A stretch of 38,739 nt of DNA from a virus. This document shows positions 1 through 38,739 of this stretch, one piece after another (the first letter of the stretch is position 1; the number at the start of each line of letters is the position of its first letter). Location: the IMG/VR virus record IMGVR_UViG_3300049855_000365, positions 1 through 38,739 of that record; one strand, 5' to 3'. The position numbers and the translations under genes are program-made. Below the pieces are notes generated by a model, which did not search any database, had not been told where the DNA came from, and saw only the letters and a list, made by a program, of their open reading frames with translations.

Positions 1-45
1 TTTCACCCGCGTAATGGATAGGGGTGGGGGTCGAAAGTAGGAGTT

Positions 46-537
46 ATGGCAGGCAGGACACCAAAGCCGACAGCCTTAAAGCTGATCACCGGAAATCCGG
101 GCAAGCGCTCGCTGAACAAGCAAGAGCCTGACCCGACTTACCTGCAGGATCTGACGCCACCTGCTTGGCTGCCGCAATTCGCGGCAAAAGTTTGGGACGA
201 AATCGCGCCGCCGCTATCCGCAGCAAAGCTGCTGACAGAGGTTGATGTGCCGATGCTGGCAAAAGGCTGTGTTGCCATTGCTCAGTATCGACTCGCCACG
301 ATTCGGCTCGGTGAGGCGCTGGTTCTGGAGAGTGAAGTCATAGAAGAGGATGGCCAGCCGGTGAAGAAAGCCGCGCAGCTCAACCAATGGATGGTTGCGC
401 AATCGATGGCCTTCAAGCAGGCCATGGCCATTCTGCAGCAATTCGGCATGTCGCCGGCTGCGCGCTCGCGTGTGGCGATACAACCGCAAGGGGATTTGTT
501 TGGCAACGCGCAAGGCACCGGGGGCTACTTCACGTGA
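46..537 (+). CDS. terS: Terminase small subunit, P27 family
   Basis: This 163-residue protein is predicted to recognise phage DNA and load the packaging motor. The N-terminus (MAGRTPKPTALKLITGNPGK) is the characteristic opening of P27-family small terminases, and length and position before the large subunit fit. An AGGAG ribosome site at 39-43 precedes the ATG. Its 3' end overlaps the proposed start of the large subunit by 38 bases, suggesting coupled translation. No HNH endonuclease gene, often found just upstream in HK97-type phages, is visible in the 45 bases before it. Confidence 0.93.
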   Translation: MAGRTPKPTALKLITGNPGKRSLNKQEPDPTYLQDLTPPAWLPQFAAKVWDEIAPPLSAAKLLTEVDVPMLAKGCVAIAQYRLATIRLGEALVLESEVIEEDGQPVKKAAQLNQWMVAQSMAFKQAMAILQQFGMSPAARSRVAIQPQGDLFGNAQGTGGYFT

Positions 538-2212
538 TCCCGTAACACGCTACGCGCGCGCAGTTGTCAGCGGGAAAATTGTGGCAGGTCCGCATGTGCG
601 CGATGCCTGCCAGCGACACCTGACTGATTTGGAACACGGCCCCGCACGGGGCATTTTTTTCGACATCAAAGAGGCCGAGCGCGGTATCGGATTCTTTCGT
701 GACGTGCTTCGCCTCAATGGCGGCGAATACGAGGGCGTCCCGTACAAGCTGCTGGATTGGCAGGAATTCATTGTCGGCAGCCTGATCGGCTGGAAAGGCG
801 CTGACGGATACCGGCGGTTTCGCACGGCTTACATCGAGACCGCCAAGGGATCAGGCAAGAGCCCGCTGGCCGCAGGAATCGGCATCTATGGCATGGTTGC
901 CGATGGCGAATCCGGCGCCGAGATTTACGCCGCCGCCACGAAAAAGGATCAGGCCATGATCCTCTTCCGTGATGCCGTCGCCATGGTTGATCACTCACCG
1001 GAATTGTCCAGGCGCATCACAAAATCAGGCACCGGCCTAAATGTCTGGAGCTTGGCCTGGGTTGAAAAACGCAGCTTCTTCCGCCCGATATCGTCCGATG
1101 ACGGGCAGAGCGGCCCGCGCCCGCACATCAGCCTGCTTGATGAGATTCACGAACATAAAGACGCACACGTTGTAGAGATGCTCAAAGCCGGCCAGAAGAG
1201 CCGTCGGCAGCCCATGATGCTCGGCATCACCAACAGCGGCACCAACAAACGCACCGTTTGTTGGGACTATCACGATTACGGCGCCAAGGTCAGCGCCCTG
1301 CAGATCGCAGACGACAGCTTCTTCGCCTACGTCTGCGCGATGGACGAAGGGGACGACCCCTTCAAGGACGAAACCTGCTGGCACAAAGCAAACCCCAGCC
1401 TGCCCCATGGCCTGCCCGGCATGCGCTATTTGCGCGAGCAGGTCACCCAGGCCCGTGGCATGCCCGGCAAAGAAAGCACAGTACGGCGGCTCAACTTCTG
1501 CCAGTGGGTAGAGTCTGAATCGCCATGGATCTCGAGCGAGGTCTGGTTTAACAATGAAGACAAAGATTTTGACCCGGCGCTGCTGATTGGGCGGCGCTGC
1601 TTCGGCGGCCTTGACCTATCCAGCACGCAGGATTTAACCGCCCTGGTCTTGCTGTTTGAGCCGACCGAAGCCGACCCCGTATGGCGTCAGCTCGAATGGT
1701 TCTGGCTGCCCGGAGATGGTTTGCATGACAAAGCCGATCACGACCGCGTGCCCTACATTGCCTGGCGCGATGCGGGGCATCTCATTGCCCTTAGCGGGCG
1801 CGCTATCAACAAACTGGATGTCGTACGGCAACTCGCCAGCACCGTCGCCCTGTACGACCTGCAATCGCTCGCCTACGACCGCTGGCGAATCGAAGATTTA
1901 GAAATGTTGCTTGATCAGGAAGGCATCAGCCTGCCGCTCACGCCATTCGGTCAAGGCTACAAAGACATGAGCCCGGCACTTGAAGAATACGAGCGCCGAT
2001 TGCTCAACAAGATTTTGATTCACCGTGGCAATCCCGTGATGACCTGGTGTGCGGCCAATGCCGTCACAGCCAGTGACCCTGCGGGAAACCGCAAAGTTAC
2101 CAAAGAAAAAGCCACCGGCCGGGTGGACGGCATCGTCGCCGCCATTATGGCCGCCGGGGCAAGCATCAGCGCGACCGAGCAGTTACCCGAACCCGAGATC
2201 ATCATCCTATGA
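500..2212 (+). CDS. terL: Terminase large subunit (ATPase and nuclease)
   Basis: This is the packaging motor, about 570 residues. An ATP-binding Walker A motif (AKGSGKS) lies near residue 115, a Walker B-like LLDEIHEH near residue 215, and a nuclease-type acidic motif (FGGLDLSSTQDLT) near residue 370. The reading frame is open from 395, but that part overlaps terS. The TTG at 500 is preferred because AAGGGG lies at 488-493 and the protein then begins with ATRKAPGATSRD, a typical N-terminus for this family. The end overlaps the portal ATG as ATGA. Family assignment is firm; the TTG start is inference. Confidence 0.92.
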   Translation: MATRKAPGATSRDPVTRYARAVVSGKIVAGPHVRDACQRHLTDLEHGPARGIFFDIKEAERGIGFFRDVLRLNGGEYEGVPYKLLDWQEFIVGSLIGWKGADGYRRFRTAYIETAKGSGKSPLAAGIGIYGMVADGESGAEIYAAATKKDQAMILFRDAVAMVDHSPELSRRITKSGTGLNVWSLAWVEKRSFFRPISSDDGQSGPRPHISLLDEIHEHKDAHVVEMLKAGQKSRRQPMMLGITNSGTNKRTVCWDYHDYGAKVSALQIADDSFFAYVCAMDEGDDPFKDETCWHKANPSLPHGLPGMRYLREQVTQARGMPGKESTVRRLNFCQWVESESPWISSEVWFNNEDKDFDPALLIGRRCFGGLDLSSTQDLTALVLLFEPTEADPVWRQLEWFWLPGDGLHDKADHDRVPYIAWRDAGHLIALSGRAINKLDVVRQLASTVALYDLQSLAYDRWRIEDLEMLLDQEGISLPLTPFGQGYKDMSPALEEYERRLLNKILIHRGNPVMTWCAANAVTASDPAGNRKVTKEKATGRVDGIVAAIMAAGASISATEQLPEPEIIIL

Positions 2213-3600
2213 ACGCAATCGTATCCGCACCTACCTGGTATAACGCCGAGCGCGTACACCAGTCGGGCAGCGTCATCCTGCACGACTGGATGGCAAAGCG
2301 GCAGTCGGGCAAAGGCAACGGGCCGCAGGCTTCCGCCCGTGTCGGCGACATCAAACCCGGCACTGAGATGTTTGACATCCTCACGGGCGGGTTTGGCATG
2401 CAGGGCGCGGGCATGCCCGTTACCGAGCAAACAGTTATGGCCATCGGGGCTGTTTACGCCTGCGTCGGCCTTATTGGTGGCGCCCTGGCCGCCTTACCGT
2501 TTCACCTATACAAGCGCCTGTCAGATGGTCGCGAGCGTTACGATTCAGACCTATGGTGGATGTTCAACGAATCACCCTACGGATCATGGACGGCCGCCAG
2601 CGCCTGGCAGTTCGCCGCGCAATCCATCGCCCTCAAAGGTGATGGATACTGGCGCATCCGCCGCGTATCACCCTATACCAACGCCATTGAAGGCTTTCAA
2701 CCGATCCACCCGGACAAAGTGCAAGTCGTTCAGGAGAATGGCAGGAACTACTACCTTGTTGCCAACGATAAGGGCGCCATTGAAACGATTGATTCGGCCG
2801 ACATGCTGCACTTTACCGGCATTGGATTCGACGGTCGCCGAAGCCTGACGCCGATTCGCGCCGCGCTGCGGCCCGCTGCAGGAATCGCACTCGCTGCAGA
2901 CGAATATGCTGGATCGTTTTTCAAGAATGGTGCCCGGCCGGATTTTGCCCTCGTCACTGAAGGTAAACTCGCCGACGACTCTGCCAAACTCTTGCGCGAC
3001 ACCTGGGCCAGCCGCCACGGTGGCCCTGGCAATGCCCACCTTCCCGCCATCCTCACTGGCGGACTCAAAGTACAGCAGCTAACGCTCAGTGCCGAAGATG
3101 CCCAGCTGCTGGCCACGCGGAATTTTCAGATTCAGGACATCGCCCGCATCTTTGGCGTGCCGCCGCACATGATCGGCTACACCGAAAAAACCACAAGCTG
3201 GGGCAGTGGTGTTGAGCAGATGTCCATCGGCTTCGTGCGTTACACCTTGCGCCGCTACCTTGACGCAATCACACAAGAAATCAATCGCAAGATATGGCCG
3301 CGCTCGCGGCTTTATTTCGGCGAATTCAACACCGATGCCCTGCTCGATGGCGACAGCAAAGCGCAGTCCGAATACTTCGGAAAAGCCCTTGGCGGCCCCG
3401 GCACACAAGGCTGGATGACCATCAATGAAGTTCGCAAACTCAAGAACTTAAAGCCCGTCGCCAATGGTGATCAGCTTGTCATGGCGGGCGCGGCAGCGGC
3501 CAGCGCAGATCAGCCCAGCACAGAAGACCCGCAAGACCCTGGCACCCCTACAGATCCGGAGAAAAACGATGCACTCGATGCTCAAACTGCTGGTCAATAA
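2209..3600 (+). CDS. Portal protein, HK97 family
   Basis: This 463-residue protein should form the dodecameric portal through which DNA enters the head. The stretch AVYACVGLIGGALAALPFHL (around residues 80-100) and the region around FGVPPHMIGYTEKTTSWGSG are typical of HK97-type portals. The C-terminal tail is rich in Ala, Asp and Pro and probably disordered. It is translationally coupled to terL (ATGA overlap) and its last 32 bases overlap the protease gene. Confidence 0.94.
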   Translation: MNAIVSAPTWYNAERVHQSGSVILHDWMAKRQSGKGNGPQASARVGDIKPGTEMFDILTGGFGMQGAGMPVTEQTVMAIGAVYACVGLIGGALAALPFHLYKRLSDGRERYDSDLWWMFNESPYGSWTAASAWQFAAQSIALKGDGYWRIRRVSPYTNAIEGFQPIHPDKVQVVQENGRNYYLVANDKGAIETIDSADMLHFTGIGFDGRRSLTPIRAALRPAAGIALAADEYAGSFFKNGARPDFALVTEGKLADDSAKLLRDTWASRHGGPGNAHLPAILTGGLKVQQLTLSAEDAQLLATRNFQIQDIARIFGVPPHMIGYTEKTTSWGSGVEQMSIGFVRYTLRRYLDAITQEINRKIWPRSRLYFGEFNTDALLDGDSKAQSEYFGKALGGPGTQGWMTINEVRKLKNLKPVANGDQLVMAGAAAASADQPSTEDPQDPGTPTDPEKNDALDAQTAGQ

Positions 3601-4306
3601 CCGCCAGCAAGGAAAATTCACCGTCGAGGCCAAGGCCGAGACGGATGAAGCCACCATTTACCTGTACGACATGATCGTCAATAACGACGAAGAGGCCGCA
3701 TGGTTCGGCGGCATCAGCCCGCAGTCTTTCATCAAAGCCTTGGTCGACATAAAAGCCAGCACCATCCACCTTCGTGTCAATTCGCCGGGCGGGTCCGTGT
3801 TCGCCGCGCGCGCGATCGAGCAAGCCATCCGCGAGCACAAAAGCACCATCATTGCGCATATTGACGGGCTCGCCGCCAGTGCCGCCAGCTTCCTCGTCAT
3901 GGCCGCCGACAAGATTCACATGGCCCCCGGCAGTTTCCTCATGATTCACAAAGCCTGGACCATGATGTACGGCAACGCAGACGACCTTCGCAAAGAGGCT
4001 GGCTTGCTCGATCAGGTCGATGCCAGCCTTGTCAAAACCTACGCAAAGCGCAGCAATCAAGACGAAGCCGCGATCGCATCCTGGATGGCGGACGAGACTT
4101 GGCTTGAGGCCACCAAAGCTGTCGAGCTCGGCTTCGCTGATTTGATCACCGAAGACGCACCGGAAAATAAAAGCGCGTGGGATCTGTCGGCCTATAAACG
4201 CCCGCCAGAAGCCGCCCCCGTACAGTCAGAAAAGGCGGCTGAGCCTGCTAGCGCAGACCGTGCAGCACTCAAACGCGCCGCCCTTAAAGCCCTGATCCCC
4301 GCTTGA
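3569..4306 (+). CDS. Prohead maturation protease, ClpP/S14 type
   Basis: This is a head maturation protease of about 245 residues, expected to process the capsid precursor. The fold is recognised from the LRVNSPGGSVFAARAIEQAI segment, a catalytic serine in GLAASAASFL and a catalytic histidine in SFLMIHKAW. The frame is open from 3464 inside the portal gene. The ATG at 3569 is chosen because GGAG stands just before it (3558-3561) and the protein then starts at the usual family position; ATG 3578 is the alternative. Confidence 0.9.
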   Translation: MHSMLKLLVNNRQQGKFTVEAKAETDEATIYLYDMIVNNDEEAAWFGGISPQSFIKALVDIKASTIHLRVNSPGGSVFAARAIEQAIREHKSTIIAHIDGLAASAASFLVMAADKIHMAPGSFLMIHKAWTMMYGNADDLRKEAGLLDQVDASLVKTYAKRSNQDEAAIASWMADETWLEATKAVELGFADLITEDAPENKSAWDLSAYKRPPEAAPVQSEKAAEPASADRAALKRAALKALIPA

Positions 4307-4330
4307 CGCTCACGCGCCAGCGACCATCCA

Positions 4331-4354
4331 GCCGCCTTCGGGCGGCTTTTTTTT
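4331..4354 (+). terminator. Hairpin plus T-run between protease and capsid genes
   Basis: GCCGCC pairs with GGCGGC around a TTCG tetraloop, followed by eight T residues. This is a textbook intrinsic terminator shape. It lies inside the late operon, directly before the capsid ribosome site, so it probably adjusts transcript ends or protects 3' ends rather than stopping all transcription. Confidence 0.75.
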
Positions 4355-4364
4355 AGGAGTTACC

Positions 4365-5651
4365 ATGAAACACCTTCAAGCCATGCGTGAGCGCCGCGAC
4401 CAACTGGCGCGCACCCTTCACACCCTTGTCGACAAAGACAAAACTCCCGAATGGAAGCCTGAACACCAGGCCGCCTACGATCAATCAATGGCCGAGATTT
4501 CCGACATTGATTCACAGATCAAGCGCCACAATGATGTCACCGCCGCCATCGGTATTTCGGCGGCAGATCGCGGCCAAGTCAGCGACGACATGCGCGATCA
4601 ATTCACCCGCACACCCGGCGCTCACCACAACCCGGAAGAGTCGCGCGCGCTGCGTGCCTATCTCTCCGGCGGCGTGCTGAATCTTGCGCCAGAAGACATG
4701 AGCCGCATGCGTGCCCGCCAGTCCGGCGACATCGCCAACGCCATGCGCTTGCCGCAAGCAGCCATGTCGACCAGCACCCCGGCCGAGGGTGGCTATACCG
4801 TCGCCACGGAATACTATCGCCAGCTCGCCGAGGCTCAGAAAGCCTTTGGCGGCATTCGCAACGTCGCCACCATCATCCAGACCGGCACGGGTGCGCAGAT
4901 GAATTTCCCGACAGCCGACGCCACATCTGAAATTGGCGAAATCGTCGGTCAGAACGCGGCTGCGACGCTTGGCGAAACCACTTTTGGAAACATCTCGCTC
5001 GACGTCTACAAGTATTCGTCGAAGAAGATCGCCATCCCGTTCGAGCTGATTCAAGATTCGATGTTTGATATTGAAGGCTACATCAACGGTCTGCTGGCCA
5101 TCCGTCTGGGCCGCATCACCTCGGCGCACTTCACCACTGGCACAGGCACCAGCCAGCCGCGCGGTATCGTCACTGCGGCGTCTGTAGGCAAGACCGGCAC
5201 AACCGGCCAGACCGCCAGCATCATTTATGATGATCTGATTGATCTTGAGCACAGCGTCGATCCCGTCTATCGCAGCGGCGCTGGCGTCGGCTACATGCTG
5301 CACGATAGCTCGCTCAAGGTCATCCGCAAGATCAAAGATACCCAAGGCCGCCCCATCTTTGTGCCGGGCTACGAGCAAGGCAATCCAGGCGGTGCGCCAG
5401 ATCGCCTGCTGGGCCGTCCGATCTTCATCAGTCAGGAAATGCCAGTCATGGCCGCCAACGCCAAGTCAATCCTGTTCGGGGACTTCAGCCGCTACATGAT
5501 TCGTGAAGTGATGGATCTGACCCTGTTCCGCATGGCCGATTCAAACTTCATCCTGAATGGTCAGATCGGCTTTGTCGCCTTCAATCGTCAGGGCGGCAAC
5601 ATGATCGACGTGGGCGGCGCCGTCAAGCACTACGCCAACTCCGCAACCTAA
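4365..5651 (+). CDS. Major capsid protein, HK97 fold
   Basis: This 428-residue coat protein has an N-terminal charged helical region (about residues 1-110, MKHLQAMRERRDQLARTL), which resembles the scaffolding-like delta domain removed by the protease. The HK97-type shell domain follows, recognisable from EYYRQLAEAQKAFGGIRNVA, from KKIAIPFELIQDS and from TGTGTSQPRGIVTAA. A strong AGGAG at 4355-4359 precedes the ATG, as expected for a highly expressed gene. Confidence 0.95.
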   Translation: MKHLQAMRERRDQLARTLHTLVDKDKTPEWKPEHQAAYDQSMAEISDIDSQIKRHNDVTAAIGISAADRGQVSDDMRDQFTRTPGAHHNPEESRALRAYLSGGVLNLAPEDMSRMRARQSGDIANAMRLPQAAMSTSTPAEGGYTVATEYYRQLAEAQKAFGGIRNVATIIQTGTGAQMNFPTADATSEIGEIVGQNAAATLGETTFGNISLDVYKYSSKKIAIPFELIQDSMFDIEGYINGLLAIRLGRITSAHFTTGTGTSQPRGIVTAASVGKTGTTGQTASIIYDDLIDLEHSVDPVYRSGAGVGYMLHDSSLKVIRKIKDTQGRPIFVPGYEQGNPGGAPDRLLGRPIFISQEMPVMAANAKSILFGDFSRYMIREVMDLTLFRMADSNFILNGQIGFVAFNRQGGNMIDVGGAVKHYANSAT

Positions 5652-5662
5652 TCTCAAACCAC

Positions 5663-5690
5663 GGCCGCCGCTTGGTCGGCGGCCTTTATT
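5663..5690 (+). terminator. Perfect 8-bp hairpin after the capsid gene
   Basis: GGCCGCCG pairs with CGGCGGCC around CTTGGT, followed by TTTATT. The T-run is imperfect, so it is probably a leaky terminator or an mRNA 3'-end stabiliser that sets capsid expression above that of downstream genes. Confidence 0.6.
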
Positions 5691-5702
5691 CTGGAGAATC
5701 TC

Positions 5703-5939
5703 ATGGGAACAAAAGTCAGAATTCTGACCGACATTCGTATCGATGGCGTGCCCTATGCAGCCAATCAGGTGGTTGATCTGCCTGTCGGCACAGCCAAGGC
5801 GCAAGAGTCCGCAGGCCTTGTCGATGCGCACAAAGATGCCGTCGCCTACTGCATCAATGAACTGGGCACCAAGCCTGTTGTTCACGAAGTAGCAAAGCCC
5901 GTCGAGCTCGACGTGCAGCCAGAAGCGCCCGCCAACTGA
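5703..5939 (+). CDS. Small virion-region protein, DUF7210-like
   Basis: This 78-residue protein begins MGTKVRILTDIRIDGVPYAA and continues with a NQVVDLPVGTAKAQESAGLV-type segment. This resembles small beta-rich proteins found after capsid genes in many phages (DUF7210-like). GGAG at 5692-5695 precedes the ATG. The acidic, proline-containing C-terminus looks flexible. The function is not known; a head accessory role is inferred from position only. Confidence 0.75.
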   Translation: MGTKVRILTDIRIDGVPYAANQVVDLPVGTAKAQESAGLVDAHKDAVAYCINELGTKPVVHEVAKPVELDVQPEAPAN

Positions 5940-5954
5940 AATCAAGGATAAGCC

Positions 5955-6326
5955 ATGTCCGTCACCTATACCACCGCTGTCAAAAACGCCCGGCTCGATG
6001 CCGTGGTGGCCGCAATTGGCGCCACCGGTGTGCTTGAGATCGGCACGACCGGCATGGCCTCCGTGCTGGCCACCATCGCCCTGAACGCGACAGCCGGCAC
6101 CTCGTCCGGCGGCGTGCTCACCCTCTCGGGCTTTCCGAAGTCAGACGCATCGGCTGATGCCACGGGCATCGCAGCTGCTGCGCGCATCCGCACCGCATCG
6201 GGCGGCACCGACATCATCACCGGTCTCACGGTGGGCCTGTCGGCAAGCGATATCATTCTGGATAGCCTGAGCATCACCGCTGGCCAGACTGTCACCATCA
6301 ACAGCGCCGCCATCACGCACGCCTAG
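5955..6326 (+). CDS. Virion protein of unknown role after capsid
   Basis: This 123-residue Ala/Thr/Ser-rich protein has the regular hydrophobic spacing of a beta-sandwich (for example DIILDSLSITAGQTVTINSA near the end). AAGGA at 5944-5948 gives the ribosome site. Similar small proteins occur between capsid and neck genes in tailed phages. A capsid decoration role is possible but cannot be shown from the sequence. Confidence 0.72.
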   Translation: MSVTYTTAVKNARLDAVVAAIGATGVLEIGTTGMASVLATIALNATAGTSSGGVLTLSGFPKSDASADATGIAAAARIRTASGGTDIITGLTVGLSASDIILDSLSITAGQTVTINSAAITHA

Positions 6327-6329
6327 ATC

Positions 6330-7517
6330 ATGTTGCTGCTTACTTCGACCGCAGACATTCTCCGGCTCACTACCTCAACAGCCACCGCCACCATCGAGGT
6401 GCACGCGAGCTATGTTGACTTGAGTAGCAGCATCGTCACGCCTGGGCGTACAAACACACGCATCGCCACGGCATCTACCACGACCATCGTGGCATCGCCC
6501 GGCGCATCAACCCAGCGCAACGTCAAAGGGCTATATGTCACCAATAACAGCCTGGGAACAAGTTGTACCGTTGCGATCGAGCACTTTGACGGCACGAACG
6601 CCGTCGAGTTGATGCAATTCGTGTTATTGCCCGGCGAGAATATGGGCTATCGCGAAGATGGCTCATGGGTGCATCGCGATCAGAACGGCGCAGAGTATCC
6701 GCCCTCCGGCCTGGGCAACTACGCCGGGCGGTCAATCCCGTTCATGAAGACGAGCACCGGTAGCGACGTGGCGGGGTGTTGGTATTGCAGCAGCAAAGAC
6801 GCGGGCTATCCCGGCGCATGGGCGCCCGGCACGCCTGGCGTAAATGGCCGCAATACGGACGGCACGACTGCGGCAGATTACGGTTGCATCCCGATACCGA
6901 ATGCCTCTACAGGGTCAAATTACCTGACGGCCTTGGAGATGGCCGCCAGCGTTAACCATACGAACGATTTTTTCGATTGCCTGTGGGTCAATAGCGGCCT
7001 GGTCGTCACCACGACGACCGAGCAAGCGATTACAACACCGACGCTGCCCGCGCGCGATGTCAACGGCACAACGCTCGGCGAGGGCTGCAGCATTGCTTTG
7101 CTCTTCACCGCAGCCTCAACACTGGCCGCTGCCGGTAGCAATCTCACGGTGCGCTACACCAACAGCAAGGGTGTTGCATCGCGAGTTGCCACACTGTCGG
7201 CCATTGCGGGATCGCAAGTGCCCGCCACACCGGTGGTCGGCACGATCGTCTGGTTCCAGCTCGCAGCGGGCGATACCGGCGTCAAGTCCATCGAAGGCAT
7301 TACGCTCGGCACATCCATGCTCACCGGCTCGATTAGTTTGATGATTTGTCGCGATATTTCCACCATCGGAACGACGGTGGCGAATGTCTCGACGCCGAAA
7401 ATCATCGGCGCGCCCGGCATCAAACTCTTTAACGGCACTTGCATGTTGCATAACATCCTCAGTTCAGCCACCACGGCGACCTTTTTCACAGGCTCTTTGG
7501 CCGTCATGGAGAAGTAA
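6330..7517 (+). CDS. Phage structural protein, unrecognised
   Basis: This 395-residue protein is rich in Thr, Ser, Ala and Gly with beta-strand-like periodicity and no predicted membrane segment. It follows the preceding gene by three bases and is directly abutted by the next. The middle has short motifs such as LPGENMGYREDGSWVHRDQN. I do not recognise a named family. Position and composition suggest an external virion protein, such as a head fibre or decoration; this is inference. Confidence 0.7.
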   Translation: MLLLTSTADILRLTTSTATATIEVHASYVDLSSSIVTPGRTNTRIATASTTTIVASPGASTQRNVKGLYVTNNSLGTSCTVAIEHFDGTNAVELMQFVLLPGENMGYREDGSWVHRDQNGAEYPPSGLGNYAGRSIPFMKTSTGSDVAGCWYCSSKDAGYPGAWAPGTPGVNGRNTDGTTAADYGCIPIPNASTGSNYLTALEMAASVNHTNDFFDCLWVNSGLVVTTTTEQAITTPTLPARDVNGTTLGEGCSIALLFTAASTLAAAGSNLTVRYTNSKGVASRVATLSAIAGSQVPATPVVGTIVWFQLAAGDTGVKSIEGITLGTSMLTGSISLMICRDISTIGTTVANVSTPKIIGAPGIKLFNGTCMLHNILSSATTATFFTGSLAVMEK

Positions 7518-8453
7518 GTGGCGCGCGCAGGGTGGTTCGATGCGTCCGCCCTGCCGGCCGGTTGGTTTGGCGAGCTCGCCAAGCCGACTGGATGGTTTGA
7601 CGCCACGACGCTCGATCCGGTTGTTTCGGGTGGTGCGGTCAGTGGCTTTCTATCGGCGGGCGAATCTGGCAGTGATGTCGCCACGATCACCGGGAAGGTA
7701 CTTGTCAAAGGATCTTTATCAGTCGCCGAGGCGGCTGGAAACACCTTTGCAGGCACGGGGAAGGTGCTGGTCAAGGGCGGTTTGTCGGTTGCCGAGGCCA
7801 TCAAAGATGGCTTGGCTGCAACGGGTGCGGTCGGCAGTGCCGCCGTATTGGGCAGCCTGGTTGTTGGCGAGGGCGCGGCCGATCAATGGGCCGGCACTGG
7901 CAAGATAGTCGTCAAGGGCGCGCTGGCCAAATCAGAAGCGGGCTCGGATCAAATTGCAAGTGCGGGAAAGGTCATTGTAAAGGGCGCGCTGGCCCGATTG
8001 GAATCAGGGGCGGACGCCTTGGCGTCCGTGGGCGATGTCTTCGTCAAAGGCGCTTTTGTCGCTGCCGAGCCTGTTGCCGATGGGTTGAATGGGCTGGGGA
8101 AGCTGATCGTCAAAGGCGGGCTGTCGGCGATAGAGCTGCCGGATGGCTTAGTGGCTGGCGGCATCGTCAATTGGGGGTTGCACAATGGTGATCTGCTCGG
8201 CGCCGAGGTTTCTAATGATGCGTGTGTCGCGTCGGGTCAAGTTTATTGGTCAGTCGTTCACGGCGTGATGTTGGTGGATGAAAGTGCCGATGTATTTGGC
8301 GAAGCGCTATCGGTGCTCGCCGTCTGGTCATCCTCAGCGGGTCGGCCGCAACAATGTTTCAAGCGCCAGTCGGCGCTGCAGTCACAGAATCGCCCTGCCA
8401 TCACATCGATGGCCAGGCCGACGCAAAGAATGGGAACCCGTCAATGCCGCTGA
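7518..8453 (+). CDS. Tandem 22-residue repeat virion protein
   Basis: This protein of about 311 residues starts at a GTG immediately after the previous stop codon. From about residue 45 to 215 it contains seven imperfect repeats of about 22 residues built on GKVLVKGxLSVAEA followed by a short variable stretch. One copy (near GAVGSAAVLGSLVVGEGAAD) has an insertion. Two N-terminal Trp-Phe motifs (GWFDAS, GWFGEL, GWFDAT) resemble each other. Regular KG-beta repeats suggest a beta-solenoid or fibre-like protein. The last 30 residues are low-complexity and overlap the next gene. Confidence 0.66.
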   Translation: MARAGWFDASALPAGWFGELAKPTGWFDATTLDPVVSGGAVSGFLSAGESGSDVATITGKVLVKGSLSVAEAAGNTFAGTGKVLVKGGLSVAEAIKDGLAATGAVGSAAVLGSLVVGEGAADQWAGTGKIVVKGALAKSEAGSDQIASAGKVIVKGALARLESGADALASVGDVFVKGAFVAAEPVADGLNGLGKLIVKGGLSAIELPDGLVAGGIVNWGLHNGDLLGAEVSNDACVASGQVYWSVVHGVMLVDESADVFGEALSVLAVWSSSAGRPQQCFKRQSALQSQNRPAITSMARPTQRMGTRQCR

Positions 8454-9013
8454 TTCAGATCATAAAGCCTGCTGCCTACCCTGTGTCGGTGGCTGAAGTA
8501 AAGCTTGCCGCGCGCATCGATGGCAGCGAGTTTGATGCACAGATCACGATGATCATCGCAGCCCTCACGCTGCGCGCAGAGTCGCTGACCGGCCGCGCTT
8601 TCATCGCCCGCACCCTTGAACTGGTGCTTGATGCCTTCCCGGCAACGGCCATTGATCTACTTAAACCGGGCGTTAAGTCGATCACGTCTGTGAAGTATTT
8701 CGACGAAGGGGCAATCGAGCGGGTTTTGTCGGCAGGCGCCTATACGCTCGACAACGCAGGCTTGCCCTGTTGGTTGATGCCTGCTGTTGCAACAGAGTGG
8801 CCACAAACGCTGGCTGCGGCCAATGCGGTGCGCATACGCTTTGAACTTGGCTGGTCTGACCCTGCTGACGTGCCTGAAGATATCAAGCTCTGGATCACAG
8901 CGCATGCGGTGCAAGCGCTGCAAAGCCCGGATGGCTTGGCCTCGGCCGATCTTCGCGCCCTGCCATTTGTCGATGCTTTGCTCGATGAATACCGGATCGT
9001 GAGGGCCGTATGA
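8444..9013 (+). CDS. Head-tail connector, gp6/gp8-like adaptor
   Basis: This is a protein of about 189 residues, from MPLIQIIKPAAYPVSVAEVK. The helical pattern ARIDGSEFDAQITMIIAALT followed by RAESLTGRAF is typical of phage connector proteins of the phiE125 gp8 / HK97 gp6 group, which sit below the portal. The ATG at 8444 is chosen because GGGA at 8432-8435 precedes it; the open frame extends to 8354 without family-like sequence. It overlaps the repeat-protein gene by ten bases and the next gene as ATGA. Confidence 0.85.
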   Translation: MPLIQIIKPAAYPVSVAEVKLAARIDGSEFDAQITMIIAALTLRAESLTGRAFIARTLELVLDAFPATAIDLLKPGVKSITSVKYFDEGAIERVLSAGAYTLDNAGLPCWLMPAVATEWPQTLAAANAVRIRFELGWSDPADVPEDIKLWITAHAVQALQSPDGLASADLRALPFVDALLDEYRIVRAV

Positions 9014-9363
9014 ATGTAGAGCCACGCTCGGGCGAGATGATCGAACGCGTGACAATTAAATTGTGGTCCGATGTGCCTAACGGCGCTTTCGGGCTCGATC
9101 AGAATTTTGATGCGGGCGTGTCTTGCTTTGCCAAGCGCGAGCCCGTGCATGGGCTGGCAATTCGTGCCGGCGCGCAAACCGGCGAAGTGCCGACCGATCT
9201 GTTCTGGGTGCGCGGCCGCGACATGACCTGGCCTGAGCAGATCACCGCCGGGCATGTGGTCGAGTGGCGCGCTCGCCGCTATCGCGTACTCGACGCCATC
9301 AGCGTCGGGCAAATGCGGCGCTTTACGCGCATCACTGCAATGGATTTAGGAGTAATCGTCTAA
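9010..9363 (+). CDS. Head closure / head-tail joining protein
   Basis: This 117-residue protein opens with a short lead-in and the ERVTIKLW strand. It ends with the DAISVGQMRRFTRITA strand typical of SPP1 gp16 / HK97 gp7-like head closure proteins. ATGA overlap with the connector gene shows coupling, and its stop overlaps the following ATG. It is expected to plug the connector and bind the tail. Confidence 0.82.
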   Translation: MNVEPRSGEMIERVTIKLWSDVPNGAFGLDQNFDAGVSCFAKREPVHGLAIRAGAQTGEVPTDLFWVRGRDMTWPEQITAGHVVEWRARRYRVLDAISVGQMRRFTRITAMDLGVIV

Positions 9364-9803
9364 TGGAAATTACCCAAGCATCCGGCTATATCGGCGGCAT
9401 TCACCTGGATGTCGGTCTGGAATATTACAAAGTCATCGATTTTGACAAGCGCGCGCTGCGTCGCGCACTTGTCAAGGGTGCTGGCGAGATTCGCAAAGAG
9501 GCCCGTCGCCTTATTGCACGCCGCGCAATTTCCGGGGTCGGAGATTTTCCGGGGGTGGATAGTGGAACGCTCAGGCGAGCCATCGGGGTTGTTTCCAAGG
9601 GCAGCAAAGGCGGATGGATCAAGGTGGGCGTGCGCAAGACTGCTGCCATGCAGGTGTTTTATCCTGCCTTCCTGTTCTATGGCTCGGGTTCGACGGGTCT
9701 AAAGCCTCGTGGCAACTACATCACCGCCGCGCTTGAAAATCGGCAGGCAACAATCCGTAACGACATTCGTGCCGCCTTGCGCGATGCCTTGGTGCCACGC
9801 TGA
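9363..9803 (+). CDS. Tail completion/neck protein, HK97 gp10-like
   Basis: This is a protein of about 146 residues. The start at 9363 follows AGGAG at 9348-9352; the frame open from 9264 is only overlap with the previous gene. The central FDKRALRRALVKGAGEIRKE helix and the YPAFLFYGSGSTGLKPRGNY segment, followed by a C-terminal helix of AALxxRxATI type, match gp10-like proteins found between head closure and tail terminator. The predicted role is joining head to tail. Confidence 0.8.
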   Translation: MEITQASGYIGGIHLDVGLEYYKVIDFDKRALRRALVKGAGEIRKEARRLIARRAISGVGDFPGVDSGTLRRAIGVVSKGSKGGWIKVGVRKTAAMQVFYPAFLFYGSGSTGLKPRGNYITAALENRQATIRNDIRAALRDALVPR

Positions 9804-10393
9804 TGCAACTTGAAATCATTATTCAGGCGCTGCGCGTGCGCTGCCCGGTATTTGGCAATCGGGTCGCGGGTGCTGCGCAGTTCAAGATGTTGCAAGAAAG
9901 CGCTGCGCTTGCCGTGCCTGCTGCGTTTGTGATTCCGCTCGACGATGCGCCGCAAGAATCCATAGCGATCAATAGCGTGCGTCAATCCATGCGCGATAGC
10001 TTTTCAGTAATCGTGGCCGTGTCGAATGTGGCTGATGAACGTGGTCAGACGGCGGCGCACGACATCGATGCTATGCGTGCCGTGCTGTGGGCCGCCTTGC
10101 TGGGCTGGCGCCCCACGCTGCGCTATGACGGCATCGCCTACGAAGGCGGATCGGTTCTCGCAATGGATCGTGCCCGGCTTTGGTATCAGTTTGAATTTGG
10201 CGCGCTGATGGAAATTGAGCCGGATGATGGCTTCCAGAAAGTCGAGCTGGCGGGGTTGGGGGCGTTTGAAAGTATGGATATCAAGATTGATGTCATCGAT
10301 CCGATCGCAGACCCCAATCTTCAATACCCCGGCCCGGATGGGCGCATTGAGCAGCACTTCCTTGTCCCCAAGTCCGGCAGCTTGTCGGATTGA
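9803..10393 (+). CDS. Tail terminator-like protein (Mu gp37-like position)
   Basis: This 196-residue protein contains IIQALRVRCPVFGNRVAGAA, then AFVIPLDDAP and later a DAMRAVLWAALLGWRP helix. This pattern is seen in tail terminator proteins of Mu-like myophages. It sits directly before the DUF2635 and sheath genes, as expected. ATG overlaps the stop of the gp10-like gene. The predicted role is capping the growing tail and binding the neck. Confidence 0.75.
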   Translation: MQLEIIIQALRVRCPVFGNRVAGAAQFKMLQESAALAVPAAFVIPLDDAPQESIAINSVRQSMRDSFSVIVAVSNVADERGQTAAHDIDAMRAVLWAALLGWRPTLRYDGIAYEGGSVLAMDRARLWYQFEFGALMEIEPDDGFQKVELAGLGAFESMDIKIDVIDPIADPNLQYPGPDGRIEQHFLVPKSGSLSD

Positions 10394-10430
10394 TCTGTAG
10401 CGCCTGAATCACCTTTGCTCTCACCCCACA

Positions 10431-10457
10431 AGCCCGCGCAAGCGGGCTTTTTCTTTT
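10431..10457 (+). terminator. Intrinsic terminator before the tail module
   Basis: AGCCCGC pairs perfectly with GCGGGCT around GCAA, followed by TTTTCTTTT. It separates neck genes from the tail sheath block and leads straight into the ribosome site of the next gene, so some read-through is needed unless a promoter lies upstream. Confidence 0.75.
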
Positions 10458-10467
10458 GGAGTTACCC

Positions 10468-10665
10468 ATGAACATCTTTATCAAGCCTGCGCAGGGCCGG
10501 CAGGTGCCGGACCCCGCTCGCGGCGACCTTCTGCCGCCCGAAGGTCGCAGCGTCGAATCCTATCAATACTGGCAGCGCCGCATTGCCGAAGGCGATGTCG
10601 TTGAAGCCATTCCCGCTGACCCGGTGGACGCCGCTATTGCGACCACCAAAAAGGCAAAGGAATAA
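10468..10665 (+). CDS. DUF2635 phage protein
   Basis: This is a 65-residue protein beginning MNIFIKPAQGRQVPDPARGD. The pattern of IFIKPA, RxVPDP, LPPEG and YWxRRIAEGDVVE is the DUF2635 signature found just upstream of Mu-like sheath genes. GGAG at 10458-10461 gives the start; the TTG at 10456 is rejected. Function is unknown. Confidence 0.88.
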   Translation: MNIFIKPAQGRQVPDPARGDLLPPEGRSVESYQYWQRRIAEGDVVEAIPADPVDAAIATTKKAKE

Positions 10666-10668
10666 GCC

Positions 10669-12168
10669 ATGGCCATCTCATTCAACAATATTCCCTCTGG
10701 CATCCGTGTGCCGCTGTTCTATGCCGAAATGGACAATTCTGCGGCCGGCTCGTTCAGCCAGAATCGCCGGACCCTGCTGATCGGCCAAAAGCTTGCCGCC
10801 GGCACCAATGCCGTGAATACCCTCACGCTGGTGAGCAGTGCCGATGCCGCAAAAACCTTGTTTGGCACAGGATCAATGCTCGCCCGAATGATGGCCAGCT
10901 ATCGCCAGCAGGATAGTTTTGGCGAGGTGTGGTGTATCGCGCTGGCCGATGCGGGTGCGGGTGTCACGGCGACCGGCACGGTCACGGTCACGGGTACGGC
11001 GACCGGCGCCGGCACGATCAATCTCTACATCGCCGGTCAGCGCGTGCAAGTGGCTGTTGCGGTGGGTGATACACCTAGCATCATTGCCACATCAGCCGTC
11101 GCGGCCATCAATGCCGCCACCGATCTGCCTGTCACGGCAGCCAATGCGGCGGGCGTTGTTACATTGACTTGCCGCTGGAAGGGCAGTACCGGCAATGACA
11201 TCCAAGTGTCTGACAGCTTCCGTGGCTATTCAGGCGGCGAAACTTTGCCGGCTGGTATTGCTTTGGCCTATGTGGCCATGGCCAGCGGCGCGACAGACCC
11301 CACGCTGGCCACGACAGCCATCACGGCGATGGGTGATGATGAGTTTGATTATGTCATCCACCCCTATACCGACAGCACGAACCTTGACGCATTGCAGACC
11401 GAGTACAACGACACGGTAGGCCGTTGGGCGTGGAATCGCCAGGTGTATGGCCATTGCTACAGTGCCAAACGTGGCGCCTTCGCTGCGCTTGTCACGGCGG
11501 GCGGGCTGCGCAACGATCCGCACCACACTATTGCGGCGATCGATGTCGATACGCCAAACCCATGCTGGGAATATGCGGCCGCCTACGGTGGAGCCAATGC
11601 GGTGTGCCTGAATGTCGATGTGGCGCGGCCTACGCAAACCACAGCCCTCACCGGCATCATCGCGCCGCGCGCCGGTAAGCGTTTCTTGCTGACCGAGCGC
11701 CAGTCGCTTCTTTCTTACGGCATCGCCACCAGCTTTATTTCCAGTGGCATCGTGCGGGTGGAGCGGGCCATTACCACCTACCAGAAGAACCTCTGGGGCC
11801 AGTCTGACCCCAGCTACCTGGATAGCGAAACACTGCACACCAGTGCCTACGTCATCCGCTTTTTGCGCAATCGCATCACGCAGAAATATCCGCGCCACAA
11901 GCTGGCTGATGACGGCACGCGCTTCGGGGCAGGGCAGGCCATCGTTACCCCATCCACCATTCGTGGTGAGTTGATCGCCGCGTATAGCGACATGGAAACC
12001 GATGGCATTGTCGAGAACGCCAAGCTCTTCGCCAAGTACCTGATTGTCGAGCGCGATACCAACAACCCGACCCGCCTCAATGTGCTGCTGCCGCCTGATT
12101 ACGTGAATCAGTTGCGCGTCTTCGCGATGCTCAACCAATTCCGTCTGCAGTACGCGGCAAACGCTTAA
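10669..12168 (+). CDS. Contractile tail sheath protein, Mu gpL-like
   Basis: This 499-residue protein forms the outer tube that contracts during DNA injection. The opening (ISFNNIPSGIRVPLFYAEMD) and the LARMMASYRQQDSFGEVWCI segment are characteristic of Mu-type sheaths, as is the C-terminal YVIRFLRNRITQKYPRHKLA region. Residues about 100-180 form a Thr/Ala-rich insertion domain. Its presence proves a myovirus-type tail. Confidence 0.95.
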   Translation: MAISFNNIPSGIRVPLFYAEMDNSAAGSFSQNRRTLLIGQKLAAGTNAVNTLTLVSSADAAKTLFGTGSMLARMMASYRQQDSFGEVWCIALADAGAGVTATGTVTVTGTATGAGTINLYIAGQRVQVAVAVGDTPSIIATSAVAAINAATDLPVTAANAAGVVTLTCRWKGSTGNDIQVSDSFRGYSGGETLPAGIALAYVAMASGATDPTLATTAITAMGDDEFDYVIHPYTDSTNLDALQTEYNDTVGRWAWNRQVYGHCYSAKRGAFAALVTAGGLRNDPHHTIAAIDVDTPNPCWEYAAAYGGANAVCLNVDVARPTQTTALTGIIAPRAGKRFLLTERQSLLSYGIATSFISSGIVRVERAITTYQKNLWGQSDPSYLDSETLHTSAYVIRFLRNRITQKYPRHKLADDGTRFGAGQAIVTPSTIRGELIAAYSDMETDGIVENAKLFAKYLIVERDTNNPTRLNVLLPPDYVNQLRVFAMLNQFRLQYAANA

Positions 12169-12173
12169 CCAAA

Positions 12174-12191
12174 GAGGGGCTGCGGCCCCTC
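12174..12191 (+). terminator. Hairpin between sheath and tube genes
   Basis: GAGGGGC pairs with GCCCCTC around TGCG. Only GTTT follows, so a weak terminator or transcript-processing/stability hairpin is more likely than a full stop. Confidence 0.5.
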
Positions 12192-12210
12192 GTTTCAGGA
12201 GTCAAAAATC

Positions 12211-12570
12211 ATGGCAAAACGTGTTGCCGGTATTTGCTACATCAAGTGCGACGGTATTCAGTTCGAGGTTTCTGGCGGGGTGGAAGCCCCGATTGCCACC
12301 CTCAAGCGCGAGGCCGTTATGGGTCTATCCGGCGTGGCCGGCTTGAAGGAAAGTGCCATTGAGCCTTACGTCAAGCTCTCTGCCATTTTCATGCCAGATT
12401 TCCCGCTGGACACGATCCAGAACAACACCGAAATGACCATCACGGCTGAATTCGCCAATGGCAAGACCTACACCCTGTCCGGCGGCTACCTCAAGGGCGA
12501 GCCTGCAGCTAAGGGTGAGGATGGCACCGTCGAGCTGGAGTTCGGCGGAAAGAAGGGGCAGTGGGCATGA
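12211..12570 (+). CDS. Tail tube protein, Mu gpM-like
   Basis: This 119-residue protein should form the inner rigid tube. MAKRVAGICYIKCDGIQFEV, the REAVMGLSG loop and the KTYTLSGGYLKGEP beta-hairpin are typical of the Mu/phiETA-type tail tube family. GGAG at 12197-12200 precedes the start. Its stop overlaps the start of the chaperone gene as ATGA. Confidence 0.92.
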   Translation: MAKRVAGICYIKCDGIQFEVSGGVEAPIATLKREAVMGLSGVAGLKESAIEPYVKLSAIFMPDFPLDTIQNNTEMTITAEFANGKTYTLSGGYLKGEPAAKGEDGTVELEFGGKKGQWA

Positions 12571-12869
12571 GCAAAGTCACCCTGAGCAAGCCGATCACCG
12601 CGCACGGTGAATCGGTCTCTGAGCTGGAGCTGCGCGAGCCGACCACAAAGGATGTCATCGAACTGGGCCTGCCCACGCTGATCGTGATTGGCGATGCCGG
12701 CGACAGTGGTGTTGAGATCCGCACCAAAGTCGTCGCCCGCTACATCAGCCGCCTGGCGGCCATTCCGATGGGCAGCGTCGAGGCGCTGGCCTTGTCTGAC
12801 CATGCCACCCTCACGGGGGTGGTGTTGGGTTTTTTCGGGCAGAGCGGTGGCGAGGCGGGGGTGAGCTAA
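12567..12869 (+). CDS. Tail assembly chaperone, short form (Mu gp41/GpE-like)
   Basis: This is a product of about 100 residues, beginning MSKVTLSKPITAHGESVSEL, with the REPTTKDVIELG motif of the gp41/P2 gpE tail-assembly group. It lies exactly between tube and tape measure, where chaperones are encoded. ATG 12567 overlaps the tube stop; GTG 12561 is a less likely start. The frame contains a slippery heptamer near its 3' end, so this product is probably the unshifted form of a pair. Confidence 0.87.
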   Translation: MSKVTLSKPITAHGESVSELELREPTTKDVIELGLPTLIVIGDAGDSGVEIRTKVVARYISRLAAIPMGSVEALALSDHATLTGVVLGFFGQSGGEAGVS

Positions 12870-13003
12870 GCGACCGTGTGTTTGAGGTCGCTTACTTCTG
12901 GCGGGTGAATCCCGCCGACATCATGGCCCTGTCGCTCGATGAATTCATCCTCTACGAGCGCCAGGCCGAACGCATTGCTGAACGACAAAACCCGCAGGAA
13001 TAA
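12567..13003 (+). CDS. Tail assembly chaperone, -1 frameshift fusion
   Basis: Reading T TTT TTC at 12830-12836 with a -1 slip joins the 90-codon N-terminal part to a second frame running 12836-13003, giving about 145 residues. The extension contains the motif VFEVAYFWRVNPADIMALSL followed by DEFILYERQAERIAERQ, which resembles the P2 GpE'/Mu gp42-type extension. The second frame has no convincing start of its own (only GTG 12878 without a ribosome site). Paired products made by frameshifting are known for these chaperones; here the shift is inferred. Confidence 0.82.
12830..12836 (+). promoter_or_regulatory. Slippery heptamer T TTT TTC for -1 frameshift
   Basis: The heptamer is in the correct X XXY YYZ phase relative to the chaperone frame. 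The GC-rich stretch that follows may help stall ribosomes. A -1 slip here continues into the open frame ending at 13003. Confidence 0.8.
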
Positions 13004-13005
13004 TC

Positions 13006-14628
13006 ATGGCCGATAAGTGGAATCTGAAGGCGGTGCTGAGTGCTGTCGACAATCTGTCGCCCGTGCTCAAGCAGGTGTCGCGTGCTGCGCGCCTCACGCA
13101 CAAACACCTGTCTGATATCGGGAAGTCGGCTACGTATCTGAGTGGAAAGATCGGCCTGCCGATGGGGTTGATCAGTGGGGCATTTGCCGCCTTGTCGGTT
13201 GCGGGCATCAAGTCCGCCGTCATGTCCTTTGCTGAGCTGGGTGATCAGGCTGTCAAATCCGCGCAGCGCTTGGGGATGAGTACGGACGAATACCAGCGCC
13301 TTAAATATTCAGCCGAGCAAAGCGGCGTGTCGGTTGAGGGCTTGGCCGTGTCCATGGGCAAGCTCAATAAAGGCATTGCCATGGCAGGATCAGGCAATAA
13401 CAAGGATCTGGCCTCATTGTTCAGGCACGCTGGTATTTCAATGCGCGATGCGCGCGGCCAGCTTCGGTCATCGGCCGACATGCTGCCTGAGATTGCCGCC
13501 TTGTTCGCCAAGAATGGAAATGCTGCAGTTCAGGCGCGCATGGGCACGGCATTGTTTGGCAAGGGCTGGCAAGAATTGGCGCCACTTTTGCAGGGCGGAA
13601 AAGCGGGAATTGATGAGCTGAATGCCCGCTACAAAATGTTGAATCTGACCGTTGGCTATGACGCCTTGAAGGCGGGCGAAGCCTTTGGCGATCAGGTGGA
13701 AGATCTGAATGCGGTGGTGAAATCTTACGGTACGGCAATTTCAGCCAAGCTGATTCCCATTCTTGCGCCCATGCTTGAAAAGACGATTGCTTGGGCGGTT
13801 GCCAATCGCGACTTGATCGCGACGAATGTCACGAAATTCATCGGTGATCTGGCGGACCAGCTGGCTAAGGTCGATTGGGATAAGGTGATTGAGGGTATTG
13901 GTTCGTTCGTTCAGGGTTGCAAGAATTTTATCGAATCAGTGGGCGGTGCGCGCAATGCGCTGATTGGTCTTGTGATTGTCATGAATCTGCAGACCATTTC
14001 CGCATTTGTTGGCTTGATTTCCACGATTGGTCGGGCGGCTTTTGCTTTAGGCGGTTTTGCCTTTACAACAGTGCCCGCAGCGATCAAGTCAATGGGTGGG
14101 CTCAATGCCGTGATGGGTTCAACGGTTGCCAGTGGTACATCCTTGCTGGGGGTGTTGGGCCAAATTGCGGCCGTGGCTGCGGCAGGTGTTGCGGGCTACG
14201 CCTTGGGCACGGCGTTGAATGATTACGTGATCAATCCGGCGGTGTCTAAGCTTACGGGTGAAAAAGACAATTCCTTGGGGTCGTGGCTGTTTGATCGAAC
14301 CCGCGTCACCGATATGAAGAAGCAGAACTTCGGGGATGTGGCGTGGTGGCGCATGCTTCCGGCGGGTGATTTGCTCGAGAACACCTTTAGTCAGGATGTG
14401 CCCAAAATCCCGCTGCGTCGGCCTGTAGCGCCAGGCGAATTGGGCGGTGTCGATCGCTTCATGAACCCGCCTTCGCTGATTTCGCGCGATGCGCCCATGG
14501 GCGGCAAGTTCACGTTTGATTTCCAAAACGCGCCGGCTGGGATGCGCATGGTGCAGCAAGAGCCGACAGGCAAAACGCAGGTCGATGTGAACGTGGGCTA
14601 CCGTTTCGGGTTTGGGGAGGCTCACTGA
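13006..14628 (+). CDS. Tail tape measure protein
   Basis: This 540-residue protein should set tail length. An N-terminal helical region (WNLKAVLSAVDNLSPVLKQV) is followed by a segment with AQRLGMSTDEYQRLKYSAEQ, a signature of Mu-like tape measures. Hydrophobic, Gly/Ala-rich helices around residues 320-410 probably interact with the membrane during DNA delivery. It is short for the family, predicting a short tail. Its stop overlaps the next ATG (TGATG). Confidence 0.93.
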   Translation: MADKWNLKAVLSAVDNLSPVLKQVSRAARLTHKHLSDIGKSATYLSGKIGLPMGLISGAFAALSVAGIKSAVMSFAELGDQAVKSAQRLGMSTDEYQRLKYSAEQSGVSVEGLAVSMGKLNKGIAMAGSGNNKDLASLFRHAGISMRDARGQLRSSADMLPEIAALFAKNGNAAVQARMGTALFGKGWQELAPLLQGGKAGIDELNARYKMLNLTVGYDALKAGEAFGDQVEDLNAVVKSYGTAISAKLIPILAPMLEKTIAWAVANRDLIATNVTKFIGDLADQLAKVDWDKVIEGIGSFVQGCKNFIESVGGARNALIGLVIVMNLQTISAFVGLISTIGRAAFALGGFAFTTVPAAIKSMGGLNAVMGSTVASGTSLLGVLGQIAAVAAAGVAGYALGTALNDYVINPAVSKLTGEKDNSLGSWLFDRTRVTDMKKQNFGDVAWWRMLPAGDLLENTFSQDVPKIPLRRPVAPGELGGVDRFMNPPSLISRDAPMGGKFTFDFQNAPAGMRMVQQEPTGKTQVDVNVGYRFGFGEAH

Positions 14629-15923
14629 TGGCCGGCTTGCCCTCGCTTCCGTCTGAGCCAAAAGTGCCTGGCTTGCCTGGCGCTGCCAAGGCTAAGAAGC
14701 TTTCGGAATCGCTGCGCCCGGCGAGCTTTCGCCGCGTGGCCTTTGGTGTGGTGACCACGGACCTTTCCGCTGGCCGGCGCACCCAGTTGCATGAATACCC
14801 ACAGCGCGACAAGCCGTATGCTGAAGACATCGGGCGCAGCGCGCGAAAGCTGCAGTTTGAAGCCTTTGTGATTGGCAAGGATTACGTCAAGCAGGCCAAT
14901 GATTTGTTGGGCGCGATCGAGGCCGGCGGCCCCGGCTCGCTGGTGCATCCGTGGTTTGGCACGCTCACCGTCAATGTGTCGGATGATGCACATGTTGTTT
15001 TTGATGCTGCGCTGGGCTGTGCGCGCTTTTCGCTTTCGTTCGTCGAGAGTGGTGATCTATCCTTTCCGAGCCCGAATAAATCATCCGGCGCTCGCTCGCG
15101 TGTGGCTGCGGGCGAACTGTCCTTGGCCTCGGCGAAGTCCTTTGCCAGCAAGTTTTCAGTGGCAGGGTTTCAGGATTTTGTAAAAGCTGCCGCGATGGGG
15201 CAGCTTGGCGATATGTTGGGTGTCATGTCCTCGGGCACGGTGGGCAGCAATACGCTGGGCTACGCAAATAGCCTTGCAAACACCCTGTCGACGGCCGCTG
15301 GCCTGCTGACAGATCCATCGTCTTTGGGGCTCAAGTTGCTGGGGGCGTTCGGCTTGTCCGGGCTTACCTCGACGGCCGCGGCATGGCGCAATGTCATCAA
15401 AGGGCTGTCCCGTATCGGTCGATCAAGCAAGATTGACTCACCTTCGGCGCCCGCACCGGCCACCGGGCAAATGTCGGTCACAGCCTCGCAGACGCAGGTG
15501 TATAAAAATGCTAGTGCAGTGAATGCGTTGGCGCGTCAGGGCATGGTGGTGCAGGCTATTGGTGCATCGAGTTATGTCGGAACCCCCGCCGATAGTGGGG
15601 CGCTTGTCAGTCATGTTGAAATGACGGCTGCGCGTGATGCGGTGATCGATTTGATCGACCGCGAATTGATGAGCATCGATACAGACGATGACGTTTATCA
15701 AGCCTTGGTCGAGGCACGGGCCGCAGTGTGGGCCGACATGACAACGCGCTCGCGCGATTCAGCTCGCCTGTCGACGCTGACGCCTGCGGAAGTGCTGCCG
15801 GCCTTGGTGCTGGCTTATGACTACTACGAAGACGCCATGCGCGATGCGGAGATCGTTGCGCGTAATTCGGTCACGCATCCGGGGTTTGTGCCGGCCAAGC
15901 CGGTGCAGGTGCTCACGCGATGA
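14628..15923 (+). CDS. Mu gpN-like DNA circularization/tail protein
   Basis: This 431-residue protein has the DNA circularization N-terminal domain (about residues 25-130), seen in SLRPASFRRVAFGVVTTDLS, the RRTQLHEYPQRDKPYAEDIG segment and the GPGSLVHPWFGTLTV motif. In Mu this protein (gpN, gp43) is a tail/baseplate component; the circularization name comes from an older assignment. The C-terminal half is helical and less conserved. Confidence 0.88.
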   Translation: MAGLPSLPSEPKVPGLPGAAKAKKLSESLRPASFRRVAFGVVTTDLSAGRRTQLHEYPQRDKPYAEDIGRSARKLQFEAFVIGKDYVKQANDLLGAIEAGGPGSLVHPWFGTLTVNVSDDAHVVFDAALGCARFSLSFVESGDLSFPSPNKSSGARSRVAAGELSLASAKSFASKFSVAGFQDFVKAAAMGQLGDMLGVMSSGTVGSNTLGYANSLANTLSTAAGLLTDPSSLGLKLLGAFGLSGLTSTAAAWRNVIKGLSRIGRSSKIDSPSAPAPATGQMSVTASQTQVYKNASAVNALARQGMVVQAIGASSYVGTPADSGALVSHVEMTAARDAVIDLIDRELMSIDTDDDVYQALVEARAAVWADMTTRSRDSARLSTLTPAEVLPALVLAYDYYEDAMRDAEIVARNSVTHPGFVPAKPVQVLTR

Positions 15924-17107
15924 GCCCGGATCCCGTCAATGTTGTGCGCTTGGTGGTGGGCGATCAGGAATTTGCTGGCTGGAAGTCGGTGCGCATTGAA
16001 GCGGGCATCGAGCGGCAGGCGCGCAGCTTTTCTCTGGAAGTGACTGACCGCTGGCCCGGCTCGACTGATCTGGCCCGCAAAATCAGTGCGGGCAACGCCG
16101 TGCAAGTGGCGATCGGTACTGATCTGGTTGTGAATGGCTATGTGGACGCCACCCCGATTCGGTACGACGGAAACAGCTACACCATCAACGTGCGCGGACG
16201 CAGCAAAACGGCCGATCTGGTTGATTGTTGCCCGGTGCAGAGTGGCAAGATTGCCGCCCCGGTTGGCGCTGGATGGTCGGATGTGATTGGCCTCGCGGGC
16301 AAGGTGACGGGCAAGGTGATCAAGCCACCGTCGCAGGCCGCCAGCCAGTGGCGCAACATGAAGTTAGAGCGTATCGCCGCCGCACTGGCTGCGCCCTACG
16401 GGGTGCGCGTGCTGGCCGAGGTGGATACCGGCAAGGCAATCGCCGAGCATCACATCCAGCCGGGCGAGACGGTTTTCGAGAGCATCAACCGCATGATGTT
16501 ATTGCGCCATGTGCTGTCGACCGACAACGAGCGGGGCGATCTGGTTTTTATTGAGCCGGGTTCGCGCGGACGCGCGACCACGATGTTGGAGCTTGGAAGA
16601 AACATTCTATCCGGGGCTGCCGATCTGGATTACACGGGTGTTTTTAGCGAGTACATCTGCAACAGCCAGCGCAGCGGCAATGACGAGGAATTTGGCGATG
16701 CGGTGTCTGAAGAGAGCGCCCGCACGACCGATGCGCGCGCTACGCGCCGTCGGGTGCTGGTGATTCATCAATCTGGCAATGCGGATGCGGGTACCTGCCG
16801 CGACCGCGTTGAGTACGAAAAGGCGCATCGCGCCGCCAAGTGTCTGGAAACGACGTATAGCGTCATTGGCTGGCGTCAGGCGGATGGCAGCTTGTGGCAG
16901 CCGAATATGGAAGTGCAGATCAAGGATGCGCTGATTGGATTCGATACGCGCATGCTGATTGCTGAGTGTGCGTGGATTTTAGATCGTGACGGCATGCGCA
17001 CTGAGCTGCGTGTCGGCCCGATTGATGGCTATCGCACGCGCGCCGGAAAGCTAAAAGATTCGAAAGATGGCAAGGGCGGCGGTGATGCCTGGAGTGATGT
17101 GAAATGA
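15920..17107 (+). CDS. Baseplate hub protein, Mu gpP/gp44-like
   Basis: This 395-residue protein belongs to the Mu gp44/T4 gp27-type hub family. Features are the VRLVVGDQEFAGWKSVRIEA start, the FSLEVTDRWPG strand, QPGETVFESINRMMLLRHVL in the middle and a C-terminal AECAWILDRDGMRTELRVGP strand. It forms the hub that holds the spike. ATGA overlaps tie it to both neighbours. Confidence 0.9.
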   Translation: MSPDPVNVVRLVVGDQEFAGWKSVRIEAGIERQARSFSLEVTDRWPGSTDLARKISAGNAVQVAIGTDLVVNGYVDATPIRYDGNSYTINVRGRSKTADLVDCCPVQSGKIAAPVGAGWSDVIGLAGKVTGKVIKPPSQAASQWRNMKLERIAAALAAPYGVRVLAEVDTGKAIAEHHIQPGETVFESINRMMLLRHVLSTDNERGDLVFIEPGSRGRATTMLELGRNILSGAADLDYTGVFSEYICNSQRSGNDEEFGDAVSEESARTTDARATRRRVLVIHQSGNADAGTCRDRVEYEKAHRAAKCLETTYSVIGWRQADGSLWQPNMEVQIKDALIGFDTRMLIAECAWILDRDGMRTELRVGPIDGYRTRAGKLKDSKDGKGGGDAWSDVK

Positions 17108-17748
17108 GTATGGGTCGAGTGCTGGCGCGCTGTGTTGATAACATGCTGGCGCGCGGGGTGGTGGCGGCCTCGGGGGCTGTCACGAAGATGCAGACATTAC
17201 AGGTGCGGCTTAAATCCACCGAGCTTAAGGATGGCGTGGAGCATTTTGAGCCCTACGGTTTTACCTCGCGCCCCTTGCCAGGCGCTGAGGTGCTGGCCGG
17301 ATTTTTCGGTGGGGATCGATCCCATGGGGTGGTGATTTGTGCGGCCGACCGACGCTATCGCATCCGCGAAATGGCTGAAGGCGAGGTCGCGATCTATACC
17401 GATGAGGGGGATTCCATCGTCCTTAAGCGTGGGCGATTGATCGAAGTGACGACGCACACGCTGCGCATCAATGCGACCGAATTGGTTGAATTCAATACAC
17501 AACAATTCACGGTGAATGCCAGCGTCAAAGCCAGTTTTACGACGCCGCTTGCCGAGTATTCGCAGCAAGTCAAAGTGCTTGGCTTGCTGACGGGGCAGGG
17601 CGGGATGGCGATCAGTGGCGGGTCTGGCGCCAGCTTCTCGGGATCGATCAGTCAGACCGGCGGCAGTTTCACGACCGATCAGGATGTGTCGGCTGGCAGC
17701 ATCAGCCTGAAAAACCATCGTCACGCTGGTGGCGCGTTGCCGTCTTAG
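17104..17748 (+). CDS. Baseplate spike protein, Mu gp45-like
   Basis: This 214-residue protein has an N-terminal OB-like domain (about residues 25-110), with VEHFEPYGFTSRPLPGAEVL, and then beta-helical repeats rich in Gly, Ser and Thr. It ends with a HxH motif in LKNHRHAGGALPS, the metal-binding tip motif of Mu/P2-type membrane-piercing spikes. This trimeric needle should puncture the outer membrane, implying a Gram-negative host. Confidence 0.9.
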   Translation: MSMGRVLARCVDNMLARGVVAASGAVTKMQTLQVRLKSTELKDGVEHFEPYGFTSRPLPGAEVLAGFFGGDRSHGVVICAADRRYRIREMAEGEVAIYTDEGDSIVLKRGRLIEVTTHTLRINATELVEFNTQQFTVNASVKASFTTPLAEYSQQVKVLGLLTGQGGMAISGGSGASFSGSISQTGGSFTTDQDVSAGSISLKNHRHAGGALPS

Positions 17749-17759
17749 CAAGGAATCCA

Positions 17760-18209
17760 ATGATTGCATCTGATTCGATGATCGTCGTGCTCGACGGTCA
17801 GCAGACGACGCTCGCCTTGGCCGCAGATAACGCCTTGCTGCGGGCTTTGGTGATCAGTCTCTTTACATGGCGACGCGCGAATGCGGATGACGATTTGCCG
17901 ACGCCGGATATGCGCATGGGTTGGTGGGGCGATAGCGTGCCCACCGAACCGAACGATCGTATTGGCTCGCGCCTGTGGCTGCTCTCGCGCGCCAAGATGT
18001 TGCCGGATATTGAAATCAGGGCGCGCGAGTACGCCGAAGAGGCGCTTGCCTGGCTGGTCGACGACGGGGTTGCCGCGCGGGTGGATGTTGAGGCCGAGCG
18101 CCAGGGGCAGGATCGGCTTGCGCTAGGCGTCACGATCTACAAGGTGGGGGCGGCAGCGCCGATTGATGTACGTTTTTCCAATGTATGGGGGTTTTTGAAT
18201 GTCGTATAA
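17760..18209 (+). CDS. Baseplate wedge protein, Mu gp46-like
   Basis: This is a 149-residue protein of the phage GP46 family, which is related to T4 gp25. DLPTPDMRMGWWGDSVP and RLWLLSRAKMLPDIEIRARE are characteristic segments. AAGGA at 17750-17754 precedes the ATG. It initiates sheath assembly on the baseplate. Confidence 0.9.
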   Translation: MIASDSMIVVLDGQQTTLALAADNALLRALVISLFTWRRANADDDLPTPDMRMGWWGDSVPTEPNDRIGSRLWLLSRAKMLPDIEIRAREYAEEALAWLVDDGVAARVDVEAERQGQDRLALGVTIYKVGAAAPIDVRFSNVWGFLNVV

Positions 18210-19245
18210 CCGCCCGGCGCTCGCCGATATCGTCACGCGAATTCGTGCCGATCTGCTCTCTCGCCTGAATCTGGATGATGTCTTGCGCCGGGCCGATTCT
18301 GAAGTTTACGCCCGCGTACTCGCAGGGGTTACCCATGGGCTCTATGGCTTCATAGAGTGGCTGTCGCGTCAGTTTATTTACGACACGGCCGAGGCTGAGA
18401 TGCTTGAGCGCTGGGCGTCGATCTGGGGTGTAGCGCGCAAGCCGGCAGCGCAGGCAACGGGCGCGGTAACCTTTACGCTGCAGTCCGGTGCGCAGGTGGT
18501 CACCGGCACTTTGTTACAGGCGCTTGATGGTGTGCAGTATCAGACGACTGCCGATGCGGTGGTGTCGGGATTGAGCGCCACGGCAACTGTCGAGGCGCTG
18601 GATGCGGCCGCCGCAGGCAATCGTGACGCAGGGCAAAGCCTTGCTCTGGTGTCGCCCGTTGTGGGCGTTCAGTCGATCGCAGTTTCGGGGGTGCTCTCTG
18701 GGGGTGCTGATCTAGAGTCGGATGATGATTTGCGTGCGCGGCTGCTGGCACGCATCCAGCAGCCGCCGCACGGTGGTGCGCAATTCGATTATGTGACATG
18801 GGCGCTGGAAGTGCCGGGGGTGACGCGTGCATGGTGCTACCCGCAAGAGCTTGGGCCGGGCACTGTGACCGTGAGGTTTGTGCGTGATGATGATGCAAGT
18901 CTGATTCCTGATGCGGGTGAAGTGGCGACCGTGCAGGCATACATTGATGCGCTGCGCCCGGTGACGGCAGGGCTGACGGTGGTTGCGCCGGTCGCGGTGC
19001 CGCTCAACGTCACGATTAGCGGGCTATCGCCAGATACAGCGGCAATCCGGGCTGCTGTCGCAGTTGAGCTGGTGGATCTGATCGCCCGTGAGGCGGTGCC
19101 GGGCGGCACGATTTACCTCTCACACATTCGCGCCGCTATCTCGGCTGCGACAGGCGAAAACAATCATGTGCTGGTGTCGCCATCGGCGGATGTTGTTCGC
19201 TCGACGGGGGATATCTCGACCCTTGGGGCAGTCACATGGGCATGA
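18199..19245 (+). CDS. Baseplate J-like protein, Mu gp47-like
   Basis: This 348-residue protein of the baseplate J/gp47 family contains ERWASIWGVARKPAAQATGA near residue 70, the SGGADLESDDDLRARLLARI segment and the GGAQFDYVTWALEVPGVTRA segment, all family hallmarks. It is a wedge component linking hub and fibres. The start overlaps gp46 by 11 bases. Confidence 0.92.
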   Translation: MSYNRPALADIVTRIRADLLSRLNLDDVLRRADSEVYARVLAGVTHGLYGFIEWLSRQFIYDTAEAEMLERWASIWGVARKPAAQATGAVTFTLQSGAQVVTGTLLQALDGVQYQTTADAVVSGLSATATVEALDAAAAGNRDAGQSLALVSPVVGVQSIAVSGVLSGGADLESDDDLRARLLARIQQPPHGGAQFDYVTWALEVPGVTRAWCYPQELGPGTVTVRFVRDDDASLIPDAGEVATVQAYIDALRPVTAGLTVVAPVAVPLNVTISGLSPDTAAIRAAVAVELVDLIAREAVPGGTIYLSHIRAAISAATGENNHVLVSPSADVVRSTGDISTLGAVTWA

Positions 19246-19814
19246 TCGCAGCCGACTATTTGAAGCAGGCGCAGGCGCTTTTGCCGCCGGGGCCTGCATG
19301 GCCAAGTGATTCAGATTCTGCGCTGGTGCAAATGCTCGATGCCTGGTCACAGGAGTTCAGTCGAGTTGATGGCGCGGCGCTCGCTTTGCTTGAAGAGGCG
19401 GATCCGCGCACGAGCGCTCAGATGCTCACCGATTGGGAGCGTGTCTGCGCACTGCCTGAGTTCGCGGGCTTGGGTGATAGCACGCAAGAGCGCCGTGCGG
19501 CTTTGCATGGCAAGCTCACATCAACGGGCGGGCAATCGCGGGCGTTCTACATCGCTTTGGCCGCCTCTGTGGGTTATGCGATCACGATTACAGAATGCGC
19601 ACCGCACACGACTGAGGATGATTCAGACCATCCCGTCTATGACGAGCAATACCGTTTTATTTGGTACGTGAACGCCGCCCTCAATACGGTGCGCGATCTG
19701 ACGACCGAAGACGATACCGAAATGGCGACCGCCATCTGGGGAAACCAGTTGCTTGAAGCGGTGATCAATCGCTACAAGCCCGCACACACCCTCGCAATCT
19801 TCACCTACGCTTAG
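19236..19814 (+). CDS. Baseplate/tail protein, Mu gp48-like (DUF2313)
   Basis: This 192-residue protein shows the DUF2313 signature (DYLKQAQALLPPGPAWP, then LLEEADPRTSAQMLTDWERV). Proteins of this family lie between the J-like protein and the tail fibre in Mu-like phages and attach fibres to the wedge. ATG 19242, which overlaps the previous stop as ATGA, is an equally possible start. Confidence 0.9.
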   Translation: MGMIAADYLKQAQALLPPGPAWPSDSDSALVQMLDAWSQEFSRVDGAALALLEEADPRTSAQMLTDWERVCALPEFAGLGDSTQERRAALHGKLTSTGGQSRAFYIALAASVGYAITITECAPHTTEDDSDHPVYDEQYRFIWYVNAALNTVRDLTTEDDTEMATAIWGNQLLEAVINRYKPAHTLAIFTYA

Positions 19815-19826
19815 GAGTCCAAAAAA

Positions 19827-21098
19827 ATGCAACGCGTAAAACGCAGCACGGCTGTCGCCGTATTGCCGGCGCCGCCTTCGGGCGGCACCCCCGGCTATTT
19901 TGCCAGCCCAAACCCCGCCGGTGGCGTGCCGGCGACCGTGCCTGGACATGAGTGGTACAACGCCGTTCAGGAGGAGCTCTGCAGCGTGATCGAGGCTTTT
20001 GGCGCGCTCAATGGCGGCGTTAACACGCAGCTGCGCGATGCCTTGAATACCTATTTTGCAAAGCTCAGCGGTGCCACGTTTGCGGGGCCGGTGATTGGCA
20101 ATAATCAGACTACACGTCAGGTTGGGGGTTATGTCTGGTCAGATATGTCCGGGAGTGCAGGCGGCGCGGCCATGTTTGGGAATAATTGTTATTACAGCGT
20201 AACTGACAATCAGATGCACTACACGGCCACGCACCCGTCTTTAGGTGCTCGAGGCCTCGTTTTGATACCTTATGTTGGTTTGCGTTGGTTTGATACAGGC
20301 AGCAACGCTACGACGGCGGGGCAGGTGTTTACGCCAACACTTCAGGCCTTCGCGTCACCCGCTTCGGTGCAAGGGGCATTCAAAAACCTGCAGCTTAGTA
20401 CGACCGGATTAGGTGTGAGCATTTCGGTTTCTGCAGACGAGCTGGTGGTGGAGTCGTCAGGCAACGCCTATGAAACCCTGCGCAACGTCAATTTGACGAC
20501 TTTTTATTCAAATGGCGCGACAGCAAACGGCCTTGATACAGGCTCGCTTGCGGCGAGTACGTGGTATTCGGTCTGGGTTATTTATAACGGTTCGATCACG
20601 GCAGGGCTGTTGTCGTTGAGCGCAACGGCACCGACGATGCCGGGTGGCTATACGCACAAAGCGCGTGTCGGCTGGATCCGCACGGACAGCTCGGGCAATA
20701 AATACCCGCTGTCAATGATCCAGCTCGGACGATCAGCGCGTTACAAAGTCGCGGCGGGTTCAAACGTGACGGCGCTGCCGCAAATGGCGACGGGCGTTCA
20801 GGGCAGCGCTACAACGCCAACATGGGTTGGCGTGGCGGTTGCGAGTTTTGTGCCGACCACTGCCGCAAAAATCGGGGTGATGATGGTAGGAGCGCTTGGC
20901 ATAAACAATCAAGTCGGATGTGCGCCGAACAATTCTTATGGGGCCGTCAACACCAATAACTCGCCGCCGATTGCGATTTACAACACGTCATCAACACAAT
21001 CGAACCAGTCTGGCGACATTGTGCTTGAGAGCGCGAATATTTATTGGGCGTCGAGTAGTGCGCCCTTGATCTGTACGGGATGGGAGGACAATCTATGA
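19827..21098 (+). CDS. Tail fibre protein
   Basis: This is a 423-residue host-binding fibre. The N-terminal segment (residues about 1-60, containing GTPGYFASPNPAGGVPATVP and GHEWYNAVQEELCSVIEAFG) is the baseplate-attachment part common in prophage fibres. The rest is Ser/Thr/Gly/Asn-rich beta structure. TAGGAG overlapping the previous stop is the ribosome site. No sequence resembling the DGR template was seen in it, so it is not one of the diversified genes. Confidence 0.87.
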   Translation: MQRVKRSTAVAVLPAPPSGGTPGYFASPNPAGGVPATVPGHEWYNAVQEELCSVIEAFGALNGGVNTQLRDALNTYFAKLSGATFAGPVIGNNQTTRQVGGYVWSDMSGSAGGAAMFGNNCYYSVTDNQMHYTATHPSLGARGLVLIPYVGLRWFDTGSNATTAGQVFTPTLQAFASPASVQGAFKNLQLSTTGLGVSISVSADELVVESSGNAYETLRNVNLTTFYSNGATANGLDTGSLAASTWYSVWVIYNGSITAGLLSLSATAPTMPGGYTHKARVGWIRTDSSGNKYPLSMIQLGRSARYKVAAGSNVTALPQMATGVQGSATTPTWVGVAVASFVPTTAAKIGVMMVGALGINNQVGCAPNNSYGAVNTNNSPPIAIYNTSSTQSNQSGDIVLESANIYWASSSAPLICTGWEDNL

Positions 21099-21559
21099 GT
21101 TACGCAATCCGCAAGGATGGGCAGGGCTGGCGATCTGTTGATGGGCCTGACGACGTGCTTGCGCATGAAACGCACGCCACATCAATCCCGGCGCAGTCGG
21201 CCGCAAAAATAAAATCTGCGACGTGGGAGCGCATCAAGACTGAGCGCGACCGTCGCACCGAGAATGGCGGCTTTAAGGTCGGTACAAAGTGGTATCACTC
21301 CGATGCACGCAGCCGCACGCAGCAGCTTGGGCTTGTGATGATGGGGGCGAGCATTCCTGCGGGCCTGCAATGGAAAACGATGGATGCCAGCTTTGTGACC
21401 ATGACAGCGACACTCGCCGGGCAGATTCTTGCTGCTGGGGCTGCGAGTGATCAAGCGGTGTTTGCAGCCGCCGAAGCGCATAAAACCGCAATGGAGGCGA
21501 GCGCGGATCCGTCTGCCTATGACTTCTTGGGTGGCTGGCCAGCCATCTACGGGGGCTGA
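21095..21559 (+). CDS. DUF4376 tail-fibre-associated protein
   Basis: This 154-residue protein starts at ATG 21095, which overlaps the fibre stop and follows GGGAGG at 21082-21087. The ATWERIKTERDRRTENGGFK and KWYHSDARSRTQQLGLVMMG segments match DUF4376, a domain often found in proteins encoded directly after fibres. It may assist fibre assembly or join the fibre; this is inference. Confidence 0.85.
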   Translation: MSYAIRKDGQGWRSVDGPDDVLAHETHATSIPAQSAAKIKSATWERIKTERDRRTENGGFKVGTKWYHSDARSRTQQLGLVMMGASIPAGLQWKTMDASFVTMTATLAGQILAAGAASDQAVFAAAEAHKTAMEASADPSAYDFLGGWPAIYGG

Positions 21560-21560
21560 C

Positions 21561-22055
21561 ATGCAGACCGTGCGCCTGCTGTTTAGTACGACGCGCCAGC
21601 CATTTTCTGCGCTGATCCGGGCGGCCACCTGGTCGCGCTGGTCGCATGTTTCGATCATTGATGATGATGCAATGGTGATCGAAGCCTCCGCACTGCATGG
21701 GGTGCGTCGGATTCCGTTGCATCAGGCGCTCTCTGCTGCCTCTGACTGCAATGTCGTAAGCGTGGCGTGTGCAGACTCTGATTCGATCCTTGCTGCGGTT
21801 GAAAGCCAGATTGGCCGGCCTTACGACTGGTCGGGCATTGCTTCGCTCGAGCTGCATCGAGACTGGCAGGATGATTCCAAGTGGTTTTGTTCTGAGCTGA
21901 TCGCATGGGCGTTTGAACTGACGGGGCAGCCGCTTTTCCGGGCTGAGTGCATGCGACGGGTGACGCCGCAGCATCTATGGATGCTGGCACCAATGCCGCC
22001 GAAGCGGCTGAAGACAACAACAAAACGGGCCGCAAATCGCGGCCCTTCTTTTTGA
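21561..22055 (+). CDS. NlpC/P60-like cysteine hydrolase, putative
   Basis: This protein of about 164 residues begins MQTVRLLFSTTRQPFSALIR. The pattern of a histidine in WSRWSHVSII followed by WFCSELIAWAF resembles permuted papain-fold enzymes (YiiX/NlpC-P60-like), with Cys and His as putative catalytic residues. Such proteins sit near fibre and lysis genes and may cut peptidoglycan or lipid/peptide bonds. The open frame from 21429 is overlap only. The last codons form part of a terminator hairpin. Confidence 0.7.
   Translation: MQTVRLLFSTTRQPFSALIRAATWSRWSHVSIIDDDAMVIEASALHGVRRIPLHQALSAASDCNVVSVACADSDSILAAVESQIGRPYDWSGIASLELHRDWQDDSKWFCSELIAWAFELTGQPLFRAECMRRVTPQHLWMLAPMPPKRLKTTTKRAANRGPSF
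22027..22053 (+). terminator. Intrinsic terminator at end of fibre block
   Basis: GGGCCGC pairs with GCGGCCC around AAATC and is followed by TTCTTTTT. It overlaps the last codons of the cysteine hydrolase-like gene. It may end the main tail transcript, or attenuate it before the lysis genes. Confidence 0.72.
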
Positions 22056-22064
22056 GGGGTGTGA

Positions 22065-22415
22065 ATGAATCGAATTCTTTGGGCCTTATTTGGAAACGAT
22101 GAGGATTCTGTGATCGGGGACGCGAGCTTTAATCCTGAGCGCCGCGACACTTGGCTGATCCGCTTGCGCTGGTGGCTACGGAATCCGGCGCACAATCTAT
22201 GCTTCCACGTCATCAACGTGCCGACGCCATTTACAAGCGCTGGGCTGTACCCGACGGATGTATTCGCCCCGCACGGCTGGAACATGGTGGTACACACCGG
22301 CGCCAACGGCAAGCAGTACCCGTTCATCAGCTACATCGGACGCGTTAAGTGCTACATGGGCTGGCGCGAGCGCGGGAACTTTGGGATCAAATTCACTTTA
22401 AACCGGGGGCGGTGA
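22065..22415 (+). CDS. Conserved phage protein in lysis region
   Basis: This 116-residue protein has a GAGGGG ribosome site. It contains LRWWLRNPAHNLCFHVINVP, a pattern I associate with small phage proteins near lysis genes, and a C-terminal FISYIGRVKCYMGWRERGNF segment. No signal peptide or clear membrane segment is seen. The function is unknown. Confidence 0.75.
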   Translation: MNRILWALFGNDEDSVIGDASFNPERRDTWLIRLRWWLRNPAHNLCFHVINVPTPFTSAGLYPTDVFAPHGWNMVVHTGANGKQYPFISYIGRVKCYMGWRERGNFGIKFTLNRGR

Positions 22416-22687
22416 TGACTGCACCAGTACAGCAGCACATAGAGCAGCTTTGCCTTAAGGGCGGAATCTACACCGCAGTCTGCGGGGCTGGGTCTGCCGT
22501 CCTCACGAGCGCGGAATTTTGGGGTGTGGCGATTGCTGCGCTTGGGACTGCCGCAGCCTGGTGGGGGAAGATCCGACAGGATCGGCGAGAGCAGGCTGAG
22601 TTTAACCAGCGCATGCTATTTGATCGGGCCGAGCACGAAGAGCGGATGCGTATGGGCGACCTAGAGCGACGGAAGGGGTTGTCGTGA
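22415..22687 (+). CDS. Holin, HP1-like, single or dual membrane segments
   Basis: This 90-residue protein has hydrophobic segments around residues 16-52 (YTAVCGAGSAVLTSA, then FWGVAIAALGTAAAWWG) and a long charged C-terminal tail rich in Arg, Glu and Asp. This layout matches small phage holins of the HP1 group. Its start overlaps the previous stop, and its end overlaps the endolysin start. It likely forms the membrane holes that release the endolysin. Confidence 0.8.
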   Translation: MTAPVQQHIEQLCLKGGIYTAVCGAGSAVLTSAEFWGVAIAALGTAAAWWGKIRQDRREQAEFNQRMLFDRAEHEERMRMGDLERRKGLS

Positions 22688-23088
22688 AACTGTCCGATAG
22701 GTCTGAAAAAAACTTGATTGGTGTGCATCCAGATTTGAATCGAGTCGTTCGCCGAGCCGCTGAGCTGTGCGGGATTGATGAATTTGGCTTTGTGGTGATC
22801 GAGGGTGTGCGAACGCTAGAACGCCAAAAGCAATTACTCGCACAAGGCGCGAGCAAGACGCTCAAGTCTCGCCACATTACCGGGCACGCTGTCGATCTGG
22901 CAGTGCAACTCCTGGGTGAAATTCGGTGGGACTGGCCACTTTACACCAGGCTCGCGAAGGTCGTGAAAGAGGCCGCGCAGATCGAGGGTGTGCCGATAGA
23001 GTGGGGCGGTGATTGGATTAACTTCAAGGACGGCCCGCATTTTCAACTCACTGCAACAAAATACCCGGAGAGCACGTCATGGACATAA
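22684..23088 (+). CDS. Endolysin, M15 L-Ala-D-Glu peptidase type
   Basis: This 134-residue enzyme starts with GTG and overlaps the holin stop. Zinc-binding motifs of M15 peptidases are visible: SRHITGHAVDLA (His and Asp ligands) and the C-terminal GPHFQL (His). The EGVRTLERQKQLLAQGASKT helix is typical of the phage T5-type endolysin family. It cleaves cell-wall peptides to lyse the cell. Confidence 0.93.
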   Translation: MKLSDRSEKNLIGVHPDLNRVVRRAAELCGIDEFGFVVIEGVRTLERQKQLLAQGASKTLKSRHITGHAVDLAVQLLGEIRWDWPLYTRLAKVVKEAAQIEGVPIEWGGDWINFKDGPHFQLTATKYPESTSWT

Positions 23089-23504
23089 CCGGCCTCGGAT
23101 CGATTTTTTCGTTCGCATCAACCGTGATTGACAAGATATTCCCTGACCCCGCACAACGTGACGCGGCCAAGCTTGAGTTGTTCAAACAACAACAAGCCGG
23201 CGCGTTTAAAGAGCTTGAGGCGGATTTGGCGATTGCTCAAGGGCAAATGGCGATCAACCAGACGGAGGCGGCAAGCCCTGACGTTTTTCGGGGTGGCTGG
23301 CGTCCGTTCATTGGTTGGGTGTGCGGGGTTGGGTGTGCCTGGAACTGGCTCGGTCTGCCAGTGGCGAAAGTGGTCGCCGAGCTACACGGCACGCCGATCG
23401 CGATGTCTCCGGCCGATCTTTCCGAGATGATGCCTATTTTAATGGGGATGCTCGGACTTGGCGGACTTCGTACTTTTGAGCGTGTTAAAGGCGTGGTGAA
23501 GTAG
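23079..23504 (+). CDS. Holin of the 3TM family
   Basis: This 141-residue protein has an N-terminal helix (IFSFASTVIDKIFPDPAQRD), a charged coiled helix, and C-terminal hydrophobic segments after the SPDVFRGGWRPFIGWVCGVG motif. That motif is the signature of the 3TM holin family of gene transfer agents and phages. It overlaps the endolysin gene. Together with the first holin it gives the phage two hole-forming or antagonistic membrane proteins. Confidence 0.88.
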   Translation: MDITGLGSIFSFASTVIDKIFPDPAQRDAAKLELFKQQQAGAFKELEADLAIAQGQMAINQTEAASPDVFRGGWRPFIGWVCGVGCAWNWLGLPVAKVVAELHGTPIAMSPADLSEMMPILMGMLGLGGLRTFERVKGVVK

Positions 23505-23544
23505 GCGGAAAATCTGTCTAATAGGACATTTGGGAGTTAAAGCA

Positions 23545-23612
23545 AATCAAGCACTTAACAGACTTCAGCAATTCCGTTTGTTAGACGTTTTTCTTTCTGT
23601 AAGTGCTTGATT
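23545..23612. repeat. 13-bp inverted repeat in attP region
   Basis: AATCAAGCACTTA at 23545-23557 is perfectly complementary to TAAGTGCTTGATT at 23600-23612, separated by 42 bases. The long spacing argues against a simple terminator. Protein binding (integrase or directionality factor) or a long stem at the end of the lysis transcript are the options. Confidence 0.75.
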
Positions 23613-23628
23613 GTATTAGCGAATTAGG

Positions 23629-23676
23629 TGGTGCGCCGCACTGGACTCGAACCAGTGAGCAGGTCTTGCAAACCTT
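23629..23676 (-). other. tRNA 3'-half fragment, probable att core
   Basis: On the minus strand this reads an anticodon-like arm (loop TTGCAAG, stem AGGT/ACCT), a short variable region, a perfect T-arm (ACTGG, loop TTCGAGT, CCAGT), the 3' acceptor strand GCGGCGC and ACCA. No D-arm or 5' acceptor strand precedes it, so it is not a complete tRNA. The loop would give anticodon GCA (Cys), but the A discriminator and three-base variable region are atypical for tRNA-Cys, so isotype is uncertain. Confidence 0.75.
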
Positions 23677-23737
23677 TTGCTGGCGTGGCTTTGCGGGGTG
23701 GTACTGTCTATTAGAACGGCTTTGTCTAATAGATTGC

Positions 23738-24790
23738 CTACCTGACCGGGGAAATGCGCTCAGGTTTGCGTCGATAAATCCGCTCGGTCAGACGTGAATC
23801 CGTGTGCGCCAGGAGTTGCCGGGCGCGCTCCAGACTCTCGGCATCGCTGCCGACTTTCGCCCGCAAATCGTGTTCGGTGAATCGCTCGGTGAGCTTCGTT
23901 TCGGCTAGCGCGCGCAGGATGAATCGCTGCCACATCTTCGACCAATCGCCTGCGGTGCCGGCCGCTTCATCAACAAAACCAGCTCCGAACTTGTTGCAGA
24001 ACAGGAAAGGCGAAAGGGCCGGGCGAACCGCTCGCGCCTCTTCAATCGCTGCGCGTAGCTCTGGCGTCCATTCGTAGACCACGCTCTTTCCGGTCGAGTT
24101 CTTCGTTTTATTGGGCGTGACGTGCAGTCCATCCTCTTTGATATTGGCGGCGGTCAGAAGCAGCAAGTCTCGCTGGCGCAGGCCGGTGAGTAACTTGACG
24201 CGCAAGTACGCCTGAACCATACCCACGCTGCCTTTTTTCCGGCGTGACGGCATGCTCAAAACTTCCTGTAGTTCCCAATCCTCGACATACCGCGTGCGCG
24301 GCGTTTCGCCTTCCAGGCGCACTTCCCCCTTGAACGGATGCGACTTGATTAACCCCCATTGCACCGCCTTTGTGTAGGCGTGACTTAGCACCTCAATCTC
24401 ACGCCGTGCCGCCGTCTTGGCTGATCGTTTATCGACGTACTGGTATATGTGCTGCGGCTCGATGTCTTCAATTGCCATCGTGCCGAAGACGGGGCGCAGG
24501 ATCTTGATTTGCCGCACATTCTCGGTCTGCGACTTTGGCGCTTTTTCTGGCACCGCTTCAATCAAGTAGCGATCCAGAAGCGCGCCAATCGTGTGAATCG
24601 TCACGGGCGACGCGACTCGATCAGCCCAAACCCGATAGGCTTCGGGTAGCGTTTTGCCGAGTTGAAACCATTTTTTTTCATCCCATTGGGCGCGCACGCT
24701 ATCAGGCACGAGATAGTAGTACGCGCCATGCTTTAAGACCCATCGGGCGGGCAGGCCTTTGTTTTCATGGTTTCGTTTGAGTGGCGGCAT
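23738..24790 (-). CDS. int: Tyrosine integrase
   Basis: This 350-residue site-specific recombinase has an N-terminal arm-binding region (about residues 1-60), a core-binding helix bundle (about 65-160) and a catalytic domain. The active-site residues are visible: Arg in LLTGLRQRDLL, a lysine in the beta-hairpin region, HxxR in TEHDLRAKVG, His in LLAHTDSRLT and the tyrosine nucleophile in ERIYRRKPE. It is the last gene of the leftward operon and lies beside the attP-like site. Confidence 0.95.
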   Translation of the reverse strand: MPPLKRNHENKGLPARWVLKHGAYYYLVPDSVRAQWDEKKWFQLGKTLPEAYRVWADRVASPVTIHTIGALLDRYLIEAVPEKAPKSQTENVRQIKILRPVFGTMAIEDIEPQHIYQYVDKRSAKTAARREIEVLSHAYTKAVQWGLIKSHPFKGEVRLEGETPRTRYVEDWELQEVLSMPSRRKKGSVGMVQAYLRVKLLTGLRQRDLLLLTAANIKEDGLHVTPNKTKNSTGKSVVYEWTPELRAAIEEARAVRPALSPFLFCNKFGAGFVDEAAGTAGDWSKMWQRFILRALAETKLTERFTEHDLRAKVGSDAESLERARQLLAHTDSRLTERIYRRKPERISPVR

Positions 24791-25012
24791 TTAGCTGATC
24801 GCTGAAAAATTGGGTGAAGTTTTCCGGGCACGATTTGATACTAGCTCGCTTCCCCCGAAACGTCTTTCAACGTGAGACTGCAATACGGCTGCGGTGCCGT
24901 CAGGCCGCACGACATGATCTATGCCCATGACGCGTAACGCCTCAATTTGAGCGTGCCGGCGAATCTTTCCGGTGAGGATGTGCAGTTCTTCGGGCGAGAG
25001 AAATAGGCTCAC
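24791..25012 (-). CDS. DUF4224 protein next to integrase
   Basis: This 73-residue protein (MSLFLSPEELHILTGKIRRH, then AQIEALRVMGIDHVVRPDG and LQSHVERRFG) matches DUF4224, a small domain regularly encoded directly upstream of phage integrases. Position abutting int suggests a recombination directionality factor or integrase partner, though this is inference. It overlaps the upstream gene by four bases. Confidence 0.85.
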   Translation of the reverse strand: MSLFLSPEELHILTGKIRRHAQIEALRVMGIDHVVRPDGTAAVLQSHVERRFGGSELVSNRARKTSPNFSAIS

Positions 25013-25200
25013 TTCAAAACCCTCTCGTCTGGGTCGAACTGAAACTCAAGGCAAAGGGCTTTCGCTACCGTTGAGCCTAAGCCAAACATGGCCATCACAG
25101 CGGCCCATCTGTAGCGGCCTCCTGTTTTTACTTTGCGCATATTGGCGAGCACCCGATAAATCAGCTTGCGCTCGTCGTATTCGTGGCCTGCTAGGTCCAT
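25009..25200 (-). CDS. Small phage protein, unknown
   Basis: This 63-residue protein starts at MDLAGHEYDERKLIYRVLAN, preceded by AAAGGA; the frame open to 25230 lacks a ribosome site. It is rich in helix-forming residues with a central GRYRWAAVMAMFGLGST stretch that might be a small HTH. Its stop overlaps the DUF4224 start. Function unknown. Confidence 0.7.
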   Translation of the reverse strand: MDLAGHEYDERKLIYRVLANMRKVKTGGRYRWAAVMAMFGLGSTVAKALCLEFQFDPDERVLK

Positions 25201-25254
25201 TGCGTTTCCTTTGTGGTTTTTATTGGGCAACTTGGGGCTATTTCACGTTAGGCT

Positions 25255-25488
25255 TCATGTTGCGGGCCAGAACACTTCGCCGGTTTTTATGTCACGGTCT
25301 CCTGGGCATCCACACACAGTACAATCAACATCCTCGTTATATTCATTGCTGAATTGAGAATCAACTTTGGCCTTCCACTTATGGACGCATTCGTCCCAGC
25401 TTGGTTTTTTGTAAGGCCCAAGACACGTATCACCATGTCCAGCAAAACAGTTGATGCAAGGGCGCTCGTCAGAGCATGTACTTTCCAT
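25255..25488 (-). CDS. Small cysteine-rich protein
   Basis: This protein of about 77 residues has ATG 25488 preceded by an AGGAG site. Several cysteines (DERPCINCFAGHGDTC and CTVCGCPG) suggest one or two metal-binding knuckles. Nothing shows what it binds. It lies directly after the attC-like site in the direction of transcription, as a gene cassette would. Confidence 0.65.
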   Translation of the reverse strand: MESTCSDERPCINCFAGHGDTCLGPYKKPSWDECVHKWKAKVDSQFSNEYNEDVDCTVCGCPGDRDIKTGEVFWPAT

Positions 25489-25509
25489 TCTTTTTCTCCT
25501 ATTTATGTC

Positions 25510-25587
25510 GCCTAACAATTCAATCAACCTCGCTCCACTGCGTTCCGCTGGACTCGCTGCGCTCGCCGGTTATCTCAACCGTTAGAG
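25510..25587 (-). repeat. Integron attC-like recombination site
   Basis: This 78-base stretch is bounded by TCTAAC and GTTAGGC on the minus strand, the paired core boxes of attC sites. Its inner ends (TAACAATTCAATCAA and TTATCTCAACCGTTAG on the plus strand) closely resemble the conserved L/R boxes of integron cassettes. The upstream gene's TAA stop lies inside one core box, as in many cassettes. One core box deviates at one base and the central part is not a clean palindrome, so a relic or non-functional site is possible. Confidence 0.45.
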
Positions 25588-26370
25588 CGCAACAACATCA
25601 ACATACCAGTCGCACACGCCACGGCACACGCAGCGGACTGCCAAGCTGCGGTTTTGGATGGGTGCTGTGAGTACCGCTCCACACAATATTCCTCCCTTGA
25701 TTGCTGCAAGGACTTCATCGGTCTGTTCGATTGCCAACTTGATTCCGGGATTTGTGCTCGGATTAGTCAGATCAAATCTTTCTGCGTAGTCGTCACGGAT
25801 ATACTCAAGCGCATCCGTCGCCAGCTTGAGCCGGGAGCGGATTTGGTATGTGCGAGCTATTTTTGCGGCACACTCCAACTCCGCCACCCGTGCCAGCGCG
25901 GCTTGTAGCTGAGTGGCGGGGACGAGCCCCTCGGATTCGATAATCCGAGTGTCTGGTGGGGGTAGGCGAGTTCCCCACACGTATTCACCCATGTAGTTTT
26001 TATATCTCACCCAATGTGCTACAGGCTCAACCGCTACCCCGCTGATTGCATTCAGCTTGGCTTGCAACTTTTCATACGCATCTAGCAGCTCGCCCGGCGA
26101 CTCAAAGCCCGCATTCTTAACATCCCGATAATCTGCGCGGTGCATCTCTAGCTCAGAGGGTTGTCCGTCTGTGCGCTCGTAGGCAGCAAGTTTTGCTTGC
26201 AGGATTTCCTTCTCTTCCTGCAATCTTGTCGCCAGAACAGCAGCTGCGTGCGATCCGCGCTCAAGATCCGCAATTCTCTGATCTTTAGTTGGCGTTGTCG
26301 GCAACCTATTGCCCTGATCATCACAGTATTGTTGGCACCACTGCCAGTGCTCGCATTTACATTTGGTCAT
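25582..26370 (-). CDS. Phage hypothetical protein with coiled coil
   Basis: This 262-residue protein starts MTKCKCEHWQWCQQYCDDQG (four Cys plus His near the N-terminus, possibly metal-binding). A heptad-like region follows (DLERGSHAAAVLATRLQEEK and following, about residues 35-65), with further helices to about residue 210. The C-terminal 35 residues (from about GGILCGAVLTAPIQ) look unrelated to the rest and end inside the attC-like site, so they may come from read-through into inserted DNA. Function unknown. Confidence 0.65.
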   Translation of the reverse strand: MTKCKCEHWQWCQQYCDDQGNRLPTTPTKDQRIADLERGSHAAAVLATRLQEEKEILQAKLAAYERTDGQPSELEMHRADYRDVKNAGFESPGELLDAYEKLQAKLNAISGVAVEPVAHWVRYKNYMGEYVWGTRLPPPDTRIIESEGLVPATQLQAALARVAELECAAKIARTYQIRSRLKLATDALEYIRDDYAERFDLTNPSTNPGIKLAIEQTDEVLAAIKGGILCGAVLTAPIQNRSLAVRCVCRGVCDWYVDVVAL

Positions 26371-26534
26371 TTCAGTATCTCCGCATCAACAGCACGCTCT
26401 AGGCGTGCCAAGTTTTTCATGTAAGCGATGGCCGATTTGTCTTCGCTCGTTCCGCTGGCGACCAGCGCAGCGGCCTGCATGAACCGCATGTCGCCGATCA
26501 CCTTCTTGATTTCCTGCAGGTCTTGGTTTGTCAT
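26367..26534 (-). CDS. Small helical protein, unknown
   Basis: This 55-residue protein starts MTNQDLQEIKKVIGDMRFMQ. The ATG at 26534 overlaps the stop of the upstream gene (ATGA), and its own stop overlaps the next start in the same way, so it is a translationally coupled operon member. It is helical and has no recognised domain. Confidence 0.65.
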   Translation of the reverse strand: MTNQDLQEIKKVIGDMRFMQAAALVASGTSEDKSAIAYMKNLARLERAVDAEILK

Positions 26535-26968
26535 GGCGAGACCCGCTTGAATTCCACAACCCATACCCACGGGTTGGCGGCCCAGCTGCCGCGCCCGTTA
26601 ATTTCGTTCCAAAGGCTCATATAGGCGTCGACGGGGCCGCCTCCTGATCCGCAACCTTTGTCTGGGTAGTCTGCATTCCATAGGTAGTCAAGCGGGAATC
26701 TGGCTTGCTTGATACCTTCGGCTCTAGCATCTGCCTCGCTGATGTCGAATAGGCGCTCGACTCGCACGCTGACGACTTCCAGCAAGATGCGGCTTGCGCA
26801 GCGTGGCATGTGGATCGATGGCCTCCCAATAAGGCCGCCTTTGACTTTATCGGCGAGATAATAAAAATTCGATCCTGCCGGGATCATCCTAGGGGGAATG
26901 TGGTCAAACGCATGCGGAGCTGCCCAAGCCTCACGCACCCACAGCCGGTCGCCGGGCTGTCCGTATGG
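26531..26968 (-). repeat. Long direct repeat, copy 1
   Basis: This 438-base segment is collinear, without gaps as far as I can align it, with 28655-29092 (copy 2). It covers the 3' part of the two ASCH-like genes. The genes also match over their first 12 or so codons. Recombination between the copies would remove about 2.1 kb with five small genes. Confidence 0.85.
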
Positions 26969-27151
26969 GCATGCGTCTAGCGTGAATGGATGATCAAGCG
27001 CCCAAACTCCGGCTATGTTGCGTAGGCCGTGGACGTTTGCACCCTGAACGAATTCAGGCTGAATTTTCATTATCCGTCGGGTCTGCGTCTTCGTTCCGGC
27101 CATCAGGGCACGCACCATCGCGCCGGTGAATAAAATCGGGCGTTCTTTCAT
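26531..27151 (-). CDS. ASCH-like phage protein, copy 1
   Basis: This 206-residue protein starts MKERPILFTGAMVRALMAGT followed by KTQTRR, the usual opening of an ASCH/PUA-like phage family. Other motifs are PYGQPGDRLWVREAW and ADARAEGIKQARFPLDYLWN. ASCH domains are thought to bind RNA or modified nucleotides. A close paralogue lies at 28655-29278; the two are nearly identical except between about residues 29 and 60. The function of this family in phages is not settled. Confidence 0.8.
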   Translation of the reverse strand: MKERPILFTGAMVRALMAGTKTQTRRIMKIQPEFVQGANVHGLRNIAGVWALDHPFTLDACPYGQPGDRLWVREAWAAPHAFDHIPPRMIPAGSNFYYLADKVKGGLIGRPSIHMPRCASRILLEVVSVRVERLFDISEADARAEGIKQARFPLDYLWNADYPDKGCGSGGGPVDAYMSLWNEINGRGSWAANPWVWVVEFKRVSP

Positions 27152-27552
27152 GCTGCAATCCTCTCTTCCATCAATGCGTCAATTTCAATCTTGATCTGCT
27201 CGTCGGTGACGGCCTTTTTAAGTTTCTTGGTCGTCTTGGTGATTAGTAAGTCCTCTGCGTTTTGCAGCTCGCGCATGCACAAATCCAAATCCTTCTGACT
27301 GATTAGCACGCCATTGGCGAGGCGCATCTGTACGCGCAGCATTGAGGGGGTTTCGAGGGTGGGGAATAGGCGCTGGATCAGGCCGACAAATCCGGCGATG
27401 CAGTAGTCGCTGCGCACCCATTCATCCGAATCATTCAGCCTTGTTACGGCGTAGCCTCGGATGGCTTCGCTGTATCCGCTGCGCATTTTTGTGAAGCATT
27501 CGCGGATCGGGGCGAGCCATACTTTTGCTTGGCGGCGGGTGACGCGTTTCAT
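27148..27552 (-). CDS. Conserved phage protein, unknown
   Basis: This 134-residue protein starts MKRVTRRQAKVWLAPIRECF at ATG 27552, overlapping the HTH gene's stop; the frame open to 27858 is overlap of other genes. The helical C-terminal half contains MRLANGVLISQKDLDLCMRE and a Lys-rich end. No known domain recognised. Confidence 0.75.
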   Translation of the reverse strand: MKRVTRRQAKVWLAPIRECFTKMRSGYSEAIRGYAVTRLNDSDEWVRSDYCIAGFVGLIQRLFPTLETPSMLRVQMRLANGVLISQKDLDLCMRELQNAEDLLITKTTKKLKKAVTDEQIKIEIDALMEERIAA

Positions 27553-27797
27553 GCGGGCACCCCTGCGCGGGGCTTCTTTGCGCCGGTGTTTGGTGGCGGC
27601 AGCATGTCGGACACGGGGCGGCTCTCGGCGAACTCTTCCAGCTCGCGCACCAGGTAGCCGACACGGCCTCCGCTGATTTTGCGGGGTGGGGTCAGCTCTT
27701 TGTCGCGGACGAGCTTTTGCACGGTGGAGATGCTGACCCCCAGCATGTCGGCGGCGTTTTCGAGGCTGACGTAAAGTGGCTTGATGGCGATGTTCAT
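27549..27797 (-). CDS. Helix-turn-helix protein, AlpA/excisionase-like
   Basis: This 82-residue protein has a MerR-type winged HTH: YVSLENAADMLGVSISTVQK, then LVRDKELTPPRKISGGRVG and YLVRELEEFAESRP. Proteins of this size are excisionases or small regulators such as AlpA. In this leftward operon it could act as directionality factor for int or as a local regulator. It overlaps both neighbours as ATGA. Confidence 0.85.
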   Translation of the reverse strand: MNIAIKPLYVSLENAADMLGVSISTVQKLVRDKELTPPRKISGGRVGYLVRELEEFAESRPVSDMLPPPNTGAKKPRAGVPA

Positions 27798-27982
27798 GAT
27801 GATGCCTTTGCGGACTTTGCAGATTTGGTGATGAGTGCCAGGCGGCGTTCACGCGCACAGTCGGCGCAGATGACGCGGGATGTCAGGATTCGGCCGTGTG
27901 CATCGTGCGTTTTGATGACCTGATAATCACCGACGAAGCGGTGATTGCCGGATTTGCAGTAGTTCGACGCGGGGGTGCTCAT
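27794..27982 (-). CDS. Small CxxC zinc-knuckle-like protein
   Basis: This 62-residue protein starts at MSTPASNYCKSGNHRFVGDY. Cys and His residues (YCKSGNH and ICADCARER) could hold one zinc ion. The start is set by an ATGA overlap with the HslV-like gene. Function unknown. Confidence 0.7.
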   Translation of the reverse strand: MSTPASNYCKSGNHRFVGDYQVIKTHDAHGRILTSRVICADCARERRLALITKSAKSAKASS

Positions 27983-28413
27983 GCTGCGCTCCGAGAGAGT
28001 TGGATTGTTTTGATCCGGCCACCGCAGGTGGTGACCAGTTTGCAGGCTGTCCGGCAGGCTTGGGCGGGGCTGGCGCCGTGGTGCATTGCGCCGAGCGCGG
28101 CCAGCGCACCGGCACCCCATGCGTGCAGCTTGTTGTAGATGGGTGTGGCATCCGGGCCGCCGGCGTATTCAGAGACGCTGCGGCCATCGATAACGATCAG
28201 CGTGGCCAAACCCGCCCAGCCCGGCTGGAATGCGCTGTGATCTGCGCCGGCGCGGTGCCAGGCCATCATGGCGTTGGCGATGTCGTCGCGGCCGGTATAA
28301 CTATAGATCCGGCCGTCTGCCTTGATCAGTTTGACGGCGCGCAGGCGCATTTCGCCCTGGGTGCTTTGGCAATCGGCCGCGATGCTGTGGCCGTTATAGG
28401 CGATGACGGTCAT
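27979..28413 (-). CDS. HslV/proteasome beta-like phage protein
   Basis: This 144-residue protein begins MTVIAYNGHSIAADCQSTQG, which resembles Ntn-hydrolase beta subunits: removal of Met would expose the threonine nucleophile, followed by the AADCQ motif. The LATLIVIDGRSVSEYAGG and AWGAGALAALGAMHHGASPA segments fit the fold. Phage-encoded HslV-like proteins are known, but their substrates are not. No HslU-like ATPase is seen in the window. Confidence 0.78.
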   Translation of the reverse strand: MTVIAYNGHSIAADCQSTQGEMRLRAVKLIKADGRIYSYTGRDDIANAMMAWHRAGADHSAFQPGWAGLATLIVIDGRSVSEYAGGPDATPIYNKLHAWGAGALAALGAMHHGASPAQACRTACKLVTTCGGRIKTIQLSRSAA

Positions 28414-28415
28414 GC

Positions 28416-28658
28416 TTAGCCTCCCGCACGCTTGATTGCTGAATCAAGCAGGTCATACTCCATGTCAAAGTCCTTGCTTCTGCTCGCTGCTCCGGCCATT
28501 GTTAAGCGGGCGCGTTTAAGCGCGTCCAGCAAGGGTTCTGTCGCAGCCGCCCGGCCTGCTTCATAAATCGCACGCGCTAGCCCCATCTGTTGGGCGGTGG
28601 GAATGGCGTGTGAGAACCCGTGCTCATCCAGAAGCTGGCGGTAGAGTTGCGGGGTCAT
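28416..28658 (-). CDS. Small helical protein, unknown
   Basis: This 80-residue protein starts MTPQLYRQLLDEHGFSHAIP. Helical, with QQMGLARAIYEAGRAAATEP and DMEYDLLDSAIKRAGG segments. It overlaps the ASCH-like paralogue's stop as ATGA. Similar small proteins are common in phage early operons; function unknown. Confidence 0.7.
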   Translation of the reverse strand: MTPQLYRQLLDEHGFSHAIPTAQQMGLARAIYEAGRAAATEPLLDALKRARLTMAGAASRSKDFDMEYDLLDSAIKRAGG

Positions 28659-29092
28659 GGCGTCACACGCTTGAACTCAATCACCCATACCCACGGGTTG
28701 GCGGTCCAGCTGCCGGTCCCGTTAATTTCGTTCCAAAGGCTCTTGTAGGCGTTGACGGGGCCGCCTCCTGATCCACACCCCCTATCCGGGTAGTCTGCAT
28801 TCCATAGGTAGTCAAGCGGGAATCTGGCTTGCTTGATACCTTCGGCTCTAGCATCTGCCTCGCTGATGTCGTTCAGGCGCTCGACTCGCACACTGAAGAT
28901 TTCAAGCAGGATGCGGCTGGCGCAGCGTGGCATATGGATCGACGGCCGACCAATAAGCCCGCCCTTGCCTTCGTCGGCGAGATAATGAAAATTCGACTCT
29001 GCCGGGATCATTCGAGGCGGGATGTGATCAAACGTATGCGGAGCTGCCCAAGCCTCACGCACCCACAGCCGGTCTCCGGGCTGTCCGTATGG
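28655..29092 (-). repeat. Long direct repeat, copy 2
   Basis: Pairs with 26531-26968 in the same orientation; see copy 1. This copy ends next to the DGR reverse transcriptase gene. Confidence 0.85.
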
Positions 29093-29278
29093 ACAAGGCA
29101 GCCAGTGATCTTCTGGCCCTGATCCATCGTTGAACATCCACGGCCAGTCTGTTCCGTCTTCGCGCTGCTCGATTTGCTGGTGCGGCTTCATTTTTACTAC
29201 GCGGCGTGTCTGCATTTTCGTGCCTGCCAGCAATGCGCGGACCATCGGCCCGCTAAATAGAATGGGGCGTTCTTTCAT
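28655..29278 (-). CDS. ASCH-like phage protein, copy 2
   Basis: This 207-residue paralogue of the 26531-27151 product starts at ATG 29278, just after GGAGAGC and overlapping the reverse transcriptase stop as ATGA. It shares the MKERPILF start, MVRALLAGTKMQTRR and the entire C-terminal two thirds, but residues 29-60 differ (QQIEQREDGTDWPWMFNDG). Retention of both copies suggests different specificity in that variable segment, or a recent duplication. Confidence 0.8.
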   Translation of the reverse strand: MKERPILFSGPMVRALLAGTKMQTRRVVKMKPHQQIEQREDGTDWPWMFNDGSGPEDHWLPCPYGQPGDRLWVREAWAAPHTFDHIPPRMIPAESNFHYLADEGKGGLIGRPSIHMPRCASRILLEIFSVRVERLNDISEADARAEGIKQARFPLDYLWNADYPDRGCGSGGGPVNAYKSLWNEINGTGSWTANPWVWVIEFKRVTP

Positions 29279-30405
29279 GCTGCTCTCCGATATGTCTTGG
29301 TAATACTCTGATTGATCCACTGCCCGCGCTTCCGCAGTGCATTGGCGATCTGGGTGCGAACGTGGTGGCTGTGGGTGGCTTGGCGCATGAGGCCGAAATA
29401 GCTGTTGCCGGTTTCGAGAAGTTGATCGGCCGGCACGGTGGCGATGCGCTGGAGGGCGCTGGTGACCGTGCGGCGGCGGGTGGTGCGGTGCCAGGGGCGG
29501 ATCACCTGGCCGACGAAATCAATACCGCGATCAATGGGCTGCAGGATGGTCTTGCCATCATTCAGGCGGGCATGCAGCACGCGCGGCAGGAATTCGCGGA
29601 TGTTGGCGTGCGCGGCGTTCAGCCATTGGGCGGATTCGTGCAGTAGCACGAAGTCATCCACGTAGCGGATGTAGTGCCGGGCGCGCAGCTGGTGCTTGGC
29701 GTACTGGTCCAGTACGTCCAGATAGACGTTTGCGAAGAACTGTGACGACAGGTTGCCGATAGGCAGGCCGAGGTGTGCGGGCTGGTTGGTGAGGCGCTTG
29801 TGCGCAGGCACCAGGGCGAGCTTGGCCGGGTCGCCGCGCAGCTCGAAGTCCTGACGCGGATCGTGCCAGAGGATCTGGCGGGCAAGCGCGAGCCATGGCG
29901 CTTCGGTGATGCGGCTGGCCAGCAGCGCATCGAGCACGGTCTTGTCGATGCTGACGAAGAAGTTGGCCAGATCCAGCTTGAGGTAATAGCCAGGCAGGCT
30001 CCAGTTCTGTGTGAGGCTGCGCACCTTGGCGTCCAGCCGCTGGGCGGCGTAGAGCGTGCCACGGCCCGGAATGCAGGCGCAGCTATCTGCAATGAAGCTG
30101 GCGTGAATGCGCGGGGCGATGTGGTTGTACAGCAGGTGATGCACGATGCGGTCACGGAAGTCTGCCGCCCATACTTCGCGGGCCTTCGGGCGCGTGACGA
30201 CAAAGCAGACGGATCGGAGGGGCTGGTAGGTGCCGCCGATCAGGTCTTCGTGCAGGGCGATTAGGTTGTGCTCCAGACTCTCTTCGAATGCCAGCGCGCT
30301 GGCGCTGTTGCGCTTGGCGCGGCGGCAGTCGAAGTAGGCCTGAACGAGCGCTTCAAAAGAAAAGGCATGGCCCGCGCAAGCGGGGTCTTGATCTGCGGAC
30401 GGCAC
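29275..30405 (-). CDS. DGR reverse transcriptase
   Basis: This protein of about 376 residues copies the TR RNA into error-prone cDNA. Visible motifs are LKLDLANFFVSID (motif 3, catalytic Asp near residue 145), GLPIGNLSSQFFANVYL (motif 4, the DGR and group-II-like IGN-SSQ signature, near 213-229) and YIRYVDDFVLL (YVDD box near 248). A C-terminal thumb follows. The frame is open to 30975, but upstream parts overlap TR and avd. GTG 30405 is chosen because GAAGG lies eight bases before it; GTG 30411 is the alternative. Confidence 0.93.
   Translation of the reverse strand: MPSADQDPACAGHAFSFEALVQAYFDCRRAKRNSASALAFEESLEHNLIALHEDLIGGTYQPLRSVCFVVTRPKAREVWAADFRDRIVHHLLYNHIAPRIHASFIADSCACIPGRGTLYAAQRLDAKVRSLTQNWSLPGYYLKLDLANFFVSIDKTVLDALLASRITEAPWLALARQILWHDPRQDFELRGDPAKLALVPAHKRLTNQPAHLGLPIGNLSSQFFANVYLDVLDQYAKHQLRARHYIRYVDDFVLLHESAQWLNAAHANIREFLPRVLHARLNDGKTILQPIDRGIDFVGQVIRPWHRTTRRRTVTSALQRIATVPADQLLETGNSYFGLMRQATHSHHVRTQIANALRKRGQWINQSITKTYRRAA
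30371..30384 (-). other. Hairpin just after TR, inside RT gene start
   Basis: CCCGC pairs with GCGGG around four bases, a few bases past the end of the TR. It may stall reverse transcription or position the RNA for priming; this is inference. Confidence 0.5.
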
Positions 30406-30493
30406 GAACACGGCCTTCGTAATCCTTGTTGTTGTTGTTCTGGTTGCCATTGGCGAAGTTCTGGTTCCAGGCGTTGTTGGCCGAGTTCTGCGT
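30391..30493 (-). repeat. DGR template repeat (TR)
   Basis: This 103-base segment on the minus strand would translate as TQNSANNAWNQNFANGNQ followed by NNNNKDYEGRVRAVRR if read in the frame of the targets. It has ten AAC codons and one AAT in the 5' two thirds, and an invariant 3' end (GTGTTCGTGCCGTCCGCAGA) that acts like an initiation-of-mutagenic-homing element. It lies between avd and the reverse transcriptase, the standard position. Matching VRs are at 31082-31184 and 31643-31745. Confidence 0.95.
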
Positions 30494-30643
30494 TGTGTCG
30501 TGCTATCTACGTCGCCGCGCCGATTACTCAGTGCGGAAACTGCGCCAGACCATTCCTGCGAGCAGGCGGTATCTGTGATGCGCATGGCGGTGACGGCGGT
30601 GTGGCCCGTCAGCGGCTCGACCAGATTAAGAATCGCGCGGGCC

Positions 30644-31015
30644 TCAGCGCCGTGACGCTGAGGCAGCAGGCGAGTTTGCGGAGTGCTTGCGCCACCCATT
30701 TGCTTGCTTGCCGATCTGGTCTGTGAGCTGTATTGCGCCTGCGTATTGGCCGGCGCTGATGCAGCGCAGGTCTTTGCAGAGCCGCAATAGCAGCTCAACG
30801 ACTTGCACACGTTCCAATAGCTCATCAATGTGCGGCCTCTTGTCCGTCGCGCAATTGGCGCGAAAGATGAAGACGACAAGATCGATGCACTCATCATGGA
30901 TTCGCTTGCCGAGCGAATTTTTGTATTCGCGCGGCAGGTTTTTGATGAGTCCAGATGTGTTGGTGAGCAAGTCATAGGTCAGCTTGTAAATCGGTAATTG
31001 GGTGTGTAGGGCCAT
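30644..31015 (-). CDS. avd: Avd-like DGR accessory protein
   Basis: This 123-residue protein is strongly helical: HTQLPIYKLTYDLLTNTSGL, LPREYKNSLGKRIHDECIDL, LLERVQVVELLLRLCKDLRC and a fourth helix AGQYAGAIQLTDQIGKQANG. This is the four-helix-bundle pattern of Avd (and of 23S rRNA intervening-sequence proteins). Avd binds the reverse transcriptase and TR RNA. The start has no clear ribosome site, only a T-rich run from the upstream hairpin, so expression may be low or use a different start. The Lys/Arg-rich tail fits RNA binding. Confidence 0.9.
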   Translation of the reverse strand: MALHTQLPIYKLTYDLLTNTSGLIKNLPREYKNSLGKRIHDECIDLVVFIFRANCATDKRPHIDELLERVQVVELLLRLCKDLRCISAGQYAGAIQLTDQIGKQANGWRKHSANSPAASASRR

Positions 31016-31034
31016 GCTAAAAAAATCGCCGCGA

Positions 31035-31053
31035 AGCCGCGCTGCACGCGGCT
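31035..31053 (-). other. Hairpin downstream of VR1
   Basis: AGCCGCG pairs with CGCGGCT around CTGCA, about 30 bases past the VR1 end. The position and GC-rich stem match the hairpin/cruciform that aids target recognition in the Bordetella phage BPP-1 DGR. A second hairpin with similar flanks follows VR2. A T-run on the minus strand (CGATTTTTTT) follows, so it may also act as a weak terminator. Confidence 0.75.
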
Positions 31054-31067
31054 GAATTGTTGAATGA

Positions 31068-31571
31068 CTAAATAGCTAATAATCTGCGGACGGCACGAAC
31101 ACGGCCTTCGTAATCCTTGGTGACGTTGAACTGGTGGCCATTGCTGAAGACCTGGTACCAGGCGGTGTCGGCCGAGACCTGCGTGCTGGTCCAGTACCAG
31201 CCATCCTCAAACAGCTCGGGCACGGCGCACCACAGGGCACGCAGCTCGCGGCGACTGGGCAGGAAGTAGTCCTCGTGGCCTTCGATGCTCAGGCCGGCGC
31301 AGAACTCGGCGGCAGGGTGATCGGATGCGGAAGCGACCAGGGCCTCGGTATTGGCGGCGCCGTCGTATGCGCACTGGGCGCCGGGCTCTTGCTTTTCTTG
31401 AGCGCCCCATGCGAGCTTGGCGCCCGTGGAATATGCCGGCGATACGATCAGGTAGTAATCCGGCGCGCCATTGATGCCGCGAATCAGCGCGCCGAGCGTG
31501 CCGCCCTGGCCTTGCCAGGCTTCGCCCAGCTTGGGCGCGATGAGTAGGTCTTGCTTTGCTTTTGTTGCCAT
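31068..31571 (-). CDS. DGR target protein 1 (DUF1566/C-lectin-like)
   Basis: This 167-residue protein has a DUF1566-like domain. The motif YFLPSRRELRALWCAVPELF precedes the variable C-terminal region (EDGWYWTSTQVSADTAWYQV and onwards to RVRAVRRLLAI). The last 37 residues lie in VR1. N-terminal residues 1-60 are weakly similar to target 2 (GGTLGALIRGINGAPDYYLI). No signal peptide or transmembrane segment is seen. AGGGGG precedes the ATG. It probably displays the variable surface on a C-type lectin scaffold. Confidence 0.93.
   Translation of the reverse strand: MATKAKQDLLIAPKLGEAWQGQGGTLGALIRGINGAPDYYLIVSPAYSTGAKLAWGAQEKQEPGAQCAYDGAANTEALVASASDHPAAEFCAGLSIEGHEDYFLPSRRELRALWCAVPELFEDGWYWTSTQVSADTAWYQVFSNGHQFNVTKDYEGRVRAVRRLLAI
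31082..31184 (-). repeat. DGR variable region 1 (VR1)
   Basis: Aligned with the TR it has 13 differences at template adenines. The encoded residues at TR Asn codons become Val, Asp, Thr, Tyr, Val, His, Phe, Val and Thr. Two further differences are not at adenines: TR Ala codon GCC becomes Ser AGC. The 3' end is identical to the TR. Confidence 0.95.
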
Positions 31572-31594
31572 GACAACCCCCTGAAAAAATCGTG

Positions 31595-31614
31595 AAGCTG
31601 CGCGAGCGCAGCTT
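31595..31614 (-). other. Hairpin downstream of VR2
   Basis: AAGCTGCG pairs with CGCAGCTT around CGAG: an 8-bp stem with a four-base loop, the same size as the BPP-1 DGR hairpin. TTCAACAATTCA upstream and CGATTTTTT downstream (minus strand) are shared with the VR1 hairpin. The conserved flanks with different stem sequences argue for a structural role. Confidence 0.8.
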
Positions 31615-31625
31615 GAATTGTTGAA

Positions 31626-32279
31626 TTACTGAATGACTGACAATCTGCGGACGGCACGAACACGGCCTACGTAACCCTTGTCGTTGTAGTTCTGGGTGCC
31701 ACTGCTGAAGTCCTGGTCCCAGGCGTTGTTGGCCGAGTACTGCGTGCTGGACCAGTACCAGGCGTCCTCAAAGGCTTCCGCGCCGCCGGTGGCGAACGCA
31801 GGCGCGGTGGTTTGTGCCGGAAGCTCGGGGGTGTAGGGCCGCGTGGGCTCAATGGCGCTGAGGTTGATGCCGCTGCGCGCCCTGATCGTGTTGGTCTCGG
31901 CGGTGGGTTTCAGGTTGCGATAGATGACTTCCAGCTCGTCCTGCGCAGGGATGTACCAGTCTGCGCGGCCGGCGATGACCAGGGATTTCACCTGTTTGGC
32001 AATCGGGCTGCCGGCTGCGGCCATGGCATCGGTATTGGCGGCGCCATCGTCATAGCTGGTGGCGCTGATGCTTTCGTATTTACCCCACTCGCCAGTGGTT
32101 TCTCCCTCCGCTTTGGGGGCGACGATCAGGGCGACGATCTGGCCGGCACTGCGGATCAGGCCGGCGAAGAATCCGCCGTCCAGCGGTTCGCCGATGGCGG
32201 GTAGGTTGGTGATGGGGGTGGCGGCTGCTTTGCCGGAATCGGCGAAGGGGTGTGCGGATGCAGGGGCGGGTGCGTTCAT
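31626..32279 (-). CDS. DGR target protein 2 (DUF1566/C-lectin-like)
   Basis: This 217-residue protein has an Ala/Pro-rich N-terminus, a segment GGFFAGLIRSAGQIVALIVA similar to target 1, and a DUF1566 core with DDGAANTDAMAAAGS and DWYIPAQDELEVIYRNLKP. It ends in the VR2 region (WYWSSTQYSANNAWDQDFSS). CTGGAG precedes the ATG. No signal peptide or membrane segment is seen. It is encoded first of the DGR block. Confidence 0.93.
   Translation of the reverse strand: MNAPAPASAHPFADSGKAAATPITNLPAIGEPLDGGFFAGLIRSAGQIVALIVAPKAEGETTGEWGKYESISATSYDDGAANTDAMAAAGSPIAKQVKSLVIAGRADWYIPAQDELEVIYRNLKPTAETNTIRARSGINLSAIEPTRPYTPELPAQTTAPAFATGGAEAFEDAWYWSSTQYSANNAWDQDFSSGTQNYNDKGYVGRVRAVRRLSVIQ
31643..31745 (-). 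repeat. DGR variable region 2 (VR2)
   Basis: Aligned with the TR it has nine differences at template adenines, including Asn to Tyr, Asp, Ser and Thr changes, Asp to Gly and Glu to Val. The same two non-adenine differences as in VR1 (TR Ala GCC versus Ser AGC) are present. Outside these bases it matches the TR. Confidence 0.95.
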
Positions 32280-32309
32280 TTGTGTGCTCCAGTTTCGTTG
32301 TGAAGAAAA

Positions 32310-32492
32310 TTAAGATTCAGCGACATCGCAGATGTCGATAATTTGCTGAGCTACAGCGCGGGCCTGTGTGGTGTTCCAGTTCCCGAGCAGTACAAACAGC
32401 GATCCGTGCCGGGCTTCTAGAATGATTTGTGGGTCGATGCCGGGGTTTTCGATTCGGCATGTGGTGATGAATCCATCCAGACCCTTGACCAT
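32310..32492 (-). CDS. Small protein, unknown
   Basis: This 60-residue protein starts at ATG 32492 with AAGG upstream, continuing MVKGLDGFITTCRIENPGID. It ends in a helix (TTQARAVAQQIIDICDVAE). It sits immediately upstream of the DGR targets. No family recognised. Confidence 0.65.
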   Translation of the reverse strand: MVKGLDGFITTCRIENPGIDPQIILEARHGSLFVLLGNWNTTQARAVAQQIIDICDVAES

Positions 32493-32508
32493 TCGCAACG
32501 CCTTTTGC

Positions 32509-32751
32509 TTAGTGCTGGTTTGATCTGGCTGCGACTTGCCCGAGCAGCGGGCGGGCGGGGTCGCGCAGGCTGCGTTGTTTTAGGCGCAGATTGGCCAGGT
32601 GCAGGGAGAGGTGTGGCAGCACTTCGCCGTGGTAGTAGGTGGCGTGCGCACGATGCACTTCAGCTTGTTGCGTGGTGCGGCGGATGTCGGCTTCTGCACG
32701 GCGGATTTGCAGGGCGATTCGGATGCGTTGCAGCAGGGTCTTTGTGGTCAT
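32509..32751 (-). CDS. Small basic helical protein, unknown
   Basis: This 80-residue protein starts MTTKTLLQRIRIALQIRRAE, overlapping the membrane protein's stop as ATGA. It is rich in Arg, Gln and Ala, forms one long predicted coiled helix and has no hydrophobic segment. Function unknown. Confidence 0.6.
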   Translation of the reverse strand: MTTKTLLQRIRIALQIRRAEADIRRTTQQAEVHRAHATYYHGEVLPHLSLHLANLRLKQRSLRDPARPLLGQVAARSNQH

Positions 32752-33056
32752 TGCATGAGCTCCAGAATGGATGGGCGGGTGGTGGCTGTGCGCTTGGGCG
32801 CGCTGAGCCGAAAGCGGATTTGTAGGCCGAGCCATAGGGCGTGGGCTGCGAATAAGGCGGCAAGGCCGGCGCAGCTGGCCCATTGGGCGAGCGTGGCCAT
32901 ATATGTGGCTTGCCAAGCGGCCATGGCGGTGAAAAATGCGGTGCTGAGGATGGATGCGCCGGCCGATGAGCGGGCGCGCCAGGTGGCGCGTGCGTGGTTG
33001 GCGGTCATGCCTACACCGATCAGCAGCACGAGCAGGTTTAGGGTGTCCAGGCTCAT
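32748..33056 (-). CDS. Small membrane protein
   Basis: This 102-residue protein has hydrophobic segments starting MSLDTLNLLVLLIGVGMTAN, then STAFFTAMAAWQATYMATLA and SCAGLAALFAAHALWLGLQI, suggesting three to four membrane helices and a cytoplasmic basic tail. It overlaps both neighbours by four bases. Superinfection exclusion or membrane modification is possible but unproven. Confidence 0.72.
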   Translation of the reverse strand: MSLDTLNLLVLLIGVGMTANHARATWRARSSAGASILSTAFFTAMAAWQATYMATLAQWASCAGLAALFAAHALWLGLQIRFRLSAPKRTATTRPSILELMQ

Positions 33057-33430
33057 GTGCGGGCCTCGTTCGTGGGGTGCGCGCTGAGTTTTTTGGTCCA
33101 GCGCAACAGGGCGTCCAGATCGGGCGGCAGCAGGTGCGCGGGTACGTCGGGCATATGCGCCCAGCAAGGCGGGGTGTCCATGGGGGTGCCGTGAATGTCG
33201 TGCCAGATTTTGGTGATCTGCCATCCGGTGTAGACGTCGCCGTCTGCATAGGCGAAGAGCACGATGGTGTCGTCGTCAGGCAGGCAGTCGGTGCTGCGAT
33301 GCCAGGTGATCGCGACTTCTTGCTGGGCGGCAGCGTAGGTGCTGTGCAGTTGCTCAGTGAGATCGCTCACTTGCTGGCGCAGATGGTCCAGTTGATCGAG
33401 CATGGCGGTTTGGTGTTGGCTGTGTGTCAT
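33053..33430 (-). CDS. DUF551-like phage protein
   Basis: This protein of about 125 residues starts MTHSQHQTAMLDQLDHLRQQ, with a coiled N-terminal helix. WHRSTDCLPDDDTIVLFAYA and DGDVYTGWQI follow, resembling DUF551 (W...LP...VLV...G). AAAGG precedes the start. It is the first gene after the leftward promoter; its function is unknown. Confidence 0.72.
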   Translation of the reverse strand: MTHSQHQTAMLDQLDHLRQQVSDLTEQLHSTYAAAQQEVAITWHRSTDCLPDDDTIVLFAYADGDVYTGWQITKIWHDIHGTPMDTPPCWAHMPDVPAHLLPPDLDALLRWTKKLSAHPTNEART

Positions 33431-33701
33431 GGTGAGCCTTTGTGTGTGGGTGCTGTGTGCTGCCATCGGACTACCCGGTGTGCCTTTGCGGCCATGCCGA
33501 GCTGGCTGCTGCCTCGCTGATCCCTGCGCTAAGCCCGCCATCAGCAAGGCGAGAGAGAACGCGGCGGCAGGGTGCCGTGCTGCATGAATCTGTTTAGTGC
33601 TGAGTGCCCCTTACCGCGCCGTCTTTCCGTAGATCCACGACTTCACTGTGCCCAGGGGTCTCCGCGTGTTGGTGCGGTGGGCTGGCGGTGTTGATGGCTG
33701 A

Positions 33702-33742
33702 ATTATCAGGATAGTGGTTTAACTTGTCAACAGAATCCTGTT
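33702..33742 (-). promoter_or_regulatory. Leftward early promoter with two operators
   Basis: On the minus strand TTGACA (33725-33730) and GATAAT (33702-33707) are separated by 17 bases, a near-consensus sigma-70 promoter. CAG-N4-CTG-like sites lie at 33708-33717 and 33731-33740, 23 bases apart and overlapping -10 and -35. The same arrangement occurs at the cro promoter. It probably drives the operon from the DUF551-like gene to int, including the DGR, and is probably shut by the repressor. Confidence 0.82.
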
Positions 33743-33753
33743 TATCTTGGCGA

Positions 33754-33774
33754 AATAAAACCCGCCGAGGCGGG
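33754..33774 (-). terminator. Terminator-like hairpin ahead of the leftward promoter
   Basis: On the minus strand a CCCGC/GCGGG stem is followed by TTTTATTT. It would stop leftward transcripts arriving from the hicAB side before the leftward promoter, insulating it. The same stem lies in the plus-strand upstream region of hicA. Confidence 0.55.
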
Positions 33775-33780
33775 GATGGG

Positions 33781-33816
33781 TTGTCTAATTAACGCGCTGT
33801 TGTGTATATTTACACA
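33781..33816 (+). promoter_or_regulatory. hicAB promoter with palindrome
   Basis: TTGTCT (33781-33786) and TATATT (33805-33810) are 18 bases apart. Around the -10 is the inverted repeat TGTGTATATTTACACA at 33801-33816, ending directly at the ATG. HicB often represses its own promoter, and this palindrome is a good operator candidate. The transcription start would fall at or very near the ATG. Confidence 0.65.
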
Positions 33817-34005
33817 ATGAAAAGCGCGGACGTTATTAAACGGCTTGAGTCAGAGGGCTGGAAGCACGTGGGCGGCAAGGGTGATCACGTGAAGTTCAAG
33901 CATGCAGACAAGCCTGGTCATGTGGTGGTGCCTCATCCGCGCAAAGATATGGCGATTGGCACGTTGCGCAATATTTACCGGCAAGCCGGTTGGGACTGGA
34001 GGTGA
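33817..34005 (+). CDS. hicA: HicA toxin
   Basis: This 62-residue protein starts MKSADVIKRLESEGWKHVGG, with KGDHVKFKHADKPGHVVVPH, which includes the catalytic-type His of HicA-fold mRNA interferases. It ends GTLRNIYRQAGWDWR, a typical HicA end. No ribosome site is seen upstream of the ATG. The stop overlaps the following ATG. It cleaves mRNA unless bound by HicB; here it probably stabilises the prophage or defends against other phages. Confidence 0.93.
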   Translation: MKSADVIKRLESEGWKHVGGKGDHVKFKHADKPGHVVVPHPRKDMAIGTLRNIYRQAGWDWR

Positions 34006-34010
34006 TGAGT

Positions 34011-34403
34011 ATGTTGTATCCGGGCTATGTGCATAAAGATCAAGACAGCGCCTATGGGCTAAGTTTCCCGGATTTTCCCGGTTGTTTTTCCGCTGCGGAT
34101 GATCTGGCTGATTTGCCGCGCATGGCGCAAGAGGCTGTGGAGGTGCATTTTGAGGGGGAGAGCTTTGCGCTTCCCGCACCCACTTCGCCTGAACATTGGG
34201 CGGGTGATGATCGTTTTGCGGGGGGGTACTGGATGCTGGTGGAGATTGATCTGGCGCGCGTCAGCGCAAAGCCTACCCGGCTGAATATTTCGCTGCCCGA
34301 GTATCTGGTGCGCCAGATCGATGTGTATGCCGAAGCGCATCACTTGAGCCGATCCGGGTTTTTGGCCCGTGCGGCTGAGGATGCGATGCGGGCACAGCGC
34401 TAG
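34011..34403 (+). CDS. hicB: HicB antitoxin
   Basis: This protein of about 130 residues starts MLYPGYVHKDQDSAYGLSFP, the standard HicB N-terminus, with ETC-type partial RNase H fold (PDFPGCFSAADDLADLPRMA). A ribbon-helix-helix DNA-binding domain follows (TRLNISLPEYLVRQIDVYAE, AHHLSRSGFLARAAEDAM). ATG 34011 lies six bases after GGAGGTG (33998-34004). ATG 34005 touches that site and is less likely. Confidence 0.93.
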   Translation: MLYPGYVHKDQDSAYGLSFPDFPGCFSAADDLADLPRMAQEAVEVHFEGESFALPAPTSPEHWAGDDRFAGGYWMLVEIDLARVSAKPTRLNISLPEYLVRQIDVYAEAHHLSRSGFLARAAEDAMRAQR

Positions 34404-34427
34404 TGGAATATCTCGGTCATATAGAAC

Positions 34428-34454
34428 GAAAAAGCCCGATGAGGTTCATCGGGC
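34428..34454 (-). terminator. Terminator between hicAB and BRCT gene
   Basis: GCCCGATGA pairs perfectly with TCATCGGGC around GGT, a nine-bp stem. On the minus strand TTTTTCG follows, giving an intrinsic terminator for the BRCT gene. It may also serve hicAB from the other side, but the plus strand lacks a T-run. Confidence 0.72.
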
Positions 34455-34613
34455 GTCTATCGCAGCTATCAACCAGAACAAAAATCTACGCTCGCAGGTG
34501 TCAACCTAATTCAGGACGGGTCAAGGATGTTTTTTGATCAAACAGCTTCTTCTGCGGCCGACTTAGGGGTTTGGGTACATGTCTAGATGGTTTTGGTGGG
34601 GTGCCTCTTGATT

Positions 34614-35240
34614 TCAAGTTGCTGCAATTGCTTCGATCGCCGCAGTCCAGTGTTTTTCAGAGATGATTGCGGGCTGCCCGATGTCTTCTTGCCACTTGAT
34701 TGCCGTTTCGATCTTGCGTCCGTACGAGGCTTGTGACCAGTTGGGGCTGCCGATAGCGCCAACGACAAGGTAATCCAGTTTTTTGGTGACGCGATCAATT
34801 GGCATGGCTTCTAGTTTTAAGACGATACGCTCGCACGCTGCGCGCGTTCCGAAGTAGAAGTCGCCCGTAAAGCAAAAGGTTCTGTTTTGGAAAATGATGT
34901 GCGGCTCGTCGTCAAAGGGGATACTCGCGGCCTCTGTGGTTGATGACCCGGTTTCTGCGAAGTGGTTTCCGCTGATGTTGGTGAGGCAGTTGAGTAGTGA
35001 TGTGCGTTCGTCCGGGGTGATTACGCCGTCTGAAAGTATCTCTTCGATGCGCCGAGCGATCATGTTTCCAGGCCAGACCGAGCATGCGTCTTGGTGCTCG
35101 GCGAGCCACATCTGCAGATAGTGAATTTCAAGATCATTGACGAGCCCGTCTGACACAATCCCTGTGCAAATGCCGAGCAGGGTGCTTGCGGCTTTGCTGA
35201 GGCTTCGGGCGCGCATTGCTTTGGTAATTTGAGCATCCAT
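34614..35240 (-). CDS. BRCT-domain protein
   Basis: This 208-residue protein has an N-terminal helical half (KAASTLLGICTGIVSDGLVN) with a calcium-sensor-like SDGVITPDERTSLLN segment. A C-terminal BRCT domain follows (FCFTGDFYFGTRAACERIV, LDYLVVGAIGSPNWSQASYG). BRCT domains bind DNA ends or nicks and are best known from NAD-dependent DNA ligase; here no ligase domain is present. It lies alone between the hicAB unit and the small gene, like a moron. Confidence 0.85.
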   Translation of the reverse strand: MDAQITKAMRARSLSKAASTLLGICTGIVSDGLVNDLEIHYLQMWLAEHQDACSVWPGNMIARRIEEILSDGVITPDERTSLLNCLTNISGNHFAETGSSTTEAASIPFDDEPHIIFQNRTFCFTGDFYFGTRAACERIVLKLEAMPIDRVTKKLDYLVVGAIGSPNWSQASYGRKIETAIKWQEDIGQPAIISEKHWTAAIEAIAAT

Positions 35241-35419
35241 GTGGAAATTGCCTTTTTGAGTTTTGGTGTGGTGGATTGAGTCAGGGTCTGGCTTGTTGTT
35301 GGGGCTTGTTTGTTGTGTTTAGCGAATTTGTTAAATTTGGTGTTTATAGGGGGGGTAAGTGCGTTGCGTATGGATGGGATAGCGGATACTTGCGCACAAA
35401 TTTTATGTCAAGGTCTTCT

Positions 35420-35662
35420 ATGTCTCATAAACTACCTAGAATTTTGAATGTGACGGCTGTGGATGCGCGTGAGTGCGAGCAGCTGGCTTTTGAGCTTGCA
35501 CATCGCGCGCGAATCGGAAAAACGCGTGGGTTGGCAATTATTGAGTGGGTAGGTGCGAATCAGATCGACATGCAGCTTGCGGGGTATCCGCGCCGCAACG
35601 TGCAGGCTGGGCATTGGGGTGCGGCTCGGCTAATGGAATCCTTGTTGTGGAAGGATGATTGA
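35420..35662 (+). CDS. Small protein, unknown
   Basis: This protein of about 80 residues starts MSHKLPRILNVTAVDARECE, with AAGG six bases before ATG 35420. ATG 35405 or an upstream start within 35276 are less supported. It is a helix-strand protein with IEWVGANQIDMQLAGYPRRN. It is followed by a perfect intrinsic terminator, so it is a single-gene unit. Function unknown. Confidence 0.65.
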   Translation: MSHKLPRILNVTAVDARECEQLAFELAHRARIGKTRGLAIIEWVGANQIDMQLAGYPRRNVQAGHWGAARLMESLLWKDD

Positions 35663-35684
35663 GCTTTACAATGATTTTGGCGGG

Positions 35685-35698
35685 CCGTCGGCCGACGG
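35685..35698. repeat. 14-bp perfect palindrome
   Basis: CCGTCGGCCGACGG reads the same on both strands. It lies in the 3' untranslated area of the small gene at 35420-35662, between its stop and the terminator. It may be a protein-binding site or a transcript hairpin; nothing further can be said. Confidence 0.5.
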
Positions 35699-35784
35699 TG
35701 CGATGCGGACAGCTCTGATGGGCTTGATCTAAGACCCTACCCGATTCGCAGTAAATCGCCATCTTGCACCCCCGTGCTTCCAGA

Positions 35785-35810
35785 CCCCACTGACGAGTGG
35801 GGTTTTTTTT
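35785..35810 (+). terminator. Strong intrinsic terminator
   Basis: CCCCACT pairs with AGTGGGG around GACG and is followed by eight T residues. It ends the transcript of the small gene at 35420-35662. On the minus strand it would follow the repressor transcript, though without a T-run. Confidence 0.88.
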
Positions 35811-35871
35811 GACTGGATGCGCAGCATAACAAAAATTGATCTGCGCATACGCTTGCGTGTGTGGGGCCGGC

Positions 35872-36324
35872 TCAATTGCCCTTTTGGGTAGCTTTGTTCT
35901 GTGTCGTTGCGCGCTGGGTGCTGCTGCGTCTGGGTGCTACGGTGCCGTCGGGTCGCGGGCTTCGCGCTCCGGCCATCTGGCGGGTGCGTACCTCGGCGAT
36001 TTCGACAAGCCACTCTTTATCGGTTTCGGGAAGCTCAAAAAAGGCGGCTAGTAGTCGTTTTGCATTTGCGTCGTATGTGGCGTCCGGCTCTCTTGACGCT
36101 GGGGCTTCTTTTTTTTGTGTTTCGCGTGCCCCGGTGCCTTCAGCGAGCCATACGGCGCTAACACCAAACACAGCTGCAATACGTGGAATTTTCGCGGAGG
36201 TTAGTTGCCCGGATTCTAGATTTCCGATGAGTGATTGCCCGCATGACGCGCGCTTGGCAAGCTCGGCTTGTGACATGCCGAGCCTTGTTCGTTCGGCGCG
36301 CATTCTTTTTGCAAGTGTGTCCAT
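35872..36324 (-). CDS. Phage repressor, short CI-like, HTH type
   Basis: This 150-residue protein starts at ATG 36324 (MDTLAKRMRAERTRLGMSQA). An XRE-type HTH (LGMSQAELAKRASCGQSLIG, then NLESGQLTSAKIPRIAAVFG) occupies residues 5-60. A charged, probably flexible C-terminus follows. There is no S24 autoprotease domain, so RecA-triggered self-cleavage is not expected. The frame open to 36396 is not used, because the start falls at an operator and has no ribosome site. Confidence 0.88.
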   Translation of the reverse strand: MDTLAKRMRAERTRLGMSQAELAKRASCGQSLIGNLESGQLTSAKIPRIAAVFGVSAVWLAEGTGARETQKKEAPASREPDATYDANAKRLLAAFFELPETDKEWLVEIAEVRTRQMAGARSPRPDGTVAPRRSSTQRATTQNKATQKGN

Positions 36325-36394
36325 ATCAGGATTGTGATTGATATTGCAATCAGTTTGCTGTTGACACCGGCTAACAGAATTCTGATAATTGATC
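36324..36394. promoter_or_regulatory. Operator array and rightward cro promoter
   Basis: TTGACA (36361-36366) and GATAAT (36384-36389), 17 bases apart, form a rightward promoter. Three CAG-N4-CTG-like sites lie at 36327-36336 (CAGGATTGTG), 36351-36360 (CAGTTTGCTG) and 36375-36384 (CAGAATTCTG), each 24 bases apart. The first overlaps the repressor start codon. This equal spacing is like the lambda right operator. The sites are inferred from their spacing and from the matching leftward promoter. Confidence 0.85.
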
Positions 36395-36583
36395 ATGGAC
36401 TGGAAAAAAATTGTTTTAAAACTGATGCAAGGCGGGAAGACACAGGCCGAGGTTGGGCGCGCACTTGGCCGTCCTCAGTCATGGGTTTCTGCTGTGGCGA
36501 ATGGCCATATCACATCTCTTCGCTGGGAGGATGGCCAGAAGCTTTTGGCCCTCTTGGCTGAGGTTGAACAGCTTGCTGCATAA
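36395..36583 (+). CDS. Cro-like HTH protein
   Basis: This 62-residue protein starts MDWKKIVLKLMQGGKTQAEV, with GRALGRPQSWVSAVANGHIT forming an HTH. It is divergent from the repressor and is expressed from the rightward promoter. The predicted transcript begins within a base or two of the ATG, so the mRNA is probably leaderless. It likely blocks repressor expression and favours lytic growth. Confidence 0.88.
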   Translation: MDWKKIVLKLMQGGKTQAEVGRALGRPQSWVSAVANGHITSLRWEDGQKLLALLAEVEQLAA

Positions 36584-36800
36584 GGCAGCCTGCAATCTCA
36601 ACTTGGTCTCTGATGGCCTTGAGTGCTGCGTGAGTGGCGGGGGTTGGCAGGCGGTGGCTGAGTAGTTGGTCTGCCTCACGGCAGAAGTCGGCAGAAAAGC
36701 CGGGAAGGCGGCGGGCAAGGATATCGAGCATCAGCTGCAGGGCGATTTGTTCGGCCATGAGGATGGATGCAGAGATTTGGACGGGTTTGTTGGTTGGCAT
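36510..36800 (-). CDS. Possible antisense gene opposite the cro-cII gap
   Basis: This 96-residue frame starts MPTNKPVQISASILMAEQIA. It has strongly biased third positions and a helix-rich amino acid pattern (ILARRLPGFSADFCREADQL, PTPATHAALKAIRDQVEIAG). No plausible gene is seen on the plus strand here. It would be transcribed toward cro and overlap its last 74 bases. The ribosome site is weak (GAG). It may be a real small gene or a chance open frame. Confidence 0.45.
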   Translation of the reverse strand: MPTNKPVQISASILMAEQIALQLMLDILARRLPGFSADFCREADQLLSHRLPTPATHAALKAIRDQVEIAGCLMQQAVQPQPRGPKASGHPPSEEM

Positions 36801-36880
36801 GGCTTGGCTCGTGGGGTTTGACGGGCTTTATGGTGACAGAGGCGTGTTGCGCTGCCACATATCACTTTTAAGGGGGCGGA

Positions 36881-37348
36881 ATGAATCAGCTTGATCTGGC
36901 CGTGCATGAGACGGCACACGGTTTTCCGGGGGGGTTGGCTGCTGCGGCAGGGGCGTTGGGTACGTCTTACGGGGTGCTGAAAAACAAGGTGAATCCGAGC
37001 GTGGACACGAACGTGTTGAGTCTGAAAGAGGCGATGCGCTTGATGTTGTTGTCGGGTGATTGTCGGATCCTTGAGGCGATGGCGCGTGAGTTGGGGCGGT
37101 CGGTGGCGGTGCGTGAGCAAAACGCGGGCGGGGTGTTGCGGGAGTTGTTGGCTGAGCAGCAGGCGCACGGGAATCTGGCAAAGCTGGTGGCGGATGTGAT
37201 CGCGGATAACCGGGTGTCGCCGCGTGAGGCCTTTGCGGTGGCGGGGGAGGTTGAAGCGGAGATTGCGTCGCTGCAGCGCCTGTCTGACAGCGTGAAGCGG
37301 GCGGCGGATTCGGCGGTGTCTTTGTTCAGGGAGGCTGGCCATGGTTGA
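36881..37348 (+). CDS. CII-like phage regulatory protein (CP76 family)
   Basis: This 155-residue protein starts MNQLDLAVHETAHGFPGGLA, with YGVLKNKVNPSVDTNVLSLK, the hallmark of the CP76/phage regulatory CII family. Helices to the C-terminus follow (LAKLVADVIADNRVSPREAF). GGGGGCGG precedes the ATG. In related phages it helps decide between lysis and lysogeny. It is in the same direction as cro and is followed with overlap by the next gene. Confidence 0.88.
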   Translation: MNQLDLAVHETAHGFPGGLAAAAGALGTSYGVLKNKVNPSVDTNVLSLKEAMRLMLLSGDCRILEAMARELGRSVAVREQNAGGVLRELLAEQQAHGNLAKLVADVIADNRVSPREAFAVAGEVEAEIASLQRLSDSVKRAADSAVSLFREAGHG

Positions 37349-37568
37349 GGCTGTGCGTAAGTTGGTGCGTGTTTCCGTGCGGCATACGACGGCGGATGAG
37401 GTGGCGTTTATCGATGGTTTGTGGGATCGGTGGGTGCGCGGGATTGGCCGGGTGAGTGCGCGGCTGCGGATGGAGGATTTGTCGTTGGCATATCAGCACC
37501 GGGTGTTTGATGAGGGGGTTTGCAAGAAGACGGTGTTGGCGGCGGTGCGTGGGTATGCGAAGCCATGA
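37341..37568 (+). CDS. Small phage protein, unknown
   Basis: This 75-residue protein starts MVEAVRKLVRVSVRHTTADE and overlaps the cII-like gene by eight bases. Helical and basic, with EDLSLAYQHRVFDEGVCKKT near the C-terminus. Next gene overlaps its stop as ATGA. Possibly a replication or regulatory accessory factor; not recognised. Confidence 0.7.
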   Translation: MVEAVRKLVRVSVRHTTADEVAFIDGLWDRWVRGIGRVSARLRMEDLSLAYQHRVFDEGVCKKTVLAAVRGYAKP

Positions 37569-37783
37569 GGGTTCGGGCTCGTTATGCGCTGACGAGTTGT
37601 GGGCGTGCGGCGATGTTGCATGACGGGGTGATGGGTCGCATCCAGCGAGCGCTGGAGGGCGGCCCGTTGTGCTGTGTGGGGCTTGCGGTGGCGGTGTCGT
37701 CGCAGGCTGAGACGGTGCGGCGGCGGGTGAGTGAGTTGTTGCGCGCTGGTTTGGTGAGGAGGGCGGATGGTTGCGGTGAGTGA
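37565..37783 (+). CDS. Small winged-helix-like protein
   Basis: This 72-residue protein starts at MRVRARYALTSCGRAAMLHD. CVGLAVAVSSQAETVRRRVS followed by ELLRAGLVRRADG looks like a small winged HTH of the MarR/ArsR shape. It overlaps the unknown gene upstream (ATGA) and the replication gene downstream by 17 bases. Function unknown. Confidence 0.65.
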   Translation: MRVRARYALTSCGRAAMLHDGVMGRIQRALEGGPLCCVGLAVAVSSQAETVRRRVSELLRAGLVRRADGCGE

Positions 37784-38723
37784 TCGTTCGGGGGATTCAC
37801 GCGGTTCAGCCATTGTGGTGACGGCTGAGGAGCTGGCTGCGTTGTTTGGTGTTGGGCCAATTGGGATGGCGTTGTATTTGGTGTTGCGGGCGCAGATGGA
37901 TTTTGGAACGGGGTTGGTGGGGTCTGCTTGCCCGATCAGTCTGCATGGATTGGCGGTGTGCCTGGAGCGACATGTGCCGCGTGGGCTGGGTGTTCAGCGG
38001 ATTCTTCCCAGCGAGAAGGATGTGCGGATGGGGCTGGATGGGTTGGCCCGAAATGGCTTGATTGAGCGGGTTGGAAATAGTGAGTTGTTGGTGTTTCGGT
38101 TGCTGTTTGCGCGTGTTGGAAACGTGCGCCAATTTCAAACCGGGCACAGTGCGGGCGCCAATGCGGGCACCGGGAAGGCCAGTAACAGCAAGGCTTTGCG
38201 GGCTATACCGGGCACCAATGATGCCCCGAACCGGGCACATATCAGGGATCAGGGTATTGCTGCTGTCAACAAAACAGCAGCATCACCCGGTGAACCATGT
38301 AGAGCGCCTGTGGATAAGTCGAGTTGTGATGCTGCTGCTGATATTTCAAATTCTGAGGAGCAAAAGACGATGGCTCAGATGGGGAAGATTCTGGAACTGC
38401 TGAAGGCGAAGGGCGTTGAAAAGCCGTCTTCAGGGGATCGAAGGGTGCGGAGCTGGGTTGACCGTGGTTACACGCAGGCGCAGTTGAAGCAATCGATTGA
38501 TAAAGCACGGCTTCGCCGCGCTTCGGACGGAAGTGCTGCGCCAATCAACGTGGGGTTGATCGATACGATCCTTGGGCAGGATTTTGCGGGCAAGGGGATG
38601 CGTGACGATTTGCTGGTGCGGGCGAAGGCTGCGGGCGTTGCGCCGCGACCGGGGGAGAGTTGGCCGGATTTTAGGAAGCGTGCGGCGGGTTTGTTGGCGG
38701 GTGGCGCTGATGCGCGCGGCTGA
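37767..38723 (+). CDS. Phage replication initiator-like protein
   Basis: This 318-residue protein has an N-terminal helix-turn-helix-like region (VVTAEELAALFGVGPIGMAL, and LPSEKDVRMGLDGLARNGLI, about residues 15-110). A low-complexity linker follows, containing iteron-like repeats in the DNA. The C-terminal part contains SWVDRGYTQAQLKQSIDKA (about residues 230-250), a DnaT-like or initiator C-terminal motif. Position after cro and cII-like genes fits a lambda O-type initiator. Confidence 0.72.
   Translation: MVAVSDRSGDSRGSAIVVTAEELAALFGVGPIGMALYLVLRAQMDFGTGLVGSACPISLHGLAVCLERHVPRGLGVQRILPSEKDVRMGLDGLARNGLIERVGNSELLVFRLLFARVGNVRQFQTGHSAGANAGTGKASNSKALRAIPGTNDAPNRAHIRDQGIAAVNKTAASPGEPCRAPVDKSSCDAAADISNSEEQKTMAQMGKILELLKAKGVEKPSSGDRRVRSWVDRGYTQAQLKQSIDKARLRRASDGSAAPINVGLIDTILGQDFAGKGMRDDLLVRAKAAGVAPRPGESWPDFRKRAAGLLAGGADARG
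38139..38238 (+). repeat. Iteron-like repeats inside the replication gene
   Basis: ACCGGGCAC occurs at 38139-38147, 38207-38215 and 38230-38238, with a related TGCGGGCAC at 38162-38170. GGGC(A/G)CCAATG occurs at 38153-38163 and 38210-38220. They lie in the low-complexity linker of the initiator-like gene. The position is that of the lambda origin inside gene O, so this is a candidate origin. Confidence 0.6.
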
Positions 38724-38739
38724 GGTGGTTGATCTGACG
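38710..38739 (+). CDS. Start of a downstream gene, truncated by the window
   Basis: ATG at 38710, overlapping the replication gene's end, opens a frame that runs to the window edge (MRAAEVVDLT). If the window were a closed circle this frame would stop after 16 codons, so either it is not a gene or the sequence continues beyond the edge. Weak evidence only. Confidence 0.3.
   Translation, partial: MRAAEVVDLT

What the first reader, a model, noticed from the sequence alone, without database searches (positions are those of the whole stretch)
31035..31614. Matched hairpins with conserved flanks follow both VRs
Hairpins at 31035-31053 and 31595-31614 have different stem sequences but share TTCAACAATTCA before and CGATTTTTT after, in the direction of transcription. 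One has an 8-bp stem and four-base loop, the shape of the BPP-1 target hairpin. Covarying stems with conserved positions argue for selection on structure in homing, with possible extra terminator function.
Basis: partly seen in the sequence, partly recalled or inferred. Interest (0 to 1): 0.72.

Follow-up and report, generated by a model that had tools for sequence, protein, structure and literature searches.

The report
Octamer array and hairpin after DGR targets
Just beyond the hypervariable end of its target genes, this phage's mutation-targeting element carries a conserved run of 8-base repeats followed by a DNA hairpin; relatives nearly always keep the repeats but often lack the hairpin, so the repeats are a previously overlooked candidate for the signal that marks where mutagenesis is aimed.

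Summary
Both VRs of this diversity-generating retroelement (DGR) are followed, at the same offset (30 nt after GTCCGCAG), by GC-rich hairpins with different stems; 20,000 shuffles never reproduced this. Relatives show real covariation and a strong preference for C(GNA)G triloops, an unusually stable DNA hairpin. This supports a DNA structure at the position of the BPP-1 target hairpin. (1) The loops are not the BPP-1 type (GRNA, found in 49 of 49 hairpins of the VHML/BPP-1 group). (2) Most VRs in the window's viral clade have no hairpin yet are equally hypermutated, so it is at most an enhancer there. (3) The shared "TTCAACAATTCA" is part of something larger: an array of about three degenerate octamers (ATTYANYM) directly after the VR, outside the copied tract. 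It scores at least 20/24 in 94% of 266 viral and 84% of 161 genome/isolate VR tails, in at most 1.5% of TR tails, and in 0 of 57 VHML/BPP-1-group tails. I found no description of it in the searchable literature. Best reading: a DGR target site built as octamer array plus optional DNA hairpin. Existence is secure; function is inferred.

The parts
31615..31642 (-). octamer array after VR2: TGTCAGTC ATTCAGTA ATTCAACA ATTC
   Evidence: ATTYARYM pattern: 5 overlapping matches, all in the two tails; 0.21 expected; conserved in relatives
31595..31614 (-). hairpin after VR2, AAGCTGCG-CTCG-CGCAGCTT (8 bp; the loop ends are complementary, CNNG type)
   Evidence: CNNG loops in Pseudomonas relatives
31584..31592 (-). 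CGATTTTTT after hairpin VR2 (T-run 5 nt from the stem)
   Evidence: T-run accompanies GNA hairpins in relatives, 21/26 against 18/240
31054..31081 (-). octamer array after VR1: TATTAGCT ATTTAGTC ATTCAACA ATTC
31035..31053 (-). hairpin after VR1, AGCCGCG-TGCAG-CGCGGCT (7 bp, or 8 bp with T.G closing a GCA triloop)
31019..31028 (-). CGATTTTTTT after hairpin VR1, just before the avd start codon
31643..31745 (-). VR2 (3' end of target gene 2)
   Evidence: 11 mismatches to TR, 9 at TR adenines
31082..31184 (-). VR1 (3' end of target gene 1)
   Evidence: 15 mismatches to TR, 13 at TR adenines
31626..32279 (-). target gene 2, Lcl_C domain
   Evidence: Pfam PF07603 E=1.4e-11
31068..31571 (-). target gene 1, Lcl_C domain
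   Evidence: Pfam PF07603 E=3.8e-9
30644..31015 (-). avd (bAvd family)
   Evidence: Pfam PF22296 E=4.9e-14
30491..30675 (-). RT-15 RNA, spanning the 3' end of avd and the 5' edge of TR
   Evidence: Rfam RF03018, 161 bits; in 8/8 clade members tested
30391..30493 (-). TR (no octamer array after it)
29275..30975 (-). ORF of the DGR reverse transcriptase (true start not resolved; RT homology begins near 30366)

Best explanation
The stretch after each VR is the cis-acting target-site tail of an RT-15-type DGR. It has two parts. Part 1, nearly universal in the clade: about three degenerate octamers, (ATTYANYM)n, beginning where VR/TR identity ends, so homing neither copies nor erases them. Part 2, optional: a GC-rich inverted repeat right after the array, about 28 nt from the VR end, whose stem sequence drifts while pairing is kept and whose loop is usually C(GNA)G, or CNNG in Pseudomonas. 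Shown here: existence, position, conservation, covariation, absence from TR. Inferred: the AT-rich array marks or opens the VR 3' end so that the mutagenised cDNA can engage it, and the hairpin extrudes in single-stranded or supercoiled DNA and holds the site open, raising homing efficiency without being essential. In this phage both VRs carry both parts; its two hairpins have non-consensus loops.
For: Array: 94% of 266 viral VR tails score at least 20/24 against 0.7% of dinucleotide shuffles and 1.5% of TR tails; independent genome/isolate set 84% of 161 against 0 of 70 TR tails; 8-bp autocorrelation 0.467 against 0.28 shuffled and 0.21 after TR. VR/TR identity falls from 0.99 to chance at the array edge. 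Hairpin: 36 of 266 against 2.6 expected, starting 27-43 nt after the anchor; C(GNA)G stems of 6 bp or more: 40 in about 28 kb of VR tails against 43 in the rest of about 5 Mb of strands; CGNAG extends to at least 5 bp in 55/121 tail sites against 83/15,198 elsewhere; covariation. Same distance from the VR as the GRNA hairpins of the VHML/BPP-1 group. GNA and GNNA loops give unusually stable DNA mini-hairpins (PMC4686876); N4 promoter hairpins with 3-nt loops extrude at physiological supercoiling (PMC4496689). [quoted passage not shown] PMC12875486).
Against: No functional data for any DGR of this clade were found. Hairpin-less VRs carry as many A-directed changes as VRs with hairpins (13.2 against 13.0), so a homing role is not visible in mutation load. 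The window's own loops match neither the GNA nor the GRNA consensus strictly. The first octamer overlaps the stop codon, and stop coverage in extra frames is above expectation in avd-adjacent tails, so part of the array may serve translation.
Confidence: 0.6

Rival explanations
1. The hairpins with their T-runs are intrinsic terminators or attenuators between target gene and downstream gene, tuning avd/RT expression; they have no part in homing.
For: T-runs accompany GNA hairpins (21/26 against 18/240 tails). Some Pseudomonas relatives have canonical terminators after the upstream VR, GGCGC-ATCA-GCGCC-TTTTTT. The VR1 RNA has an alternative fold ending next to the U-run.
Against: In the window the T-run starts 5 and 9 nt after the stem. 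Among 34 unique VR-tail hairpins with a T-run, 25 have it 5-11 nt away, whereas 74 of 109 other terminator-like hairpins in these loci have it within 2 nt; 49 of 83 VR-tail hairpins have no T-run at all. GNA triloops stabilise DNA hairpins; GNA triloops are 8 of 34 in other terminator-like hairpins, some perhaps in undetected VR tails. A terminator before avd would work against expression of its own machinery.
Confidence: 0.2
2. The octamer array is a translation device: tandem stop codons in several frames, or an A/U-rich site that helps start the downstream gene (avd has no clear Shine-Dalgarno), not a DNA target signal.
For: Stops in all three frames in 33% of avd-adjacent arrays against 17% in column shuffles. 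TAACTGA direct repeats in Beggiatoaceae also give stops in all frames and precede start codons (PMC4679880).
Against: Only 9% of the other VR tails have three-frame stops although they keep the array. Those tails are followed by ordinary Shine-Dalgarno starts (sequences). The array goes with VRs rather than with any one downstream gene, and is absent from the VHML/BPP-1 group, whose VR genes also end in stop codons.
Confidence: 0.2
3. The hairpins are plain BPP-1-type target hairpins, and nothing else in the tail matters.
For: GC-rich 7-8 bp stems 28 nt after the VR, within the 4-34 bp range reported for phage DGRs (PMC3240598).
Against: Loops are not GRNA; in BPP-1, loop substitution or enlargement cut homing to near background (PMC3240598). 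No GRNA loop among 8 tetraloop hairpins in viral tails. Most viral clade members lack a hairpin but keep the array.
Confidence: 0.15

Closest known systems
BPP-1 / VHML-type DGR target hairpin (Guo et al. 2011, PMC3240598)
   Same: GC-rich inverted repeat downstream of VR and outside the copied tract; same distance as the VHML group; stem sequence free, pairing kept; gene order target-avd-TR-RT
   Different: Loop GNA or CNNG instead of GRNA (49/49 in that group); preceded by an octamer array absent there (0/57); hairpin optional in this clade; ncRNA is RT-15 rather than Rfam Phage_DGR
N4 virion RNA polymerase promoter hairpins (PMC4496689)
   Same: Small phage DNA hairpin with a 3-nt loop, shown to extrude at physiological supercoiling; variable stem bases allowed if pairing is kept
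   Different: They are promoters; no link to retrohoming
Group IIC intron targets at terminator hairpins (as discussed in PMC3240598)
   Same: A stem-loop next to the site used by a retroelement
   Different: Intron insertion; no octamer array
TAACTGA direct repeats of Beggiatoaceae (PMC4679880)
   Same: Short tandem repeats rich in stop codons at gene junctions
   Different: 7-mers, cellular genomes, proposed post-transcriptional role; the words retroelement and reverse transcriptase do not occur in that paper

Membership tests
Diversity-generating retroelement | RT, Avd, TR and VRs with mismatches at TR adenines | tested here: met
   VR1 13 of 15 and VR2 9 of 11 mismatches at TR adenines
BPP-1-type target hairpin (Guo 2011) | 7-10 bp GC-rich stem 4-34 bp after VR | tested here: met
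   7 and 8 bp stems, 28 nt after VR
BPP-1-type target hairpin (Guo 2011) | 4-nt GRNA loop in the sense strand | tested here: not met
   loops TGCAG and CTCG; the same search finds GRNA in 49/49 hairpins of the VHML/BPP-1 group
BPP-1-type target hairpin (Guo 2011) | stem sequence varies while pairing is kept | tested here: met
   two different stems in the window; covariation in relatives
BPP-1-type target hairpin (Guo 2011) | needed for efficient homing | not testable with these tools
   needs a homing assay; hairpin-less relatives are equally mutated
RT-15-type DGR clade (grouping defined here) | RT-15 RNA at the avd/TR junction | tested here: met
   window and 8/8 tested members; absent from 4 VHML/BPP-1-group records
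RT-15-type DGR clade (grouping defined here) | octamer array after each VR, none after TR | tested here: met
Intrinsic terminator | stem immediately followed by the U-run | tested here: not met
   T-run starts 5 and 9 nt after the stem; the VR1 RNA has an alternative fold nearer the U-run

The most novel reading that the evidence does not exclude
DGR target sites come in at least two cis-codes. The RT-15-type clade is addressed by a tandem octamer array directly 3' of VR, read by its RT/Avd/RNA complex or a host factor, and the hairpin known from BPP-1 is a dispensable booster that has changed its loop from GRNA to GNA/CNNG.
Probability: 0.4. Interest if true: 0.75.

Novelty: new variant of a known kind. 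Interest (0 to 1): 0.57.

Why it matters
How a DGR tells the VR it must rewrite from the TR it must spare is still incompletely understood. The array is present after VRs and absent after TRs, lies just outside the copied tract and is conserved across hundreds of phages and prophages, mostly of Beta- and Gammaproteobacteria, so it is a ready-made candidate for that signal and directly testable. If it works, it would also be a second addressing system for DGR-based directed evolution.

Tried and rejected
Hairpin as a universal feature of the clade: rejected. Spread of the window's stems as a mobile hairpin: no exact copy of the VR1 hairpin, and copies of the VR2 palindrome only in unrelated contexts resembling coding sequence. 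Array as a general three-frame stop device: not general. A trade-off in which hairpins replace weak arrays: only a weak association (odds ratio 2.1, p=0.05), and the 'weak' arrays keep the period with CTT for ATT, so not claimed. A whole-collection scan for four perfect octamers returned mostly simple-sequence repeats plus six DGR tails, so exact patterns do not measure specificity. A position matrix from the viral set recovers 150/161 held-out VR tails but also about 80 other sites per Mb scanned: the array alone is not unique in a genome. The large DGR survey of Wu et al. 2018 was not held, so earlier mention of the array there cannot be excluded.

Full report
OBSERVATION. On the minus strand the window carries a DGR in the order target gene 2 (VR2), target gene 1 (VR1), avd, RT-15 RNA, TR, RT. 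TR/VR mismatches fall at TR adenines (13/15 for VR1, 9/11 for VR2). After VR2 lies AAGCTGCG-CTCG-CGCAGCTT (31614-31595) and after VR1 AGCCGCG-TGCAG-CGCGGCT (31053-31035). Each stem starts 30 nt after the conserved GTCCGCAG. Shuffling never gave both at the same offset in 20,000 trials.

WHAT THE CONSERVED FLANK REALLY IS. I fetched about 160 viral loci by Avd and RT similarity and detected TR/VR pairs in all but one. Aligning 266 unique VR tails on GTCCGCAG showed a strict 8-bp pattern, ATT at +7, +15 and +23 with A and Y in between: (ATTYANYM)3. The array scores at least 20/24 in 94% of VR tails, 0.7% of dinucleotide shuffles and 1.5% of TR tails. In an independent set (80 GTDB loci, plus 6 phage isolates) it is found in 84% of 161 VR tails and 0 of 70 TR tails; many of the remaining tails keep the period with CTT for ATT. 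VR/TR identity drops from 0.99 to chance at the array's edge, so the array is outside the copied tract. The first unit contains the in-frame stop codon; the rest lie beyond it.

THE HAIRPIN IN RELATIVES. With a stem of at least 6 bp it occurs in 36 of 266 viral VR tails against 2.6 expected, starting 27-43 nt after the anchor. With a stem of at least 5 bp it occurs in 44 of 266 viral and 80 of 161 genome/isolate tails. On the RT tree, lineages with hairpins are scattered, and the window sits among relatives without. Of 33 triloop hairpins in viral tails 24 have a GNA loop, where shuffles give about 0.1. C(GNA)G hairpins with stems of at least 6 bp number 40 in about 28 kb of VR tails and 43 in the rest of about 5 Mb of strands. 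In a test that does not select on pairing, CGNAG extends to 5 or more contiguous pairs at 55 of 121 tail sites but 83 of 15,198 sites elsewhere, while control loops gave 0-4 each. Aligned stems covary: 60 cells changed on both sides against 30 in shuffles, score 0.467 against at most 0.10 when slid (these sequences were chosen with at least 4 pairs, so one search is the cleaner test). Pseudomonas members use a second loop class, CNNG (CTTG, CTCG, CCTG, CTAG); the window's VR2 loop CTCG is of this class, and VR1 is a GCA loop closed by a T.G pair.

CONTRAST GROUP. The same procedure on 84 loci of the VHML/BPP-1 group (RT about 31-36% identical to the window's in the phage records) finds a hairpin in 49 of 57 VR tails, all 49 with GRNA loops and none with the array. 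So the method sees BPP-1-type hairpins when they are there, and the two groups differ sharply. BPP-1 matches Rfam Phage_DGR (RF03022); all eight window-clade members tested match RT-15 instead.

MECHANISM. GNA and GNNA loops form unusually stable DNA hairpins (PMC4686876), and N4 shows that small phage hairpins with 3-nt loops extrude at physiological supercoiling (PMC4496689). BPP-1 work showed that the hairpin raises homing, that pairing rather than stem sequence matters and that some activity remains without it (PMC3240598); a 2026 reconstitution proposes that it keeps the target open while single-stranded (PMC12875486). By analogy I infer that the hairpin here is a homing enhancer. It cannot be essential in this clade: hairpin-less VRs carry 13.2 mismatches, 97% at TR adenines, against 13.0 and 97% with a hairpin. 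The feature that nearly all share is the array, which is AT-rich (72% in the first 30 nt against 43% in the next 30) and placed where cDNA must engage. That it marks or opens the site is inference, not shown.

TERMINATOR AND TRANSLATION READINGS. T-runs go with GNA hairpins (21/26 against 18/240) but start 5-11 nt from the stem in 25 of 34 cases, while 74 of 109 other terminator-like hairpins have them within 2 nt. Some Pseudomonas upstream VRs do carry a canonical terminator at this place, so termination may be a local addition. Stops in all three frames are enriched in avd-adjacent arrays (33% against 17%) but not in general (9% against 5%).

LIMITS. Sequences are related, so counts of tails are not independent events. 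Array scores use a consensus from the same viral set; the genome/isolate set is the independent check. Very near relatives of the window may have been withheld by the tools. One large DGR survey could not be read, so the claim that the array is undescribed is limited to the library searched.

Noticed in passing
30491-30675 (-): Rfam RT-15 RNA spans the avd 3' end and TR 5' edge and is found in 8/8 tested relatives but not in BPP-1/VHML-group records. It looks like the structured DGR RNA of this clade, perhaps the place where reverse transcription ends.
   Followed up: partly
30371-30384 (-): A short hairpin, CCCGC-TTGC-GCGGG, lies shortly after GTCCGCAG at the TR end. Hairpins after TR are not general in relatives (11/204 tails).
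   Followed up: partly
32321-32337: A C(GCA)G hairpin, CGACATC-GCA-GATGTCG, reads on the plus strand upstream of target gene 2. Role unknown.
   Followed up: no
33818-34403 (+): Two small plus-strand ORFs look from their sequence like a HicA/HicB toxin-antitoxin pair; not searched.
   Followed up: no
L163, L166, L227, L263 and other Pseudomonas loci: Upstream VRs are followed by GGCGC-loop-GCGCC-TTTTTT, a canonical-looking terminator, while the avd-adjacent VR has a CCGGCCG-CTTG-CGGCCGG type hairpin without a T-run: two different hairpin types in one DGR.
   Followed up: partly
L172-L209: Near-perfect tandem octamers of the same consensus (such as (ATTCAACC)n and (ATTTAATA)n) occur as simple-sequence arrays in unrelated viral contigs.
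   Followed up: no
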